Source: Pseudanabaena sp. FACHB-2040
GTDB taxonomy: Bacteria > Cyanobacteriota > Cyanobacteriia > Phormidesmidales > Phormidesmidaceae
Reading direction: 5' to 3'
NCBI RefSeq assembly: GCF_014696715.1
Contig: NZ_JACJQO010000011.1
Span: 1-64,000, forward strand
DNA: 64,000 nt
Both the position numbers and the translations under genes were made by a program. Below are positions 1 to 64,000 of the stretch, piece by piece (positions within the stretch are counted from its first letter, which is position 1; each line of letters begins with the position of its first letter). The notes beneath the pieces are model-generated. The model had not been told where the DNA came from. It saw only the letters and a program-made list of their open reading frames with translations, and made no database searches.

Positions 1-110
1 AATGGCGCTGTGGACCCACACCGACTCCATCTCGAACTCGGAACGTGAAACGCAGCAGCGGCGAAAATAGTGAGGGGGTTGCCCCTTGTCAAAATAGCTC
101 GATGCCTGGT
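1..110 (+). rRNA. rrf: 5S ribosomal RNA, 3' part (5' end outside window)
   Basis: The first 110 bases match the 5S rRNA pattern from about base 10 of the molecule onward: the CCACACCGACTCCATC segment, the CGAACTCGGAACGTGAAACG loop region, the GGGGGTTGCCCC helix and the closing GATGCCTGG arm. The 5' acceptor strand lies before the window. This marks the end of an rRNA operon running on the + strand. The identification rests on recognised conserved 5S blocks; no covariance search was possible. Confidence 0.9.
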
Positions 111-120
111 CTACATTCCA

Positions 121-153
121 AAAGCCCTCTTCCTTCAATGGATGAGGGCTTTT
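121..153 (+). terminator. Terminator after 5S rRNA
   Basis: AAAGCCCTC (121-129) pairs with GAGGGCTTT (144-152) around a 14-base loop and is followed by further T-rich sequence. It sits about 10 bases past the 5S gene, as expected for an rRNA operon terminator. Confidence 0.85.
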
Positions 154-255
154 GCTTTGAACAGCTTCTGTAGATGAGTGTTGTGTATACCGAATACAAG
201 TTGCCAGGCGAGTTAGAGTAGCTGTAAGCAACCTATCGATCTTGGTGTCTGGCTT

Positions 256-951
256 GTGATCCTGTCTTCCCAACCGGCTATCCGACGCAGTAAATCTCTT
301 TATGAGCAGGTCTACAAGGCTCTGCGAACCAGTATCTTGAGTGGTGAGTTGTCCCCTGGGGGTCGTTTAGTAGAGACCCAACTGGCAGACTGGCTGCAGG
401 TGAGCCGAACGCCTTTAAGAGAAGCTTTGCGGCAGCTACAGCAGGATGGGTTAGTGAAGGCAGATACTAATGGTGGGCTGCGGGTAACCACAATATCTGC
501 GGAGGATGCAGCCGAGTTATACGATTGTCGTCTCGCACTGGAGCAGGTTGCTGTTGTAGGGGCCTGTCAACATGCGACGCTTTCTCAGATTAAGCAGTTG
601 GAGTCTTTTGTGACTCAAGCTGAGGACATTGGGCAGAAGCGCTCTGTGGAGCTAGATTTTCTGCAGCTACTGGATTTAGACTACCAATTTCATCACTTGA
701 TTGCTGAGAGTTCTAGTAACCGGCGGCTGGTTTCTTTATTAGATCAGCTGTTTGATGCAATGGCACTGCTGCGAATTCAAACACTGCGTCTTAATCCAGG
801 GGTGCTTGATATTCGTTTAGAGCATCGACAGATTTTCGAGGCTATTGCAAGCCGCAATTCCACAGGAGTTATTACAGCAATCAAGAGTCATCTTGTTGCT
901 AGTAAGGAAAGAGTTACTCGGGAAATTGAAGCCTCTCAGCGCGAGATTTGA
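256..951 (+). CDS. GntR-family transcriptional regulator (FadR-type, FCD domain)
   Basis: A DNA-binding repressor or activator of the FadR branch of GntR proteins. Residues about 15-80 form the winged helix-turn-helix, with the recognisable SLYEQVYKALR, GGRLVETQLAD and VSRTPLREALRQL motifs; residues about 90-225 form the all-helical FCD ligand domain (DCRLALEQVA, FHHLIAESS, EHRQIFEAI). The start is GTG. 231 aa is normal for the family. The next gene, an M20 amidohydrolase on the same strand, starts about 110 bases later and is the obvious candidate target, because FCD regulators commonly control catabolic neighbours; the ligand is unknown. Confidence 0.88.
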   Translation: MILSSQPAIRRSKSLYEQVYKALRTSILSGELSPGGRLVETQLADWLQVSRTPLREALRQLQQDGLVKADTNGGLRVTTISAEDAAELYDCRLALEQVAVVGACQHATLSQIKQLESFVTQAEDIGQKRSVELDFLQLLDLDYQFHHLIAESSSNRRLVSLLDQLFDAMALLRIQTLRLNPGVLDIRLEHRQIFEAIASRNSTGVITAIKSHLVASKERVTREIEASQREI

Positions 952-1059
952 GATGTGAAGTAGCTTTTTTCCCAACCGTGCTCTCTAAAACAATCTTGGC
1001 TTATTCACCTTTATAGACTGCATACGAAATACATAGTGTTTAGTAGGAACTGTAAAACT

Positions 1060-2310
1060 ATGGCGGCAACCCTGACAAAGTTAGCCATCAATGGGGATCG
1101 CTTGAATGAACGCATTGCTCGCCTTGCAAAAATTGGGCGAACTGCCTCTGGAAGTATTCGACGGTTGGCGTTTACCCCTGAGGATTTGCAGGCGCGCTAT
1201 CAGGTGCAGCAGTGGATGGTAGCAGCTGGCATGACTGTGCGGGCAGACGCTGCAGGTAACTTGATTGGTCGCTATGAAGGGACGCTAGGCCAAGTACCTG
1301 CATTGGCGACGGGTTCTCATATTGATACTGTTCCCTCTGGCGGCTGTTTTGACGGGGTACTAGGAGTGTTAGCTGGCATTGAAGTGGTAGAAACGCTGCA
1401 GCAGAATCAGGTGCGGCTGCAGCATCCTATTGAGGTGATTGTGTTCACGGATGAGGAGAACACGATGATCGGCTGTCAGGCGATCGCTGGAACCCTTGAT
1501 TTGAGCGACCCAAAACAGTTTAAAACGACGGTAGATGTGCCTATTGAAGACTGTTTGGAGCGGATTGGAGGAAATTGGGATGAGCTGAAGACGGCTCGCC
1601 GCTCCCGGATGGATATGGCTGCTTTTGTTGAACTGCACGTGGAGCAGGGGGCTGTGCTGGAGCGTCAACGGAGCAATGTTGGGGTGGTACAGGGGGTGGT
1701 AGGGATTCGCCGCCTGGCAATTACGCTTTTGGGTGAAGCTAACCACGCGGGTACGACGCCGATGGATATGCGTCAGGATGCTTTGGTGGCGGCGGCAGAG
1801 ATTGTGTTGGCGGTTCGGGCGCTGGCAGAGCGAATGCCGGGTGAACCGGTGGCGACTGTGGGTCGCCTGGAGGTACTGCCTAATGCGGTTAATATCGTGC
1901 CGGGGCGGGTAACTCTATCAGTAGATATGCGGGACTTGTCGAAGGACTGTTTGGACCAGATGGTTGCTCAGTTGGATCAGGAGGTAAGGGCGATCGCATC
2001 TGCTCATCGTGTTCAGGCTGAAACGGCTTCTTTGCTGTGGGTTGAGCCTTCCCCGTCGGCCTCCAGTATTCAGTCGACGATCGAGGAGGTTTGTCGAGAT
2101 TTAGGCCTGAGCTGCTGCTGTTTGCCGAGCAGAGCCGGACATGATGCTTTGGAGATGGGGCGCATTACTGACATGGGCATGATTTTTGTGCCTAGCCAGG
2201 CTGGTATCAGTCATTCTGAGGCGGAGTATACTTCGCCGGAGCAGTGTGCTCAAGGTGCTAATGTTTTGCTGCATACCTTGCTTAAGCTAGACAGTGTCTA
2301 TCCGGTTTAG
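1060..2310 (+). CDS. M20-family amidohydrolase (N-carbamoyl-amino-acid hydrolase / allantoate amidohydrolase type)
   Basis: A cytosolic two-metal hydrolase of the hydantoinase/carbamoylase group that cleaves N-carbamoyl amino acids or allantoate, releasing ammonia and CO2 from ureides or pyrimidine-derived compounds. Metal-ligand motifs are all visible: GSHIDTVPSGG, FDGVLGVLAG, TDEEN, ELHVEQG and ISHSEAEYTSPEQ. The dimerisation lid segment with GTTPMDMRQDAL is also present. An upstream GTG at 1036 would add eight residues (MFSRNCKT); ATG 1060 is preferred because homologous proteins rarely carry that extension. Substrate cannot be settled from sequence; the preceding GntR regulator and the distant uraD gene make a role in ureide nitrogen recovery plausible. 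Confidence 0.85.
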   Translation: MAATLTKLAINGDRLNERIARLAKIGRTASGSIRRLAFTPEDLQARYQVQQWMVAAGMTVRADAAGNLIGRYEGTLGQVPALATGSHIDTVPSGGCFDGVLGVLAGIEVVETLQQNQVRLQHPIEVIVFTDEENTMIGCQAIAGTLDLSDPKQFKTTVDVPIEDCLERIGGNWDELKTARRSRMDMAAFVELHVEQGAVLERQRSNVGVVQGVVGIRRLAITLLGEANHAGTTPMDMRQDALVAAAEIVLAVRALAERMPGEPVATVGRLEVLPNAVNIVPGRVTLSVDMRDLSKDCLDQMVAQLDQEVRAIASAHRVQAETASLLWVEPSPSASSIQSTIEEVCRDLGLSCCCLPSRAGHDALEMGRITDMGMIFVPSQAGISHSEAEYTSPEQCAQGANVLLHTLLKLDSVYPV

Positions 2311-2336
2311 GTTAACAGCAGAACTCAGAGAGTGCT

Positions 2337-2960
2337 ATGAGCCATCAGTGGTTAAAGTGGGCACAGCAGCTTCAAGCTATCTCCCAAAACGGGCTGACTT
2401 ACCAAAATCATCCTTATGACGTGGAGCGCTATGAGCAGCTACAGCAGATTGCTGCAGAAATTATGGCAACCTACACTGACTTAGATATGGCCGCCATTTT
2501 GGACCTGTTTCAAAGGGAGAAATGGCATGCTACGCCTAAGGTCGATGTTCGTGGGGCAGTCTTTAGGGATGGGCAAATTTTGCTGGTGCAGCAGCGAACA
2601 GATGGGTTTTGGACGCTGCCAGGGGGGTGGGCAGATGTGGGCGAATCTCCAAGTCAGGCGGTGGTGCGGGAAATTTTAGAAGAGTCAGGTTTTGAAACAA
2701 AAGCGGTGAAGGTTGCTGCTGTTTACGACCGGGACCACCCTCGTCACGGCCACTTACCGGAGCCGTATCACGTCTATAAGCTGATCTTTCTTTGTGAGCT
2801 CCTCAGCGGTGCTCCTACAGAGAGCTACGAGATTCAGCAGATTGGATTTTTTAGGGAAGATGAAATTCCTGATCTTTCTTTGTACCGGGTTGTGCCTAGT
2901 CAGATTTCACGGTTATTTGACTATTACCGGGATCCCAATTTACCGACAGATTTTGATTAG
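2337..2960 (+). CDS. Nudix hydrolase with N-terminal NUDIX_N_2-type domain
   Basis: Hydrolyses a nucleoside diphosphate linked to another group; relatives with this layout act on ADP-ribose-like or CDP-linked compounds. Residues about 1-65 match the helical N-terminal domain (QWLKWAQQLQAISQNG, ERYEQLQQIAAEIM) found ahead of some Nudix folds. The Nudix box is complete: GWADVGESPSQAVVREIL followed by EESGFE, with the REXXEE glutamates that bind metal. It starts 26 bases after the M20 hydrolase and is probably co-transcribed with it. The substrate is not predicted. Confidence 0.88.
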   Translation: MSHQWLKWAQQLQAISQNGLTYQNHPYDVERYEQLQQIAAEIMATYTDLDMAAILDLFQREKWHATPKVDVRGAVFRDGQILLVQQRTDGFWTLPGGWADVGESPSQAVVREILEESGFETKAVKVAAVYDRDHPRHGHLPEPYHVYKLIFLCELLSGAPTESYEIQQIGFFREDEIPDLSLYRVVPSQISRLFDYYRDPNLPTDFD

Positions 2961-2973
2961 TCTTTGGAAGTTG

Positions 2974-3432
2974 CTATGACTCAGAATCAGCAGCGGACAG
3001 TTGGGATGGAGACTCACTCAGAAAAGCCGTTGCTTTCTTCTGCATGGCTTTAAAGATGTTGTAGAAGCCGTTGGCGCGTGAGGGGGTGAGGCTGACGTCT
3101 AGCTGAGTATCTTTAATGAAATCGGGGGAGAGGCTGATAATTTCGCTTGGGGTGAGCCCGCTTAGCCCCTGAATGAGCAGGGCAACTAAACCCTTGGTAA
3201 TCTGAGCGTCGGAGTCGCCTTGATAGTGAATTTTGCCATCTTCTAGACTGGCAATTACATAGACTTGGGACACACAACCTGGCACTTTGTTTTCAGGCGT
3301 TTTTTCGGCTTCAGGAAATCTTTCTAACTTTTTGGCAAACCAGAGGAGCTGTTCGTATCGACGTTTAGGGTCGGAGACCCGCTGAAAGCGATCGACTAGC
3401 TTATCAATAGATGCAGGACGGGGCGCAGGCAT
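2974..3432 (-). CDS. sufE: SufE-family sulfur acceptor
   Basis: Accepts persulfide sulfur from the SufS cysteine desulfurase for Fe-S cluster assembly in the cytosol. The catalytic cysteine (about residue 53) sits in the conserved VPGCVSQVYV motif, preceded by the KTPENKVPGC loop and followed by GDSDAQITKGLVALL, all typical of SufE. 152 aa is the usual length. It is convergent with the Nudix gene, with only 13 bases between the two stop codons. No suf operon genes are nearby, which is common for sufE in cyanobacteria. Confidence 0.9.
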   Translation of the reverse strand: MPAPRPASIDKLVDRFQRVSDPKRRYEQLLWFAKKLERFPEAEKTPENKVPGCVSQVYVIASLEDGKIHYQGDSDAQITKGLVALLIQGLSGLTPSEIISLSPDFIKDTQLDVSLTPSRANGFYNIFKAMQKKATAFLSESPSQLSAADSES

Positions 3433-3514
3433 TGCGATCGCAACCTTCCAAGTTCAACAGCGGAGCTACATTTATTGTAGACGGTGGATTAGCGCTGATT
3501 TAAACCAGCAGGCT

Positions 3515-3778
3515 TTAGACTTTGGCATCGACTTCTTTATTAGAAACGAATCGGTGGGCGACCGTTTCAGGCTGAATGGCAGACAAAATGACGTGGCCAG
3601 AGTCAGTAATAATGACGGCACGGGTGCGGCGACCATAGGTTGCGTCTACCAGCTGTCCTCGTTCGCGAGCATCGGAGATGATGCGTTTAATAGGAGCAGA
3701 TTCCGGGCTGACGATGGCAATCACCCGGTTCGCTGAAACGATGTTGCCAAAGCCAATGTTGATTAGCTTAATGTCCAT
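3515..3778 (-). CDS. remA: RemA-family (DUF370) DNA-binding regulator
   Basis: A small RemA-like protein of 87 aa. In Bacillus RemA activates biofilm matrix genes; the cyanobacterial target genes are not known. The family pattern is clear: [55 protein letters not shown] and [13 protein letters not shown]. The open frame extends a further 33 codons upstream, but the ATG at 3778 is the family start ([11 protein letters not shown]) and is used here. In many bacteria this gene precedes gmk; here the flanking genes are sufE and rqcH. Confidence 0.88.
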
Positions 3779-4002
3779 AATGAAAAGAGAGAATGTTGAA
3801 CCGAGTTGACGCTTATGCACATACGCGTAGAACAATGGTAACGAAAAAAAAAATACCTGATCTCTGTTTTCGGGCATAAATCATCTTAGTAAGCTTTTAA
3901 ATCGCCTCGGCTAAAGGTTAGCGGGCATTAATGCAAACAGTCTTTGATTTAGACGCTGTAGCGCCCGATTAAACCGGAAATAACTCTTATGGGGGATGAC
4001 CT

Positions 4003-5763
4003 GTGCAACCAGTCGACTTCACTACTCTGGCCGCAGTCTGTTGTGACTTGCGCAAACATTGGATACCGGCTCGGTGTGAGCAGGTATACCAACGAGATCG
4101 CAACACCCTCTGCCTAGCGCTAAGAACTTTGGACAAACGGGGTTGGCTAACCCTTTCTTGGCACCCCCAGGCCGCTCGAATTCACATGGGAGAAGCGCCG
4201 CCGCGCACGCCCGATACTTTCACGCTCAGCCAACAGTTGAAGCATCAAATTAATGGCTTGGCTTTAGTGTCGATTGAGACAATTGCACCGTGGGAGCGAG
4301 CTCTGGATTTTCAGTTTGCCCGCCGCCCTGGGGATGAGCCGGAGTGGCATTTGTACATGGAGGTGATGGGCAAGTACAGCAATTTGTTTCTCACCAACGC
4401 GCGTAACCAGATTGTGACAGTGGCTCACCAAGTGAGCGAACAGCAGTCGAGCGTGCGCCCTGTCGCGACAGGAGATGCTTACGAGCGGCCTCCCGCCATC
4501 GCTGGCCCGTTGCCTAGCCTAAAGGAATCTCAGGAACGCTGGCAGGAGCGGGTTAGCCTGATTCCTGGGCCGCTGCAGAAAATGCTGCTGAAGTCGTATG
4601 GCGGATTGAGCACTGCCCTAGTGCGATCGCTCCTGGTAGCAGCTCACCTAGATCCAGATGCGTCCACCACATCGCTGTCTCAAGCTGAGTGGAACCGGCT
4701 CTTTGCCCTTTGGCAGACGTGGTTGACCCGGCTAGAGGCAGATCAGTTTGAGCCCGGCTGGACGGAGACTGGCTATACGGTGATGGGCTGGGGCGCGACG
4801 GCAGCAGCGGATGATGTACAGACCCTGCTGAACGACTACTACACGCATGAACTGAACCTGCAGGTTTTTGGTCAGGTCTCGAATCAGCTCAACCAAAGAC
4901 TGCGTAACCTGCTGAAAAAGCTGCGACAAAAAGAGGCTACCTTTCAGACACGTCTAGACCAGTCCGATCAGGCAGACCACTACCGGCAACAAGCAGATTT
5001 GCTGATGGCCTACTCTTATCAGTGGCAGCCAGGCATGCAGGCAATGGCGCTGGAGGATTTTGATACTGGCGAACCCGTCAGTATTCCCTTGGACCCAGAA
5101 AAGAATGCGGTGCAAAACGCCCAGGCGCTCTACAAAAAACACCAGAAGCTCAAGCGAGCGCGAGATGCAGTAGAACCCTTGATTGCCGAAGTTCGCTCTG
5201 AGATTGCTTACTTAGAGCAGGTGGAGGCGGCCCTAACCCAAATTCCGCAATACGAGAAAGCGGTAGATTTGGATGCGATCGCAGATATTCGTGAAGAACT
5301 GATTCAACAGGGCTATCTCGAAGCCCCTGACTACCGGCCCGCAGCGCGTCAAACCGACGACAGCAGTTTCTATCGCGTGCGTACGCCCAGTGATTTGGAG
5401 GTGCTGGTGGGCCGCAACAACCGCCAAAACGACCTGCTAATCTCTCGGGTGGCAGGCGACTATGACCTCTGGTTTCACACTCAGGAAATTCCAGGGAGCC
5501 ATGTGCTGCTGCGGCTGGATGCAGGCCAAGCCGTGAGCGACGAGGACTTGCAGTATGTGGCCGATTTGGCCGCCTTTTACAGCCGGGCTCGACAGGCCGA
5601 TCAGGTCTCCGTCATCTATACTCAACCCCGGCATGTCTATAAGCCCAAAGGAGCCCGACCTGGCATGGTGATTTACAAGCATGAGACTGTGCTTTGGGGC
5701 CAGCCGCAGCGAATTCAGGTTCAGCAAGATCTGCAAAGCAGTCGTGAACCCGCTTCCGTGTAA
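4003..5763 (+). CDS. rqcH: NFACT-family protein, RqcH/Rqc2 homologue
   Basis: Binds peptidyl-tRNA on obstructed large ribosomal subunits and directs C-terminal alanine tailing in ribosome quality control (established for Bacillus RqcH). The N-terminal NFACT-N domain includes HLYMEVMGKYSNLFL, the helix-hairpin and coiled-coil middle runs through about residues 290-420, and the C-terminal NFACT-R domain carries VRTPSDLEVLVGRNNRQND, DLWFHTQEIPGSHVLLR and VYKPKGARPGMVIYKHE. 586 aa is full length. The start is GTG with GGGGGATGAC just upstream. Older databases call the family fibronectin-binding protein A; that name is misleading here. Confidence 0.9.
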   Translation: MQPVDFTTLAAVCCDLRKHWIPARCEQVYQRDRNTLCLALRTLDKRGWLTLSWHPQAARIHMGEAPPRTPDTFTLSQQLKHQINGLALVSIETIAPWERALDFQFARRPGDEPEWHLYMEVMGKYSNLFLTNARNQIVTVAHQVSEQQSSVRPVATGDAYERPPAIAGPLPSLKESQERWQERVSLIPGPLQKMLLKSYGGLSTALVRSLLVAAHLDPDASTTSLSQAEWNRLFALWQTWLTRLEADQFEPGWTETGYTVMGWGATAAADDVQTLLNDYYTHELNLQVFGQVSNQLNQRLRNLLKKLRQKEATFQTRLDQSDQADHYRQQADLLMAYSYQWQPGMQAMALEDFDTGEPVSIPLDPEKNAVQNAQALYKKHQKLKRARDAVEPLIAEVRSEIAYLEQVEAALTQIPQYEKAVDLDAIADIREELIQQGYLEAPDYRPAARQTDDSSFYRVRTPSDLEVLVGRNNRQNDLLISRVAGDYDLWFHTQEIPGSHVLLRLDAGQAVSDEDLQYVADLAAFYSRARQADQVSVIYTQPRHVYKPKGARPGMVIYKHETVLWGQPQRIQVQQDLQSSREPASV

Positions 5764-5879
5764 AATAGCTTAAGGCAGAGTGATTAAGTACATTTGCTCA
5801 TCAGCTTGAATTATCAAATTCAAGTGACAATTCTGCGAACTTATATCACAGAATTTCTGTACTAGAAGATACAATGAGA

Positions 5880-6008
5880 GCTGGAGAAAAGATGGGCCTG
5901 AGAAACCCGTCACCGTATCAGAATTTGGTGCGGTTTCCTCCAGCTTGAGAGAACAACGTGAATATTTAATTTATCGAAATCGGCTTCTGTAGAGGCCGAT
6001 TTTTTTTA
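5880..6008 (+). ncRNA. Candidate small structured RNA with intrinsic terminator
   Basis: A TACAAT -10-like box at 5870-5875 would place a transcript start near 5880. From there AGCTGGAG (about 5879-5886) pairs perfectly with CTCCAGCT about 60 bases later, enclosing a GGG/CCC hairpin and a CACC/GGTG hairpin. The segment ends in AATCGGC-TTCTGTAGA-GGCCGATT followed by eight or more T residues (to about 6008). A terminated, multi-hairpin transcript of about 130 nt with no open frame is the simplest reading. It does not match any riboswitch or small RNA I can name; an attenuator leader for polA is a weaker alternative. Confidence 0.45.
5985..6008 (+). terminator. Intrinsic terminator of the candidate RNA upstream of polA
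   Basis: AATCGGC pairs with GCCGATT across a short loop containing TTCTGTAGAG, followed immediately by a run of T. This is a textbook intrinsic terminator and is about 240 bases upstream of the polA start. Confidence 0.75.
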
Positions 6009-6249
6009 ATTCTTTACTTGCTGTACGTCCCTGTTCTGTAGCGTCTTAGGGAGAATGCGCCCCAATCGTTAATTTCATTTTGACTGGGCTATTTGGGGTT
6101 GGCATCTCTCTAATGGATTCTTTTTACGGTGAAGCGCAGAAGACGGAGGGTAGGAACGGAGGGCAAAGGGCATCCCTTCTGCCCTCTACCTTCTGCCTTC
6201 CTAATGCCATTTACAATGTTCTAAGCGGCAAAATTTTGGATGAACTACC

Positions 6250-9186
6250 GTGGCAGCGAAGGTTTCTGAAGCAGACAAACCCACTCTGATGCTTGTGGAT
6301 GGTCATTCTCTGGCCTTTCGGTCGCACTTTGCCTTTGCCAAGGGACCTGATGGTGGGCTACGGACTTCTACCGGCATTCCGACCAGTGTTAGCTACGGCT
6401 TTCTTAAGTCGCTGTTGGACATGATGGAGGTGGAAAAGCCTCAGTACGCTGCGGTGGCTTTTGACCTGGATGTGCCTACATTTCGGCATCAGGCTGATGT
6501 GACCTACAAAGAGGGCCGACCGGATGCGCCAGAGGGCTTTGTAGAGGATATTCGTAATCTGAAGCAGCTGCTGCGGGACTTTGGCCTCAAAATTTTCACA
6601 GCTGAGGGGTTTGAAGCCGATGATGTGATTGGTACCTTAGCAACCCAGGCTCGGGCTCAAGGGATGCGGGTGAAGATCCTCAGCGGTGATCAGGATCTGT
6701 TTCAGCTAGTTGACCCAGCTGGAGAGGTAACGATCCTGCATTTGGGCAGCGCCTTTGCTAAAGGGCCAACTAACACCTTGACTAAGGAATTTAATTCCCA
6801 GGCGGTTCAGGACAAGTTGGGCATTGCTCCAGAGCAGGTGGTGGACTACAAGGCTCTGTGCGGCGACTCCTCGGACAATATTCCTGGAGTGAAGGGCATT
6901 GGGGCAAAGACGGCTTGCAAGCTGCTGCACGACTACGGTTCTCTTGACGGGATCTACGCTGCCCTCGAGGAGATTAAGGGCGCAGTGAAGAAAAAGCTGG
7001 AGGAAGGTAAGGAGATTGCTTACCATTCCCAGTTCATGGCCCGGATTGTGACGGATGTGCCGCTGTCAGTACCGCTAGAAGACTGCAGGCTCAAGGGCTT
7101 TGATCCGGAGGTGGTCATTCCGGCCCTGAAGCGGTTGGAATTTCAAAGGTTTGTCAGTCGCTTGAACAAGCTGCAGCTAGCCTTTGGGGGGGAAGTATCG
7201 GAAGAGCTCAATCGGCAGGTCACAGCGGTAGCGGCTGAAAATCCCAGAGCCCCAAGCCTAACCACTTTTGCGGGGGATGATCTGGATTTCTTTTCGGCGG
7301 AGGACACTGATCAGGCTCAGGCGGTGCAGTCGGTTGCGATCGCACCCAAAATCATCACGACAGAACCCCAACTCTACGAACTGCTAGACATTCTCTCGGC
7401 CCAAACTGACCTAGATCGACCTGTTTCTTGGGATACCGAAACTACTGCCTTAGACCCTCTAGACGCCAAGCTGGTCGGTATCGGCTGCTGTTGGGGCATG
7501 GGGCCTGAGGACCTAGCCTACATTCCAGTCGGTCATGCTTCGGGCACCATGCTGCCGCTAGACACTGTTTTAGAAGCTCTGCGTCCCATCTTAGAGAGCG
7601 CAGATTATCCCAAAGCGCTGCAAAATGCCAAGTACGATCGGCTGGTGCTGAGGGTTCATGGCATTCATCTCAAAGGCGTGGTCTTTGATACGATGCTGGC
7701 TAGCTACGTGCTCAACCCTGACGGCAGCCACAACCTGACCGATTTGACTTTGCGCTACCTCAATATGGCGGCCCAGTCCTACGAAGACCTGGTGCCCAAA
7801 GGCAAAAACATTGCCGATATTGCGATTGAAAAGGTTGCTCACTACTGCGGTGGCGATGTTCACGTTACCTATCATCTGGTGCCCAAGCTCAAAGCAGACT
7901 TGGTCGAAATTGAAGGGTTGGAGCCACTTTTTCGGGAGATTGAGCTGCCGCTAGAGCCGGTGCTGGCAGAGATGGAGTACCACGGAGTCCGGATTGATCC
8001 GGCTTATCTGGCGAATTTTTCCCAGCAGTTAGAAAAAGATCTGGCTAGCCTTGAGACTCAGGCCTACGCTGCCGCAGGCGAGAAATTTAACCTAGGCTCA
8101 CCCAAGCAGCTCAGTGAACTGCTGTTTGACAAGCTCAAGCTAGACCGGCGCAAGTCTCGCAAGACCAAGACCGGCTACTCCACAGATGCCGCAGTGCTAG
8201 AGAAGCTCCAGGGCGATCACCCAGTCGTAGATCTGGTCGTGGAGCACCGCACCTTATCCAAGCTCAAATCGACCTATGTTGATGCCCTGCCCGCTCTAAT
8301 ACGAGATGACTCCCAGCGCATTCACACCGACTTTAACCAGGCGGTTACGGCGACCGGGCGGCTGTCTTCCTCCAATCCCAACCTGCAGAATATTCCTATT
8401 CGCACAGCCTTTAGCCGCAAGATCCGGGCCGGTTTTGTACCCGAACCAGGCTGGCTGCTGGTTTCTGCTGACTATTCTCAGATTGAGCTGCGGATTTTGG
8501 CCCACCTGACGGGGGAGCCGGTGCTGGTTGAAACTTACAACAACAACGAAGATGTCCACGCCCTAACGGCTCGCCTCTTGTTCGAGAAGGAGAATATTTC
8601 ATCAGAAGAACGCCGTATGGGTAAGGTAATCAACTTCGGCGTGATCTATGGCATGGGCGCGTCTCGGTTCGCCCGAGAAGCTGGGGTCAGCCGCACCGAT
8701 GCCAAGACCTTTATCGATCGCTACTACGAGCGCTATCCCAAAGTATTTGAGTATTTGCAGCAGATGCAGCGAGAAGCGATCGCAAATGGCTTCGTCAAAA
8801 CTATCAAAGGCCGCCGCCGCTACTTCAACTTCACCAGTAATTCCCTGCGCGATCTGAAGGGCCAAAATCCCAAAGAGATTGACCTCGAGCGAATCAGTCC
8901 CAACGGTTTCGATGCGGGATCTTTACGAGCAGCGGCGAATGCTCCCATTCAAGGATCTAGTGCCGACATTATCAAGATTGCCATGATTCGGCTGCATGAT
9001 TTGTTGCAGGGCTACCAAACCCGTCTGCTGCTGCAGGTGCACGACGAACTGGTATTTGAAGTGCCCCCCGAGGAATGGGACGATCTGCGAACCCAGATTG
9101 CCTCGACGATGGAGTCAGCAGTTGACCTAAAGGTGCCACTGAAGGTGGAAGCCCACGCTGGGCCAAACTGGATGGAAGCGAAATAG
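6250..9186 (+). CDS. polA: DNA polymerase I
   Basis: Fills gaps and removes RNA primers during replication and repair. All three domains are present and look active: the 5' nuclease (about 10-300; LMLVDGHSLAFRSHFA, GFEADDVIGTLA, GDSSDNIPGVKGIG), the 3'-5' exonuclease (about 370-570; WDTETTALD, NAKYDRLVL, YCGGDVHVTYHL), and the polymerase (about 590-978; motif A DYSQIELRILAHL, motif B RRMGKVINFGVIYGM, motif C QVHDELVFEV). 978 aa is normal for cyanobacteria. The GTG at 6250 is the start because it opens directly into the conserved N-terminus. It stands alone on its strand. Confidence 0.97.
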   Translation: MAAKVSEADKPTLMLVDGHSLAFRSHFAFAKGPDGGLRTSTGIPTSVSYGFLKSLLDMMEVEKPQYAAVAFDLDVPTFRHQADVTYKEGRPDAPEGFVEDIRNLKQLLRDFGLKIFTAEGFEADDVIGTLATQARAQGMRVKILSGDQDLFQLVDPAGEVTILHLGSAFAKGPTNTLTKEFNSQAVQDKLGIAPEQVVDYKALCGDSSDNIPGVKGIGAKTACKLLHDYGSLDGIYAALEEIKGAVKKKLEEGKEIAYHSQFMARIVTDVPLSVPLEDCRLKGFDPEVVIPALKRLEFQRFVSRLNKLQLAFGGEVSEELNRQVTAVAAENPRAPSLTTFAGDDLDFFSAEDTDQAQAVQSVAIAPKIITTEPQLYELLDILSAQTDLDRPVSWDTETTALDPLDAKLVGIGCCWGMGPEDLAYIPVGHASGTMLPLDTVLEALRPILESADYPKALQNAKYDRLVLRVHGIHLKGVVFDTMLASYVLNPDGSHNLTDLTLRYLNMAAQSYEDLVPKGKNIADIAIEKVAHYCGGDVHVTYHLVPKLKADLVEIEGLEPLFREIELPLEPVLAEMEYHGVRIDPAYLANFSQQLEKDLASLETQAYAAAGEKFNLGSPKQLSELLFDKLKLDRRKSRKTKTGYSTDAAVLEKLQGDHPVVDLVVEHRTLSKLKSTYVDALPALIRDDSQRIHTDFNQAVTATGRLSSSNPNLQNIPIRTAFSRKIRAGFVPEPGWLLVSADYSQIELRILAHLTGEPVLVETYNNNEDVHALTARLLFEKENISSEERRMGKVINFGVIYGMGASRFAREAGVSRTDAKTFIDRYYERYPKVFEYLQQMQREAIANGFVKTIKGRRRYFNFTSNSLRDLKGQNPKEIDLERISPNGFDAGSLRAAANAPIQGSSADIIKIAMIRLHDLLQGYQTRLLLQVHDELVFEVPPEEWDDLRTQIASTMESAVDLKVPLKVEAHAGPNWMEAK

Positions 9187-9236
9187 CTGCCCTTTGAGGA
9201 GCGACATAGAAGTATATTAAGTGCCTAAATGGGGCA

Positions 9237-9335
9237 ATGTTGCAAACGCCTAAAGAAGTGGCTAAGACTGAACAGCAGCGGACAGAGCGTTTAGCCGCAG
9301 TGCGGAACCTGGAAATTAATCCTGAGGACGTCTAG
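9237..9335 (+). pseudogene. C-terminal remnant of a Uma2-family endonuclease gene
   Basis: An open frame of 32 codons translates to a peptide ending KTEQQRTERLAAVRNLEINPEDV, which is the recognisable coiled tail of cyanobacterial Uma2 (DUF820) restriction-endonuclease-like proteins (usually ERAERLAAKLRELGIDPDEL-like). The catalytic PD-(D/E)XK part is absent: upstream lies the end of polA. This is best read as the leftover of a deletion. It could by chance be expressed from the ATG at 9237, but no function is expected. Confidence 0.55.
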
Positions 9336-9481
9336 GCTACTGTCTCTCCTTGGGAAAAGTGAGGTGGCTGAAGTGTTACCTGAGACAGTGACAAGTTGCA
9401 CGAGCGGTTAGTAAGGTTGAAGGGCTCAAGGCCCAGCTATCAGGCGTAGGTGGGCTTGGAATAGTGATCAAGAGGCTTGAA

Positions 9482-9697
9482 ATGCGCTTTTTGCTAATGC
9501 TCGTGGTGGTGATTTGCATGTTCCTGTCGGGCTGTGAGGTGCTAACGCCGCATACTAGCAACGCCATCTCTGAGAGCGGCCAGCTAGAGGAACTGCATCA
9601 GCAGACCCAACAGATCGAGAGACAGACGCAAGCGATCGAGCGGCTGACCAATGCGGTTGAACAACTTGCCAAGCCTCAAGTGAACCCTCAAAATTAA
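9482..9697 (+). CDS. Small lipoprotein with C-terminal coiled coil
   Basis: A 71-residue protein of unknown function. It opens with a basic residue and a hydrophobic stretch (MRFLLMLVVVICMFL) ending in the lipobox LSGC, so it is predicted to be lipidated and membrane anchored. The rest is a glutamine-rich heptad repeat (QQTQQIERQTQAIERLTNAV) typical of a short coiled coil. A GTG at 9464 would add six residues; the ATG gives a better signal peptide. The same frame is open upstream to about 9399 and also looks helical (ARAVSKVEGLKAQLSG), so the gene may be a truncated descendant of a longer one. Confidence 0.55.
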   Translation: MRFLLMLVVVICMFLSGCEVLTPHTSNAISESGQLEELHQQTQQIERQTQAIERLTNAVEQLAKPQVNPQN

Positions 9698-9734
9698 TTC
9701 CTGCTTAGTTTTCTGACGCTGATTTGTGAAGTGA

Positions 9735-9881
9735 ATTTCAAGAGCTAAAATTTTTCTTTGCTGCATTTGGGCAGGAACTCTCCCAGCGTTAGAAGGGCCA
9801 GATGGGTGGCGCTTTATTACCTGTTCGCGGCTGTTCACTGATGAGGAGTGGGCGGTGCTGGAGCGGGAATTAGGGCTTTGA
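9735..9881 (+). pseudogene. Possible 3' remnant of a decayed gene
   Basis: A frame without a clear start reads through GTLPALEGPDGWRFI and TDEEWAVLERELGL to a stop at 9879-9881. The amino-acid pattern looks like the C-terminus of a real protein rather than random sequence, but no start codon or upstream domain is seen and I do not recognise the family. It follows the Uma2 tail and lipoprotein, so the 9.2-9.9 kb interval looks like a zone of gene decay. Confidence 0.25.
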
Positions 9882-9917
9882 TAGGTGAAGGTTGTAGGGT
9901 ATACGGTTTTTGGGTGT

Positions 9918-10763
9918 TTATAGGCGCTCTAGGCTCAGGATTAGCCCTTGGCAGACGCGGGTGAGGAAGTCTAGGTCGAGGGTTTCGATGCGATCGCTAC
10001 TCTGGTGGTAGTGCGGGCTTCTCAGATCTGCTGTGTCGGTCACCATTACTGCTGGGTAGCCCAAATCCCAAAAGGGGGCATGGTCGCTGCGGCGAGTATC
10101 GGGCAAAATTTTGCCTTGGCGAATCATCGGCAGCCATTGACACGGTGCTCCTGCTTTGCGAAAAGAGCGCTGTAGCCGCATTAGGTCGGGCACTATCTGC
10201 CAAGGGCCAATTAAGGCAATAAAGTCGCCCCGGTTGGGGTAGATAGCTTCTAGAAACTTTGCTGGGTACTTTTGGCTGCCGGGAAGAGGGTTGCAGTAGC
10301 CCAGCATTTCCAGCGAGAGCATCAGCCGCAGGCGAGTGCCCTGCTGCTTTAGGCTGGCAGCATAGGCCCGGCTTCCGACCAGTCCATACTCTTCCAGATC
10401 AAAGGCGACTAGATGTAGGGGAGACCGGGGTGCATGGGCTGAGAAGTGGCGAGCCAGTTCTAATAAAACGGCTAGCCCGCTGGCATTGTCGTCGGCACCA
10501 GGGGAACCGGGCACCGTGTCGTAGTGGGCACCAACGACGATTGGGGGACGGCTGTTGTGGCGGCCAGGAATATTGAGTACCCAATTGTTGTGGGACTGAT
10601 TTCGCACAGTGAAGACCTGAGCCTCAACCGGGCCAAACTCAGACAGGACTTCGCGGATGTACTGCTGGGCATAGAAGTGGCCCTCGCTAGCGAAATAGGG
10701 GTTGCGATCGCGCACTAGCTGCTGCAGGTGCTCAGTCAGTCGGGCTTGGAGGGCGTCAAACAT
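9918..10763 (-). CDS. M28-family zinc aminopeptidase
   Basis: A metallopeptidase of the M28 (aminopeptidase Y/S) family that removes N-terminal residues from peptides. The two-zinc site is visible: VGAHYDTVPGSPGADDNASG supplies the first His and bridging Asp, and VAFDLEEYGLVGSRAY supplies the Glu pair; SDHAPFWDLGYPAVMVTDTA supplies the distal region, with a later His in SPHYHQSSD. 281 aa is a single catalytic domain. No convincing signal peptide is seen, so a cytosolic location is likely. The gene is isolated between the decayed region and rlpA. Confidence 0.85.
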   Translation of the reverse strand: MFDALQARLTEHLQQLVRDRNPYFASEGHFYAQQYIREVLSEFGPVEAQVFTVRNQSHNNWVLNIPGRHNSRPPIVVGAHYDTVPGSPGADDNASGLAVLLELARHFSAHAPRSPLHLVAFDLEEYGLVGSRAYAASLKQQGTRLRLMLSLEMLGYCNPLPGSQKYPAKFLEAIYPNRGDFIALIGPWQIVPDLMRLQRSFRKAGAPCQWLPMIRQGKILPDTRRSDHAPFWDLGYPAVMVTDTADLRSPHYHQSSDRIETLDLDFLTRVCQGLILSLERL

Positions 10764-11290
10764 CCCTTGTAGAGCTACAGATCACAAAGCTCGTGAATAA
10801 GTTCTGCAAACAGTCCCGTATTGCCTAGGAATTCCATCTGAGGGAAAACAATGCAGTGAAGAGCCTCTAATAAATCTGAGGATCGGTTAAAAACCCCTTT
10901 TCCTGTGGGCTTTTGACCAAATTTGAAGCAGGGAGCTTAAGCGGCAAGAAGATGGATGCAGCTAAAAATATCCACAAAAGCTCCTCTTTGTCAACTAACG
11001 CGCTGCTGATCACAAATCTGTAACGAAGCCGTATATTAGAAATTCTGCTTTTGTCTGCTAACAAAGATACAAAGCTATGGCTTATGCATTCTACCTGATT
11101 GAGCTATTTGCAAAACATCGGGCTTACCGAATTTCTGCAAATAGTTTCGAAGACAGGCATTTTCCGAAAATGGGTCGATTCTTTCTAAACTCTTTCAATC
11201 ACCTGCTGGCATGAGGATCTACTTGCGGCCAATCTTTTAGGGTTCGTTTTGGCCACAGTTCCTGTATGCGTTGCTTTCAACATAAGGTCT
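10764..11290. other. Divergent intergenic region between the M28 peptidase and rlpA
   Basis: About 530 bases with no coding signal that I trust. It should hold both divergent promoters. One short perfect inverted repeat, CATTTTC-C-GAAAATG, lies at 11158-11172, about 120 bases before the rlpA start. Otherwise I see nothing distinctive. Confidence 0.5.
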
Positions 11291-12658
11291 ATGGATTTTC
11301 TTGGGCTTTTTTGGGTTGCATCCTTTCTAAATAACGACTTCGCTGCACTTTCTACTGCTGCACTTTCTACCATCGTTTGGCCAGAGGCTCGGTTAGATTA
11401 CCCGGCTAATACACTTTCTTCAACTGGTTCGGTTGCCTACATCGCTACAGCTCAGGCAATGACTAGCGGCTCTCTTCTAGAAATTCAGCGCTCACGGTTT
11501 CAACCGGGCGCACAAGCTTTTATCCCACCCGAATCACTAGGGTTTTTAGCAGCTCCTAACTACGCACCCTTTTTTCTGTCACTGCCGCTGCAGCAGTCTG
11601 GGGCGTTGCCGTTTGGGCAAGGGATTTTCACAGCCCTACCCCGACTACTAGAAGACATTGCAAGTTGGCTGAGTCCTGAGTTTTCAGATGAGCTGTGGGC
11701 ACCCTCTTTGCTTGAGCAGAGAGAACTGGCGATGGGCCTATTGCCCAGTTCCGACACCTCCGATCCGCGAGAAATTGCGCTGAACTCTCAGCTGCCTCTG
11801 CTTTCGGAAGATGTGCTCGACTGGAGTATTTGGAACTCAGTGGCCAACGTCTCAGTCATCAAAGTTAGCTCTAAAGCAGAGGCTGAATCTGAAATTGCCT
11901 TTCTCAAAACAGGCAATCAGTGTTTAGCCCTCTCTTCAACGCTGGAGCGTGAAATTGGTGAAGCTACCGCGACCGCTCAAAAACCGCGCTATCAGATTTG
12001 GATCCACGACACCCCAGTAGGGGAAGTAAAGTCGGCTGAAACGGCGTACCAGATAGCCACTAAGCTCAGACGGCTGCTGCAGGTAGAAAGCCTGCAACCT
12101 TCCCGTCTCAAGCCTCTTTTAGGGAACTCTTTTGCGGCGGGTGGGCACGACAGCGAAATTTTGTTCGTGGTGGATCAGTCAATGCTGCTAGATACTGCAG
12201 CAAACCCGGCCTTAGTTGCCTCTCAGTGGATCAACAATCTGCGGGTTGCCTTTGGGGAAGCCCCATTAGAGCTTGTAGATGTGCAGATGATTGCCTATGG
12301 TCTGCGAGAAACCAACCGCCGCATTCAAGGTACGGCGTCCTGGTATGGCCCTTACTTTCATGGTCGCCAAACCGCCACAGGTGAGATCTTCAACCAGCAT
12401 GAGCTGACCGCAGCACATCCGTCTCTGCCGTTTGGGACGTACCTGAAGGTGCACAACCGGGCGAACGGCAGAAGTATTGTGGTGCGGGTTAATGACCGAG
12501 GCCCTTACGTGGGAGAGCGGTCTCTGGATCTGTCCTATGCTGCTGCCCAGTGTTTGGGTAGTGAACGAGTTGGTGTTATTCCCTACGAGGCAACCATCTT
12601 GAAACCTGGGATACCCGCTCGGTGGGACAGCGCTTTAATCGCTGGGCTCAACCCGTAG
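11291..12658 (+). CDS. rlpA: RlpA-family septal/peptidoglycan protein (double-psi beta-barrel)
   Basis: The C-terminal 100 residues are a RlpA-like double-psi beta-barrel: GTASWYGPYFHGRQTATGE, FNQHELTAAHPSLPFGTYL, VVRVNDRGPYVGERSLDLS and YAAAQCLGSERVG. In well-studied species RlpA is a lytic transglycosylase acting on naked glycan at septa. The first 350 residues are a variable region without a recognised domain; there is no C-terminal SPOR domain. The N-terminus MDFLGLFWVASFL is hydrophobic and could be a signal anchor. A TTG 42 bases upstream (11249) is an alternative start. The 3' end overlaps the convergent trpE by 24 bases. Confidence 0.82.
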   Translation: MDFLGLFWVASFLNNDFAALSTAALSTIVWPEARLDYPANTLSSTGSVAYIATAQAMTSGSLLEIQRSRFQPGAQAFIPPESLGFLAAPNYAPFFLSLPLQQSGALPFGQGIFTALPRLLEDIASWLSPEFSDELWAPSLLEQRELAMGLLPSSDTSDPREIALNSQLPLLSEDVLDWSIWNSVANVSVIKVSSKAEAESEIAFLKTGNQCLALSSTLEREIGEATATAQKPRYQIWIHDTPVGEVKSAETAYQIATKLRRLLQVESLQPSRLKPLLGNSFAAGGHDSEILFVVDQSMLLDTAANPALVASQWINNLRVAFGEAPLELVDVQMIAYGLRETNRRIQGTASWYGPYFHGRQTATGEIFNQHELTAAHPSLPFGTYLKVHNRANGRSIVVRVNDRGPYVGERSLDLSYAAAQCLGSERVGVIPYEATILKPGIPARWDSALIAGLNP

Positions 12659-14194
12659 GGGGGGCTGGAGGCAACGAATGGCCTCCAGCATTCCCTTGGC
12701 TTTGTTGAGGGTTTCCTGGTACTCCTTTTCGGGAACAGAGTCGGCCACAAGTCCGGCTCCGGCCTGAACGCTGACCTGATAGCTGCCATCGGCCTGCTGC
12801 CGAACGACCATGGTGCGAATTGCGATCGCAGTATTCAGCTGCCCTTCAAAGTCGTAGTAGCCGTAGACGCCAGAGTAAGGCCCCCGGCGACAGGGCTCTA
12901 GATCGTGAATAATCTGCATGGCCCGAATTTTGGGGGCACCGCTGACGGTTCCTGCTGGGAAACAGGCTTTGAGCAGCTCCCAGGCAGTTTTTTCGGGGTC
13001 CAGTTCGCCAACCACGTTACTGACAATGTGCATAACGTGGGAGTAGCGCTCAATCACCATCAGCTCATTAACCTTAACCGAACCGCTGAGGCAAACCCGG
13101 CCCAAGTCATTGCGGCCCAAGTCTACCAGCATGACGTGTTCGGCGATTTCCTTGGGGTCTTGCAGCAAGTCTTGTTCATAGGCCCGATCTTCCTGGGAAG
13201 TTTTGCCCCGAGGTCGGGTGCCTGCGATCGGGCGCACCGTTGCTAGCTTAGGTGAATCGGGCATTGCCCCGTGGGTAGCCTTGACCATGACCTCTGGACT
13301 GGAGCCAATAATCTGCCAGTCTTGGAAGTGGAAGTAGGCCATGTAGGGCGAAGGGTTGATCAGCCGCAGGGAGCGGTACAGATCAAAAGGATCGCCGCTA
13401 TAGGAAGTAGACAGGCGCTGGGAAATGACGACCTGAAAAATGTCTCCTGCCCGAATGTGGTCTTTAGCTTTTTCTACGCTGGCACAAAACTCTTCTGGGC
13501 TGCGGTTGCTAGTGTACTGCAGCGGAGCCGTTTGAGTATTGCCTGGCGATGCCCAGGATAGCAGCGCATTTTTCTCTGGCAGAGGTGAACCCAGCTTGGC
13601 AACCAGTTGACGAACGCGATCGCACGCCTCCTCGTAAGCTGCCCTCAGGTCTAGCCCTGGCTGTCGTAGGTCGGCGTAAGCAACCGCCCAGACCTTTCGC
13701 TGCACCTGGTCAAAAATTAGCAGACTGTCCACCTGCATCCAGATGCCGTCCGGCAAATCTCCAGCAACCGGTGGGTGAACTGTTACTGTGGGCTCAATCC
13801 AGCGGATTAGCTCATACCCCCAAAAGCCAAACAATCCACCAATGCCTGCTGGCAGTTCTGGCAGCTTGACCGGGCGGTAAGGAGCCAGGCACTGGCACAG
13901 AATATCAAACGGATTGCCGCAAAACAGCTCAACCGACCCATCCCGGTGAGTTTGGGTAGTTTTATCACCGCAGCTTTCCAACACCCAAAGCGGGTCACAG
14001 CCCAGCAGGCTATAGCGCCCTAGCGTTTCTCCCCCCTCGATTGACTCCAGCAAAAAGCTGTAGGGCTGCCCAGCACAGACCTTATACCAGGCAGAAACGG
14101 GCGTATCGAGATCGGCTACCCACTCCTGATAAACCGGCACAAAGTTTCCCTGCTGGGCACAGGCTTGAAATTGGTCAAAGGCTGGAAAAATCAT
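12635..14194 (-). CDS. trpE: Anthranilate synthase component I
   Basis: Converts chorismate to anthranilate with ammonia supplied by TrpG; the first step of tryptophan synthesis. The N-terminal regulatory part has the SFLLESIEGGETLGRYSLLG motif associated with tryptophan feedback binding. The chorismate-binding core is intact: GDIFQVVISQRL, NPSPYMAYFHF, GSSPEVMVK, RPIAGTRPRG, LVDLGRNDLGRV, FPAGTVSGAPKIRAMQII and GAGLVADSVPEKEYQE. 519 aa is full length. No glutamine amidotransferase domain is fused and trpG is not in the window. The 3' end overlaps the convergent rlpA. Confidence 0.94.
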   Translation of the reverse strand: MIFPAFDQFQACAQQGNFVPVYQEWVADLDTPVSAWYKVCAGQPYSFLLESIEGGETLGRYSLLGCDPLWVLESCGDKTTQTHRDGSVELFCGNPFDILCQCLAPYRPVKLPELPAGIGGLFGFWGYELIRWIEPTVTVHPPVAGDLPDGIWMQVDSLLIFDQVQRKVWAVAYADLRQPGLDLRAAYEEACDRVRQLVAKLGSPLPEKNALLSWASPGNTQTAPLQYTSNRSPEEFCASVEKAKDHIRAGDIFQVVISQRLSTSYSGDPFDLYRSLRLINPSPYMAYFHFQDWQIIGSSPEVMVKATHGAMPDSPKLATVRPIAGTRPRGKTSQEDRAYEQDLLQDPKEIAEHVMLVDLGRNDLGRVCLSGSVKVNELMVIERYSHVMHIVSNVVGELDPEKTAWELLKACFPAGTVSGAPKIRAMQIIHDLEPCRRGPYSGVYGYYDFEGQLNTAIAIRTMVVRQQADGSYQVSVQAGAGLVADSVPEKEYQETLNKAKGMLEAIRCLQPPLRVEPSD

Positions 14195-14221
14195 GATTCC
14201 TATTTTAAGGGGAGAGATGAC

Positions 14222-14252
14222 AGAAGGGGCGCGGCATGGCCGTGCCCCTTCT
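14222..14252 (-). terminator. Hairpin terminator downstream of psaD
   Basis: AGAAGGGGC (14222-14230) pairs perfectly with GCCCCTTCT (14244-14252). It lies about 40 bases past the psaD stop on the minus strand, between psaD and trpE. A 9-bp GC-rich stem without a long T run; it probably ends psaD transcripts or protects their 3' ends. Confidence 0.6.
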
Positions 14253-14293
14253 AGTCAAGGGAATGAATCTATGAGTCTATCAAGCCGCCAGCA

Positions 14294-14722
14294 TTAGACC
14301 TCGTAAGGGGTCTTGCCGCTGAACTTGACAATCGCGGGGTCGGGATTGGAGCCGATGTTGCGACCGATGCTGTTGACAGCGCTCCGGCCCTCGTTCACCT
14401 TTTCGGGGAAAACGCCGTCAGCCGGGTGCAGATACTGGATCTCGCCGCTAGGGAAAATGCGGTAGATCTTATAGTTCTCCATTCTGGGCTTGTACTTGGT
14501 GCGCAGCTGCCGGGTCAGGGCAATGCACTGCTCTTTACGAGCCAAGTACAGCAGGTTATCGCCTTCATGCATGATGGCGGAACCACCGGTAGGCATTTCA
14601 AACACTTGCTCTTTGGGGCTAGTCCAGGTGATGGCGTATTTTTCTTCGACGGCAGCTTTGGTAAGCAGACCGCCAGTATTACCACCAAAAAAAGGAGTTT
14701 GTCCAGTTAGAGTTTCAGGCAT
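14294..14722 (-). CDS. psaD: Photosystem I reaction center subunit II (PsaD)
   Basis: Stromal-side extrinsic subunit of photosystem I that forms the ferredoxin docking site and holds PsaC in place. The 142-residue product is the usual cyanobacterial length and shows the family blocks [30 protein letters not shown]-like ([11 protein letters not shown]), [45 protein letters not shown] and [12 protein letters not shown]. The frame is open 11 codons further upstream, but the ATG at 14722 gives the conserved MPETLTGQ start. Alone in its transcription unit, as in many cyanobacteria. Confidence 0.97.
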
Positions 14723-14825
14723 GGATTTGCTATCTCTCAACCTTTTGTTCGGCATCCTATCATCGCGAGATAGCGTGTTTATCGGGATTGTGAGGAAGTG
14801 TAACAGTTCTTCAGACTCGCTAGCT

Positions 14826-15075
14826 GGGAAAGGGGTGGATGGGTAGGCGAGTGGATAAGTAAGGGAGATAAGGCGGATAGGGGAGATGGGGAAGCTTCTG
14901 CTCTTTATACAGGCTGGGAACGTTCAGTTTTTTGTGCAGGCCACGACTGGAACCCCTGATTCTTCGTTAAAACAACCCAAGCAACCAGGAGGAAATTTAC
15001 ACCTCCGGTATGGATCCGGCTAGCTCCTCACCCATCCACTCATCTACCCATCCACCCACTCACTCATCTACCTCC
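14826..15075. repeat. Intergenic element bounded by inverted purine/pyrimidine repeats
   Basis: The psaD promoter-side gap contains GTGGATGGGTAGGCGAGTGGA (14835-14855) and, 180 bases on, a pyrimidine-rich stretch at 15035-15055 whose reverse complement matches it at 19 of 21 positions. Both stretches continue as short degenerate units (GGATGGG / CCCATCC type). These are like the degenerate heptamer repeats scattered through filamentous cyanobacterial genomes. The pair could fold into a long hairpin. No gene lies between the arms. Confidence 0.55.
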
Positions 15076-15079
15076 CTTC

Positions 15080-17116
15080 TCAATCGCCCAGCAAAACCGA
15101 CTTCTGCCCCTTTGCAGAGCGCCGCGATCCGCTTCGAGGGCTGGCAGTTCTGGCTGGGCGGCTGGGTGGCTCCAGCCCTCCCTGGGCTATCGGTAGCGTG
15201 AAGTGAAACTGGCTGCCCTGATCCTTTCCAGCTGAGGTGGCCCAGATTTGCCCACCAATACCTTCAACGATTTGACGGCACATGGCCAGACCCAGCCCTG
15301 TGCCGCCTGTGGTTCGGCGCAGGGCTCCCTCCTCCTGGTAGAAGCGATCAAAGACAATCTCTAGCCGATCGGGCTCGATGCCTCGCCCAGTGTCGGTGAC
15401 GATGACCTCCATCATTTGGTCGTTGTAACGCCGGGCCTCAATGGTAATGGTGTCGTCGGGGCCGGTAAATTTGCAGGCATTGTCCAAGAGTTTGACTAGC
15501 ACTTCTACCAGCCATTCTCCGTCGGCTCGCACTAGAGGCGCTTTGCTGGGGATCTTGACTTTGAGGGAGGCGCAGGGCGTATTGCCTTGGCGGGCCTGAA
15601 CGCTACTCAAAGACAGGTCTACGCATTCCTGCAGCGCCAAGGATTCTAGGTTCCACTCAATGCGACCGCTCTCAAGGCGGGACAGGGTGAGGAAATCCTG
15701 CACCAGCTTTCGCATGCGTTCGGCATCTTCTAAGGCTGCTTGCAGCATGACTTGGCGCAGCTCCAGCGGCATATCGGGCTCACTAGCTAAGCTTTCCAAG
15801 CAGACCTGAATGGTCGAGAGGGGGGTTCTAAGTTCATGGCCAGTGATGGCAATGAGATTGCTGCGGGTGCGATCTAGCGCTTCGAGCTGGCGGTTGAGAT
15901 CCTGCAGGTTGGCATACGCATCGGCCTGGATCAGGGCGACGCTGAGCTGGGCTGCGATCGCATCTACCAGCGCTTTATCATCCTCAGTCCACTGGTAGGG
16001 GGTGGACTGACAGTGGTGCAGCTCAATCATCCCCAGCAGCCGCTTCTGGTAGATCAGCGGCACCAGCATCCAAGACTGAATGCCCCACCGCTCTACCAGC
16101 GGCATGACGGCATCGATCTCCTGCCGATAGGGAGAATCTTGGGCTTGGGTATCTTCAATCGACACTGTCTCCTGAGCGTCTTGAACATACTCAAACAGGG
16201 GGTTGTTTGTCAGGGGCCAAGTCTGATCCATCAGCGAGGGTACTGAGGGCTTGAGGTGCTGATTACGAATTACCACTTCCCCAGCTCCAGGGCTGTAGGG
16301 GTAGATCAGGCAGCGGCAAACCTCTAATGCCTGCCCCAACTCCCGCACCGTAATTTGAAAAATCTCCTCTGGGTCTAGGGACTGCCGAATCGCAGAGGTA
16401 ATCGAGTTGACCAGCCGTTCCCGCTGCTCTTGGGCCGAAATCGCCTTGTAAGCCTTAAGCAGCTTATACTGACCGGCTTGCAGGTAAGTAATTAGCCGTT
16501 GCACAAAGGGATCTGAGCTACCGCCGTCGAGCAGTAGCGCTGGAGCCAGGTCTTCACCCAGAAACTTCTGGCGGGCTGCCTCAATCTTGTCGGCCAGTTC
16601 AGGGCGATAGACCTCAATTCGGCTGAGCAGCTTCAAGGCTGCCTGCTGACTCACAAAGCGATCTTGAGTCCAGATGCCCTCAAATCGACGGTTTTGCTCT
16701 AGAGCAGTGCCAGTAGAGCGATTGACCAGGGAAATGGGCGATCGCTCACGACAAATTAGGCAGGCGCTGTAGGTCAGCCCCATCACTAGCAGGTGCCACT
16801 CCTGGGCCAGCGCGTCCCCTTCCTCAAAGGCAATAGTTTCGTAGATATCTGAGCGATTGGTAAAGCTAGTGCCACTGGCCGAAAGCACGTAAACCTGGTC
16901 GGTGACATCGGCGATGCGGGCGTAGCGACTAGACTCCTGCCGATAAAACCGCTCCTGCTGAAAGCTGGCGATCACCAGGGGCGGCTCTGTACCCGCAAGG
17001 ACTTGGTCCTCCATCGCGTGGGACAAAGCCGTCAGGGAGGTCTTGAAGTAAAGCTGAGGTCTGAGCTGGGGAATCGCCTGTAGCAATTCTTCCACAACGG
17101 AAGTAGGGTTGCTCAT
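15080..17116 (-). CDS. Sensor histidine kinase with DICT and GAF domains
   Basis: A soluble hybrid of a DICT sensory domain (about 15-150; QLYFKTSLTALSHAMEDQVL, VIASFQQERFYRQES), a linker with helices, a GAF domain (about 245-395; LLGMIELHHCQSTPYQWTED), and a kinase core. The H-box is ITGHELRTPLSTIQ, the N-box VKLLDNACKFT, G1 VTDTGRGIEPD and G2 GGTGLGLAMCRQIV, so it should be an active kinase. DICT domains are named for diguanylate cyclases and two-component systems and are frequent in cyanobacteria. No membrane segments and no adjacent response regulator, so it is an orphan kinase. The arginine/serine-rich last 25 residues are unlikely to be structured. Confidence 0.88.
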   Translation of the reverse strand: MSNPTSVVEELLQAIPQLRPQLYFKTSLTALSHAMEDQVLAGTEPPLVIASFQQERFYRQESSRYARIADVTDQVYVLSASGTSFTNRSDIYETIAFEEGDALAQEWHLLVMGLTYSACLICRERSPISLVNRSTGTALEQNRRFEGIWTQDRFVSQQAALKLLSRIEVYRPELADKIEAARQKFLGEDLAPALLLDGGSSDPFVQRLITYLQAGQYKLLKAYKAISAQEQRERLVNSITSAIRQSLDPEEIFQITVRELGQALEVCRCLIYPYSPGAGEVVIRNQHLKPSVPSLMDQTWPLTNNPLFEYVQDAQETVSIEDTQAQDSPYRQEIDAVMPLVERWGIQSWMLVPLIYQKRLLGMIELHHCQSTPYQWTEDDKALVDAIAAQLSVALIQADAYANLQDLNRQLEALDRTRSNLIAITGHELRTPLSTIQVCLESLASEPDMPLELRQVMLQAALEDAERMRKLVQDFLTLSRLESGRIEWNLESLALQECVDLSLSSVQARQGNTPCASLKVKIPSKAPLVRADGEWLVEVLVKLLDNACKFTGPDDTITIEARRYNDQMMEVIVTDTGRGIEPDRLEIVFDRFYQEEGALRRTTGGTGLGLAMCRQIVEGIGGQIWATSAGKDQGSQFHFTLPIAQGGLEPPSRPARTASPRSGSRRSAKGQKSVLLGD

Positions 17117-17463
17117 GAAACGGTCAGGGACCAGCGAGGACTAAATTAACGGCCCAAGGGGCTAAGCACGAGAAGCACAGAAGCACCTTAGCAGTGCTGC
17201 TGAAAAGCTTTCAACACCCTATCAGGTGATGGCTACTTCAATAGCAGCTTTGTAACCAATATCTATCATCGGCTAAAACGACCCCGGAGTGAGTAGTTTG
17301 GGCATGGAGATATCTGAGTTTAGATCTAAATCCATGTCATGCCCTCCCCTAAGCTGCTGGGACAAAAAAGAGGGGCGCAGGTTGTGCGCCCCTAGTTCAT
17401 TTCTTAAGCTGATTTCTCGACGATAGAGCCGCAGTGCATCGCGTTTCTACGTCAAAACACTTG
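17117..17463. other. Intergenic region between amt and the DICT kinase
   Basis: About 350 bases. It holds the amt terminator (separate entry) and should hold the promoter of the DICT kinase on the minus strand. I see no coding sequence and no other distinctive structure. Confidence 0.5.
17364..17393 (-). terminator. Intrinsic terminator of amt
   Basis: On the minus strand AGGGGCGCA-CAACC-TGCGCCCCT is followed by TTTTTT (complement of 17364-17369). A strong 9-bp stem plus U tract about 70 bases after the amt stop codon. Confidence 0.88.
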
Positions 17464-18963
17464 CTACATCACGCCGCCCATGTCGCTGGTGTCTTTGAGG
17501 AAGCCGCTGTAGGCTTCCATGCCGTGCTCACCAATATCTAGCCCCTTGAGCTCCTCTTCAGGAGCAACTCGCAGGCCCAGCACTGCCTTCAGCACCAGCC
17601 AGAAAATGGTGGATGCTACTACGGTAAACAGACCCACGGTGAGAACACCGATAAGCTGGATTCCAAGCTGACCGAACCCGCCACCGTAGAGCAGTCCGGC
17701 AATGCCTTCGCCGCCCTGGGTGAAGTTGTTGGGGTTGGCAAATAGACCAACAGCCAGAGTACCCCAGATGCCGCAGACCAGGTGAACCGAGAGTGCACCT
17801 ACGGGGTCGTCAATTTTGATGCTGTCGAAGAAGCCGACAGCGAAGACAACCAGAATGCCTGCAATCAGACCGATCCAGAAAGCACCACCATAGCCAACGA
17901 CAAAGCAACCAGCAGTAACCCCTACCAGTCCGGCCAGGATGCCGTTGATGATCATGGACAGGTCGGGCTTGCCATTGAGAGCCCAGGAGGTGACAGTCGC
18001 GGCAACGCCACCCGCTGCAGCTGCAATGTTGGTAGTTACAGCGATGTAGGGAACGGCAGTATCAGCCGCTAGCTGAGAGCCGGGGTTAAAGCCAAACCAG
18101 CCGAGCCATAGGATCAAGCAGCCGAGAGTGGCAATGCTGAGGTTGTGGCCGGGCAGTGCGTTGATTTGACCGTCTTGATACTTGCCAATCCGAGGACCGA
18201 GGAAAGCAGCACCCATCAGAGCTGCCCAACCGCCCACGGAGTGAACAATGGTAGAACCGGCGAAGTCATGGAAGCCGAGGTCAAGAAGCCAACCGCCACC
18301 CCAGAGCCAGTGACCGGTGATGGGATAGGCAATGCCCACCAGCAACAGGCTGAAAACGATGAAGTCAACGAACTTAATCCGTTCAGCAACTGCGCCTGAA
18401 ACGATGGTGGCAGCAGTACCGGCAAAAGCTACCTGGAACAGGAAGAACGTATCTTTGGTCAGATTAAGACCATCGGGACCAAGGCCGTATGTCTCAGGAG
18501 CTCCGCCCAGGAAGAAGTTTGACCAGCCGACAAAGCTATTGCCGTTGGCTCCGAACATCAGGGAGAACCCAATGAACCAGTAGGCTAGGGTTGCCAGGGC
18601 AAAAACTACAAGGTTCTTAGAAAGAACGTTGACAGCATTCTTCTGGCGGCAGAAACCCGTCTCTAGCATGCCGAAACCGGCATTCATGAAGATCACCAGG
18701 AAGGCGGCGATCGTGATCCAGATATTGTTCAGGGCGAACTGAACATCCTCGGCAGTCAGGGGAGCATCTTGAGCGTGGGCAGCCACTCCCCAGGTAGCAA
18801 CAATAACCAGAGCCAGGGGAATGCAGGCTAGCCAGCCCCAGGAGGTCTTGCGGCCAAACAGGTTCTTGATGGCCTCATCAAAGGGAGGCACGTTGGAGTT
18901 CCAGAAGGACGGGGTGGGCCGCCTCCGAAATTGCGATCGCTTGCGTAGCACTAATCTAGACAT
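17464..18963 (-). CDS. amt: Ammonium transporter (Amt family)
   Basis: Inner-membrane trimeric channel for ammonium uptake. After an unusual basic N-terminal tail (about 45 residues) there is a hydrophobic segment ending AAHAQD that looks like a cleaved signal peptide, then eleven membrane helices. Family signatures include [31 protein letters not shown]-like ([10 protein letters not shown]), [19 protein letters not shown] and [19 protein letters not shown]. The C-terminal [15 protein letters not shown] segment is the conserved cytosolic tail that controls trimer opening and PII contact. 499 aa fits Amt1-type proteins with an extended N-terminus. I looked for a perfect NtcA box (GTA-N8-TAC) upstream and did not find one. 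Confidence 0.93.
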
Positions 18964-19233
18964 CTCGACAGACGTTCCTTCAACACATCAGACAGCAAAT
19001 ACAGCCTTGCTCAGACAGCTTTCGCCTCCGAACACTCACCAGCAGATGCGTAAACACCAAAAGTGAAGACAGAATGATTCCACCAATTCTGCGAGTGGCA
19101 ATCTGTATCAGGGAACACAATATCCGTGTAAACCCTCAACAGATGAGCCAGTTTAGGCTGCAAACATTGAAAAAACTTTGAGAACTTGGATGTAAGAACT
19201 TGCAGAAGTTGCCGCTGTCGCGATTAGGTCCAG

Positions 19234-19755
19234 TTACATTAAGTTCTTTAGGTACTGTCGATACCCTACAGTTTCTAGCTGAGCCTGCTTGGCTCTGACT
19301 GAGGCTTCTAGATCCGCTCGATATTGAGAAACGGCTGCTAGCAAGTCTGGTCGATGGCTGGCCAAGATCTGCACAGCTAGAAGCCCAGCATTCTTAGCAT
19401 TGCCAATTGCAACCGTAGCCACCGGAATTCCTGCAGGCATTTGCACAATCGAATAGAGCGAGTCTATGCCCTGTAGTGTGCGGCTCTGCACCGGCACCCC
19501 GATCACCGGCAGCGGCGTGAGTGAAGCTACCATGCCCGGCAAGTGCGCTGCTCCTCCGGCCCCGGCAATGATTACCTTCAGCCCTCGAAGATGGGCCTGC
19601 TTGGCGTAGTCCACCATGTGCTCCGGAGTCCGGTGAGCTGAGACGATGGCGACCTCATGGGCAATATGAAACTGCTCGCATACTTCAATGGCCGCTTGCA
19701 TGGTGGGCAAGTCTGAGTCGCTGCCCATAATGATGCCAATCTCCGGGGACTGCAT
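19234..19755 (-). CDS. purE: N5-carboxyaminoimidazole ribonucleotide mutase
   Basis: Rearranges N5-CAIR to CAIR in purine synthesis, acting after PurK (encoded at 33.6 kb). Signature motifs are [42 protein letters not shown] and the PVIGVPVQS segment. The ATG at 19755 is chosen because GGGAGA precedes it and because family members start [12 protein letters not shown]; a longer frame would add ten basic residues. Product about 173 aa, slightly longer than E. coli PurE through its C-terminal tail. Divergent from chlM. Confidence 0.95.
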
Positions 19756-19875
19756 GGTTTTCTCCCTTTCTTTTCGTGTCAGCAATTCATTGACGGTAGC
19801 AAAACGTAATAGGATTTAATCTTGCCAACTACAAAACCTTGGGCAAATTCCAGCAGAGTGAGATTAGGCGAAGGC

Positions 19876-20559
19876 ATGAACTCAGTTGATGATAAAACCG
19901 TTGTTCGCGAGTACTTCAATGCCAAGGGGTTCGACCGCTGGCGGCGAATTTATGGCGATGGCGAGGTTAACAAGGTTCAGCTTGATATTCGCACTGGACA
20001 CCAAAAAACCGTTGACACCCTGATGTCTTGGTTGAGGGCAGACGGCAACTTAAACGGCTTGACTCTCTGCGATGCTGGCTGTGGTGTGGGTAGCCTCTCT
20101 ATTCCCCTGGCGGCTGAGGGTGCAAAGGTCTACGCTAGCGATATCTCTGAAAAAATGGTGGGCGAGGCCCGAGAGCGGGCTGAAGCCGAGCTAAGTGCAG
20201 ACCAAGTGCCGGCCTTTGAGGTGAAGGATTTGGAAGACCTCAGCGGGCGCTATCACACGGTAGTTTGCCTGGATGTGCTGATTCACTATCCTCAAGATAA
20301 GGCGGCGGCAATGGTGGCTCACCTCAGTTCTCTGGCTGAGTCGCGCCTGATTCTCAGCTTTGCGCCGAAGACTCTCTACTACAGCGCGTTGAAAAAGGTG
20401 GGCGATTTTTTCCCCGGCCCTAGTAAAGCAACCCGCGCTTACCTGCACCGTGAGGCGGATGTGGTAAAGGCGCTAGAGGCCAACGGCTGGCGAATTGAGC
20501 GCCGGGCGATGAACAAAACTCAGTTCTATTTCTCCCGATTGCTAGAAGCCGTTCGTTGA
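19876..20559 (+). CDS. chlM: Magnesium protoporphyrin IX O-methyltransferase
   Basis: Transfers methyl from S-adenosylmethionine to the 13-propionate of Mg-protoporphyrin IX, an early step of the chlorophyll branch. The start ATG 19876 gives the typical opening MNSVDDKTVVREYFNAKGF, followed by DRWRRIYGDGEVNKVQ and DIRTGHQKTVDTL. SAM-binding motif I is LCDAGCGVGSLSIPLA and motif II YASDISEKMV. 227 aa is normal. Upstream GCGAAGG serves as a weak ribosome binding site. A TTG at 19822 opens the same frame but would add 18 unconserved residues. Confidence 0.95.
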   Translation: MNSVDDKTVVREYFNAKGFDRWRRIYGDGEVNKVQLDIRTGHQKTVDTLMSWLRADGNLNGLTLCDAGCGVGSLSIPLAAEGAKVYASDISEKMVGEARERAEAELSADQVPAFEVKDLEDLSGRYHTVVCLDVLIHYPQDKAAAMVAHLSSLAESRLILSFAPKTLYYSALKKVGDFFPGPSKATRAYLHREADVVKALEANGWRIERRAMNKTQFYFSRLLEAVR

Positions 20560-20642
20560 TGGTTCATCCTTTGCAAAGTTAGCCTTGATTGAGTCTGCGA
20601 TCGGTTAATTTTGGAAGGTGAAGGAACGTCTGAAGGGGTCTT

Positions 20643-21065
20643 ATGAAATGGTTCCTATGGGCGACATCTGTGGGATTGGCCTCTTTGGGCGGGCTGCTCT
20701 TGCTGCTGTCTCTAACGCTGGTATCCAATCCTCAGGCCAATCAAAGCGATAGAGATGGGTCGCTGGCGCTGTTTGTTTTTGCGGTGCCGCCGTTGGTCGG
20801 CGGTACTGGGCTGGCTTGGGGTCTTTACTTTCACCAGCGCAATGCTGAGCGGCTACGCCAACAGGCAGAGGCAGAGCAATTGCAGAAGCTGTTTTATGAC
20901 CTAGTGCAGCGGCAGCAGGGGCGCTTGACCGTGCTGCAGTTCGCAGCGGCGGCTAGCCTCTCTGGAACCGCTGCTAAGCAATACTTGGATGAGCGGGCCA
21001 AGGAGTTTGGGGCCGACTTTACTTCAGAGGCCGCTGGTGAAATCACCTATCACTTCCCGGGTTAA
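20643..21065 (+). CDS. Membrane protein of unknown function with C-terminal helical domain
   Basis: 140 aa. Two hydrophobic helices (residues about 4-28 and 42-63) separated by a short polar loop, then a charged coil (QRNAERLRQQAEAEQLQKLF) and a compact domain with GRLTVLQFAAAASLSGTAAK and YLDERAKEFGADF that reads like a small winged helix. I do not recognise a named family. Located 83 bases after chlM and 67 bases before the DUF423 gene, all on the + strand; co-transcription is possible. Confidence 0.7.
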   Translation: MKWFLWATSVGLASLGGLLLLLSLTLVSNPQANQSDRDGSLALFVFAVPPLVGGTGLAWGLYFHQRNAERLRQQAEAEQLQKLFYDLVQRQQGRLTVLQFAAAASLSGTAAKQYLDERAKEFGADFTSEAAGEITYHFPG

Positions 21066-21132
21066 GGCGCTCTGCTTCAGGCTGCCCTAGGTTATCCTGG
21101 CACTTAAGCTGTAAGCCGAGAGGGGCATAGCT

Positions 21133-21516
21133 ATGGCTTTGTTTCGAGTATTTCTTGCGATCGCATCTCTCCTAGGCGGCCTAGGCGTTGCCGCTGGAGC
21201 CTTTGCCTCCCATGCCTTACGCGATCAGCTTACAGAGAGAATGCTGGCCGTTTTTGAGACTGGGGTGCGCTATCAGATGTACCACGCGCTGGCCCTGGGT
21301 GGTGTGGCGCTGCTGTTGGCGCGATCTGAGGTGGGCAGCGGCTGGCTCACGGCAGCGGGATGGGCGTTTATTGCCGGGGTGATGATTTTCTCGGGCAGCC
21401 TGTATGCACTGAGCCTATCGAGCGTGAAATGGCTGGGCGCAGTTACGCCGCTGGGTGGGGTAGCGCTGATAGCGGGGTGGGGTTGCCTTGCGATCGCAGC
21501 GCTGGTTGGTAAATAG
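21133..21516 (+). CDS. DUF423-family membrane protein (YgdD-like)
   Basis: 127 aa with four predicted membrane helices. The DUF423 pattern is plain: the small-residue-rich first helix ending GVAAGAFASHALRDQLTERM, then VFETGVRYQMYHALALGGVALL, GWAFIAGVMIFSGSLYALSLS and LGAVTPLGGVALIAGWGCLA. The family occurs widely in bacteria and eukaryotes and its biochemical role is unknown. AGAGGGG upstream of the ATG is a good ribosome binding site. Confidence 0.88.
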   Translation: MALFRVFLAIASLLGGLGVAAGAFASHALRDQLTERMLAVFETGVRYQMYHALALGGVALLLARSEVGSGWLTAAGWAFIAGVMIFSGSLYALSLSSVKWLGAVTPLGGVALIAGWGCLAIAALVGK

Positions 21517-21596
21517 CAGCCCTGCAGACAGCTTGCCGCTTGAGAACGCGATACAACCCAATAAAGCTTAAAGACAAGCCGCCCCAAGGATTGCCC

Positions 21597-22430
21597 ATGT
21601 GTCGTTTACTGGCCTATCTCGGTCCCCCTATTCAGCTAGATAAAATCTTGTTCGAGCCATCCCATTCGCTGATCGCCCAGAGCTATCAGCCGCGTGAGAT
21701 GGAGGTTGCCCTGCTCAATGCCGACGGCTTTGGCCTGAGCTGGTACCACGCCACCCAACAGACCGAGCCTTTTATCTACCGCAACACTCAGCCCATTTGG
21801 AATGACATCAACCTGCCCCAAATCTGCCGCTATGTTGAGTCTGGCTGTGTTTTGGCCCACGTTCGCAGCGCTACGCCTGGGCTGGCTGTGGACCTGCACA
21901 ACTGCCAGCCCTTTCGAGACGGGGCGTTGACCTTCATTCACAACGGCTTTATCGAAAATTTCCGCTACACCCTGTATCGGTCTATTCGAGAACGGCTTTG
22001 CGATCGCGCCTACCACGTCATTCACGGCCTGACAGATTCAGAACACATCTTTGCCCTGCTGCTCCACGAACTCGAAACTCACCCCGATCTCTCCCTGGCC
22101 CAGGGGCTAGCAAAAACGCTGCAGATTCTGGCAGCGCTAGCCCAACGGCAGCGGGTACGAGTCGCCGCCAATATCATTTTGAGTGACGGCCAACAGCTGA
22201 TTGCGGCTCGTTTTGACACGGCTGGGGCCGATCCCTCTTTGTACTGGTTGCAAGACCACCCCTCGTTTCCTGGTGCCGTGTTAATTGCCTCAGAACCGCT
22301 GTTTGAAGCCAATTGGGTGACCTGTCCGCCAGCCTCGCTTGTCCTCGTTGAGCCTACCTGTGAGATTCAAACCTATCCCCTCCCCTTTAGCGACCCAGAC
22401 AGCTCCCTGGCAGTGCCGCTCGCTTCCTGA
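21597..22430 (+). CDS. egtC: Ergothioneine biosynthesis glutamine amidotransferase-like hydrolase EgtC
   Basis: Class II (Ntn) amidohydrolase that in ergothioneine biosynthesis removes the glutamate from the gamma-glutamyl-hercynylcysteine sulfoxide intermediate. Cys2 after the initiator Met is the N-terminal nucleophile (MCRLLAYLG). Other class II blocks: LLNADGFGLSWYH, CVLAHVRSATPG, NCQPFRDGALTFIHNGFIENF. The frame is open 19 codons upstream, but ATG 21597 is required to expose Cys2. The downstream egtB and egtD genes fix the assignment to this pathway. The 3' end overlaps egtB. Confidence 0.9.
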   Translation: MCRLLAYLGPPIQLDKILFEPSHSLIAQSYQPREMEVALLNADGFGLSWYHATQQTEPFIYRNTQPIWNDINLPQICRYVESGCVLAHVRSATPGLAVDLHNCQPFRDGALTFIHNGFIENFRYTLYRSIRERLCDRAYHVIHGLTDSEHIFALLLHELETHPDLSLAQGLAKTLQILAALAQRQRVRVAANIILSDGQQLIAARFDTAGADPSLYWLQDHPSFPGAVLIASEPLFEANWVTCPPASLVLVEPTCEIQTYPLPFSDPDSSLAVPLAS

Positions 22431-23715
22431 GCTGCGCCAGAGTCTGCAAACCCAGTACCAGACCTGTCGGGCCAGCACGTTGGCCCTGTCGGCAACGCTC
22501 ACCGACGATGAGTACTACCGCCAGGCCCACCCAGACTTTAGCCCCATAGGCTGGCACCTGGGCCACATTGCCTTCACCGAGTCGCTGTGGATTTTAGAGC
22601 ACCTGGCAGGCCAGACCGCTCCCTGCCCTCAGTACCGCCGCCTGTTTGCGGCCGATGGCCTGCCCAAGGCCGAGCGTGAGCACCTGCCGAGCCTGCCGGT
22701 GGTGCAAGAGTACCTCGCCGCTGTCCGGCAGCGGGTAGAAACCTATCTCAACAGCGCCCCTCTAGAGCAGCAGCAGCGGCTTTGGTGCTGGCTGCTGCAA
22801 CATGAGAGCCAGCACGCAGAAACCATCAGCATGGTGCTGGCCCTGCATCGATTGGGAAAAAACCGCCTGCCTGCGACAGACGGCGCACTCCAGCCCAGAT
22901 CAGCAGGGGAAAGCCCCGAAAGAGCTAGCTCTTTCAGTCTTGCCGCTAGTCCGATTGCTCCTGGCCCCAGTGTCTTTTTCCCAGCAACAAACTTCGCTAT
23001 GGGGTATGACGGGTGCGATGCCATTGACAACGAACAGCCGATCCAGCAGGTTCAAGTCGATGCCTTCTGGCTCGACGCCTATCTCGTGACTGTGGCTGAG
23101 TACCGCCAGTTTATGCAGGCTGGTGGCTACGAAAATTCGACATGGTGGAGCCCTGAGGGCTGGGCCTGGCTGCAGGCCAATCCGGTGCGCCAGCCGCTCT
23201 ACTGGTCTGAAGACTCTGCCTGTGAGGCTCACCCTGTTTGCGGCGTCAGCGGGTTTGAGGCCGATGCCTATGCCCGGTTTGTGGGCAAGCGGCTACCGAC
23301 CGAAGCTGAGTGGGAACTGGCTGCTAGGAGCAAGCCCCAGAGCCTCGATCAATCTCTTTACCCTTGGGGCGAAGCCTGGCCCACTGCCCACCACTGCAAC
23401 CACCATCTGCAAATAGGCGGCACCAGCCCCGTCGGCGCTTACCCTGCAGGCAGCAGTGCCGCAGGCTGCTACGACCTTTTGGGCAACGTATGGGAGTGGA
23501 CCAGCTCCTGGTTTGAGGGCTACAGCGGCTTCTCCGCCTTTCCCTACCGGGGTTATTCTGAGGCGTATTTTGATCGGCAGCATCGGGTGTTGCGGGGCGG
23601 CAGTTGGGCGACTTTTCCCTGGGCGCTGCGAGGCTCTTTTCGCAACTGGTATCAGCCTGAGGTACGGCAAGTCTTTGCCGGGTTTCGCTGTGCTCAGTCA
23701 GAAGTTACGAGTTAG
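22360..23715 (+). CDS. egtB: Ergothioneine biosynthesis non-heme iron sulfoxide synthase EgtB
   Basis: Joins hercynine to cysteine or gamma-glutamylcysteine with oxygen to make the C-S bond of ergothioneine. The N-terminal DinB-like four-helix domain carries the iron-binding histidines (GWHLGHIAFTESL and HESQHAETISM), and the C-terminal FGE-sulfatase domain includes FAMGYDGCDAIDNEQPIQQV, RLPTEAEWELAAR, LGNVWEWTSSWF and RVLRGGSWATFPWALR. The start is uncertain: no ATG precedes the conserved region; TTG 22339 and GTG 22360 are the only usual candidates, both inside egtC, so the two genes overlap by 70-90 bases and are probably translationally coupled. Whether cysteine or gamma-Glu-Cys is used cannot be decided here, but the presence of egtC favours the gamma-Glu-Cys route. 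Confidence 0.9.
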   Translation: MRFKPIPSPLATQTAPWQCRSLPELRQSLQTQYQTCRASTLALSATLTDDEYYRQAHPDFSPIGWHLGHIAFTESLWILEHLAGQTAPCPQYRRLFAADGLPKAEREHLPSLPVVQEYLAAVRQRVETYLNSAPLEQQQRLWCWLLQHESQHAETISMVLALHRLGKNRLPATDGALQPRSAGESPERASSFSLAASPIAPGPSVFFPATNFAMGYDGCDAIDNEQPIQQVQVDAFWLDAYLVTVAEYRQFMQAGGYENSTWWSPEGWAWLQANPVRQPLYWSEDSACEAHPVCGVSGFEADAYARFVGKRLPTEAEWELAARSKPQSLDQSLYPWGEAWPTAHHCNHHLQIGGTSPVGAYPAGSSAAGCYDLLGNVWEWTSSWFEGYSGFSAFPYRGYSEAYFDRQHRVLRGGSWATFPWALRGSFRNWYQPEVRQVFAGFRCAQSEVTS

Positions 23716-23834
23716 GCATATATGGGTAACGAAATCTGTTTTTCTACTACTAAAAGCAAATTCTCGGCAGAACTCAGAATCTAGTGGCAGAATACCAACG
23801 AACGGTGTCCTAAGTTGATCTGCGGCTAAAACTC

Positions 23835-24875
23835 ATGACTTCGATGAATCTTTCTCCCAATGGCGAGCCTACGCTAATGCAGTCTTTGGCTCCGGCGCTG
23901 CGGCGCGATCGCATGATCATCGAGTATCTGACTGTGGCCCAGGCGGCTGAGGCGGGTCAAGACGTCATCTCAGGGCTGAGCCAAACTCCTAAATCTTTAC
24001 CCCCTAAGTATTTCTATGACGATCGAGGCTCGTTGCTGTTTGAGCAAATCACGCAGCTGCCAGAGTACTACCTAACGCGAACCGAAACCGCAATTCTAGA
24101 GCGGTCGGCAGATGCGATCGCAACCCTAACCGGCCCCTGCGAACTGGTGGAACTGGGCAGCGGCAGCGCCACTAAAACCCGGCTCTTACTCAATGCCTAC
24201 CGGCACCAAGGCTGCCCTCTGCGCTACCTGCCAGTAGACGTCAGCGGCGGCATCTTAGAAGAAAGTGCCCGCCAACTCCTGGCTGCCTATCCCGGTCTCT
24301 CCGTGCATGGCCTAGTGGGCACCTATGAACCTGCTTTGGCTCAGCTTCCCTCTTCAATTTTGCCTGCTCGCATGATTGCCTTTATCGGCAGTACCTTAGG
24401 CAACTTGACCCCCGCCGAGTGCGATCAGTTTTTGCAGCAAATCAGCCAGGCCATGACCGGGGGAGACTACTTTTTACTAGGGGTTGACCTGCAAAAAGAC
24501 CCCGCCATTTTAGAAGCGGCTTACAACGACAGCCAGGGCATTACTGCTGACTTCAACCTCAACATGCTGCACCACTTGAACTGGCGCTTTCAGGGTGATT
24601 TTCAGCCCGACCAATTTAAGCACCAGGCCTTTTACAACCCCACCCATCACCAGATTGAAATCTACATCGAGAGCTTAGTCCCTCAGACAGTTAGGCTGCA
24701 GGCCCTCGACCTAACAGTGCAGTTTGCCGCTGGAGAGGCCCTCTTGAGCGAGATCTCCCGTAAGTTTGATCTAAACCAGATGACTGAAACTCTAAAAGCC
24801 TACGAGTTCGATGTGGTCAGAACCTTTACAGACCCACAGGCTTGGTTTGGTCTGTTGCTCTGCGTCAAGCGATAA
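23835..24875 (+). CDS. egtD: L-histidine N-alpha-methyltransferase EgtD
   Basis: Trimethylates histidine to hercynine using three S-adenosylmethionine molecules, the committed step of ergothioneine synthesis. Family blocks: LPPKYFYDDRGSLLFEQITQ, LPEYYLTRTETAIL, VELGSGSATKTRLLL (SAM loop), LPVDVSGGILEESARQL, IAFIGSTLGNLTPAE and LLGVDLQKDPAILEAAYND. 346 aa. It begins 120 bases after egtB and closes the egtC-egtB-egtD cluster. No egtE (C-S lyase) or egtA gene is seen in this window, so those steps must be encoded elsewhere or done by other enzymes. Confidence 0.93.
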   Translation: MTSMNLSPNGEPTLMQSLAPALRRDRMIIEYLTVAQAAEAGQDVISGLSQTPKSLPPKYFYDDRGSLLFEQITQLPEYYLTRTETAILERSADAIATLTGPCELVELGSGSATKTRLLLNAYRHQGCPLRYLPVDVSGGILEESARQLLAAYPGLSVHGLVGTYEPALAQLPSSILPARMIAFIGSTLGNLTPAECDQFLQQISQAMTGGDYFLLGVDLQKDPAILEAAYNDSQGITADFNLNMLHHLNWRFQGDFQPDQFKHQAFYNPTHHQIEIYIESLVPQTVRLQALDLTVQFAAGEALLSEISRKFDLNQMTETLKAYEFDVVRTFTDPQAWFGLLLCVKR

Positions 24876-25131
24876 ATTCCCTGCTGAGTGATTCCATCTC
24901 CCTTGGAAATACTAGAACCAGACTTCTCATAAAGGGTCCTGCAAAAGTTGGGAAAGCAACTTAAAAGTTCACCGAAATCCGTCTAAATAGGGAGGCTAAA
25001 TTCTAATCTAGTCTTTCTGTTAAACAGCAATCCCAAGCCTCAGCTTCTTTTGCAAAGGAATGTTGCTAAAGAGGGGTCAAAGTTCAAGTATTTCTAAGCT
25101 TAATAGGCACTATGGGGGAATTAAATCTAAG

Positions 25132-25356
25132 ATGGAATCAAAGAGCCCTGATACGGGAAGGACACTTATGGATAGGACTCTGTTACCCCTATTGCTTCTG
25201 AGCCTAGTGCTGATTGGTATGGTTGCTCCTTATGCAGTCTTGACCTTTCTGGGCATTGTTGGCCTGTCTGTGGCCACAATTTGGGTGTTTTGGGCCTTCC
25301 TTCAGGGTTTTGGACGCAGTCAGCCAGAAGCTCAGCCCCAGCGCATTTGGGACTAG
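25132..25356 (+). CDS. Small membrane protein, unknown
   Basis: A short protein with two closely spaced hydrophobic segments (TLLPLLLLSLVLIGMVAPYA and VLTFLGIVGLSVATIWVFWA) followed by a polar tail. Starts at ATG 25132, ATG 25168 or an upstream TTG around 25060 are all possible; 25168 (preceded by GGAAGG) gives the tightest fit, 25132 is a compromise. I do not recognise a family. It is followed by a clear terminator, which supports its being an expressed gene. Confidence 0.55.
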   Translation: MESKSPDTGRTLMDRTLLPLLLLSLVLIGMVAPYAVLTFLGIVGLSVATIWVFWAFLQGFGRSQPEAQPQRIWD

Positions 25357-25437
25357 GTTTAGCCGAGCTATCCGTATTTGCTTTGACAGCTGCGCCTGGC
25401 AGTTCTAATTTATTTTTCACCTATTTTTGAATCGAAC

Positions 25438-25477
25438 AGAAAAGCCAGAACGCTACTAATAGGGTTTCGGCTTTTCT
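25438..25477 (+). terminator. Intrinsic terminator
   Basis: AGAAAAGCC (25438-25446) pairs perfectly with GGCTTTTCT (25469-25477), with T-rich sequence after. It ends the transcript of the small membrane protein; the flanking A/T composition would allow it to work in both directions. Confidence 0.75.
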
Positions 25478-25622
25478 TATTGATGTCAAACTTAATTAGC
25501 TGCTAAGTAAGTGGCCTTAAGTTTCCGTAGAATGCCTTGGCATAACGCGTAAAAGTCTTGCGAGTGATGCGTTACAGCTGCGCCTAAGACACCCTACAGC
25601 ATTGTTTATTGGTGCTGCCTAC

Positions 25623-26474
25623 TTAAGCAACGCCATTTTGCTCGAACCAGCTGAGGAGTTGCTGCCAGGCTTCCTGAGCGGTTTCTTCGCGGTAGCTGGG
25701 CCGGTAGTCGGCATAGAAACCATGGGGCGCGTCTGGGTAGACGATGATTTCAGAAGCGCTGTCTTCGCCTAGAGCCTCATGCATACGCTCTACGGTACTG
25801 AGTGGAATACCATCATCTGCGCCGCCGTAGAGACCCAGCACTGGGGTCTCTATCAGGCTCGCGACCTCTATCGGGTACTGGGGCTGAAGCGGCGTGGTGT
25901 CGCCTACTAGGCGACCGTACCAGGCAACTCCGGCCTTGAGCTGTGGGCTGTGGGCCGCATAGAGCCAAACAACTCGCCCGCCCCAGCAAAACCCGGTGAT
26001 GCCCAAGCGCTCGGTATCGCCCCCTTGACCGCTAGCCCAGAGCACGGTCGCGTCTAGGTCAGAGAGCACCTGGGTATCGGGCACCTTGGAAACAACTTCT
26101 TGAATGATGGTTTGGATGTCTTCAATTTGAGACACGTCTCCTTGGCGGGCAAACATTTCAGGGGCAATTGCCATGTAGCCCTGGCGCGCAAATCGGCGGC
26201 AGATATCCTGAATGTGCTCATGAACGCCGAAGATTTCTTGAACCACCAGAACGACTGGAAAAGGCCCGGTGCCTGCTGGCATGGCCCGATAGGCTGGAAT
26301 CAGCCCGTCTGCCACCGGAATTTCTACAGGACCTGCAACTAGCCCGTCACTGCTGGTGGAGATGGTGGCGGCGGCAATGGGCAGCGTCGCCGCTGCAAAT
26401 CCGGCTCCAAGGGTAGCGATTAAAAAGCTTCGCCGCTTCAATCGGCTTAAGGGCTGGAAAAAACCTTCAGACAT
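25623..26474 (-). CDS. Dienelactone hydrolase-family protein, probably exported
   Basis: Alpha/beta hydrolase with a cysteine nucleophile. The triad is visible: Cys in [11 protein letters not shown], Asp in [12 protein letters not shown] and His in [15 protein letters not shown]. The N-terminus ([20 protein letters not shown]) has a twin-arginine motif followed by a hydrophobic stretch and AAA, so Tat export to the periplasm is likely. Classical family members open dienelactones in aromatic degradation, but cyanobacterial copies have no proven substrate. 283 aa including the signal peptide. Confidence 0.87.
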
Positions 26475-26599
26475 GGAGTGTAGACAGTGAGTAACGACAG
26501 GCAGCCAAACAGAGCCATAGTCTCATTTTGTGAGGATATGGGCTTCATCCTTGCGAAGGATTTGAAGGAGGCTGGGTGCTCGGACTTCTGTTTGAAAGC

Positions 26600-27307
26600 C
26601 TAGAAAGGAAAGGGTTTGTAGGGAATCCACTGAGCCCACAGCTTGGCTAACACGCCTTCTACGATGAGCGTGTTAAGGGTGTGATTGAGGGCTTCTAGCA
26701 GTTCTCGATTGCCGGGCAGCACACCAATACCAAAGGGATGGTGGGTGGAAATTTGAAAGGCCACGCGCAGGGTGGGGTCGTCGGCTTCGGCTGCTAACAG
26801 CACTAGAGCATCGTCTACTAGGGCATCGATTTTGCCTTCTCGTAGCGCATGCAGCATTTCTGGCAGCACCTGGTCACTGCCTGGAAAGGGAATCAGCTCC
26901 AGTTCTGGAAACTGATCGGCTAGGGCGACATTGGTGCTGTCTGCTAATCCGCCTAGGCGCTTGCCTTTGAGATCGCTGGCCTCTTGAATGGGGCTATCTT
27001 CTCGCACCAAGACCGCTTCATCGAAGCGCCCGTAGGGCCGGGTGAAGTCGGCCCAGGCCCGACGTTCTTGGGTGATGGCCTGGTTAAACCAAACGACGTC
27101 ATACTCCCCGCTGCTGAGGGCTGAGTAGAAATCTTGCATGGGCAGGTTAAACCACAGCGGTTCTAGGCCCAGCATTTCACAAACGGCTCTCGCGACAGCG
27201 GGCTCGTACCCTAGCCGCTGCCCTTCCTGGAGGTAGCTCATGGGCCGGGCATCGAAATCGCTGGCGATAATTGAGAGCTGACCGGGGCGAACAGTCGTGA
27301 AGTCCAT
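26600..27307 (-). CDS. Periplasmic-binding-protein-like protein (SBP family 3) without a signal peptide
   Basis: The fold is that of amino-acid ABC transporter binding proteins: RPMSYLQEGQRLGYEPAVARAV, LQPLWFN-like (LEPLWFNLPMQDFYSAL), SGEYDVVWFNQAITQERRAW, DLKGKRLGGLADSTNVALA, LREGKIDALVDDALVLL and HHPFGIGVLPGNRELLEALN. The unusual point is the absence of any hydrophobic leader: the frame opens at MDFTTVRPG, directly before the first strand. No permease or ATPase genes flank it. It may be a cytosolic ligand sensor, or the start lies elsewhere; upstream sequence in this frame adds only five residues. Confidence 0.8.
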   Translation of the reverse strand: MDFTTVRPGQLSIIASDFDARPMSYLQEGQRLGYEPAVARAVCEMLGLEPLWFNLPMQDFYSALSSGEYDVVWFNQAITQERRAWADFTRPYGRFDEAVLVREDSPIQEASDLKGKRLGGLADSTNVALADQFPELELIPFPGSDQVLPEMLHALREGKIDALVDDALVLLAAEADDPTLRVAFQISTHHPFGIGVLPGNRELLEALNHTLNTLIVEGVLAKLWAQWIPYKPFPF

Positions 27308-27322
27308 AGTCAGTTGACCCAT

Positions 27323-27633
27323 CCTGAGAGGCTCTGAAGAAAGACGCGAGGGGGCTGGGAACCGGGTTTAAGGCCGTGATGCCGTAGCAGGGACAATTAC
27401 CCTAATAAAACAGCATTGTTGGCCTGGTTACCCGTCAATTTTACAGAGATGTCACCAAACCTTCGTTTTTGCTTGAAGGTGAGTTTCGCTAGAGGCATAA
27501 GGAGAGTAAAGGCTAGCACTCTCTGATGGGCAACAGAAGTGATCGCATACTACCGCAAGCCGTAGTGAAACACACAATTTCCGGTCTCTAGGCTTGTTAT
27601 AACAGGCTGGCGGGATTGTTGAGGGAGCCATGT
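27323..27633. other. Divergent intergenic region upstream of the PhyH gene
   Basis: About 310 bases between the divergent binding-protein-like gene and the PhyH gene; it should hold both promoters. An AT-rich stretch near 27405-27420 and one near 27595 are possible promoter parts. No coding frame or repeat is convincing. Confidence 0.45.
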
Positions 27634-28542
27634 ATGGGACGGCAGCTTAAGATTACCGCTGAGCAGATTGCTCAGTTCCAGCAAGACGGTTATTTGGTAA
27701 TCGATCATCTGGTTAGGCCTGATCTGGTCGAACGGCTGCGCGATCGCATTGAACCTCTGTTTTACGGCCAGTTTGAAACCGGCATTTACCCCGATGAGTG
27801 GTACTGGCGACCTGGTCTCAGCCTGCCCGATGTAACCCGCGAGATCTGTAATGGCTGGAAGTGCGATCGCACCCTCGCCAGCGTGGCCCTATCCTCCACC
27901 ATTGGTTACATTACCGCTACCCTCTCTGGCTGGCCCGGGGCTCGCATTGGCCAAGACAGTGTCTGGTGGAAGCCCCCTGGCGGCAAAGCTGTAGCCCTGC
28001 ATCAAGATGGCACCTACATCAACTACATCGAGCCGCCGGAGATGGCCACCTGCTGGATCGCCCTGGAAGACGTAACGGCTGATATCGGGACGATTGAGTA
28101 TGCAGTTGGTTCTCATACTTGGCCGCTGTTTACTCATGAAATCGGTGAGTTTCATGCGCCCGAGCGCGACTACCAGGCGGCCATGAAATCGGCAGCGGCG
28201 GCGGCAGGCGTTGCTCAGCCCAAAGTGGTCAAGATTGAAATGCCTGCGGGCAGCTGCGTAGTCCACCACGGCAACACCTGGCACGGCTCTGGCCCCAACC
28301 TGACCTCCGATCGGCCCCGCCGCAGCCTAGGCGTCCACACCCTCAGTTCAGCAGCAAGCTTCCGGCCTGATGTCCCGGCAGGCTACATCTATGGCCGCTA
28401 CAAACGGGTTGGAGACACCACGATGGATGAGTCTTTCTTTCCCATTCTGTGGACCCAGAACGGCTACCGCACCCCGTTTTTACAGGAATACTGCGGTGAC
28501 GCCTTAGCTCTAGAAGCTCTGCCGCAGACGGTCGCAGTTTAA
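27634..28542 (+). CDS. Phytanoyl-CoA dioxygenase (PhyH) family protein
   Basis: Fe(II)/2-oxoglutarate-dependent oxygenase. The facial triad is visible as HQD in GGKAVALHQDGTYINYIEPP and the distal His in CVVHHGNTWHGSGPN; the 2-oxoglutarate arginine is in TSDRPRRSLGVH. N-terminal LKITAEQIAQFQQDGYLVID is the usual PhyH opening. The start ATG at 27634 follows GAGGGAG. 302 aa. Substrate unknown: the family hydroxylates many small molecules, including natural products. Its 3' end overlaps the convergent thioredoxin gene by 4 bases. Confidence 0.88.
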   Translation: MGRQLKITAEQIAQFQQDGYLVIDHLVRPDLVERLRDRIEPLFYGQFETGIYPDEWYWRPGLSLPDVTREICNGWKCDRTLASVALSSTIGYITATLSGWPGARIGQDSVWWKPPGGKAVALHQDGTYINYIEPPEMATCWIALEDVTADIGTIEYAVGSHTWPLFTHEIGEFHAPERDYQAAMKSAAAAAGVAQPKVVKIEMPAGSCVVHHGNTWHGSGPNLTSDRPRRSLGVHTLSSAASFRPDVPAGYIYGRYKRVGDTTMDESFFPILWTQNGYRTPFLQEYCGDALALEALPQTVAV

Positions 28543-29138
28543 TTAACGACTTGCGCTCCGTGACTGCGCGGGTCACTGCTGCCTCCGGTGCGGGCCACAG
28601 GCTCTTTCATCGTAGAACTGCGGCTAAAGGTCTGCTGATGGGGCAGTGGGGCGTGAGCCATCAGGGCATCGAGGTTTTCGGCCATGATGAGCCGGGGCTG
28701 CTCGCCAATGGCGGTTGAGAGGGGTTCTCCAGCCTCATCTAGGTAGACAAAATGGGGAATGCCGTCTACCCGGTAGCGCAGCATTTCGGGCAGCCACTTG
28801 TTGTTGTCTACGTTGAGCATGACAAAATTGACCCGATCGCCATACTCGCTCTTAAGACTAGCCATGTCCCCGGCCATTGCCTGACAGGTGGTGCACCAAT
28901 TGGCGTAGAACTCTAAAAACGTAGGCCTGCCATTGGTAAGCGCCGTTTCCAGCGGTACTGCTTCCTCAGCCATTGCCGAGAGAGAAGCAGTCGGAGTCTG
29001 CGTTTGTATCCCCAGGAAAATGGCGACGGTCAGTGCGATCGCAGCCAGGGCAACGACCAGATTTCGTACCTGTTGGCCTGTCGATCTGGCGGCGGTTGGG
29101 GGAACAGCAGATGAGGTTGGTAGCGGATTCTCAGGCAT
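28539..29138 (-). CDS. txlA: Membrane-anchored thioredoxin-like protein (TxlA/HCF164 type)
   Basis: A thiol-disulfide oxidoreductase anchored by one N-terminal helix (VRNLVVALAAIALTVAIFLG), with a thioredoxin domain facing the lumen or periplasm. The redox site is WCTTCQ in EFYANWCTTCQAMAGDM; the cis-proline is in VDGIPHFVYLD. TxlA and plant HCF164 act in cytochrome b6f and photosystem biogenesis by reducing apocytochrome c. 199 aa with a disordered tail (about 35 residues). The gene name is by family resemblance rather than by synteny. Confidence 0.82.
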   Translation of the reverse strand: MPENPLPTSSAVPPTAARSTGQQVRNLVVALAAIALTVAIFLGIQTQTPTASLSAMAEEAVPLETALTNGRPTFLEFYANWCTTCQAMAGDMASLKSEYGDRVNFVMLNVDNNKWLPEMLRYRVDGIPHFVYLDEAGEPLSTAIGEQPRLIMAENLDALMAHAPLPHQQTFSRSSTMKEPVARTGGSSDPRSHGAQVVN

Positions 29139-29239
29139 AGCGTGACAATGGAAGTCAGATGAGGACTGAAGCGGTCAACAGAAGAGGTTTTGTCGGTTGT
29201 CTGCTTCTAGTCTAACGGAACCTATTTCCGGATGCGGCC

Positions 29240-29644
29240 ATGAAAAAACGGGTCAAGCTGACCTTTCCCAAGCGCTCAGTTCACATGCCGATCACCTATC
29301 GGCTGGCTAAGGACTTCAACGTAGCTGCCAATATCATTCGTGCTCAGGTAGCTCCCAACCAGGTCGGCAAGCTAGTGGTGGAACTGTCGGGAGATATCGA
29401 CCAGCTCAATGATGCGATTGACTGGCTAGAGATTCAGGGCATTAAAGTCTCTCTGGCTAGCCGAGAGATTTTGATCGATGAAGATGTCTGTGTTCACTGC
29501 GGCCTGTGCACTGGAGTGTGCCCGACAACAGCGCTCAGTCTTGACCCGCAAACGTTTCAGCTCACCTTTAATCGCTCCCGCTGCATTTTGTGTGAGCAGT
29601 GCATTCCCACCTGTCCGGTGCAGGCGATCTCGACTAATCTGTAG
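29240..29644 (+). CDS. NIL-domain ferredoxin-like protein, two 4Fe-4S clusters
   Basis: Residues about 1-75 form a NIL domain (KKRVKLTFPKRSVHMPITYR, IIRAQVAPNQVGKLVVELSG, LNDAIDWLEIQGIKV), a ligand-sensing module also found at the end of methionine ABC ATPases. Residues about 80-134 hold two CxxCxxCxxxCP cluster motifs (CVHCGLCTGVCPTTAL and CILCEQCIPTCPVQAI). The combination is well known in cyanobacteria and anaerobes and is thought to act in sulfur or methionine metabolism; the reaction is not established. Starts 100 bases after the divergent txlA. Confidence 0.88.
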   Translation: MKKRVKLTFPKRSVHMPITYRLAKDFNVAANIIRAQVAPNQVGKLVVELSGDIDQLNDAIDWLEIQGIKVSLASREILIDEDVCVHCGLCTGVCPTTALSLDPQTFQLTFNRSRCILCEQCIPTCPVQAISTNL

Positions 29645-29670
29645 GGAGTCAAGCAGGGAAGTCTAATCAG

Positions 29671-30144
29671 GTGAACCCACGGCCGGAGCCACAGGTAATG
29701 CGTAGTCCCTGGATATCCTGGATTCTCTTGATGCTGGTCTACCTCACCTTTGGCCGGTTTCTCCAGTCTGCCGCACTGCTCCACGCGCTCTATCCCTGGA
29801 TCATGAGTGGGGCATTTGCGATCGCACAGGCCGCCATCCTCACCCTGCTCTGGAAACCTGCACAAAAAATTCTGCTGCTGGGCTTTCAGTCCGATCTGGG
29901 GCACATCATCATGGTGCTGCTGCTAGCCTCGCTAGCGGTCGCGGCGGTCGTCCAGTTCCAGGTGTTTTCCTACCTAGCTGTGCTGGTAGCAGCTTCTCTA
30001 CTGGCCCGGGTTGAAACGCTGCTAACCGGCATGGGCAACACACCAGCCTTTCTCGTTCTGTCCTTTTTTCCGCTGCTGGGGTTGGCTTTGAGTTGGATGG
30101 TGATCTACCTGTCTGGTATGGTTGCTCCCGCAGCAGGGCTGTAA
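29671..30144 (+). CDS. Membrane protein of unknown function
   Basis: 157 aa starting at GTG 29671, 26 bases after the NIL ferredoxin gene and so probably in the same transcript. Four to five membrane helices are predicted by eye: WISWILLMLVYLTFGRFL, WIMSGAFAIAQAAILTLLW, IIMVLLLASLAVAAVVQFQV, VFSYLAVLVAASLLA and LVLSFFPLLGLALSWMVIYL. No recognised domain. The stop is followed by a terminator about 90 bases on. Confidence 0.7.
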   Translation: MNPRPEPQVMRSPWISWILLMLVYLTFGRFLQSAALLHALYPWIMSGAFAIAQAAILTLLWKPAQKILLLGFQSDLGHIIMVLLLASLAVAAVVQFQVFSYLAVLVAASLLARVETLLTGMGNTPAFLVLSFFPLLGLALSWMVIYLSGMVAPAAGL

Positions 30145-30233
30145 ACCCAAGACAATCCGAAAACCGGCACAGCTTCAGACCCGGCTTTGTAAATCTACGG
30201 GATGCTAAGGATACAAGCGTTTAACTGTTTTTT

Positions 30234-30268
30234 TTCCTGCGCCCCTGCGGTGCAGGAATTTTTTTTGT
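30234..30268 (+). terminator. Intrinsic terminator after the NIL ferredoxin/membrane protein pair
   Basis: TTCCTGC (30234-30240) pairs with GCAGGAA (30252-30258), followed by eight T residues. Located between two genes that converge. Confidence 0.85.
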
Positions 30269-30291
30269 AGCTAGGAAATTTGCTCAATTCC

Positions 30292-31215
30292 TCACTGCAG
30301 GGCGGCAGACTTAGCATCACAATGGCGAGCTACCCAGTCTTGCAAGATTGGGTTGACCAGTTCGGGAGCCTCATCTTGGGGGCAGTGACCGATGCCCTCC
30401 AGCACGATAAAATCTTCAACGGCTGGAAACTCCGCCAGAGCTCGACCCAGCTCAACCGGCTCCCAAGGATCGTCTGCCCCCCAAAGAATCAGCACTGGGC
30501 AGGTGATGGCGGGCAGCAGATCTTCGGCCAAAGGCCCCTGAGAGTAGCGAACAAAGGCCAAAAACACGTCTGCTGCCCCAGTCTGTAGAGCAGGCTCTAG
30601 CAGGTGATTGACTAGTTCTTCGGTAACCGCTTCGGCCCGCCGATAAGCCTGTCCCAGCAGCTTACGAATCACTTGGGGACGGGCAATGCGAGAGAAGAAA
30701 AAGCGACCAAAGGGCCGATAGCCCAGCAATTGCTGCAGCAGCGGCGCGGTGGAACGGCGATACCAGGGCAGCGCCATCCGCTTGCGGTCGTGGAGCAGCC
30801 GCAGCGAACAGTCGAGCATGGCAATTCCCTGCACCCACTCCGGAGCCATAACCGTCGCCTGCAGCGCCACAATACAGCCGATGGAGTTACCCACTAAAAA
30901 GACGGGCTCTCCCACCACTTCTCGGCAAAAGGCAATAATTTGCTCACCCCAAGTTTCAAAGGTGTAGGCAATAGGGTCATTGGGGGCTGGCTTGGCAGAG
31001 AGGCCAAAGCCAATGAGATCAAGGGCGTAGACCCGGTTGGTCTGGGCCAGTACCGGCAGATTTCTGAGCCAGTGATTGCTAGAAGCGCCAAAGCCGTGGA
31101 TGCAGAGGATCGGCGCTCCCGTTTGGCCTGCCTGCTGGTAGCGAATGGGAAAACCCTGCCAGCTCCAGGTCTGTAGGGGAAGAATCGGTGAGGTGGCCGA
31201 TGTTGTACCAGTCAT
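30292..31215 (-). CDS. Alpha/beta fold hydrolase
   Basis: Typical single-domain alpha/beta hydrolase. The oxyanion segment is LCIHGFGASSNHWLRNL, the nucleophile elbow VGNSIGCIVAL, the acid is in LILWGADDPWEPVELG, and the catalytic His in LEGIGHCPQDEAPE. The frame is open 42 codons further upstream, but that stretch is not conserved in character and ATG 31215 is chosen (307 aa). Cyanobacterial homologues are often annotated as haloalkane dehalogenase- or pheophytinase-like; the substrate is unknown. Confidence 0.85.
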   Translation of the reverse strand: MTGTTSATSPILPLQTWSWQGFPIRYQQAGQTGAPILCIHGFGASSNHWLRNLPVLAQTNRVYALDLIGFGLSAKPAPNDPIAYTFETWGEQIIAFCREVVGEPVFLVGNSIGCIVALQATVMAPEWVQGIAMLDCSLRLLHDRKRMALPWYRRSTAPLLQQLLGYRPFGRFFFSRIARPQVIRKLLGQAYRRAEAVTEELVNHLLEPALQTGAADVFLAFVRYSQGPLAEDLLPAITCPVLILWGADDPWEPVELGRALAEFPAVEDFIVLEGIGHCPQDEAPELVNPILQDWVARHCDAKSAALQ

Positions 31216-31592
31216 TGAGGTGAAAGGGGTGATATGGGTAGCTGATACCTGTAAGCATAAAGTAACCCAGCTATCCTCGCAGGCAAGGAGATGTAGCCTG
31301 CCTGTAGCGTGGCTTAAACCGAGCACAACCTGGAAGTTCATGAGTTGAGGAGACCGAGCGCGCCTGAACGACCTCTCTAATTACGGCCAAATTCGAGGCG
31401 GCGCAAGCCCCTAGCAAATTTAGATTTGGCCCTGGACTCGCCTAGCCTGAGGCTCAAGTGCAGGGCTCAGATCCGCTCTTTGCTAGAGCAGGCTCAATAA
31501 CAGCCGGGCTGTCCTGTCAAAAGCAGCCTGCGGATCCTACAATTTAAGGAGGCTCGGCAGGTTCTAGGCGTAAGGTTTTACTTTTTTAGCGA

Positions 31593-33233
31593 ATGGTTGA
31601 TTCAGCAGTTACAGTTTCGTCCGAAGACATTAGCAAAGCGGTGGAGCAGCGGCGCAACTTCGCCATCATCTCCCACCCAGACGCTGGTAAGACGACCTTG
31701 ACCGAGAAGCTGCTGCTGTACGGTGGGGCCATTCACGAAGCGGGCGCGGTCAAAGCTCGCCGAGCTCAGCGCCACGCCACTTCCGACTGGATGGAGCTAG
31801 AGCAGCAGCGGGGTATCTCTATTACCTCAACGGTGCTGCAGTTTGAGTACGACGGCTATACCATTAACCTGCTCGATACCCCCGGCCACCAAGACTTTAG
31901 TGAAGATACCTACCGCACCTTGGCCGCCGCAGACAATGCGGTCATGCTAGAAGATGCGGCCAAAGGCCTAGAACCGCAAACGCGCAAGCTGTTTGAAGTT
32001 TGCCGCATGCGATCGATGCCCATCTTCACCTTCTTCAACAAGATGGATCGTCCGGCTCGCGAGCCTTTGGAGCTGCTAGACGAGATTGAAAAAGAGCTGG
32101 GGCTGCAGACCTACGCTGTAAACTGGCCGATTGGCATGGGCGATCGCTTCAAAGGCGTTTTTGATCGCCGCACCCGCAAGATTCACCTGTTTGAGCGGAT
32201 GGCCCACGGCAGCCGTGAAGCCAAAACGACCATCGTAGACCTAGGCGACCCTCGGATTGAGGAGTTGCTAGAGCAAGACCTTTACTACCAGTTCAAAGAA
32301 GAAATCGAAGTCATCGAAGAAATTGGGCCTGAGCTCGATCTAGAACTGGTGCATGCGGGGATGATGACGCCGGTTTTCTTCGGCAGCGCCATGACCAACT
32401 TTGGCGTAGAGCTTTTTCTAGAAGCCTTCCTTGACTACGCTCTCAAGCCTGCGGGTCACACTAGCAGCATCGGAGAAATACCTCCCACCAAAGAAGACTT
32501 CACTGGCTTTGTGTTTAAGCTTCAGGCCAATATGGACCCCAAGCACCGCGACCGGATTGCGTTCGTGCGGGTCTGCTCGGGCAAGTTTGAAAAAGACATG
32601 GTGGTGAACCATGCGCGCCTCGGTAAGGCTGTGCGCCTGTCACATCCGCAAAAGCTTTTTGGTCAGGGCCGTGAGTCTCTCAGCGAAGCCTATCCCGGCG
32701 ACGTGATCGGCCTTAATAACCCCGGTGTCTTTGCCATTGGGGATACGGTCTACCAGGGCCAGCGGCTGGAGTATGAAGGCATTCCCTGCTTCTCGCCAGA
32801 GCTGTTTGCCTATCTCAGAAATCCCAACCCCTCCAAGTACAAGCAGTTTCAGAAAGGCGTTTTAGAACTGCGTGAGGAAGGCGCTGTCCAGATCATGTTC
32901 TCAACTGATGAGTCGAAGCGAGACCCCATTGTGGCGGCGGTCGGCCAGCTTCAGTTTGAAGTGGTGCAGTTTCGCCTGCAAAATGAGTACAACGTGGAGA
33001 CGCGGTTAGAGGCACTGCCCTTCTCGGTAGCCCGCTGGGTAGATGGCGGCTGGGAAGCCTTAGGGAAAGTCGATCGGCTGTTTAATACTGCCACGGTAAA
33101 GGATAGCTGGGGCCGCCCCGTGCTGCTGTTTCGCAATGAGTGGAACTGTCAGCAGATCGGGATGGACCACCCCGAACTCAAGCTCAGCAAAACAGCTCCG
33201 GTGGTATCTGGCAAACAACCAGAAGACCTCTAG
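31593..33233 (+). CDS. prfC: Peptide chain release factor 3
   Basis: Translational GTPase that recycles RF1/RF2 from the ribosome after termination. G motifs: [20 protein letters not shown] (G1), [12 protein letters not shown] (G2), [19 protein letters not shown] (G3), [16 protein letters not shown] (G4). RF3-specific C-terminal blocks include FMRNPNP-like [19 protein letters not shown] and [20 protein letters not shown]. 546 aa, slightly longer than the E. coli protein. Encoded alone. Confidence 0.96.
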
Positions 33234-33296
33234 CTCTCAAGCCGCTTAACCGTAGCGGATGTGACTGAACGCCTTGTATAAGCTGTAATATGCTGG

Positions 33297-33488
33297 CACA
33301 AAAGCATTCCTTGTCAAGAAATGCAAGCTCAACCTAGGAAAAGGTTGCTCTTTGTGGTTGACTCCTACCCTAATTAGGAGATACCCTTGTCAAATACATT
33401 AATGCTTCGATAAATCAACAAGTTGAATCAAAAATTTAAATCCGCTGATAAACCCTCCGAACCTGGCTAGCCACGCCGGGTTTTTTTT
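33297..33488 (+). ncRNA. Candidate non-coding RNA upstream of purK (possibly the 6S RNA locus)
   Basis: A TAATAT -10-like box at 33286-33291 would start a transcript near 33298, and a terminator ends it at 33488, giving about 190 nt, with three hairpins in the first half. In several cyanobacteria the 6S RNA gene (ssaA) is known, from memory, to lie just upstream of purK with about this length, which is why 6S RNA is suggested. I could not fold the long closing stem and central bubble expected for 6S RNA, so the identity is an inference from position and size only. Confidence 0.35.
33460..33488 (+). terminator. Intrinsic terminator upstream of purK
   Basis: AACCTGGC (33460-33467) pairs, with one G-T pair, with GCCGGGTT (33475-33482), and the stem runs into eight T residues. 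It ends either prfC transcripts or the candidate RNA. Confidence 0.88.
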
Positions 33489-33558
33489 GGCCGTTTGAGT
33501 CTGTCTAATCCTGGTACGGGCTGCGATATGGTGAGAGGGTGTCTATGGAGAAACCGCT

Positions 33559-34731
33559 ATGGTGCAGCCTCGTCTTGTGAAACGAGTCGGGGTCGTAGGA
33601 GGAGGGCAGTTGGCCTGGATGATGGGGCCAGCAGCGCAAGCGTTAGGTCTGGATCTGGTGGTGCAAACGCCGCAGCAGAGTGATCCGGCGGTTGCGATCG
33701 CAACCCAGGCCATCCTCGCGCCCGTCACCGACCCTCAAGGAACAGCGGCCTTAGCACAGCAGTGCGACATCATTACCTTTGAAAACGAGTTTGTTGATTT
33801 GCCTGCTCTGCAGGCCCTAGCGGCTAAGGGCACAGTGTTTTACCCCCAGTTAAACGTGCTGGCACTGGTGCTAGACAAGTTTGATCAGCGCAGCTACTTC
33901 GATCGCATCGGCCTGCCCAATCCTCGCTTCGTCTCCCTTAACTCCGAGGCCGATCTACCTGATCTAGCGACTTTTGCCGCTGCCGTTGGCTTCCCCCTGG
34001 TGCTAAAAACCCGGCGATTGGGCTACGACGGCTACGGCACTTTCATTCTCAAGACCTTAGACGATCTCCAAGCCACCTGGCAGCGCCTCGACTACCCCCC
34101 CGTCCTAATCGAGGAATTTGTGCCCTTTACCCATGAATTGGCCGTTATGGTGGCCCGTTCTGAAGCCGGTGAAGTTGCCATTTATCCCACAGTCGAAACC
34201 CAACAGGTCAACCAGGTCTGTCGCCGCGTCTTTGCTCCCGCTGCAGTTTCTCCTGACGTAGAAGCTCAGGTGCAGCGCATTGCCCGCACCCTAGTTGACC
34301 AACTCCAGGCGGTAGGCATTATCGGCATTGAGTTTTTTTTGACCCCAGAGGGCAAAGTGTTAATCAACGAAATTGCCCCCCGCACCCACAATTCCGGCCA
34401 CTACACCCTAGATGCCTGCGCTACCTCTCAGTTTGAGCAGCAGCTACGAGCTGTTAGCGGGCTGCCCTTGGGGCCAGTTTCCCTCACCTGTCCTCGGGCA
34501 GTCATGGTCAATCTTCTCGGATTTGAGTCTGCCAGCAGCGATTACGCCGATCAGCGAAAAGCTCTCAGCCATCTACCCCATAGTCACGTCTACTGGTACG
34601 GTAAAACCCAATCCCGTTCGGGGCGCAAGCTGGGCCATGTCACCGTCTGCTTAGAGCTAGGAGAAGACCCAGCAGCCGTCGTTCAATCAGTTGAAGCGCT
34701 CTGGTACCCCAATCCCGCTATAAAGTGTTAG
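33559..34731 (+). CDS. purK: N5-carboxyaminoimidazole ribonucleotide synthase
   Basis: ATP-grasp enzyme that carboxylates AIR to N5-CAIR using bicarbonate; its product is used by PurE (encoded at 19.2 kb). Blocks: VGVVGGGQLAWMMGPAAQAL, DIITFENEFVDLPALQAL, DKFDQRSYFDRIGLPNPRF, VLKTRRLGYDGYGTFIL, VLIEEFVPFTHELAVMVAR and LINEIAPRTHNSGHYTLDA. 390 aa. The last bases overlap the GTG alternative start of uraD, so the two genes are likely translated from one mRNA. Confidence 0.96.
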   Translation: MVQPRLVKRVGVVGGGQLAWMMGPAAQALGLDLVVQTPQQSDPAVAIATQAILAPVTDPQGTAALAQQCDIITFENEFVDLPALQALAAKGTVFYPQLNVLALVLDKFDQRSYFDRIGLPNPRFVSLNSEADLPDLATFAAAVGFPLVLKTRRLGYDGYGTFILKTLDDLQATWQRLDYPPVLIEEFVPFTHELAVMVARSEAGEVAIYPTVETQQVNQVCRRVFAPAAVSPDVEAQVQRIARTLVDQLQAVGIIGIEFFLTPEGKVLINEIAPRTHNSGHYTLDACATSQFEQQLRAVSGLPLGPVSLTCPRAVMVNLLGFESASSDYADQRKALSHLPHSHVYWYGKTQSRSGRKLGHVTVCLELGEDPAAVVQSVEALWYPNPAIKC

Positions 34732-34742
34732 ATTCCACCCTG

Positions 34743-35246
34743 ATGACCTACTCTCTCGCGGCCCTGAATCAAATGGATCAGGCGACCTTCACGGCAACTC
34801 TGGCCGCAGTGTTTGAAGATACCCCTGCGATCGCAGCTCAAACCTGGCATCACCGCCCATTCTCCAGCCTAAAGTCGCTGCATCAGGCCATGTCCGAGAT
34901 CGTTCAGGCCCAATCTCTAGCCGATCAGCTCGCTTTGCTGCGGGCCCATCCCGATTTGGGCGGCCGGGTGCAAATGGCAGATGCCTCAGTTCAAGAGCAG
35001 GCTAGCGTTGGGCTTAATCAGCTCACTGCCGAGGAGTATGAGCAGTTTCTCAGCCTCAACCAGCGCTACCGGGAGAAGTTTAAGTTCCCATTTATCATGG
35101 CAGTTGCGGGTCAGACTCAAGCGAGCATTCTCAAAGCCTTTGCTCAAAGACTTGAAAATTCTGAAACTGAAGAAATTCAGCAGGCTCTACAGGAGGTCAG
35201 TAAAATTGCCTGGTTTCGCTTAAACGCCTGGATCAAAGAATCTTAG
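34743..35246 (+). CDS. uraD: OHCU decarboxylase (2-oxo-4-hydroxy-4-carboxy-5-ureidoimidazoline decarboxylase)
   Basis: Catalyses the last step of urate conversion to (S)-allantoin. Family motifs present: LLRAHPDLGGRV, EQASVGLNQLTAEEYEQF, LNQRYREKFKFPFIMAVAGQ (the substrate-binding loop) and EVSKIAWFRLNAWI. 167 aa from ATG 34743; GTG 34725 would add six residues and overlap purK by 7 bases. Coupling of a purine-breakdown gene to a purine-synthesis gene is noteworthy. uricase, hydroxyisourate hydrolase and allantoinase genes are not in this window. Confidence 0.9.
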   Translation: MTYSLAALNQMDQATFTATLAAVFEDTPAIAAQTWHHRPFSSLKSLHQAMSEIVQAQSLADQLALLRAHPDLGGRVQMADASVQEQASVGLNQLTAEEYEQFLSLNQRYREKFKFPFIMAVAGQTQASILKAFAQRLENSETEEIQQALQEVSKIAWFRLNAWIKES

Positions 35247-35574
35247 AGGGCCATTAAACTCAGCAATTACTCGGCTTTTGTGTGAGAAGTTTCAGTAATT
35301 TCTGGGAACGCTATCAGTGGATGTAGCATCTATCTTCTGCCTTTGAAAGAAACCTCCAAATCAAGAACCATCAATAATTACAGACGCATGAGCGTAAAGT
35401 ATTGTCATTGATGAATTCCTGGTTAAACGATTTGCTAGAGTTTTAGCAGCCGTCGTAGGAAAGTTAACAGGATGGGGTGGTCATTTAGGTCCTGCACACA
35501 AAACCCTTTTTAAGACCCTCAGGTTCAGGACGGATCAATTGCTGACATTTATAGACCAAAAACAGTGTCGAAGC
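35247..35574. other. Intergenic region upstream of the LuxR-type response regulator
   Basis: About 330 bases without a coding frame I trust. The frame of the next gene is open back to a TTG at 35539, but the ATG at 35575 is the likely start. I see no repeat or operator here. Confidence 0.45.
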
Positions 35575-36222
35575 ATGAAGGATTCCAGTACAGGCGAGCA
35601 GAAGCAGCTCCTACTGATTGATGATGATCCCAACTTAATTCTCCTGGTCAAAGATTACCTGGAGTTTCGGGGCTATAGAGTAGTAACTGCAGGCAATGGC
35701 CGTGAAGCCTTAGACGTGCTAGAAGCGTTGCTCCCGGACATGATCATCTGTGACGTGATGATGCCGGAAATGGATGGCTATACCTTCGTTCAGCAGGTGC
35801 GTGAAAAACCTGAAACCGAATGGATTCCCATCCTGTTTCTCTCAGCCAAGGGACAGAGCCAAGACCGGGTCAAAGGACTCAATACTGGGGCTGATGTCTA
35901 CATGGTCAAACCCTTTGAGCCCGAAGAACTCGTAGCCCAAGTAGAGTCTTCCCTCAAGCAGGCGTCTCGGCTGATCAAGCAGCAGACCAAGTCAGGCAGC
36001 AGCACCTCCGCGATCCAAGTTGCCTTTGATGTCGAGCTAACCCCGACTGAACTGAGAGTGGTGCAGTTTGTAGCTCGCGGGATGGCCAACCGAGAGATTG
36101 CCGATGAACTTCAGGTCAGCCAGCGCACAATCGAAAGCCACGTTAGCAATATGCTCGGCAAAACCGGACTGCACAACCGCACCGAACTTGCTCGCTGGGC
36201 CCTTGAAAATAACAAAGCCTAG
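35575..36222 (+). CDS. Response regulator with LuxR/NarL-type DNA-binding domain
   Basis: Receiver domain (about 10-125): LLLIDDDPNLILLVKDYL with acidic pocket, phospho-acceptor Asp in DMIICDVMMPEMDGYTF, Ser/Thr in LFLSAKGQ and Lys in VYMVKPFEPEELV. C-terminal helix-turn-helix (about 150-215): LTPTELRVVQFVARGMANRE, IADELQVSQRTIESHVSNML. Resembles the cyanobacterial and plastid Ycf29-like group, but the exact orthology cannot be fixed. No cognate kinase gene next to it; the 80 bases after it lead to tRNA-Thr. Confidence 0.9.
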   Translation: MKDSSTGEQKQLLLIDDDPNLILLVKDYLEFRGYRVVTAGNGREALDVLEALLPDMIICDVMMPEMDGYTFVQQVREKPETEWIPILFLSAKGQSQDRVKGLNTGADVYMVKPFEPEELVAQVESSLKQASRLIKQQTKSGSSTSAIQVAFDVELTPTELRVVQFVARGMANREIADELQVSQRTIESHVSNMLGKTGLHNRTELARWALENNKA

Positions 36223-36399
36223 CGCTAACCTGGCATAAAAAGCCCGAAATCTGCCCTACCCAACAAGATGTGTTTCCTGCATCCCCATGAGAGGAGCCAC
36301 ACTTCTTCTGCTTCTACCCCGCGCCCTCGGCTCCTAACCCCCTTGAGGTTAGATTTTCCCACGAGTGCCTCAACAACCCTGATATACTGAGCAAAGTAT

Positions 36400-36472
36400 G
36401 CTGGTGTAGCTCAGCTGGTAGAGCAGCTGATTTGTAATCAGCCGGTCGCAGGTTCGAATCCTGTCACCAGCT
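36400..36472 (+). tRNA. trnT: tRNA-Thr (anticodon TGT)
   Basis: A complete cloverleaf: acceptor GCTGGTG/CACCAGC, D-arm GCTC-AGCTGGTA-GAGC, anticodon stem GCTGA/TCAGC around the loop TTTGTAA with anticodon TGT at 36433-36435, and T-arm GCAGG-TTCGAAT-CCTGT. The 3' CCA is not encoded, as is usual in cyanobacteria. Discriminator base T. 73 nt. Confidence 0.97.
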
Positions 36473-36856
36473 TCGTCAAAAACCGCCTCTGGCAAGAACT
36501 TCCGGTATATTGCATATGCCGGAATGTTTTGTAATATGGCAGAACAAGACTCTAAATCTAGGGAAGTTTTGCGGAAATAGGGAAGTGCGAGGGCAAAGCT
36601 TACTCTTGAAGCGTTCGTTGAACGCTTCAAGAGTGAAAAAGTTGGTGCAGCTATCTGGCAGAAGGGCAATCTAGGGCCTTCAGGATAAAGCTGGCAGACC
36701 TGGCTCCTGAGAAGAGTACAGCGTAGTATTCGGAAAGCCTGCTCATGGGCTCTAGAATGCCCTGCTATCAGCTGCATGGCGGGCTTTTGAGGCTGTGCAA
36801 AGTCTTTTCTGCTATCAGTGATAGACTAGCCTCGCATAAACGCTCTAGGTCTAGTG
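36473..36856. other. Region after tRNA-Thr with two long hairpins
   Basis: TTCCGGTATA (36500-36509) folds onto TATGCCGGAA (36515-36524). About 80 bases on, ACTCTTGAAGCGTTC (36602-36616) pairs perfectly, all 15 bases, with GAACGCTTCAAGAGT (36620-36634) across a GTT loop, followed by GAAAAAG. An apparent minus-strand open frame through the tRNA is the well-known false translation of antisense tRNA and is not real. Confidence 0.6.
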
Positions 36857-37384
36857 ATGAAAAATTTGATTACTCAGACTCAGATTATCTGTTTGGGAAT
36901 AGGGGTTGTGCTGGCTGTTGGCTGCACGCCTCCACAGTCTTCAACCCAACCGGATGCAGGCACCCCGCCCCCAATTTCTGGTGAAAGTACCCCGGCTCCC
37001 CCGATGTCTGGTGAAGGTGCAGCTGGTCTTGAGCTTGTCGAGGAGTCTAGCCCAGCGGGCGGAACAATGGCCAAAGTCTATCTGCCTGGACCAGAGACGG
37101 CAGTTATCGTGGAATGCGAACAGGAAGGTTTTACGCCCTTCTTTTTCATTGATGTGGGAGAGTACTGGGTGGGCTGTCAGAGCGAGGTAAATGCCTCGGT
37201 TGGCCCAGAAGTTGACCAGCCCATTGGTTTGCAGGAAGTGTCCAGCCCAGCAGGAGGAATGGTGCAAAAGCTCTCTATTCCTGGCCCCCAACTATCAGCA
37301 GCAGTGGGCTGTGAGCAGGATGGTTTTGTACCTTTTCTCTATGACGATGAAGGGGCGACTTGGGTAGGCTGCCAAGCTCAGTAA
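36857..37384 (+). CDS. Lipoprotein with a tandem duplicated module, unknown function
   Basis: 175 aa. The N-terminus has a hydrophobic leader and lipobox (VVLAVGCTPP), so it is predicted to be a membrane-anchored lipoprotein. After a Pro/Ser-rich linker come two copies of a 50-residue module, the first reading VEESSPAGGTMAKVYLPGPE to YWVGCQ, the second QEVSSPAGGMVQKLSIPGPQ to TWVGCQ. Each has one CEQ(E/D)GF(T/V)PF and ends with GCQ, so Cys pairs per module could form disulfides. No known domain recognised. Two adjacent ATG codons at 36854/36857 are both usable. Confidence 0.65.
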   Translation: MKNLITQTQIICLGIGVVLAVGCTPPQSSTQPDAGTPPPISGESTPAPPMSGEGAAGLELVEESSPAGGTMAKVYLPGPETAVIVECEQEGFTPFFFIDVGEYWVGCQSEVNASVGPEVDQPIGLQEVSSPAGGMVQKLSIPGPQLSAAVGCEQDGFVPFLYDDEGATWVGCQAQ

Positions 37385-37510
37385 TTCCTAGCGGGTTAAG
37401 CTACTGGGGCTGCGATGGCTCTTGGAGTTGGTCTTTGACTGTCGCACCCTCTCCACCCATCGGTGGTTGGATGGCGGTGCGATCGCAACCCAACCCCTAA
37501 CCCTATGAAC

Positions 37511-37693
37511 CTACTCTTCAGCGGCCAAGAAGGGTTCTGTCTCATCTACGACGGGATCATTCTCTCGGTTGAGCAAGGGCTGCTGATCGGTGGCTGCGCT
37601 AGCGACAAGCTCCCTTTGGGCTTCGATTGCAGCTTCTTCTGGAGTTTGCAATGGAGAGTTTGTCTCTGTTGGTTGTGGATTCGCTTCAGGCAT
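37511..37693 (-). CDS. Small acidic protein, unknown
   Basis: 60 aa with strong Glu/Gln/Pro content (MPEANPQPTETNSPLQTPEE, AAIEAQRELVASAATDQQPL) and no hydrophobic segment; predicted disordered. It starts 125 bases after the rppB-like kinase stop, with GGGGGAA at good spacing before the ATG. A plus-strand frame over the same bases (37463-37720) has less natural composition and is not favoured. Could be a small soluble partner of the upstream two-component system, or simply an unassigned small protein. Confidence 0.45.
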   Translation of the reverse strand: MPEANPQPTETNSPLQTPEEAAIEAQRELVASAATDQQPLLNRENDPVVDETEPFLAAEE

Positions 37694-37817
37694 TGGTTCC
37701 CCCGGAGTTACTATCGGTAGCTTAGACAGCTATGCCCTGGCGTTCCACTGTCGATCGATTGAGATGCGAGGAGAGAGACTGACAGGGTTGCAGTACGAGT
37801 GTGCTCCTACAGCCTGA

Positions 37818-39110
37818 TTAAAGCAGCTCTGAATAGTGAGGTTTGAGCGGCAGCTCAACCTGAAAGGTTGATCCTTTACTGACGGTGCTGGCTACCCGAA
37901 TCTGGCCGCCGTGGGCCTTCACCATTTGCTGCGCGATGGCTAGACCCAAGCCAAACCCGCCGCTTTCAAGGGTTCGTTGGGTATCGACCCGGTAAAAACG
38001 ATCAAAAATGTGGGGTAAATCTGCCTCCGGAATGCCGATGCCTGTGTCTACTACCTGGATGATGGCCCAGTTGATGTGCCCCACCAAGCGCAAGTGAATC
38101 ACGCCGTGGGCAGGGGTATATTTGCAGGCATTGGCGAGCAAATTTTCCAGGGCCTGCAGCAGCAGATCGGGGTCTGCCTGCACTTCAATCGGAAGTTTAG
38201 AGAGTTCGTAGGTGAGAGTGAGATTTTGCTCGGCGGCGAGTTTGGTAAACTGGGCTGCCAAGTCTTTTAGCAGCACATTGAGGTTGACCAGCTTGAGAGA
38301 TTCTGGGGCCAAGCGACCCTGATGACGAGCTAGCAGCAGTAAGTTGTTGACCAGAGCGCTCATAGACTTGGCGCTGTCTACAATATTTCGCAGCGACTCG
38401 TGGGATGGCTCGTCTTCTGGGGTGGAGAGCAGGCCAACCTGGGCATTGGTGAGAATCGCGGAAAGGGGCGATCGCAACTCGTGGGAGGCATCTGCCGTGA
38501 ACCGCTGCAGCTGTTGATAGGCTTGCCGGATCGGCTGCATAGCGGCACCGCCCAGCAACCATCCAGTTAGGCCAATAAACCCCAATGCCACCGGCACCGC
38601 AAACGTCAGAACCAGGCGAAACTGAAAAAATCCGTCCTGCACCTCCGTTAAGGGAGCAGCAATCTGAAGATAGCCCAGAATCTCACTTCTACCCTTGATG
38701 GGTAGTGTTGCCTGACGTAGCCAGATCTCTTCTGCCGTCAGAGGATCAGCTAATTGAACCGTTAGAAAACCCGGCCCTACCGCCAGCCGCTCCGGCGGTG
38801 GAGCCCCAAAAAACCGCGTCACCTGCCCCTGAGCGGTGTACCAGCGAGCGTAGGCTAGCTCTTTGTCGAGGGGATGAGAGCCGCTACCCAGTAGCGGCAC
38901 ATGGTTGAGATCTACGTTACTCGGGGATTGCCGCAGGTCGTACTGCACACTGGCCGCCATGACACTGGCTTTGTCATACAGCAGCCGGTCAAGGCCCTTA
39001 AGCTTGTCCTGCACCTCAACGTAGTAGACAATTCCGGCGAAAACGACCAGAATGCTGCCCATTGAGAGGGTAAACCAACGGGCCAGGTTGCGACGACTGT
39101 GGTTAAACAC
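37818..39110 (-). CDS. rppB: Membrane sensor histidine kinase, RppB-like
   Basis: 430 aa. An N-terminal helix (WFTLSMGSILVVFAGIVYYV), a periplasmic segment of about 130 residues, a second helix (LVLTFAVPVALGFIGLTGWLLGG), then a kinase core: H-box ASHELRSPLSAILTN, N-box LENLLANACKYTP, G1 VVDTGIGIPEADL, F-box IFDRFYRVDTQ and G2 GGFGLGLAIAQQMVKA. It lies 15 bases behind its response regulator. The opening MFNHSRRNLARWFTLS is like the RppB/NrsS kinases of cyanobacteria; the ligand is not predicted. Confidence 0.88.
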   Translation of the reverse strand: MFNHSRRNLARWFTLSMGSILVVFAGIVYYVEVQDKLKGLDRLLYDKASVMAASVQYDLRQSPSNVDLNHVPLLGSGSHPLDKELAYARWYTAQGQVTRFFGAPPPERLAVGPGFLTVQLADPLTAEEIWLRQATLPIKGRSEILGYLQIAAPLTEVQDGFFQFRLVLTFAVPVALGFIGLTGWLLGGAAMQPIRQAYQQLQRFTADASHELRSPLSAILTNAQVGLLSTPEDEPSHESLRNIVDSAKSMSALVNNLLLLARHQGRLAPESLKLVNLNVLLKDLAAQFTKLAAEQNLTLTYELSKLPIEVQADPDLLLQALENLLANACKYTPAHGVIHLRLVGHINWAIIQVVDTGIGIPEADLPHIFDRFYRVDTQRTLESGGFGLGLAIAQQMVKAHGGQIRVASTVSKGSTFQVELPLKPHYSELL

Positions 39111-39125
39111 GGGCCAACTTAAGCC

Positions 39126-39806
39126 TTAGGAGATCTCTGGGGGGCTGAGCCGATATCCCATACTGTAAATGGTTTCGATCCAGTCGGCGGCTCCCACGAC
39201 CTGCAGTCGGCGGCGCAGCTTGCGCACAAGCACCGTCATGGCGTTGCTTTCTGGCTCTGCGCCCCACTCCCAAACGGCCTGCTCAATCTGGTTACGCGTT
39301 AGCACCTGCCGGGGGTGGCGCATGAAATACTCCAACAGCTGAAACTCTCGACCCGAGAGCGAAACCGCTGCGCCCTGGCGTTCTGCAATCAGCGTATCGA
39401 GGTGCAGCTGTAGGTCTTCTAAGCAAAGCATATCGCCTTGCCACAGCGGGGATCGCCGCCGCAGTGCCCTCACCCGCGCCATAAATTCTGGAATATCGAT
39501 GGGCTTAACTAGATAATCGTCGGCCCCTGCATCGAGCCCCGATACTTTGTCGGCAGAGGTGTCTTTGGCTGTAATCATCAGGATGGGCGCTGATTTTCCA
39601 GCGGCCCGGTACTGGCTGCACAGGTTCAGCCCGCTCAAGCGAGGCAGCATCCAATCTACAATCAGCAGGTCATAATCTTTGTCTATCAGCAGCTTCTGAG
39701 CGGTTTCCCCGTCTTTCACACCGTCTACACCATGCCCTGCTTGGGTCAACACTGTTTTTAGGGGCATCAGCTGTTTAGGATCGTCTTCGACAAGCAAGAT
39801 TCTCAT
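39126..39806 (-). CDS. rppA: OmpR-family response regulator, RppA-like
   Basis: 226 aa. Receiver: RILLVEDDPKQLMPLKTVL, phospho-Asp in DLLIVDWMLPRLSGLNL, Thr in ILMITAKDTS and Lys in DDYLVKPIDIPEFMARVRAL. Winged-helix DNA-binding domain: SLSGREFQLLEYFMRHPRQV, LTRNQIEQAVWEWG, VLVRKLRRRLQ, IETIYSMGYRL. It precedes and is separated by 15 bases from the kinase gene; together they form a standard operon. The RppA name is by similarity in length and opening motif; no metal or redox cue can be read from sequence. Confidence 0.9.
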   Translation of the reverse strand: MRILLVEDDPKQLMPLKTVLTQAGHGVDGVKDGETAQKLLIDKDYDLLIVDWMLPRLSGLNLCSQYRAAGKSAPILMITAKDTSADKVSGLDAGADDYLVKPIDIPEFMARVRALRRRSPLWQGDMLCLEDLQLHLDTLIAERQGAAVSLSGREFQLLEYFMRHPRQVLTRNQIEQAVWEWGAEPESNAMTVLVRKLRRRLQVVGAADWIETIYSMGYRLSPPEIS

Positions 39807-40096
39807 ACCACACGATTAATCCGAAACGCTATTCTCTAAAGCTGTTGATGGGTACTGCTATTGATGAGCACGTGCTATCTACGGGTGTGCGAGCCCTGCC
39901 ATTTAAAGCTTAAGATTTGTCTTGGTAGCGGCATCTCCTCGGAGTATGATTTTTCAGAGGAAAGCCCTGTATTACAGTGGCGATGAAAGTTAAGGGGCGC
40001 TTCCCTCAGTAGGGGCTTCTAGGGCTGACCCTACTTCTACTTAGTTGAGCCCTACTGTGCAAAGACGGCATAGCCTGTGTGGCATAGGACTGTATT

Positions 40097-40483
40097 GTGT
40101 GGCGGGTGACTCGACGTTGGCTGCAGGCATCGGGGGCAGAGTTTTGGCTGCCGCTGCCGCTAGTTGCGATCGCATTTTGGTTTAGCAGCAGCTTTTTAGC
40201 AGCTCAAGAATTAAACCGGCCTCAGCCCACAGAAAATAAGCTAAAAGCTGATACCCAGCTAGAAATCATAGTATCAGTCAATATTCTGCTGATTAATGCA
40301 GTAGTTAATCGCAGCCAGGGCATAACGCATGTCAAAGTTGAAACTGCAGAACCCGTCCTCAAGCGCCTAGAGCTAGAGCTGCCGCTAACAGACATTGACC
40401 AAATCGAGGCAACCCTAGCCGAAGAACTGGGCATCGATCGCAGAGAAGTGCGGCAGTGGGTGCGTTATCAAATTTTGGACTAA
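40097..40483 (+). CDS. Single-pass membrane protein, unknown
   Basis: 128 aa starting at GTG. One hydrophobic segment (FWLPLPLVAIAFWFSSSFLA) at residues 16-35, then a soluble domain with ITHVKVETAEPVLKRLELEL, DIDQIEATLAEELGIDRREV and RQWVRYQIL. The second half looks folded and conserved in character, with LAEELGIDRREVRQWVRY resembling a small helical domain. I do not recognise the family. Confidence 0.65.
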   Translation: MWRVTRRWLQASGAEFWLPLPLVAIAFWFSSSFLAAQELNRPQPTENKLKADTQLEIIVSVNILLINAVVNRSQGITHVKVETAEPVLKRLELELPLTDIDQIEATLAEELGIDRREVRQWVRYQILD

Positions 40484-40527
40484 TGCTGCGCCCGCTGCAG
40501 TAGACGGTTAGCTCTGAGCCCCCGACT

Positions 40528-40634
40528 AGGATTTAGAGCTGAGCAGAGGCTCTACCCACGCCCCTCAAGTCAGTACCTTTCGAAACCAAACTGCAGCCAA
40601 CCAGGATTTAGAGCTGAGCAAAGGCTCTATCCAC
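40528..40634. repeat. Pair of direct 32-bp repeats upstream of the YjzC-like gene
   Basis: AGGATTTAGAGCTGAGCAGA plus GGCTCTACCCAC (40528-40559) recurs at 40603-40634 with two changes. Each copy contains AGAGC...GCTCT, which can fold. Spacing between copies is 75 bases. Confidence 0.85.
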
Positions 40635-40744
40635 CGATCACAAATTGCAAATAGGCTATGTTTACACCTACCCCAAAAGAGGGTTAGAGGAACCGATCTG
40701 GGCTCTCAAAATGGGTACAACCACTTTTGCTGGAGTTCAGAAAC

Positions 40745-40933
40745 ATGCGTATTGGTAGTTCTCACGTATATCGGCCCTCTGAAATAGTTCCCCTCAGCGG
40801 GAAATATGACGTTCTCACCACCTCTGGCAGCCGCACCGGAGAAACGGTTTACTGCGTCAAAGATGGTAGGTTTCCTGTTGTAGATCCACCCGCTTACGGT
40901 TTTCTGCTAACTCAACAAGATCCCCCTCGGTAG
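40745..40933 (+). CDS. Small protein with YjzC-like motif
   Basis: 62 aa from ATG 40745 (MRIGSSHVYRPSEIVPLSGK). The run YRPSEIVPLSGKYDVL with a later TGETVYCVKDGRFP resembles the Bacillus YjzC-like small proteins (RPGQKAPNNGVY-type motif followed by a glycine/phenylalanine/proline turn). Single Cys, no membrane segment. A TTG at 40727 gives six further residues. Function unknown. Confidence 0.55.
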   Translation: MRIGSSHVYRPSEIVPLSGKYDVLTTSGSRTGETVYCVKDGRFPVVDPPAYGFLLTQQDPPR

Positions 40934-40992
40934 CTGGCGTGAGCTAACGACCAGCTGACTAATGACAAGGCAGCCTCACCACTGGGGAAGTT

Positions 40993-41442
40993 TCAGTCGG
41001 GCTTTTCCGGCACCTGGGGCTGTCTAACTTTGCACCCTCTATAGGTCATTTCACTGGCTGCATCTGGTTTACTAGAGGGAGCTGAGGTCGGCCGCTGCCA
41101 GCGCTGCCCTCGGTATTTGCCCTCAATCAGCTCTGCTTCACTAGCAGCATTTTGATCGGAGCAAGATGGGCTGTAGCGAATCCCCCGATACATTAGGGCT
41201 TCGCCATCGGGCTCAGGGGCATCTCCTTTGGAAGTTTTTTCTACGCTGAGTTGTGCAGTCTGCTCGATTATGGATAGGGTGCCTATAGCCTGGCTTTGCT
41301 GCGACAGCCGCTGCAGACTATACAGTGCCAAGAGCAGCCCTGTGAGCAAAATAGGCCAAGGCGTTTCCAATAACCCGACCAGCATTAGGCAAAGGGCTGC
41401 AAAAGCACCGACCGCAATCGCTAATAGGGTTAAGAGCACCAT
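40993..41442 (-). CDS. Membrane protein with DUF4278 motifs
   Basis: 149 aa. Two hydrophobic segments at the N-terminus (LTLLAIAVGAFAALCLMLVG and WPILLTGLLLALYSLQRL) followed by a polar domain in which the DUF4278 signature YRG(x)(x)Y occurs three times: LMYRGIRYSP, GKYRGQRWQ and MTYRGCKV. DUF4278 usually carries one such motif; its function is unknown but it is nearly confined to cyanobacteria. Confidence 0.75.
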   Translation of the reverse strand: MVLLTLLAIAVGAFAALCLMLVGLLETPWPILLTGLLLALYSLQRLSQQSQAIGTLSIIEQTAQLSVEKTSKGDAPEPDGEALMYRGIRYSPSCSDQNAASEAELIEGKYRGQRWQRPTSAPSSKPDAASEMTYRGCKVRQPQVPEKPD

Positions 41443-41540
41443 ATACGTCAGCCTTCATCTTAGGAAGCAGCAATCATGGTTTTACGGTAGCGAACCTCGG
41501 AGCTATTTTCACGGGGCCTGTATGACGGCGTCTTGACATA

Positions 41541-42986
41541 GGGGGAGGCGGAGACGCAGGAAGGCGTGCGGGAAATCTTCAGTGAGAAAGCTGAAATTCT
41601 AAGCTGATCGGGGTCAATGCTTTTATCCTTGACAGGAAAAGCCGCTGCCAGCGTGTATTACGAAACGGCAACGCATCCTGCCTCGTACTGTAAGGAACTT
41701 CATGCCATGACGGGGACGTTAACCCAAGTGACCCCTACTGCAGCAGAACTGGACCAAGTCCAGCAGGCAATCGCTGCTCATGTTCGGACGATCGACGCCC
41801 ATCCAAATCGCCGCGAGGGGGCCTATCCGTACTGTTTGTTTCATCCTCCTGGGCAGCCCATTCGCGGCACCGTGATGATTTTTCATGGCTTTAGCGCCAA
41901 ACCTCATCAGATGTCGCGCTTGGCCAGCTATTTGTTTGACAACGGCTTCAACATTTACCAGTGCAACCTTGCCGGTCATGCCCTGGTCAATCCGGCTAAG
42001 AACTGGCCGCAGATTGACCTGAAGCCAGAATATGCTGAGCCGCTAAAGCAAAAAGTACGGCAAGATCCTGTACTCAGCCGCTCTATCAACAATTTCAAGA
42101 CAAGCGCCGGCAGCGCTGAAAAACTCAACCGAATTCAGCAGCTGGCTCTGACTGCTCGCCTACTGGCGGTAGAGCCCCGGCTGTTAGATATCAAGCAGGC
42201 AATTGAGCGGCCCAACGATCCGGCCTTTGATCGCTACTTCACCTCATCTCACATGAACTATTTGGTCGAAGCGCGCGATCGCATGGCCGAACTCGCAGCC
42301 ATGCCCGGCCCCATCTACACCATTGGGCTATCCACAGGCGGATCGGTTGCTCTCGGGCTAGCGGCCTCCGCGCCAGATCGAGTAAAGCGAGTTGTTGCCT
42401 ATGCGCCCCTGCTCGAAGTCTATGGCGAGGAACGGCGACAGTACGTAGAACTCACAGGCCCCCTAGACATCGCCGAAATGGGATGGGACCCGGCCCTACA
42501 GTTTCCGGTTGGTTGCCTTACGGCAGCCGATCGATTTGGCGGCAGCTACGTCTGTAGCCGAACCTCTATTCAAACGCTCAAATCGATTCCCACGTTTCTG
42601 GTGCTCACCGAGAATGAAGATGCTGCCGATATCAAAACTAATCAGCGCTTCTTTCAAGACATCGGCGGCACCAACAACCGGCACCGTTACCACCTATACC
42701 GAGCCCAGGATATGGTGCCTCACCCGATGGTTGACCCCACCGAAGTAAGCCAGGGCATGAGTAACCAGTTCTGGAAAAGTCTGTACCAAGAGACCTTCCG
42801 ATTTTTGACCCAGGGAGAGGTTAGCGCTGCCAATATGGCGAGCCTATCGCTAGCGGCTGATTTGCCAGCAGTGCCTGACGTTATTTAAGAGGGGCGTAGG
42901 GAGGATGGAGATGGGGAAGGTGCGGAGGTAGGGAACTCAAGCGCGAAATCCCTGCGTCTCTCCGTCTTCGCGTCTTCCGCCTCCCC
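41541..42986. repeat. Inverted purine-rich/pyrimidine-rich repeats flanking the alpha/beta hydrolase gene
   Basis: GGGGGAGGCGGAGACGCAGG at 41541-41560 and, beyond the gene, CGTCTTCCGCCTCCCC at 42971-42986 are reverse complements apart from one inserted base. The right copy belongs to a longer stretch (42905-42986) which is itself an imperfect hairpin. These match the degenerate short repeats seen near psaD and polA in this window. Confidence 0.5.
41707..42888 (+). CDS. Alpha/beta hydrolase
   Basis: 393 aa from ATG 41707 (an ATG at 41617 extends 30 residues, with a Cys-rich segment not expected in the family). The core is clear: VMIFHGFSAKPHQMSRLA (oxyanion), nucleophile Ser in YTIGLSTGGSVALGLAAS, an insertion of about 100 residues in the cap, and a C-terminal FLVLTENEDAADIKTN with acidic residue and VPHPMVDP with His. 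Looks like a carboxylesterase or lysophospholipase-like enzyme; substrate unknown. Confidence 0.8.
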   Translation: MTGTLTQVTPTAAELDQVQQAIAAHVRTIDAHPNRREGAYPYCLFHPPGQPIRGTVMIFHGFSAKPHQMSRLASYLFDNGFNIYQCNLAGHALVNPAKNWPQIDLKPEYAEPLKQKVRQDPVLSRSINNFKTSAGSAEKLNRIQQLALTARLLAVEPRLLDIKQAIERPNDPAFDRYFTSSHMNYLVEARDRMAELAAMPGPIYTIGLSTGGSVALGLAASAPDRVKRVVAYAPLLEVYGEERRQYVELTGPLDIAEMGWDPALQFPVGCLTAADRFGGSYVCSRTSIQTLKSIPTFLVLTENEDAADIKTNQRFFQDIGGTNNRHRYHLYRAQDMVPHPMVDPTEVSQGMSNQFWKSLYQETFRFLTQGEVSAANMASLSLAADLPAVPDVI

Positions 42987-43204
42987 ACAGCAAACCTGAC
43001 GCCCCCAAGGAATATTTCAGCGGCTGTTCAGGAAATTCTCATAGGAGATCGCCAAAATAGGAATAAGACAATCAGTACGGCTCATCGGCACTGCCCAACC
43101 CATCGGCCACAGAAGCCAGACACCCTAACAACCTTTCTCCTTCTGCCCTCTGTCTTTCCCCTTTTCCCAAAACTGCCGCAGTTCTACTAGAGACATTCAA
43201 CCAA
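42889..43204. other. Intergenic region with polypurine/polypyrimidine repeats
   Basis: The first 100 bases hold a purine-rich arm (42901-42935) and a pyrimidine-rich arm (42949-42986) that can fold on one another. A second CT-rich stretch (43138-43170, CTTCTGCCCTCTGTCTTTCC) resembles the one upstream of polA at 6175-6200. No gene. Confidence 0.55.
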
Positions 43205-44305
43205 ATGTCAGCCCAATCTCCCAAACAACCCTCACGCCGTAAATTGCTCAAGCGATTGGGCTGGTTTACGGGTGCGATCGCACTGCCTCCGACTTTGCGG
43301 GCTTTTGCGGTGCCGTCTCAGCCACCCGCTAATCTGAACCCCGCAATTCCCTCGATGCTGCCGCCAGAGTTAGCGTTGCCAATGCCACTGGCAGCGGCAG
43401 GGCTAAATCCGCATCGGGTGGTGCTGGTCAAGGCTACCGATCGGGCTACGGGGATACGCCGCGCGATTGAGCTGCTGCAGCCGCCTAGCTTCAGCGGCAA
43501 GCGAGTATTCATCAAGCCCAACTACAATACGGGCGATCCGGCTCCGGCGGCGACGGCTCCGGTGGTTTTGGAAACGCTGGTGCAGGAAATTCAGGGAGCA
43601 GGTGCAAGCCAGATTAGCGTGGGCGATCGCTCAGGTATGGCCGAAACTCGCAGCGCTATGCAGCGAATGCAGGTCTTTTCTCTCGCCGAGCGCTATGGCT
43701 TTAACAGCATTGTGTTTGATGAGTTGGGGCGCGAGGACTGGCAGTATTTCCCGGCGGAGGGCACTAACTGGTCGCGAGGATTTGCGATCGCACGTCCCGT
43801 CCTAGCTGCCGATGCCATTGTCAACGCCTGCTGTCTCAAGACTCACCGCTTTGGCGGCCACTTTACCCTGTCGCTCAAAAACACGATTGGCATGGTGGCT
43901 CGGCGCGTACCAGGAGATGGCCACGACTATATGAGAGAGCTACACCGCTCTGCCAACCAGCGGCTGATGATTGCCGAGGTCAACAAGGTCTATCGCCCTG
44001 CTCTGATTGTGATTGATGGCGTCGATGCTTTTGTAGGCGGCGGCCCTGAGCAGGGGCAGCGGGTGAGTCCGGGCGTGATTTTAGCCAGCACCGATCGCAT
44101 TGCCATTGATGCGGTTGGCATCGCTATTTTGAGAATGTTGGGCACCACCCGCGAGGTTTCGAGCGGCTCTATTTGGAGTCAGGCCCAGATTCGTCGGGCG
44201 GCTGATTTGGGCTTGGGGGCCGCCAGCGCTGATCGAATTGAGCTAGTCACCGCCGACAGCGCCAGCGCTCAAATGGCTGATCAAGTACGCCCCTTTTTGA
44301 GCTGA
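43205..44305 (+). CDS. DUF362 domain protein, probably Tat-exported
   Basis: 366 aa. A twin-arginine leader (PSRRKLLKRLGWFTGAIALP) precedes the DUF362 domain, which runs from HRVVLVKATDRATGIRRAI to the end: SGKRVFIKPNYNTGDPAPA, VGDRSGMAETRSAMQ, ADAIVNACCLKTHRFGGHFT, SLKNTIGMVARRVPG and PALIVIDGVDAFVGGGPEQG. DUF362 often accompanies 4Fe-4S proteins; here the cluster cysteines are not present. It is followed directly by the PstS-like gene, 7-135 bases on depending on the start. Confidence 0.85.
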   Translation: MSAQSPKQPSRRKLLKRLGWFTGAIALPPTLRAFAVPSQPPANLNPAIPSMLPPELALPMPLAAAGLNPHRVVLVKATDRATGIRRAIELLQPPSFSGKRVFIKPNYNTGDPAPAATAPVVLETLVQEIQGAGASQISVGDRSGMAETRSAMQRMQVFSLAERYGFNSIVFDELGREDWQYFPAEGTNWSRGFAIARPVLAADAIVNACCLKTHRFGGHFTLSLKNTIGMVARRVPGDGHDYMRELHRSANQRLMIAEVNKVYRPALIVIDGVDAFVGGGPEQGQRVSPGVILASTDRIAIDAVGIAILRMLGTTREVSSGSIWSQAQIRRAADLGLGAASADRIELVTADSASAQMADQVRPFLS

Positions 44306-44441
44306 GCTGGGTTTGCTCTTTTGCGATCGCACGGCAGTAGTTTCATGGAACGACAGGCAGCATAATCAGATCAAGCTAACCCTAAGCTTGGCTGTAGCTT
44401 GGAATTGTAGACAGATTCCTTCGCCTTCCCCATCGCTGACC

Positions 44442-45509
44442 ATGACGCAAAAGAACGATATTCCAGCTTTAGTTTTCTCGCTTCTGACTACGCTCGCCCT
44501 CCTGGGAGGTGGAATTTGGTGGTTCATCCAGCGGTCTGATCTCGATTTAGGCAGTTTACGGGGAGGCAATCCAGCCTCAACTCCTGCTGGAGCAGGGACG
44601 ACTTCTCCTACAGCTTCTCCCACAACGCTTGCAGAGAGCTTTTCCCAAGTCGCCAATGTACCTTCCGGTCTGTTTAACTATGGAGGCAGCACGACTTGGG
44701 CACCTGTTAGGGGAGAAGTTGATCCTGCTTTGCAGACAGTTTGGCCGCGATTTCAACTGCGCTACACCGAACCGCTCAACAGCGCCCCTGGTTCTGGCAG
44801 CGGCATTGCCATGTTGATTAATAATCAGCTTTCTTTTGCTCAATCTTCAAGGCCTTTGGAAACGGAAGAATATCAAGCAGCCCAAAGCCGAGGATTTACG
44901 TTAACGGAAATTCCAATTGCAATTGAAGGGATTGCGATCGCAGTCAATCCTGACCTGGCTGTGCAGGGGCTCACGATTGCCCAACTTAAAGAGATCTATA
45001 CAGGCCGCATTACCAACTGGAATCAGGTTGGCGGCCCTAATCTTCCCCTGGTGCCCTATTCTCGCTCAGCTGAAGGCGGTACAGTTCAGTTCTTTCAGGA
45101 AAGTGTTTTAGGAGGAGACTCGTTTGGCTCGAATGTTCGCACTATTAACACCACTACCGAGGCATTACGGGCAGTCGCGGCCAACCCTGGCGGAATTTAC
45201 TATGCTTCCGCACCTGAAGTGGTTGGGCAATGCACCACAAAACCCTTACCTATTGGTCGCCAGGGAAATGAAATCGTGCCACCCTATCAAGAGCCTTTAG
45301 TGTCTGCTTCCGATTGCCCAAACCGGCGCAATCAGCTCAACAGAGAGGCCATCCAGACGGGCAGCTATCCCCTCACTCGGCGGCTATTTGTCATTGTGAG
45401 AAATGATGGCTCAGTAGATCAGCAAGCTGGGGAAGCCTACGCTAATCTACTGCTAGCCGATCAGGGCCAAGATTTGATGGTTAAAGCCGGATTTGTCCGA
45501 ATTCGGTGA
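44442..45509 (+). CDS. PstS-like substrate-binding protein
   Basis: 355 aa. One N-terminal membrane helix (LVFSLLTTLALLGGGIWWFI) followed by a linker rich in Ser/Thr/Pro, then a phosphate-binding-protein fold: YGGSTTWAPVRGEVDPALQT, SGSGIAMLINNQLSFAQSSR, IAIEGIAIAVNPDLAVQGLT, LKEIYTGRITNWNQVGGPNL and AEGGTVQFFQESVLGG. The SGSGIAM/GRITNWN motifs are typical of PstS/SphX proteins. Rather than a lipobox it keeps the anchor, so it is a membrane-tethered receptor. ATG 44442 is preferred over the earlier ATG at 44313. No pstCAB genes follow. Confidence 0.84.
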   Translation: MTQKNDIPALVFSLLTTLALLGGGIWWFIQRSDLDLGSLRGGNPASTPAGAGTTSPTASPTTLAESFSQVANVPSGLFNYGGSTTWAPVRGEVDPALQTVWPRFQLRYTEPLNSAPGSGSGIAMLINNQLSFAQSSRPLETEEYQAAQSRGFTLTEIPIAIEGIAIAVNPDLAVQGLTIAQLKEIYTGRITNWNQVGGPNLPLVPYSRSAEGGTVQFFQESVLGGDSFGSNVRTINTTTEALRAVAANPGGIYYASAPEVVGQCTTKPLPIGRQGNEIVPPYQEPLVSASDCPNRRNQLNREAIQTGSYPLTRRLFVIVRNDGSVDQQAGEAYANLLLADQGQDLMVKAGFVRIR

Positions 45510-45561
45510 ATATTATCACAGTGACGGAGTGCAGTTCACGCTTGGCTGCCGCTTCAGCATT

Positions 45562-46074
45562 CTAAGTATTCAGAGCTCGCATCCCTGCCAGCGCCCCCAT
45601 CACTAAGCCCAGCGCCACTAGGGGAGCCGATTCGGGAGTAGAGACAGGTTCTTCAGAAACTTTCTCGTACACGTACCCCGGGGTTGAAAACCCTGTAAAG
45701 CCGCCTGGGACAGTATCTTGAGGCGCTAGTGTAACGAGCTGGGGTCTTCTTCCTCCAAAGGGGCCTCCAGAAGGCTCCAATGTTGAAAACTCTGAACCAC
45801 TTAAGGTTGTACCCGAGAGATAAGCGCCATCAAACTCCAGCCCAGTGAGGTCGATTAGCGTGGTCTGAGTAGAGCTAAAAGTGCCGGAAAGAACGCGACC
45901 AATAGTCCCCTCAACCTCAAATGTGCCCGATATCTCGTAGAAATCGAACTGAGGTTCGGTGAAACTATATTGGACTGCCGCAGATATGCCTGCATTGACA
46001 ATAGCGAAAGCAGTCGTAGTGCCAATGCCAAGGGCAACTGCTAACTCGAACCCGCTCCAGGTCGCTTTGCTCAT
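45562..46074 (-). CDS. PEP-CTERM-like secreted protein
   Basis: 170 aa. N-terminal signal-like helix (FELAVALGIGTTTAFAIVNA) and a beta-rich middle (ISGTFEVEGTIGRVLSGTFS, TLIDLTGLEFDGAYLSG). The C-terminus VSTPESAPLVALGLVMGALA plus a terminal arginine is a PEP-CTERM exosortase sorting signal of the PExxPL type common in cyanobacteria. The middle domain is of unknown function. Convergent with the PstS-like gene. Exosortase itself is not in this window. Confidence 0.75.
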   Translation of the reverse strand: MSKATWSGFELAVALGIGTTTAFAIVNAGISAAVQYSFTEPQFDFYEISGTFEVEGTIGRVLSGTFSSTQTTLIDLTGLEFDGAYLSGTTLSGSEFSTLEPSGGPFGGRRPQLVTLAPQDTVPGGFTGFSTPGYVYEKVSEEPVSTPESAPLVALGLVMGALAGMRALNT

Positions 46075-46216
46075 AACTGCCTCAGCTAGTAGTCAACAGG
46101 CATCTTCCTCAATAAGTATCGCCTATGCAGACTGTCCACACTACAAAGTCAAAAAAAGTCATAAAAGAGAATCTGAGACTGGTTAAAGCTTGGCCCGCAG
46201 GCCATCTCACTTCTCC

Positions 46217-46450
46217 CTAGTCTTCCACAATCACGCCCAGGTAAAGCCGGACAAATTCCTTTGCTGCCAGAGGGTTCAGAGTTTTAAGCGCTTGGGTAAT
46301 TTCTACAATTGCTTCAGAAGAGGGTTCTCGCTGGTTATGAACCCACTTGAAAACAGCCGAGCGATCAATCTCCAGTGCAACCGCCAGTTTATTTTGGCTG
46401 ATGCTGTAGGTATTTAGAACCTGCTTCAATGCTTGGCTTGCCCTTCCCAT
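46217..46450 (-). CDS. XRE-family helix-turn-helix regulator
   Basis: About 77 aa from ATG 46450. ALKQVLNTYSISQNKLAVAL, EIDRSAVFKWVHNQREPSSE and AIVEITQALKTLNPLAAKEF are a classic XRE/Cro helix-turn-helix with SQNKLA as the first helix and DRSAVFKW as recognition helix. The longer frame (to 46507) reaches into the palindrome and is not preferred. It is divergent from the small cassette at 46557-47185, and the palindrome between them (46486-46507) is the expected operator; autoregulation is likely. Confidence 0.82.
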   Translation of the reverse strand: MGRASQALKQVLNTYSISQNKLAVALEIDRSAVFKWVHNQREPSSEAIVEITQALKTLNPLAAKEFVRLYLGVIVED

Positions 46451-46485
46451 GCCTTTGATCGTGACAAAGGATGGTAGATGGGTAA

Positions 46486-46507
46486 ATGTTGTCTGATTAG
46501 ACAACAT
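46486..46507. promoter_or_regulatory. Perfect 22-bp operator-like palindrome between divergent genes
   Basis: ATGTTGTCT-GATT-AGACAACAT has two 9-base arms that are exact reverse complements. A further half-site AGACAACATT follows at 46535-46544, just after a TATAGT -10-like box (46512-46517). The palindrome covers the upstream side of the XRE gene and of the opposite gene. Confidence 0.8.
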
Positions 46508-46556
46508 CGGCTATAGTCTTTTTGTGGTCGGTTTAGACAACATTAAGGCTTTCAAA

Positions 46557-46796
46557 ATGGAAGAATTTATTCCCAACACCGAAACCTATACAGTCCCGCC
46601 CAGTGAGTCTGCACCCGTTGAACCGATTCGTGAACCTGTTCGCATCATGGTTACAGGCTCTGCAATCGGCATTGAACTGATCATCAAAGTGCTGCATCGA
46701 CTGGGGTTTGCAGAACCAAGAGCCTGGAGCAAGCCGCAACTTGACCCCAACAGCGGCAAGCTCGTGAGCATAATGACCAAATGGATTCGATATTGA
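46557..46796 (+). CDS. Small conserved-looking protein, unknown
   Basis: 79 aa from ATG 46557. The second half, PVRIMVTGSAIGIELIIKVL followed by HRLGFAEPRAWSKPQ and LVSIMTKWIRY, resembles a group of short cyanobacterial proteins of unknown function (VRIMVxGxxxG...W...MxILTKxxxx). Divergent from the XRE regulator across the palindromic operator; its stop overlaps the next frame by 16 bases, which suggests translational coupling. Confidence 0.6.
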   Translation: MEEFIPNTETYTVPPSESAPVEPIREPVRIMVTGSAIGIELIIKVLHRLGFAEPRAWSKPQLDPNSGKLVSIMTKWIRY

Positions 46797-46942
46797 GTTG
46801 GGTGCGAATAAGGCGGCAGGTGCGATCGCACCCCATCTCTGTGTTTAACGCGAAAGAACTTCGTAAGCTACAAGCGTTAGTGGCTGAAAACCAGGAGAAA
46901 TTGTTGGAGGCTTGGTATGGGTACTTTGGCGATTCGGATTGA
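46781..46942 (+). pseudogene. Truncated DUF4160 gene (C-terminal part only)
   Basis: An ATG frame of 53 codons. Its last 35 residues, ISVFNAKELRKLQALVAENQ then EKLLEAWYGYFGDSD, match the C-terminal helix and WYGYFG-like end of DUF4160 proteins. The N-terminal half of that domain (the HFHA motif region) is replaced by a basic HIP1-rich stretch (VRIRRQVRSHPIS). It overlaps the preceding gene by 16 bases and the DUF2442 gene by 26 bases, the order usual for DUF4160-DUF2442 pairs. Confidence 0.55.
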
Positions 46943-47185
46943 TGAGCGGATTAAGGATGTTTGCTTTACTGAGGATACAATTAGCGTGGATTTGATGGAT
47001 GGGCGGAGTATTACGGTTCCGCTAGTGTGGTACCCCGCCTATTAAATGCAACACCGGAACAGCGATCGCAGTGGAAAATTGCTGGTGGTGGCTATGGTAT
47101 TCATTGGGAAGAAATTGATGAAGACCTCAGCACAGAAGGAATGTTGAGAGGCTCACCTGCGCCAAGGGCAGTATTACCAAGTTGA
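46917..47185 (+). pseudogene. DUF2442 gene interrupted by one frameshift
   Basis: The first frame reads IRIDERIKDVCFTEDTISVD then LMDGRSITVPLVWYP and stops at 47043. One base out of frame the match continues: PRLLNATPEQRSQWKIAGGG, YGIHWEEIDEDLSTEGML and RGSPAPRAV to a stop at 47183-47185. Joined, this is a complete DUF2442 protein (VPLxWYPRLLxATPEQRxxWxxxGxGxGIHWxxxDEDxSxxGLL). The break is at a CCCC run (47033-47036), consistent with one lost C, a sequencing error, or a -1 programmed shift. Confidence 0.75.
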
Positions 47186-47746
47186 AATTGAGATGCGATC
47201 GCACTTCAAGATGACTGCGATCGCACTAGTTCTACTCTTCAACTCGACCCAAATAATCAAAGTTGGTGACGATTATAGAAATTATCTATAGGTTTTCTCA
47301 GGCGAGGATTTTGCTTAGCCCATTGTTAGAGGCTCTATTTATGAGAGTTTTGGTTAAAAATAGTAAGCTCAATGAGAAGCATTAACCTAGCTAAATGTCT
47401 CTTTATACTCTGCAATATTCATTGATAGTTGTTGATTGTTGCGTTTGCTTCTTAACTCAAAAAAGAAGATTATTCGACAATTAGCAGAAAAAATGTAAGC
47501 ATCATTTAAGTATCACACCCAGATGATGGACGAATCTAAAGGAGTTGACTGAAACATTTCACATAGCCACAAGACTTCTTCCTAAATTGTAAGAACTCCG
47601 CATTACTTCTTGATGAAGAAATAGTCTACTCGGATACTGAATTTTCTCGAAAAAGCGCCTAAATAAGATGCTTATCAGGTCCTGTCGCCAGAGTTCAGCT
47701 GCAGGCACATTCGGGCTTTCTTGTTGACTTTTTCCGAAGAGAGCTT
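47186..47746. other. AT-rich region upstream of glgP
   Basis: About 560 bases, notably AT-richer than its surroundings, probably containing the glgP promoter. Two HIP1 sites lie near 47195 and 47218. An opposing minus-strand frame (47559-47771) overlaps the start of glgP and has no recognisable features. I see no repeat or operator. Confidence 0.45.
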
Positions 47747-50368
<2,622 letters not shown>

Positions 50369-50375
50369 CTGTTGG

Positions 50376-50402
50376 GGCGGGGAAGAGTCACTTTTCCCCG
50401 CC
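50376..50402. terminator. Bidirectional hairpin between glgP and flv2
   Basis: GGCGGGGAA (50376-50384) pairs exactly with TTCCCCGCC (50394-50402). It lies between the two convergent stop codons and probably ends both transcripts. Confidence 0.7.
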
Positions 50403-50421
50403 TGCGCCTCTTCAAGAGAAC

Positions 50422-52161
50422 TTAGTATTCGCCGCCGGACTTCCGGTGGCGAATTGCTGTAACACCGGTTGGTTCGAGGACATCGCCGCTGTTGATGGTG
50501 GCATAGATCAGGCGGTGATCGCCGCAGTCCATCATATTTTGCACAGTCCCTTCAACGTAGGCTAGGGCCTCGGTCAAAATGGCGCAGCCATTCGTGGCAG
50601 GGATAGTCGGTACAGCTGGAAAGGGCTGATCTGCCGCTGGGGGGATCGGCGTGAAGTGACGGCGCAGATTGCGTCCCTCCTTAAGCATGTTGAGAACCAG
50701 CGGATCGCCCACCTGCAGCGGTAATTCTGCAGAAACGGCAATCATCAGCCCCGGTGGGTTGAAGGTGGCTTGGGATACCCAGGCGGTCAGAATTCCCTGG
50801 GGCTTGCTCTCTGGCTGGTAGGTGAGGATGCCGAGGGAGCCAATCACGCGGCCCACAGCTTGTTCGGTGCGGTCGGCTTGGGTTTCAGTCACGTTCTGGC
50901 GTTGCGATCGCAAGTTCTTGACTTTTTTTAGGCTCTGAACAAAATCAACCCCTGCCTGCTCGCACCGCTGCAGGTCTGCCTCGGTTGGGGTAAAGCGTAC
51001 CCGCAGCGCCTCAAAACCAAAGCGGTAGGTAGCATCCCGCAGCTTTGACTCGATTAAATCCACGGCCTCGCCGCTCCAGCCAAAGGAGCCAAATACCCCC
51101 GCTAGCTTAGTCTTAGCCGCTGTTGCCAGCACCATCCCCAGCGCCGTCTGAATTTGCACCGGAGCATGCCCCCCCAGCGTAGGCGAGCCGATGATAAAGC
51201 CATCACAGGCGGCAATGATCTGGGTAATTTCCTCGGGTTCAGCCAGTTCGCAGTTGATGGCATCGACCGCCACCCCCGATCTGAGCAGCCCCCTTGCGAT
51301 CGCGTGGGCCATTTCTGACGTGTTGCCGTAGGCTGAGGCATAAATCAGGGCTATCCGCTGAGTTCGGTTCAGCGTTTCTTGGCACCACTGGCGGTAGTCG
51401 TGGTGCAGTCGGCTGAGGCTGTAGCGCACTAGCGGCCCATGACCCGGTGCCCAATAGCGAGTAGGCAGCGTCTCAATCCGGTCAAGTAAGTCGCTCACCT
51501 GCTTGGCCTGGGTCGCATGCAGACAGTCAAAGTAGTAGCGGCGATCCCCATCGAGTTCCTTCCAATCCTCATCCCAGAGGCCGTCGCTGCACAGATGCAC
51601 GCCAAACAGCTTGTCGCTAAAAAGAGTGCGGGTTGCTGGATCAAAGGTGACCATGCCATCGGGCCAGCGGGGAGTGGGCAGCGGCAAAAACTCTAGGCGG
51701 TGACCCTGGCCCAAGTCCAGCGTATTGCCCGCCCGCACCGCATACAGCGGATGCTGCCAGTCTGGGAAGGCGGCTCTTAACGCTTTAGTCGCGGGACGAG
51801 TGCAGACAAGGGTGGCCTGGGGAGCCAGCCCCATCAGTTGCTGTAGCGTCACCATGCGGTTGGGGTTGACGTGGTTCAGCACAACGTAATCGATTTGGCT
51901 GGGATCAACCTGTTGGCGGAGCTGCTCTAGAAAAAGCGCAGTGAAAGAGGCTCCCGGCGGGTCAATCAGAGCTGTGTAGTCGGCCTGAATGAGATAGCTA
52001 TTGGCTGTTGTGCCCTGCTGGCGAGCATATTCGGCCTCAAACTTGAGCTGCTCCCAAGTGCGCGATCGCAACACGGTCGTCTGCGCTGCTAGCGGGGCAA
52101 TCTGCACATCGCGGGGGCGAGTTTCGGGTGGAGGGGAGGTCAGGGTTGGGGTGAGGGTCAT
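50422..52161 (-). CDS. flv2: Flavodiiron protein Flv2
   Basis: Third gene of the flv4-2 operon; with Flv4 it takes electrons from photosystem II under low carbon or high light. Layout: metallo-beta-lactamase-like domain (about 35-265), flavodoxin domain (about 270-410, IALIYASAYGNTSEMAHAIA), and a C-terminal flavin reductase domain. The diiron ligands are non-canonical: the usual HxExDH is LNHVNPNRM, and the usual NLHWPD histidine is replaced in PTPRWPDGM, as in known Flv2 proteins. Product 579 aa. It follows the PsiE-like gene, the same order as in Synechocystis. Confidence 0.9.
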   Translation of the reverse strand: MTLTPTLTSPPPETRPRDVQIAPLAAQTTVLRSRTWEQLKFEAEYARQQGTTANSYLIQADYTALIDPPGASFTALFLEQLRQQVDPSQIDYVVLNHVNPNRMVTLQQLMGLAPQATLVCTRPATKALRAAFPDWQHPLYAVRAGNTLDLGQGHRLEFLPLPTPRWPDGMVTFDPATRTLFSDKLFGVHLCSDGLWDEDWKELDGDRRYYFDCLHATQAKQVSDLLDRIETLPTRYWAPGHGPLVRYSLSRLHHDYRQWCQETLNRTQRIALIYASAYGNTSEMAHAIARGLLRSGVAVDAINCELAEPEEITQIIAACDGFIIGSPTLGGHAPVQIQTALGMVLATAAKTKLAGVFGSFGWSGEAVDLIESKLRDATYRFGFEALRVRFTPTEADLQRCEQAGVDFVQSLKKVKNLRSQRQNVTETQADRTEQAVGRVIGSLGILTYQPESKPQGILTAWVSQATFNPPGLMIAVSAELPLQVGDPLVLNMLKEGRNLRRHFTPIPPAADQPFPAVPTIPATNGCAILTEALAYVEGTVQNMMDCGDHRLIYATINSGDVLEPTGVTAIRHRKSGGEY

Positions 52162-52214
52162 TGCGGCCTCCTTAAAGATTAGGGTGGTGGAATGGTGGGT
52201 GAGCGAGAGTGCGC

Positions 52215-52760
52215 TTAGTCGATGTAGTGAGCGGGCACGACATCGGGGATTTCATCAGCAGATTCTGTAGATTCTGTGTGGCGCTGGCGGTAGCGACGCG
52301 AGACTTGCTGCTCTGGGTCAATGCCCTCAAAGGTGGGTGGAATCCACACACGAATAATCAGCAATGCTCCCAGCACCAGCAGAAAGGCGCAGCAGGACAA
52401 CACTTGGCTCCAAGGCGTTTCGAGCACGCCGCGCACGATAATTTCCCGCAACACCGAGACGATGGACACTTCGACGGCAACCCCAATTGAAACGCGGTGT
52501 TCTTGCAGGTAGATCACCAGCAGCCGAAATAGCTCCACCAGGATTAGCAGAAAGAGAATGTCAGAGGTGACGGTTTGAAAGTCCAGCGGCGGCAGCAGGG
52601 ACAGCACCATTTCCCGAATCTGCATCACCATGAAGCTGAAGAGGCCAACGCAGAGGCAAATCACAATCAGGTCTTGAACCATTTCCAGCAAGCGAATGAC
52701 GCGGCCACTGTTGAGCCAGGAGGTACCCGGTGGCGTTGAGGAAGATGAAACATATTGCAT
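52215..52760 (-). CDS. PsiE-like membrane protein of the flv4-2 operon (Sll0218-type)
   Basis: 181 aa from ATG 52760 (frame open to 52844). Four hydrophobic helices (MVQDLIVICLCVGLFSFMVM, DILFLLILVELFRLLVIYLQ, SIVSVLREIIVRGVLE and CCAFLLVLGALLIIRVWI) in the pattern of PsiE proteins. In Synechocystis the gene between flv4 and flv2 is sll0218, needed for assembly or stability of photosystem II complexes. Position and topology support the same role. The C-terminal polar tail (EGIDPEQQVSRRYRQRHTES) is probably cytosolic. Confidence 0.85.
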   Translation of the reverse strand: MQYVSSSSTPPGTSWLNSGRVIRLLEMVQDLIVICLCVGLFSFMVMQIREMVLSLLPPLDFQTVTSDILFLLILVELFRLLVIYLQEHRVSIGVAVEVSIVSVLREIIVRGVLETPWSQVLSCCAFLLVLGALLIIRVWIPPTFEGIDPEQQVSRRYRQRHTESTESADEIPDVVPAHYID

Positions 52761-52853
52761 GGCGATGTTCTGTGGTAGAGGGATAATTTGGTGTTGCTGA
52801 AGAGGCAGGCGGGGCAGCCCGATAGGGTGGGCATCGCTCCCCATTAGCAGCAG

Positions 52854-54584
52854 TCAATAATGCGTGCCCACCTTGCGGTGGTGGACGGCGGTAAAGCCTT
52901 CAACCTTCGATACGCGCCCAGTCTGCACGGTGGCGTAAATAATCCAGTGGTCGCTGCACTCCATTCGCTGGGTCACGGTGCACTCCAGATAGGCCAGTGC
53001 CTCAGCCAAGATCGGGCAGCCATTATCGGCAGGATAGGTCTTGATCCCAGCAAAGCGATCGGCTCCGGGTGCAAAGCGCTTTAGGAAGTGCTTCATCAGA
53101 GGCTGGTAGCGGTCTTCCTCCAGGATGTTGAGGACAAAAGTGTCGTCTATCTGCAGAAACGAGGTGATCGCCCGGTCTTTGGCTACAGCGATCGCAACCC
53201 CCAGCGGCGCTAAGCTCGCCTGTGTCACCCAGGAAGCCAGCATGGCGCTAGCAACATTGCCCCGCTGTACGGTGAGCAGGTACAGGCCGCTGCTGATGCG
53301 GCCTAGCGCTCGCTCTAGCTGGCCGTCGATGGCCTTGATCTGGCGCACAGTGCGATCGCGGGTCAGCCACTGCCCCAGATCGGTGCCCGCTTCCTGGCAC
53401 AGCTGATCGAGAGCGGCTTCGGGGGCTGTCTTGACCAGGATCGGGGTAAAGGCCTCCATTAGCCCAATTTCTTGAAAGCGGTTGCGCAGCGGGAAGATGG
53501 GCTCATCTTCGCCCCCTCCAGTTTCGAACAGGCCTATGCTCTGTTTGGCATGGGCAGCGGCCAGCGCCGTTTGCAGTAGGGTTTGGCTGGTGGTGTCAGA
53601 CTGGGGCGGCATGCCGATCACTAGCCCCGCAGCGTTGCCAACCAGTTCCCGCAGGCCGTGCAGGTCGATCTCTCGCAGGTCGGCCAGTTCGACATCGACC
53701 CCGGTTTTGAAGATGCCATTTGCGATCGCATTGGCTAGATAAGTACTGTAGCCATAGCTGCCCACGTAGATCACGGCCACCAGCGGCGTTTCGATTGCTT
53801 TTGCCTGACTCCACTGGCGGTAGTTCCCCGTCCAGTGGTCGATGTGATGGTGTAGCAGCGGGCCGTGCCCAGTGGCAATGGTGCCGATCTCCAGGCCCTC
53901 CATCCGTTTCAGGGCTCCCAGCACCGAGCGGGCGTTTGGCCCCATTAGACAGTCGTAGTAGTACTTAAAATCTCGCTCCAACAGATCCGGCTCTTCGTCC
54001 AGCAAGTGATCGTCACAGTAGTGCATGCCAAAAGCATCACAGGTGTAGAGAATGCGGGTCTGCAGATCGTAGGTGAAGATCGTGTCCGGCCAGTGCAGAT
54101 TAGGCGCTGAGAAAAACTGGAGGATGTGCCCCTGGCCCAGATCTAGCGTGTCGCCACTCTTCACAATGCGCGACTGAAAGGGCTGATGCACCATATTCTC
54201 TAAAAACTGAATCGCCACCTTTGACCCCACAACAGTGACCTGGGGGGCCAGCTGCAAAATGTCGGCGACCAAGCCGCTGTGATCAGGCTCCGTGTGACTA
54301 ACAATCAGGTAGTCCAGCCGGGCCAGCGTTAGCTCGTCCTGCAGCAGATTCAGGTAGAGATCGCGGAATTTACTGTGGGAGGTATCGACCAGCGCCGTCT
54401 GCTGGCCCTCAATCAAAAAAGAGTTGTACGTCGTGCCGTTATTCAGCGCAAACTCAATATCAAATCGGGACCGATCCCAGTCAAGACAGCGGATGGCGGT
54501 CGTATCTTGGCCAATCTGCGCAACCTGCAGAGTCAGGTGAGACTGCGGCTGTGAGCTTTGGGTTTGATGGGTAAGCGCAACCAT
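52854..54584 (-). CDS. flv4: Flavodiiron protein Flv4
   Basis: First gene of the flv4-2 operon. Metallo-beta-lactamase-like domain with intact iron ligands: SHTEPDHSGLVADI (HxExDH), APNLHWPDTIFTYD, CDAFGMHYCDDHL and ATGHGPLLHHHID. Flavodoxin domain: VAVIYVGSYGYSTYLANAIA. C-terminal NAD(P)H:flavin reductase domain: VQRGNVASAMLASWVTQASL and TFVLNILEEDRYQPLMKHFL. 576 aa. Canonical ligands here and non-canonical ones in the downstream flavoprotein match the Flv4/Flv2 division. A LysR-type box lies 270 bases upstream. Confidence 0.92.
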   Translation of the reverse strand: MVALTHQTQSSQPQSHLTLQVAQIGQDTTAIRCLDWDRSRFDIEFALNNGTTYNSFLIEGQQTALVDTSHSKFRDLYLNLLQDELTLARLDYLIVSHTEPDHSGLVADILQLAPQVTVVGSKVAIQFLENMVHQPFQSRIVKSGDTLDLGQGHILQFFSAPNLHWPDTIFTYDLQTRILYTCDAFGMHYCDDHLLDEEPDLLERDFKYYYDCLMGPNARSVLGALKRMEGLEIGTIATGHGPLLHHHIDHWTGNYRQWSQAKAIETPLVAVIYVGSYGYSTYLANAIANGIFKTGVDVELADLREIDLHGLRELVGNAAGLVIGMPPQSDTTSQTLLQTALAAAHAKQSIGLFETGGGEDEPIFPLRNRFQEIGLMEAFTPILVKTAPEAALDQLCQEAGTDLGQWLTRDRTVRQIKAIDGQLERALGRISSGLYLLTVQRGNVASAMLASWVTQASLAPLGVAIAVAKDRAITSFLQIDDTFVLNILEEDRYQPLMKHFLKRFAPGADRFAGIKTYPADNGCPILAEALAYLECTVTQRMECSDHWIIYATVQTGRVSKVEGFTAVHHRKVGTHY

Positions 54585-54854
54585 TAGATGTCCTCAAAGC
54601 GAGTTGGTAATCGAGCTGCTAGACCAAACGGCTTCCCCAACACCAAAACTGAGTTCTGGCGTTTGCAGCGGAGTGAGGTGACTTAAAGCAGGTAACGTCC
54701 ATCGCAACTGAGAAAATCACCTGTCCTGAAAACGTGCAGCCTCCAGAACAGGGTGATTAGTTGCGAGAAGGAGGAAGGGAGAAAACCAGAAACACAAACA
54801 GCACTACCCATAGAAAGGAGTAAATGCGCCTTGCGTTTCTGCATGACTACACTC

Positions 54855-54879
54855 TATTCATAAAATCGCAAAATGAATA
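54855..54879. promoter_or_regulatory. LysR-type T-N11-A box upstream of flv4
   Basis: TATTCAT-AAAATCGCAAA-ATGAATA: two 7-base arms that are exact reverse complements, with 11 bases between the last T of the left arm and the first A of the right. This is the classical LysR-family operator layout (T-N11-A). In Synechocystis the flv4-2 operon is controlled by the LysR-type low-carbon regulator NdhR/CcmR, so this is a natural candidate site. Confidence 0.6.
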
Positions 54880-54956
54880 GGGGTAAACAATATAAGCTTG
54901 TTTTATGTTTGATTGGAAATGCTTAAGTCAGGCAGGCTTATGCGGGGTACCAATAA

Positions 54957-54990
54957 GGATGGGCAAAGGGCGATCGCCCTTTGCCCATCC
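54957..54990. repeat. 34-bp perfect palindrome centred on a HIP1 site
   Basis: The left half starts GGATGGGCAAAGGGCGA and the right half is its exact reverse complement. The centre is GCGATCGC (HIP1). Such a sequence can extrude as a cruciform or fold as a long hairpin in RNA. Located about 90 bases past the selO stop. Confidence 0.9.
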
Positions 54991-55079
54991 TCCAAAATTC
55001 CCACTATTTAAGCGTAGACGTGCCAATAGGGTGAGTACCGCCCACAGCCTTAATTCAGTGCCATTCAGGATGGGGGTAC

Positions 55080-56543
55080 TTACGCTTGGATAAACGGATT
55101 TTGTACACGCTGAACCAGGTCATAAAACGGTTGCCAGTTATCTTCAACCGTAATCGGTTCCCAAACAGCTTCGATTTCTGGCCGCAGCAGCACAGTTTCT
55201 GGGTTGGTCTGCTGTAAGCATCGGGCTACCTCCGGCATTGCTTCCTGAGGTAGCTCATTAAGGCAGCGGTGGTAGATCTGCCGCCATTGTTCCAGCAGCT
55301 CTGCAGCTGCAGGGTCAGAGGCTTGCAGCGTGGTGCTAAAAATCTGGCTGAGATCTTGCCGCCACTGGGGTGAGAACTGATGCGTAAGGCCCGAGAAGAA
55401 GTCGTGGTAACCAATGTCCACGCCGTTAAACAGCTTTAGGGTTTGGGCCACTAGAGCCTCTGCCAGCACCCGGGAGAGCTGCTGGAAGCCCAGCTTCCTC
55501 AGCATGCGCTGCAGGTAGGCCGCAGCATAGCGATCGCGAAAATGACCTAGGGCTGTCTCCAGCTCCGCCTGCGGCATGACCAAGGCTAACGGCTTTTGCA
55601 GGGCCTGCAGGTTCCACTGGCAGATGCCGGGCTGGTTGGCGTAGCTGTAGCGCCCGCTGTAGTCAAAATAGGCCGCGGTAAACCGAGGATCGTACTTGTC
55701 CATGAAGGCGTAGGGGCCGTAGTCAAAGCTCTCCCCAGTAACCGACATATTGTCGGTATTGAGCACCGCATGGCAAAACCCAACCGACATCCACTGGGCC
55801 ACTAGCTCAGCCACCCGCTGCACCAGTTCATCATAGAAGCGGATAAACCGCTCCTGCGGGTCAGTAAAGAGCCGCACTGCCGGGTAATACACATCAATTA
55901 CGTGCTCCAGCAGCTTGCTAATCAGGTCGGGCCGCTGGTGGTACTCCAGCCGCTCAAAGGCGCCAAAGCGGATATGGGAGCGGCTGAAGCGCACCATCAC
56001 CGACGCACGGGTAGGAGAGGGTTCATCCCCTCGCCAAAGCGCATCTCCGGTTTCAATCAGGCTAAAGGTGCGCGAGGTTCGAACTCCTAACGCGTGCAGC
56101 GCTTCTGCCGCCAGCACCTCCCGCACGCCGCCTTTAAGCGTGAGCCGTCCGTCGCCGCCCCGCGAATAGGGGGTAGTCCCCGACCCTTTGGTGCCAAAGT
56201 CGTAGAGTTCTCCGTCTACCCCACGCACCTGCCCATACAAAAATCCCCGGCCATCGCCTAAAAAGGGGTTGTACTCGCCAAACTGATAACCGTGATAGCG
56301 CAGAGCTAGCAGCGGTTCGCGCCCCTCAAATTTGCCAAAGGCTTCAATGAAATGCTCATCGCTGACGGCCTCTGGGTCTAGCCCTAGCTGCTTGAGAATG
56401 TCGTCGTTGCGAAAGCGCAGGGTGTGTCGAGGAAAATCGGCAGCGCCGACAATATCGTAATAGTCATCACCCAACGATTCCAAGGCTGGGGCATACTCTA
56501 GGGCCAGCAGCGGATTGAAGGTCTGGGGGGCAGAGGCAGTCAT
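55080..56543 (-). CDS. selO: Protein adenylyltransferase SelO (YdiU family)
   Basis: A pseudokinase-fold enzyme that transfers AMP to proteins (established for E. coli and human SelO). Recognised blocks: [96 protein letters not shown] and [17 protein letters not shown] 56543 ([12 protein letters not shown]) is used; the frame is open another 79 codons without conserved character. 487 aa. As in other bacteria, no selenocysteine is expected. Surrounded by operonic singletons. Confidence 0.9.
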
Positions 56544-56819
56544 GACACAGACTTTAGCAACATAATACTTACTAAAGTATTTTAGTTCGGAAAGCCCACT
56601 GCGGGGACGCGGCAAAGACAGATCATCCCCATGAAAATGGCATGGCCTAATAGCCATGCCAGTAACTAACCCCCTTAGGTTTTGAAGTACTGATCCAGTT
56701 TTAAGATCAGCCGCGCTAAGCCTGGTTTCACGGGCTAAAGCTGAAAGGGAGAGGGAGTACCACTTTGCCTCCGAAGCCAATGACTTCCCAACATCCCCCT
56801 TGCCCGATTTTATGGAGCC

Positions 56820-57515
56820 CTAGCCTCGCTCAACAGAGCGGCGACTAGCCGCAGCACCCGCTGCGACGACAAGGATACCTAGCGCAGTCGCGGGTTCTGG
56901 AATGTCTTTGGGTGCTTCTGGGGTTGGTGACTTGGGCGCAACGCCACTGAGCTTAGTGCTGCCTCCCCGACTATTGCCAGTGCCAACGCTGGTGGCGCGA
57001 ATGCCCCAAGTCATGCCTTCGAAGTCAGCCATAGACAGGGCCTGCCCGTCTTTCCGGGTAAAGGTCCAGCTAGCGCTTTGATAGTCGTCTTTGCCGCCCT
57101 TGAGGCCGTCTTGACCAATTTCGATGCCGCCATCGCAGCCAGTTGAGCCGCAGGGGTTGAGGGTGGGCTCTCCTTCCAGTTTGACTTTACCGACTTCAGA
57201 AACGCTGTTAGCCGCAAATTTGAAGGTGCCTACACCAGCGCTGGTGTTGATTAGGCTGAGCTGAGGTAGGATAGCCTCGTTTTTAACGTTGAAAAAGACC
57301 CCTCGCAAATCGGCTAAGGCTAAGGTCTTATCGACCTCTACCTTGACATCGATATTGCCGCTTGACAGTTCATTGAGGGTGACCGATACCCGCGCATCGT
57401 TGCCCGTAAAGGGCGTGAGAGAAAAGGTTGCCGCCTGGGCTTGGGCCAAGAGGGATGTGCCAAAGGCCAGTCCGCAGGCCGCTAGGGTTGCTGATAATAA
57501 GGTTCTCACGTTCAT
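56820..57515 (-). CDS. PEP-CTERM sorting domain protein
   Basis: 231 aa from ATG 57515. Signal peptide (VRTLLSATLAACGLAFGTSL then AQAQA cleavage site). Mature part is beta-rich with ATFSLTPFTGNDARVSVTLN and a Cys pair (NPCGSTGCDGG). C-terminus DIPEPATALGILVVAAGAAA ends with arginines, a full PEP-CTERM anchor signal. The ORF starts ten residues further upstream but ATG 57515 gives the standard signal peptide. Function unknown; probable extracellular surface protein. Confidence 0.85.
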   Translation of the reverse strand: MNVRTLLSATLAACGLAFGTSLLAQAQAATFSLTPFTGNDARVSVTLNELSSGNIDVKVEVDKTLALADLRGVFFNVKNEAILPQLSLINTSAGVGTFKFAANSVSEVGKVKLEGEPTLNPCGSTGCDGGIEIGQDGLKGGKDDYQSASWTFTRKDGQALSMADFEGMTWGIRATSVGTGNSRGGSTKLSGVAPKSPTPEAPKDIPEPATALGILVVAAGAAASRRSVERG

Positions 57516-57704
57516 CTGGTTGGTGGAGAGTGACACAGCCACCAATGGAAGGCTACCGATACCGTTGAGTACTTAGATAGACGTATCCACTGATACTGCT
57601 AAGCTATCCATTCCCTACCGAGATCTGGCTCCAGGAACCTACGGAGTTAGCTGCTTAAGACGATGAAGATTGGATTTAGCAGCGGCAGCAGCGTCTCTGT
57701 GATT

Positions 57705-59993
57705 TCACTCGATTTCGCTGATGCGGCGCAGCTTGAGCACGTCAGTCATCTTGCGAATCTGATTAAAGGTTTGCTCCAGGTGGGCGTGGTCTCGAACATC
57801 TAGGCCCAAATCGATCTCGGCGGTTTGGCCGGGGAAGGTCTTGACCTGAGCTTTATGAACGTTGATCTGCAGGTCTGAAAGGTGGGAGAGAATATCTTTG
57901 AGCACACCAACCCGGTCGATCACCTCAATTCTGACGTGGACTGGGTAGGTCTGGCGGTTACCGTTTTGCTCCAGTGGGTTCCAGCTAACAGGGATGAGCC
58001 GGTCGCCAGGAATTTCTTCTAGATTGGGGCAGCCTTGTCGGTGGATGGAAATGCCCCGACTGCCCAAGCCCACGACTCCAATAATGGGCTCCCCCGGGAG
58101 GGGATTGCAGCAGCCCGCAACGTGGTGAAGCAACCCTTCAATGCCGAGGATAGGCGAGGCTGATGAGATGGGTTTGAGCTTGGGTCCGGTCGTAAGCATG
58201 CCGGTCAGCAGGCTTTCGGTGCCATGGGCAGCTTTACTGTGGTCGGTGGCGATGGGGGGCTGCTGCGCTTTGACAGCTTCTCGCAGGCGGTTGACGACCA
58301 GGTTTAGGGTGACTTCGCCGTAGCCCAGCCCGGCCAGCAGGTCTTCTACACTCTGGTAGTTACATCGTTCGGCGGCAGCTTGGGCAGGGGCTGATTTAAG
58401 CAGGGCTTCGAAGCCGTTTTTGCCCAGCTCTTTTTCTAACATGTCGCGGGCTCGGGCGATGTTTTCGTCGCGATGCGATCGCTTATACCACTGACGAATC
58501 CGGTTGCGGGCCCCAGCTGTGACTACAAAGTTGAGCCAGTCTAAACTAGGGTGGCCGTTTTTCTGGGTGAGGATTTCGACGATATCGCCGTTTTGCAGGG
58601 GTGTATCGAGGGTGACTAGGCGGCCATTGACTTTGGCTCCGGCGCAGTGGTTGCCTACCTCTGTGTGAATGCGGTAGGCAAAGTCTACCGAGGTGGCTCC
58701 TCTAGCTAAGGGAATGACGTCGCCATCGGGGGTAAAGACGTAGACATCTTCGTCAAAGAGGTTGCCTTTGACGTTCTCTAAGAATTCTTGAGCATCTTTG
58801 AGGTCTTTTTGCCACTCTAGGAGCTGCCGCAGCCAGGTAAATTTGTCATCGTCGGTGGTGACGCGGGCGTTGCTGGAGGTGCCGGTTTCCTTGTACTTCC
58901 AGTGGGCAGCAATTCCGTACTCAGCGACGTGGTGCATTTCCAGGGTACGGATTTGGACCTCAATGGGCTTGCCCTTGGTGCCGATGACGACGGTGTGCAG
59001 CGACTGGTAGCGGTTGGGCTTGGGTAGCCCGATGTAGTCTTTAAAGCGGCCTGGAATGGGGCGGAAGGCATCGTGGGCAATGGCCAGAGCGCGGTAGCAT
59101 TCTTCGTGGGTACCGACAATTAGACGCACTGCTGCAATGTCGTAAATCTCATGGAAGTCTTTCTTCTGCATCTCCATTTTGCGGTAGATGCTGTAGAGGT
59201 GTTTGGGGCGGCTGCTGACATCGCCTACCGTAATGTCTGCGCTCTCTAGCCGCTGCCGCAGGGTTTCGGCCACCTGCCTGAGCCGCGCTTCACGGTCGGC
59301 TCGTTTCTCAGAGACATACTCCTGCATTTTTCGGTAGGCTTCTGGCTCTAGGTACTTAAACGAGAGATCTTCTAGCTCCCATTTGAAGCGACCGATCCCC
59401 AGACGATTGGCTAGGGGCGCGAAAATTTCCATCGTCTCTAGCGCGATGCGGCGGCGCTTCTGGTCGTTCAAGTGCTCCAGCGTGCGCATGTTGTGGAGCC
59501 GATCTGCGAGCTTGACGACAATAACACGCACGTCTTGAGCCATTGCCAAAAACATGCGGCGGAAGTTTTCGGCCTGCCGTTCGGTCTTACTCTCGAAGTT
59601 GAACTTGGATAGTTTGGTGACTCCCTCGACTAGCCGCCGCACATCTTGGCCAAACTGGGCTTCGATTTCTTCGGAGGTAATGTCGGTGTCTTCAACCACA
59701 TCATGCAAGAACCCTGCAGCAATCATGGCGCTGTCGCCGCCTAGGTCTCGCAGCAGGTTTGCAACTTCGATGGGGTGGCAAATATAGGGCTCTCCAGAGG
59801 CCCGACGCTGCCCTTTGTGGAGCGAGTAGGCAAACTGAAAGGCTTTACAAACTAGCAGGTTGTTGGACTTTTCCTCAGGGCATTCGGCGGTATGGCCATC
59901 GCTGTCCTCCTGGTGGCTGAGCAGACAGGTCTCAAGCCAACGAGGCAGTTGACAGTCGGTGGGAAGCGTTGGAGAAACCGTTAGGTTCATCAT
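57705..59993 (-). CDS. rel: Bifunctional (p)ppGpp synthetase/hydrolase (Rel/SpoT)
   Basis: Makes and degrades the stringent-response alarmone. Domains in order: HD hydrolase (about 55-205; GFLHDVVEDTD, RLADRLHNMRTLEHL), synthetase (about 240-400; RFKDYIGLPKPNRYQSLHTV, EVQIRTLEMHHVAEYGIAAHW), TGS (about 420-480; DVYVFTPDGDVIPLARGATS), helical region and ACT (about 685-762; VRIEVIDRVGVLKDILSHLS). HD residues intact, and the RFKD motif is of the bifunctional type. 762 aa is full length. Start MMNLTVSPTL; two tandem ATG codons at the beginning. Confidence 0.95.
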   Translation of the reverse strand: MMNLTVSPTLPTDCQLPRWLETCLLSHQEDSDGHTAECPEEKSNNLLVCKAFQFAYSLHKGQRRASGEPYICHPIEVANLLRDLGGDSAMIAAGFLHDVVEDTDITSEEIEAQFGQDVRRLVEGVTKLSKFNFESKTERQAENFRRMFLAMAQDVRVIVVKLADRLHNMRTLEHLNDQKRRRIALETMEIFAPLANRLGIGRFKWELEDLSFKYLEPEAYRKMQEYVSEKRADREARLRQVAETLRQRLESADITVGDVSSRPKHLYSIYRKMEMQKKDFHEIYDIAAVRLIVGTHEECYRALAIAHDAFRPIPGRFKDYIGLPKPNRYQSLHTVVIGTKGKPIEVQIRTLEMHHVAEYGIAAHWKYKETGTSSNARVTTDDDKFTWLRQLLEWQKDLKDAQEFLENVKGNLFDEDVYVFTPDGDVIPLARGATSVDFAYRIHTEVGNHCAGAKVNGRLVTLDTPLQNGDIVEILTQKNGHPSLDWLNFVVTAGARNRIRQWYKRSHRDENIARARDMLEKELGKNGFEALLKSAPAQAAAERCNYQSVEDLLAGLGYGEVTLNLVVNRLREAVKAQQPPIATDHSKAAHGTESLLTGMLTTGPKLKPISSASPILGIEGLLHHVAGCCNPLPGEPIIGVVGLGSRGISIHRQGCPNLEEIPGDRLIPVSWNPLEQNGNRQTYPVHVRIEVIDRVGVLKDILSHLSDLQINVHKAQVKTFPGQTAEIDLGLDVRDHAHLEQTFNQIRKMTDVLKLRRISEIE

Positions 59994-60462
59994 ATAAGCC
60001 GAGCCTTTCAGGAAGATTTGGAGATCCAGGAGTTAAGGGAGGGGGAACAGGGATTCAAGTACTTTAGCTAAAGCAGTTAGGGAGAATCACAGCTCTGCTC
60101 AAGAATTAGTAAGACTTGAGCAAACAGTACACTCCTCAAGGATCGTTAGTATTTTTTGGGAAGTAGAGATTTTGGACAGCTACCCGTTAAGGGATACCTA
60201 TCCTAATGGATATTCCTTGTTCTAAAGCCGTTTTCTTAAGGGGGTGAGTCAGCAATTTCAAGGTGAGCTAACTGACGGAAAAAAGCGACTGGGGTGCTGC
60301 CTGGTCTAGAGCAAAAAACCAGACCAAAAATCTATTTAGTAAAACATCATAATCAAATGGGGGATGATTTGGCCGGATTATCGAGCAAATTTTTCTGTGT
60401 TTTCATGATGCTTGGGTAATTTTTCATCCTCCTTTAGGTAGAGCAGTTAACTTTTAGCTTCT
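59994..60462. other. Divergent intergenic region between rel and patD
   Basis: About 470 bases that should hold two divergent promoters. Contains TGGTCT...AGACCA around 60309-60333 as a short inverted repeat and AT-rich stretches near 60335-60415. No coding frame. Confidence 0.5.
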
Positions 60463-60831
60463 ATGGCTTCGTTTTCTACGACCGTTCCGGATTTTCAGAC
60501 GCAATTGGGCTGTTTGCTCTCAATAGTCTCGCAGGCTAATCCAGATTCGCTCTCCCTACAGCAGCATTTTCTGGCGGTGCAGGAGCAATTTCAGGGCCAA
60601 CTTAAAGGGAGCGAGGGCGATTTGGCAGAGCTAGCCCAGCCTATTTTGCTAGAAATGAGCCGCACTCTGCGCTTGCTGGGCATGGATATAGCGTTTTTAC
60701 AGACGGCTCGCCAGTCTGTGACGCTACAGCAGCGGCAAAAGCAGATGTGCGATCGCATTGCCCAACTCCAAAATTTCTGTCAGGGTCTTTTGAAGTTAGC
60801 GAGCGAATATAGCCCCGAGACTGAGGGTTAG
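60463..60831 (+). CDS. patD: PatD-like protein
   Basis: 122 aa, helical. The stretch RTLRLLGMDIAFLQTARQSV followed by TLQQRQKQMCDRIAQLQNFC matches PatD, described in Anabaena as a factor controlling heterocyst frequency. The family extends to cyanobacteria that do not make heterocysts, where the role is unknown; the sequence here does not decide whether this organism forms heterocysts. Followed after 22 bases by the zinc-ribbon gene. Confidence 0.75.
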   Translation: MASFSTTVPDFQTQLGCLLSIVSQANPDSLSLQQHFLAVQEQFQGQLKGSEGDLAELAQPILLEMSRTLRLLGMDIAFLQTARQSVTLQQRQKQMCDRIAQLQNFCQGLLKLASEYSPETEG

Positions 60832-60853
60832 CAGACTGCCCCGCAATGGTTTA

Positions 60854-61468
60854 ATGGGTAAACGATCCCGATTGCACGGCAGGAGGAAAGCTGAGTTGTC
60901 CCAGTGCCCTAAAGAAGGTGAGGTGACGCTGCAAGCGTGTCAGTTAAGCCTTGGACTAGCTGCAGAAGGCTGTCCAAGCTGTGGTGGAGCCTGGATTCCG
61001 CCGGAGCATTACGAAAAGTGGAAACAGCGTCAGATCGGTGCTGATGCGCCGCTACATGTTGCTGTTCTGCCGATGATGCTGAATGTGCCGTTTCAGGTTT
61101 CTCCGCTAGATAATCGAGCGGCTCTCTGCCCTGACTGCAAGCACTATATGGTGCGGGGCCGGGTCAATCTGAGCAGCAGTGCGTTTTATGTCGAGCGTTG
61201 CCCCAACTGTCAGGGCATCTGGTGCGACCAAGGCGAGTGGGAAATTCTGCAAAAGCTGAAGCTGGATGCTCACGTTGAGTACATCTTCTCAGGCGACTGG
61301 CGGGCTCAGGTAAGGGCCTTGGAGCAAGGGGAGCGGGAAAAGCTGGCTACCGTCGAAAAGCTAGGGCCTGATCTGGCTAAAAGAATTTTTGAGCTGGCTG
61401 ACCTGTTAGAGAATCATCCCAACGGCGATTTTGGGGTAGCCTATCTGATGCGTCGCTTTGAATCGTGA
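60854..61468 (+). CDS. Zinc-ribbon protein (zf-TFIIB type), unknown role
   Basis: 204 aa. Two zinc-ribbon knuckles: CPSCGGAWIPPEHYEKW with an upstream CPKEGEVTLQACQ, and CPDCKHYMV paired with CPNCQGIWCDQGEWEIL. The zf-TFIIB motif CPxCxGxWxDxxE is clear. The last 60 residues are helical, with GPDLAKRIFELADLLENHPN. Such proteins are found in many cyanobacteria and have no settled function. It starts 22 bases after patD, so co-transcription is likely. Confidence 0.78.
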   Translation: MGKRSRLHGRRKAELSQCPKEGEVTLQACQLSLGLAAEGCPSCGGAWIPPEHYEKWKQRQIGADAPLHVAVLPMMLNVPFQVSPLDNRAALCPDCKHYMVRGRVNLSSSAFYVERCPNCQGIWCDQGEWEILQKLKLDAHVEYIFSGDWRAQVRALEQGEREKLATVEKLGPDLAKRIFELADLLENHPNGDFGVAYLMRRFES

Positions 61469-61580
61469 TTCGGCCTGGGGGTGCTCTAGAGAGCGTGCTT
61501 TTAGAAGTGTGTATCTAAAGCGCCGTTGAAACAGTGCCGCAACGTCGATTCCTGTTTGCCCTCTTGGTTCTCCTCCCGTC

Positions 61581-63212
61581 ATGGCTGATTCTCTGCTGAC
61601 CCTTGAAAACTTCCATGTTGCGTATCCGGGGCAGCTGGATTGGGCTGTTCAGGCGGTATCGCTGACGCTGGCACCGGGTGAAAAGTTGGGATTGGTGGGA
61701 GAGTCGGGCTGCGGCAAATCCACGTTAGGACGGGCTGCCCTGCGGCTGTTGCCTACGACTGCTCGGATGGAGGGGCGAGTGCAGTTTGAAGGCCAGTCGG
61801 TGCTAGAGTTTTCTCCCCAGCGGCTGCGGCAGTTTCGGGGCGAAGCTATTGCCTTAGTATTTCAAGATCCGATGACCCGGCTTGATCCCCTGATGACGAT
61901 TGGGGATCATTGTATTGAGACTTTGCAAGCCCATCGACCTGAGCTTTCGAAAGCGGGAGCTAAGGAGCGATCTCTGCACGTCTTGGCAAAGGTTAATATT
62001 CCGGCTAATCGCTTCAACCAATACCCTCATGAGTTTAGTGGGGGGATGCGGCAACGGGTTGCGATCGCACTGGCTATGCTGCTAGAGCCAAAGCTGATTG
62101 TGGCCGATGAGCCTACGACCAGCTTGGATGTGACAGTGTCGGCCCAGATTTTGGCAGAGCTGACCCGCCTGTGTGAGGAGAACAATACGGCCCTGATCTT
62201 GATCTCTCACGACCTAGCGCTGGTGGCTGAGCAGTGCGATCGCGTGGCCGTGATGTATCAGGGCGCGCTGGTGGAGGAAGGGCCAGCCCAGTCTGTGTTG
62301 TTTGACCCGCAGCACCCCTACACACAGTCGCTGGTCGAGTCGGCCCTGCACCTACAGCGATCCAACGCTCGAACTGCAAGCGTGGAGCCGCCTCAGCCCC
62401 TGCTTCGCGTGCAAGATCTGACCAAGCACTACGTTCTAGAGGCTGGCTTTTTAGGCAAGCTGTTGGGCCGACAGCAGGATACGGTGATCAGAGCCGTCGA
62501 TGGCATTTCCCTCGATCTCTATGCCGGCGAAATCTTGGGGCTGGTGGGGGAATCGGGCTGCGGTAAGAGCACCCTTTCTCGCACCATTCTGCAGCTAATT
62601 CAGCCGACCTCAGGGCGAGTGGAGTTTTTGGGCAGAGACTTAACTCAGCTCCCCCCTAGTGAACTGCGGCGGCAGCGGCGCAACCTGCAAATGGTGTTTC
62701 AAGACCCCCATGCCTGCTTAAACCCGATGATGACGGTGGGGCAAAGCATTGCCGATCCGCTGCTGATTCATGGGTTAGCCAACCGCTATGAAGCCGCCAA
62801 AAAGGCCCATGCCATGCTGGATCGAGTTGGCCTCACCCCCACCGAAACTTACTTCGATCGCTTTCCCGGCGATCTCTCAGGTGGACAGCAGCAGCGAGTT
62901 GCGATCGCACGTGCCCTAATCACCCAACCCAAGCTAATCATTTGCGATGAACCTGTCAGTATGCTCGATGCCACGGTGCAGGCTCAGGTGCTAGAGCTGA
63001 TGCTAGACCTCAAGCGAGAGTTTGACCTAACCTACTTATTCATTACCCACGACCTCTGGGTTGCGAAGTTTTTGTGCGATCGCATTGCCGTAATGCAGGC
63101 GGGCAAGGTTGTGGAGCTAGGCCCCACCGAACAGCTTTTTGGCCATCCCCAGCATCCCTACACGCAGACGCTGCTACGGGCGGCACCGCTGTTTGCTCGG
63201 CAAGTTTCTTAA
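61581..63212 (+). CDS. ABC transporter ATPase with two fused nucleotide-binding domains (peptide/nickel type)
   Basis: 543 aa. A fusion of DppD-like and DppF-like ATPases: first domain Walker A GLVGESGCGKSTLGRAALRL, signature FSGGMRQRVAIALA, Walker B LIVADEPTTSLD; second domain Walker A GLVGESGCGKSTLSRTILQ, signature LSGGQQQRVAIARAL, Walker B LIICDEPVSMLD. C-terminal HPYTQTLLRAAPLF is the oligopeptide-ABC C-terminal extension, present after each domain (HPYTQSLVESALHL). Supplies energy for uptake of peptides, opines or nickel-like substrates; the permeases and binding protein are not here. Confidence 0.92.
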   Translation: MADSLLTLENFHVAYPGQLDWAVQAVSLTLAPGEKLGLVGESGCGKSTLGRAALRLLPTTARMEGRVQFEGQSVLEFSPQRLRQFRGEAIALVFQDPMTRLDPLMTIGDHCIETLQAHRPELSKAGAKERSLHVLAKVNIPANRFNQYPHEFSGGMRQRVAIALAMLLEPKLIVADEPTTSLDVTVSAQILAELTRLCEENNTALILISHDLALVAEQCDRVAVMYQGALVEEGPAQSVLFDPQHPYTQSLVESALHLQRSNARTASVEPPQPLLRVQDLTKHYVLEAGFLGKLLGRQQDTVIRAVDGISLDLYAGEILGLVGESGCGKSTLSRTILQLIQPTSGRVEFLGRDLTQLPPSELRRQRRNLQMVFQDPHACLNPMMTVGQSIADPLLIHGLANRYEAAKKAHAMLDRVGLTPTETYFDRFPGDLSGGQQQRVAIARALITQPKLIICDEPVSMLDATVQAQVLELMLDLKREFDLTYLFITHDLWVAKFLCDRIAVMQAGKVVELGPTEQLFGHPQHPYTQTLLRAAPLFARQVS

Positions 63213-63214
63213 AA

Positions 63215-63242
63215 CAGACGCGCCTCCCCCTTTCCGCGTCTG
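63215..63242. terminator. Bidirectional hairpin between convergent genes
   Basis: CAGACGCG (63215-63222) pairs exactly with CGCGTCTG (63235-63242), directly after the ABC ATPase stop. It also faces the stop of the minus-strand gene ending at 63244. Confidence 0.65.
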
Positions 63243-63243
63243 C

Positions 63244-63486
63244 CTATGCAGCCTGAGCCAAATCGCCTAATCGCCCTTCCAAATAGCCGTACAGCCCTTC
63301 GCCTGCAGCGAAGTAGATCTCAATGCCTTGCCGGGTCTGCTCGGCAGCGATAATTTCAGCTCGGTAGTGGGGAGTTACCAAAAAGTTGATCCAGTCGGCG
63401 GTTTGAGCGAGGGGGACGGTCAGCTTGCCCATCCGAGCACCGTCGATGATTTCGATGACAAACCGAGGTTCAAACCCTGTCGCCAT
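63244..63486 (-). CDS. Small conserved-looking protein, unknown
   Basis: 80 aa, soluble, mixed alpha/beta by composition: PRFVIEIIDGARMGKLTVPL, AQTADWINFLVTPHYRAEII and GLYGYLEGRLGDLAQ. Reads like a real single-domain protein and not a shadow frame; I do not recognise the family. Convergent with the ABC ATPase, sharing the hairpin between them. Confidence 0.6.
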   Translation of the reverse strand: MATGFEPRFVIEIIDGARMGKLTVPLAQTADWINFLVTPHYRAEIIAAEQTRQGIEIYFAAGEGLYGYLEGRLGDLAQAA

Positions 63487-64000
63487 AGGACTGCCCTTAT
63501 AGTACTTTTGAACTATTTCTATTTTACTCGTGGCTTGGAGTTCTGCAACCTCTTTCTGCAGGTTAACCAGCGATGGGGTCTGCGGGCTCGCCTTGGCTGT
63601 GATACACAGAGTTCTTTAGGGGATGCTTCGGACTGCTTAGGGGGCTGAGGTTGCGATCGCACAGCACTCTTCTGCTCAAGACCCAGCACAACCAGCCTTA
63701 TTTTGGGCAAACTGGCTGGCTAGTAAACTTGAAGGATCGCCTCTATGCGGAGCTTGACTAGCTCCATCAACATAGGGTGGGAGGGCAATTTTCTGCTTGA
63801 AAACAATTCTTTGCAGCCACAAAAGCTTCTACAGGATCTGAGTAGCCTTGCTCATTACCTGCCGTAGAAAACTTCTGCATCCCAAATCGATTAAATCGCG
63901 GTGTTTACCGGGCATAGACGTGGTTAGCTAGCAGGCTTTGCATTAGCTAAAACCGCCTGTGTCTAAAAGAGAAATGTGTTGCTTTAGGTGGAACCGTATT
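63487..64000. other. Right end of window without a confident gene
   Basis: About 510 bases. A minus-strand frame at 63767-63880 reads MQKFSTAGNEQGYSDPVEAF then VAAKNCFQAENC, which has protein-like composition but is only 37 codons. A minus-strand frame at 63519-63710 is rich in basic residues and unconvincing. One HIP1 site at about 63653. I see no repeat or operator. Confidence 0.4.

Follow-up and report, generated by a model that had tools for sequence, protein, structure and literature searches.

Does the compact gene array at positions 46217-47185 of the 64,000-nucleotide stretch of Pseudanabaena sp. FACHB-2040 DNA analysed here (the window) represent a single operator-controlled module, or a smaller regulatory unit next to gene debris? 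The original prediction placed four pieces opposite one XRE regulator and took the small protein, DUF4160 and DUF2442 to belong with this regulator in one cassette. The positions of the open reading frames and the overlaps of 16 and 26 bases are reproduced, but the count of four does not correspond to four whole genes. Since only the C-terminal part of DUF4160 is present and DUF2442 is frameshifted, the pieces beside XRE are one intact gene and fragments of two decayed genes. As judged from comparison of this locus with its paralogues and with related genomes, we consider it quite probable that the locus is a two-gene repressor module in which XRE, acting on pair-specific operators, would shut the promoter of the small-protein gene, that the small-protein family has two regulatory modes, and that the DUF pieces are debris.

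The XRE regulator and the small-protein family

The XRE/Cro-C1 regulator is encoded on the minus strand (46217..46450), and its HTH_3 domain (PF01381; E 4e-6) scores 27.2 bits against a curated cut-off of 23. Translation most likely starts at 46450 (MGRASQALKQ...), as suggested by the open frames of paralogues and by an alignment whose rows are cut near the Met in question; in L043, L045, L023, L050 and other paralogous loci, a stop codon is located 4-10 codons ahead of the equivalent Met. The first 19 codons of the ORF as given earlier (46451-46507) are probably untranslated. With this probable start of XRE, the operator falls inside the 106-bp gap between the two divergent genes. On the other side, xre adjoins a 170-aa ORF on the minus strand (45562-46074) with a hydrophobic stretch at its end, the product of which may be exported.

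The additional small protein of the original prediction is confirmed as a 79-aa ORF on the plus strand (46557..46796). Searches of Pfam, NCBIfam, PADLOC and PHROGs that allowed E values as high as 1 gave no match to it. Scans of 30 members of its family, the proteins of which are about 75-105 aa long, brought up three families in Pfam and three in NCBIfam, each of these being matched by one member only, with E 0.014 or worse. A sequence search of solved structures yielded chance-level rows only (best E 0.19), and a plasmid search no match. Word searches of the literature, which cannot find families by sequence, brought up nothing recognisable as this small-protein family or its leader RNA in the titles and abstract openings listed. 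The predicted structure (pLDDT of 90 or more for 52 of the 79 residues, pTM 0.61) has a small strand-helix-strand core. The structural match lists obtained with Foldseek, run against the PDB and viral models, and with VIA-align contain no convincing match from which to assign a function (best PDB Z 3.7, E 0.5; best viral E 0.06), although a family outside these lists may be related.

In a single-sequence search with a limit of E 1, the own genome of the strain (6.28 Mb) yields 60 matches to the small protein; a family profile with a limit of E 0.001 yields 74, the window protein being counted both times. When the profile was iterated over the 60 fetched loci, 61 ORFs passed this second limit, a few of which are damaged. 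Members are present in all 24 searched genomes of the taxonomic family to which the strain belongs, with 1-36 matches in the genomes other than its own, in 5 of the 15 genomes searched outside that family, and in 23 of the 292 genomes of a phylum sample, for which copy numbers are lower bounds because at most 18 candidates were scored per genome. This is a very large cyanobacterial small-protein family that is absent from the protein-family libraries used here.

Operators and gene pairing

The palindrome between the two genes (operator 1, ATGTTGTCT-GATT-AGACAACAT, 46486..46507, no strand assigned) had been described as a perfect one of 22 bp; in fact, 20 of its 22 positions agree with the reverse complement. 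An imperfect copy (86% identity), operator 2, is located at 46523..46543, again without strand; its right half AGACAACAT is exact, so that this copy has a single good half only, and the extra half-site noted previously is indeed found, as AGACAACAT at 46535. On the plus strand of the whole 64-kb window, ATGTTGTCT occurs once and AGACAACAT twice, all three within the gap between XRE and the small gene. The candidate promoter of the small gene, TTGTCT-N17-TATAGT (46489..46517, plus strand), is a match to the consensus only, of a kind that arises 1.6 times on average in a shuffled 1.2-kb stretch; TATAGT or a similar box is present at the equivalent position in orthologues. With the promoter-like box at this place, operator 1 lies over the predicted -35 box and operator 2 at the expected start point of transcription, so that the candidate promoter is found between and under the operators.

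Orthologues that share the XRE recognition helix carry the same site as operator 1. Many of the 45 distinct gaps between XRE and small-protein genes have a TATRAT-like box with a copy of a pair-specific repeat on either side. In a test for repeated half-sites applied to the 37 gaps of 60-150 bp (the other 8 being excluded by length), 21 exceed 95% of 40 shuffles, with a mean score of 4.97 versus 3.24, whereas 16, including those of the window orthologues L152, L153 and L146, fail. The half-sites go with the helices: IDRSAVFKW pairs with ATGTTGTC in four loci and the window, ISRANVGRW with ATGTCAC in all eight loci, and IERTVVYRW with ATGTGAAC in all four; in L117, a paralogue in another family with the helix IERTVVWRW, the top repeat is AATGTGAA. 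Thus, the comparison shows the operator sequence changing together with the putative XRE recognition helix among orthologues, a co-change that was judged by eye among related sequences, where common descent could also give such a pattern. Because the operator copies flank the -10 box and because operator and recognition helix co-vary among orthologues, XRE is most likely the repressor of the small-protein gene.

The pairing of the two genes extends far beyond the window. The own genome has 10 XRE copies, of which 9, distributed over 8 loci, stand back to back with a small-protein gene; at L023 (G000:C2:219404-219952, G000 being the own genome), a tandem pair of XRE paralogues lies beside a single small-protein gene. 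In the own genome and relatives together, 52 of 77 XRE rows are paired, or 48 of 73 without four duplicate rows; an XRE is scored as paired when a family gene lies divergently at most 900 bp away, and the second member of an XRE tandem is scored likewise. With a cut at 119 bits, which was picked after inspection of the list, 33 of 35 rows at or above it are paired, and 23 of the 38 non-duplicate rows below it are unpaired.

Orthologue-like loci were also identified in named genomes (41 loci, in Nodosilinea, Leptolyngbya, Phormidium tenue, Tildeniella, Shackletoniella and others), at least four contigs of which probably come from genomes already included in the XRE and relatives searches. When the divergent strand was scanned in the 34 loci with enough upstream DNA, 16 best matched the XRE type of the window, 15 another HTH type and 3 neither; one of the 15, L305, also carries the window type. 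Four of five proteins of the other HTH type score above the cut-off of an HTH family in Pfam and one (L301) below it. The HTH counts, here and for the own genome, are lower bounds because the profile for the other type was built from four loci that it later scored and, in the own genome, missed L059. The conserved unit is, judging by gene neighbourhoods, the divergent pair of XRE and the small protein. The original claim of an XRE with its own operator opposite a small-protein gene is therefore borne out, with the pair found across many genera and the operator tracking the recognition helix; of the association proposed for the 79-residue protein, its recurrence with a divergent XRE holds, and the link to DUF4160 and DUF2442 does not.

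In its HTH_3 domain above the cut-off, its palindromic intergenic operator and the co-change of helix and operator, this regulator resembles other XRE/Cro-C1 regulators; it differs from them in that the predicted target is one gene of an uncatalogued small-protein family and that the operators differ between pairs.

Leader RNA in family members lacking XRE

In the own genome, most copies of the small-protein gene without XRE share a DNA unit that begins at a promoter-like box and ends close to the stop codon. Paralogous copies with 85-94% identity usually diverge past the end of this unit, the exceptions being L047/L061, which share 1131 nt, L026/L036, similar to +84, and L024/L041, similar to +49. 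Within the unit, a leader of ~200-340 nt with a common fold precedes the gene, and the covarying RNA comprises ~180 nt. In a set of 16 leaders (A4), 98.4% of cells pair and 46 cells show two-sided changes (15.9 in shuffles and at most 5 when slid); in 17 others (A5), the corresponding figures are 96.5% and 54 (15.7 and at most 22). For the A4 leaders, one of five covariation measures, further pair types, is not above shuffles (491 of 500 shuffles as high).

With E 1e-5 as the limit, a covariance model (R1) built from the first set of 16 detects a leader in 37 of the 60 own-genome loci (L017-L076), 21 of these being outside the model, and none in the eight own-genome loci with XRE, the window included. 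Among relatives, 10 of 28 loci have a leader match with E below 0.01, and in whole-genome searches 23 of 39 genomes do, counting the own one; several of the weak R1 matches in the individual loci are on the reverse strand relative to a genuine leader. A selection of 76 loci picked for their XRE or HTH link, six of them from the own genome, gave one match with E below 0.2, in L301, located 1.2 kb off the gene. Eight further loci (L025, L026, L027, L035, L036, L052, L058 and L071) form the MITS leader class with similar shapes, of which R1 matches only L025, marginally (E 0.018), the other seven being without any match; this class is possibly a diverged second leader type.

Of the 20 leader places fetched, 17 came from relatives, including 7 near-copies in one genome (G022), and 3 lie in the own genome outside the initial 60 loci. 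The leader directly precedes a family member in 18 of 19 places (in L247, the gene is split over two frames), and the 20th is cut by the contig end. L249 (G000:C5:339477-339660) combines a leader match of E 3.6e-38 with no family ORF in the next 700 bases, and could be either an orphan leader or a decayed family copy. The seven dispersed leader-gene copies in G022 (L250-L256) encode near-identical proteins, with many silent DNA differences and unrelated flanks, a pattern suggestive of amplification with selection on the protein.

The strand that follows the core of the leader (strand B) can pair with the stretch ahead of the start codon; this pairing beats shuffles in all 33 leaders (p 0.04 or less each), although in L032 a wrong segment was used as B. 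For 13 of the 17 A5 leaders, the alternative helix, between B and the 5' strand of the core, lies below its shuffles at p 0.05 or less; the same holds for only 1 of the 16 A4 leaders, for which B was cut short in the test. In the A5 consensus, the two helices of B adjoin, so that they compete only where the second extends into the first. From these pairings, we infer that the leader could act as a switch, with B joined either to the ribosome-binding site or to the 5' strand of the core.

Cis-regulatory leader RNAs of bacteria include, for example, riboswitches and autogenous leaders of ribosomal proteins. The family leaders resemble these in being covarying, multihelix RNAs in which the final strand is able to pair with the ribosome-binding site. 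They differ in having no Rfam match at the gathering score, in the lack of such a leader at the window copy, and in their position ahead of a single protein family in the 18 places mentioned above. With Rfam 15, tRNA was the only hit in 20 own-genome loci; in 10 loci of relatives, searched at E up to 1, three hits were obtained, all weak, of which one falls within a leader (L090; 28.1 bits, with 55 required). Metabolite switches often stand before several kinds of genes. The tight link of this leader to one protein family would be expected under autogenous control.

Regulatory modes, downstream remnants and alternatives

Taken together, the 60 own-genome loci comprise 8 with the window XRE type, 2 (L059 and L046) with divergent Cro/C1-type genes of another kind (HTH_26, E 1.8e-15 and 6.2e-20, respectively) and 37 with a leader; of the remaining 13, eight belong to the MITS leader class, and in five, neither a regulator nor a leader was found. 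In none of the 60 do a divergent Cro/C1-type gene and a leader match occur together. On a tree of 79 proteins, built from 85 columns and with weak support (36 of 76 inner branches open), 37 XRE-linked and 23 leader-linked members are separated by 2 changes; L080, L083, L095 and L098, which have no leader match, were left aside in this count, and the number of changes is the same with them. The comparison thus shows two regulatory branches in the small-protein family, one apparently governed by a divergent repressor and the other by a leader RNA.

In the branch to which the window belongs, XRE dimers would bind the two copies of the pair-specific inverted repeat, over the -35 box and at the start point, and thus cover the promoter of the small gene from both sides and keep it shut. 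Operator 1 is also upstream of xre, so that its occupation may limit the synthesis of XRE itself. Upon some signal, XRE would be released from the operators and the small protein made. The other mode, adopted by most of the own-genome copies, would rely on the structured 5' leader, the last strand of which is able to pair with the ribosome-binding site, in place of a divergent Cro/C1-type repressor with its operators. Repression by XRE, autoregulation and switching of the leader are what we infer from these arrangements. A more speculative and rather doubtful extension is that the small protein spread as a cassette of promoter, leader and gene, reaching up to 40 copies per genome, with each protein controlling its own mRNA through a new class of leader, and that the window branch swapped the leader for a divergent repressor of the Cro/C1 type and an operator private to it.

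The alternative that XRE and the small protein form a type II toxin-antitoxin pair, with the small protein as the toxin and XRE as antitoxin and autorepressor, appears unlikely. It would account for a divergent HTH gene with repeated operators and for the fact that one HTH type can replace another next to the same small protein, and one locus, L271, adjoins a BrnT toxin gene (PF04365, E 1.1e-22) which, upstream of 834, takes the place of the HTH regulator. However, a regular partner is not observed, as a search for divergent Cro/C1-type genes with two profiles and two Pfam checks found them at only 10 of the 60 own-genome loci; the small protein has no PADLOC match; and the two genes face apart. 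Type II toxin-antitoxin pairs usually form one operon. Nothing observed here marks the small protein as a toxin. Because most family members in the own genome have no recognised partner, a toxin role of the small protein is possible but not favoured over the repressor module.

Downstream of the small gene, the plus strand carries the C-terminal part of a DUF4160 (DhiT-type) gene (46844..46942), which matches positions 40-64 of the 65 in PF13711 with E 1.4e-4, below the cut-off, followed by a frameshifted DUF2442 (DhiA-type) gene in two frames: fragment 1 (46917..47045) covers positions 1-30 of the 72 in PF10387, and fragment 2 (47027..47185) positions 29-71 (E 3.4e-15). Neither domain is whole in a single reading frame, and the own genome has no DUF4160 match at E 0.001. 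In 5 of 16 relatives' loci with DUF4160 or DUF2442, the DNA aligns to the window at 73-79%; the similarity to these intact operons begins at 46844 in two of the five and at 46901-46904 in three, and ends at 47158-47163. Several GCGATCGC palindromes, which we take to be HIP1-like, are scattered in and around this region (46818-46831, 47062-47072 and 47191-47226).

The two DUFs were originally said to behave like a toxin-antitoxin module whose role is not proved. The first part stands; the second does not, given that the available text of PMC8198452 reports experimental support for such a system, DhiTA of Dickeya dadantii, and a similar tandem pair on a Thermus plasmid is hypothesised to be a toxin-antitoxin system in the accessible part of PMC12724237. 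The window fragments represent the same two Pfam families in the same order as DhiTA as described there (PMC8198452), but both genes are broken and unlinked to the pair of XRE and the small protein. A comparison, across 39 genomes, of 73 DUF2442 rows with 71 XRE rows (75 less the four weakest) placed only the two window fragments within 20 kb of an XRE, the next-closest distances being 20.2 and 21.4 kb. By these gene and domain comparisons, the pieces are decayed remnants of an unrelated, predicted DhiTA-type toxin-antitoxin pair.

It is quite improbable that the DUF2442 gene is still alive, through programmed frameshifting or because the break is an assembly error: both halves retain profile matches, and the frames on each side of the break are open, but DUF2442 is in one frame in intact relatives (e.g., L201), and a frameshift would not explain why the partner DUF4160 lacks most of its N-terminal part. 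Nor does it seem at all probable that XRE and the small protein descend from a CI/Cro-like immunity switch of a phage and persist as its relic; the divergent promoter region with repeated operators is similar to such switches, and XRE has weak matches to phage repressor PHROGs (best E 6e-6), but a scan of viral contigs with the XRE alignment, run through one peptide pattern, confirmed 0 of 42 pattern matches, and the plasmid search gave no match to the small protein. Finally, the four-part cassette of XRE, small protein, DUF4160 and DUF2442 working as one module, attractive for its tight spacing and overlaps, is rejected as hardly tenable, with its DUF genes truncated and frameshifted and DUF2442 near XRE at only one of the 71 XRE positions compared, that in the window.

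On the preferred reading, a repressor module of XRE and the small protein, the array is no longer a doubtful cassette but a regulator-operator pair that can be tested and that comes with natural variants of specificity. Should the small protein have spread as a cassette as outlined above, the diverse operator-repressor pairs would insulate the paralogues from one another. The 60-74 matches of the small protein within one genome call for explanation, and the analysis draws attention to a covarying leader RNA for which no Rfam model gave a match. If this leader works as a switch, the question of which ligand or protein partner it responds to can be tested directly.
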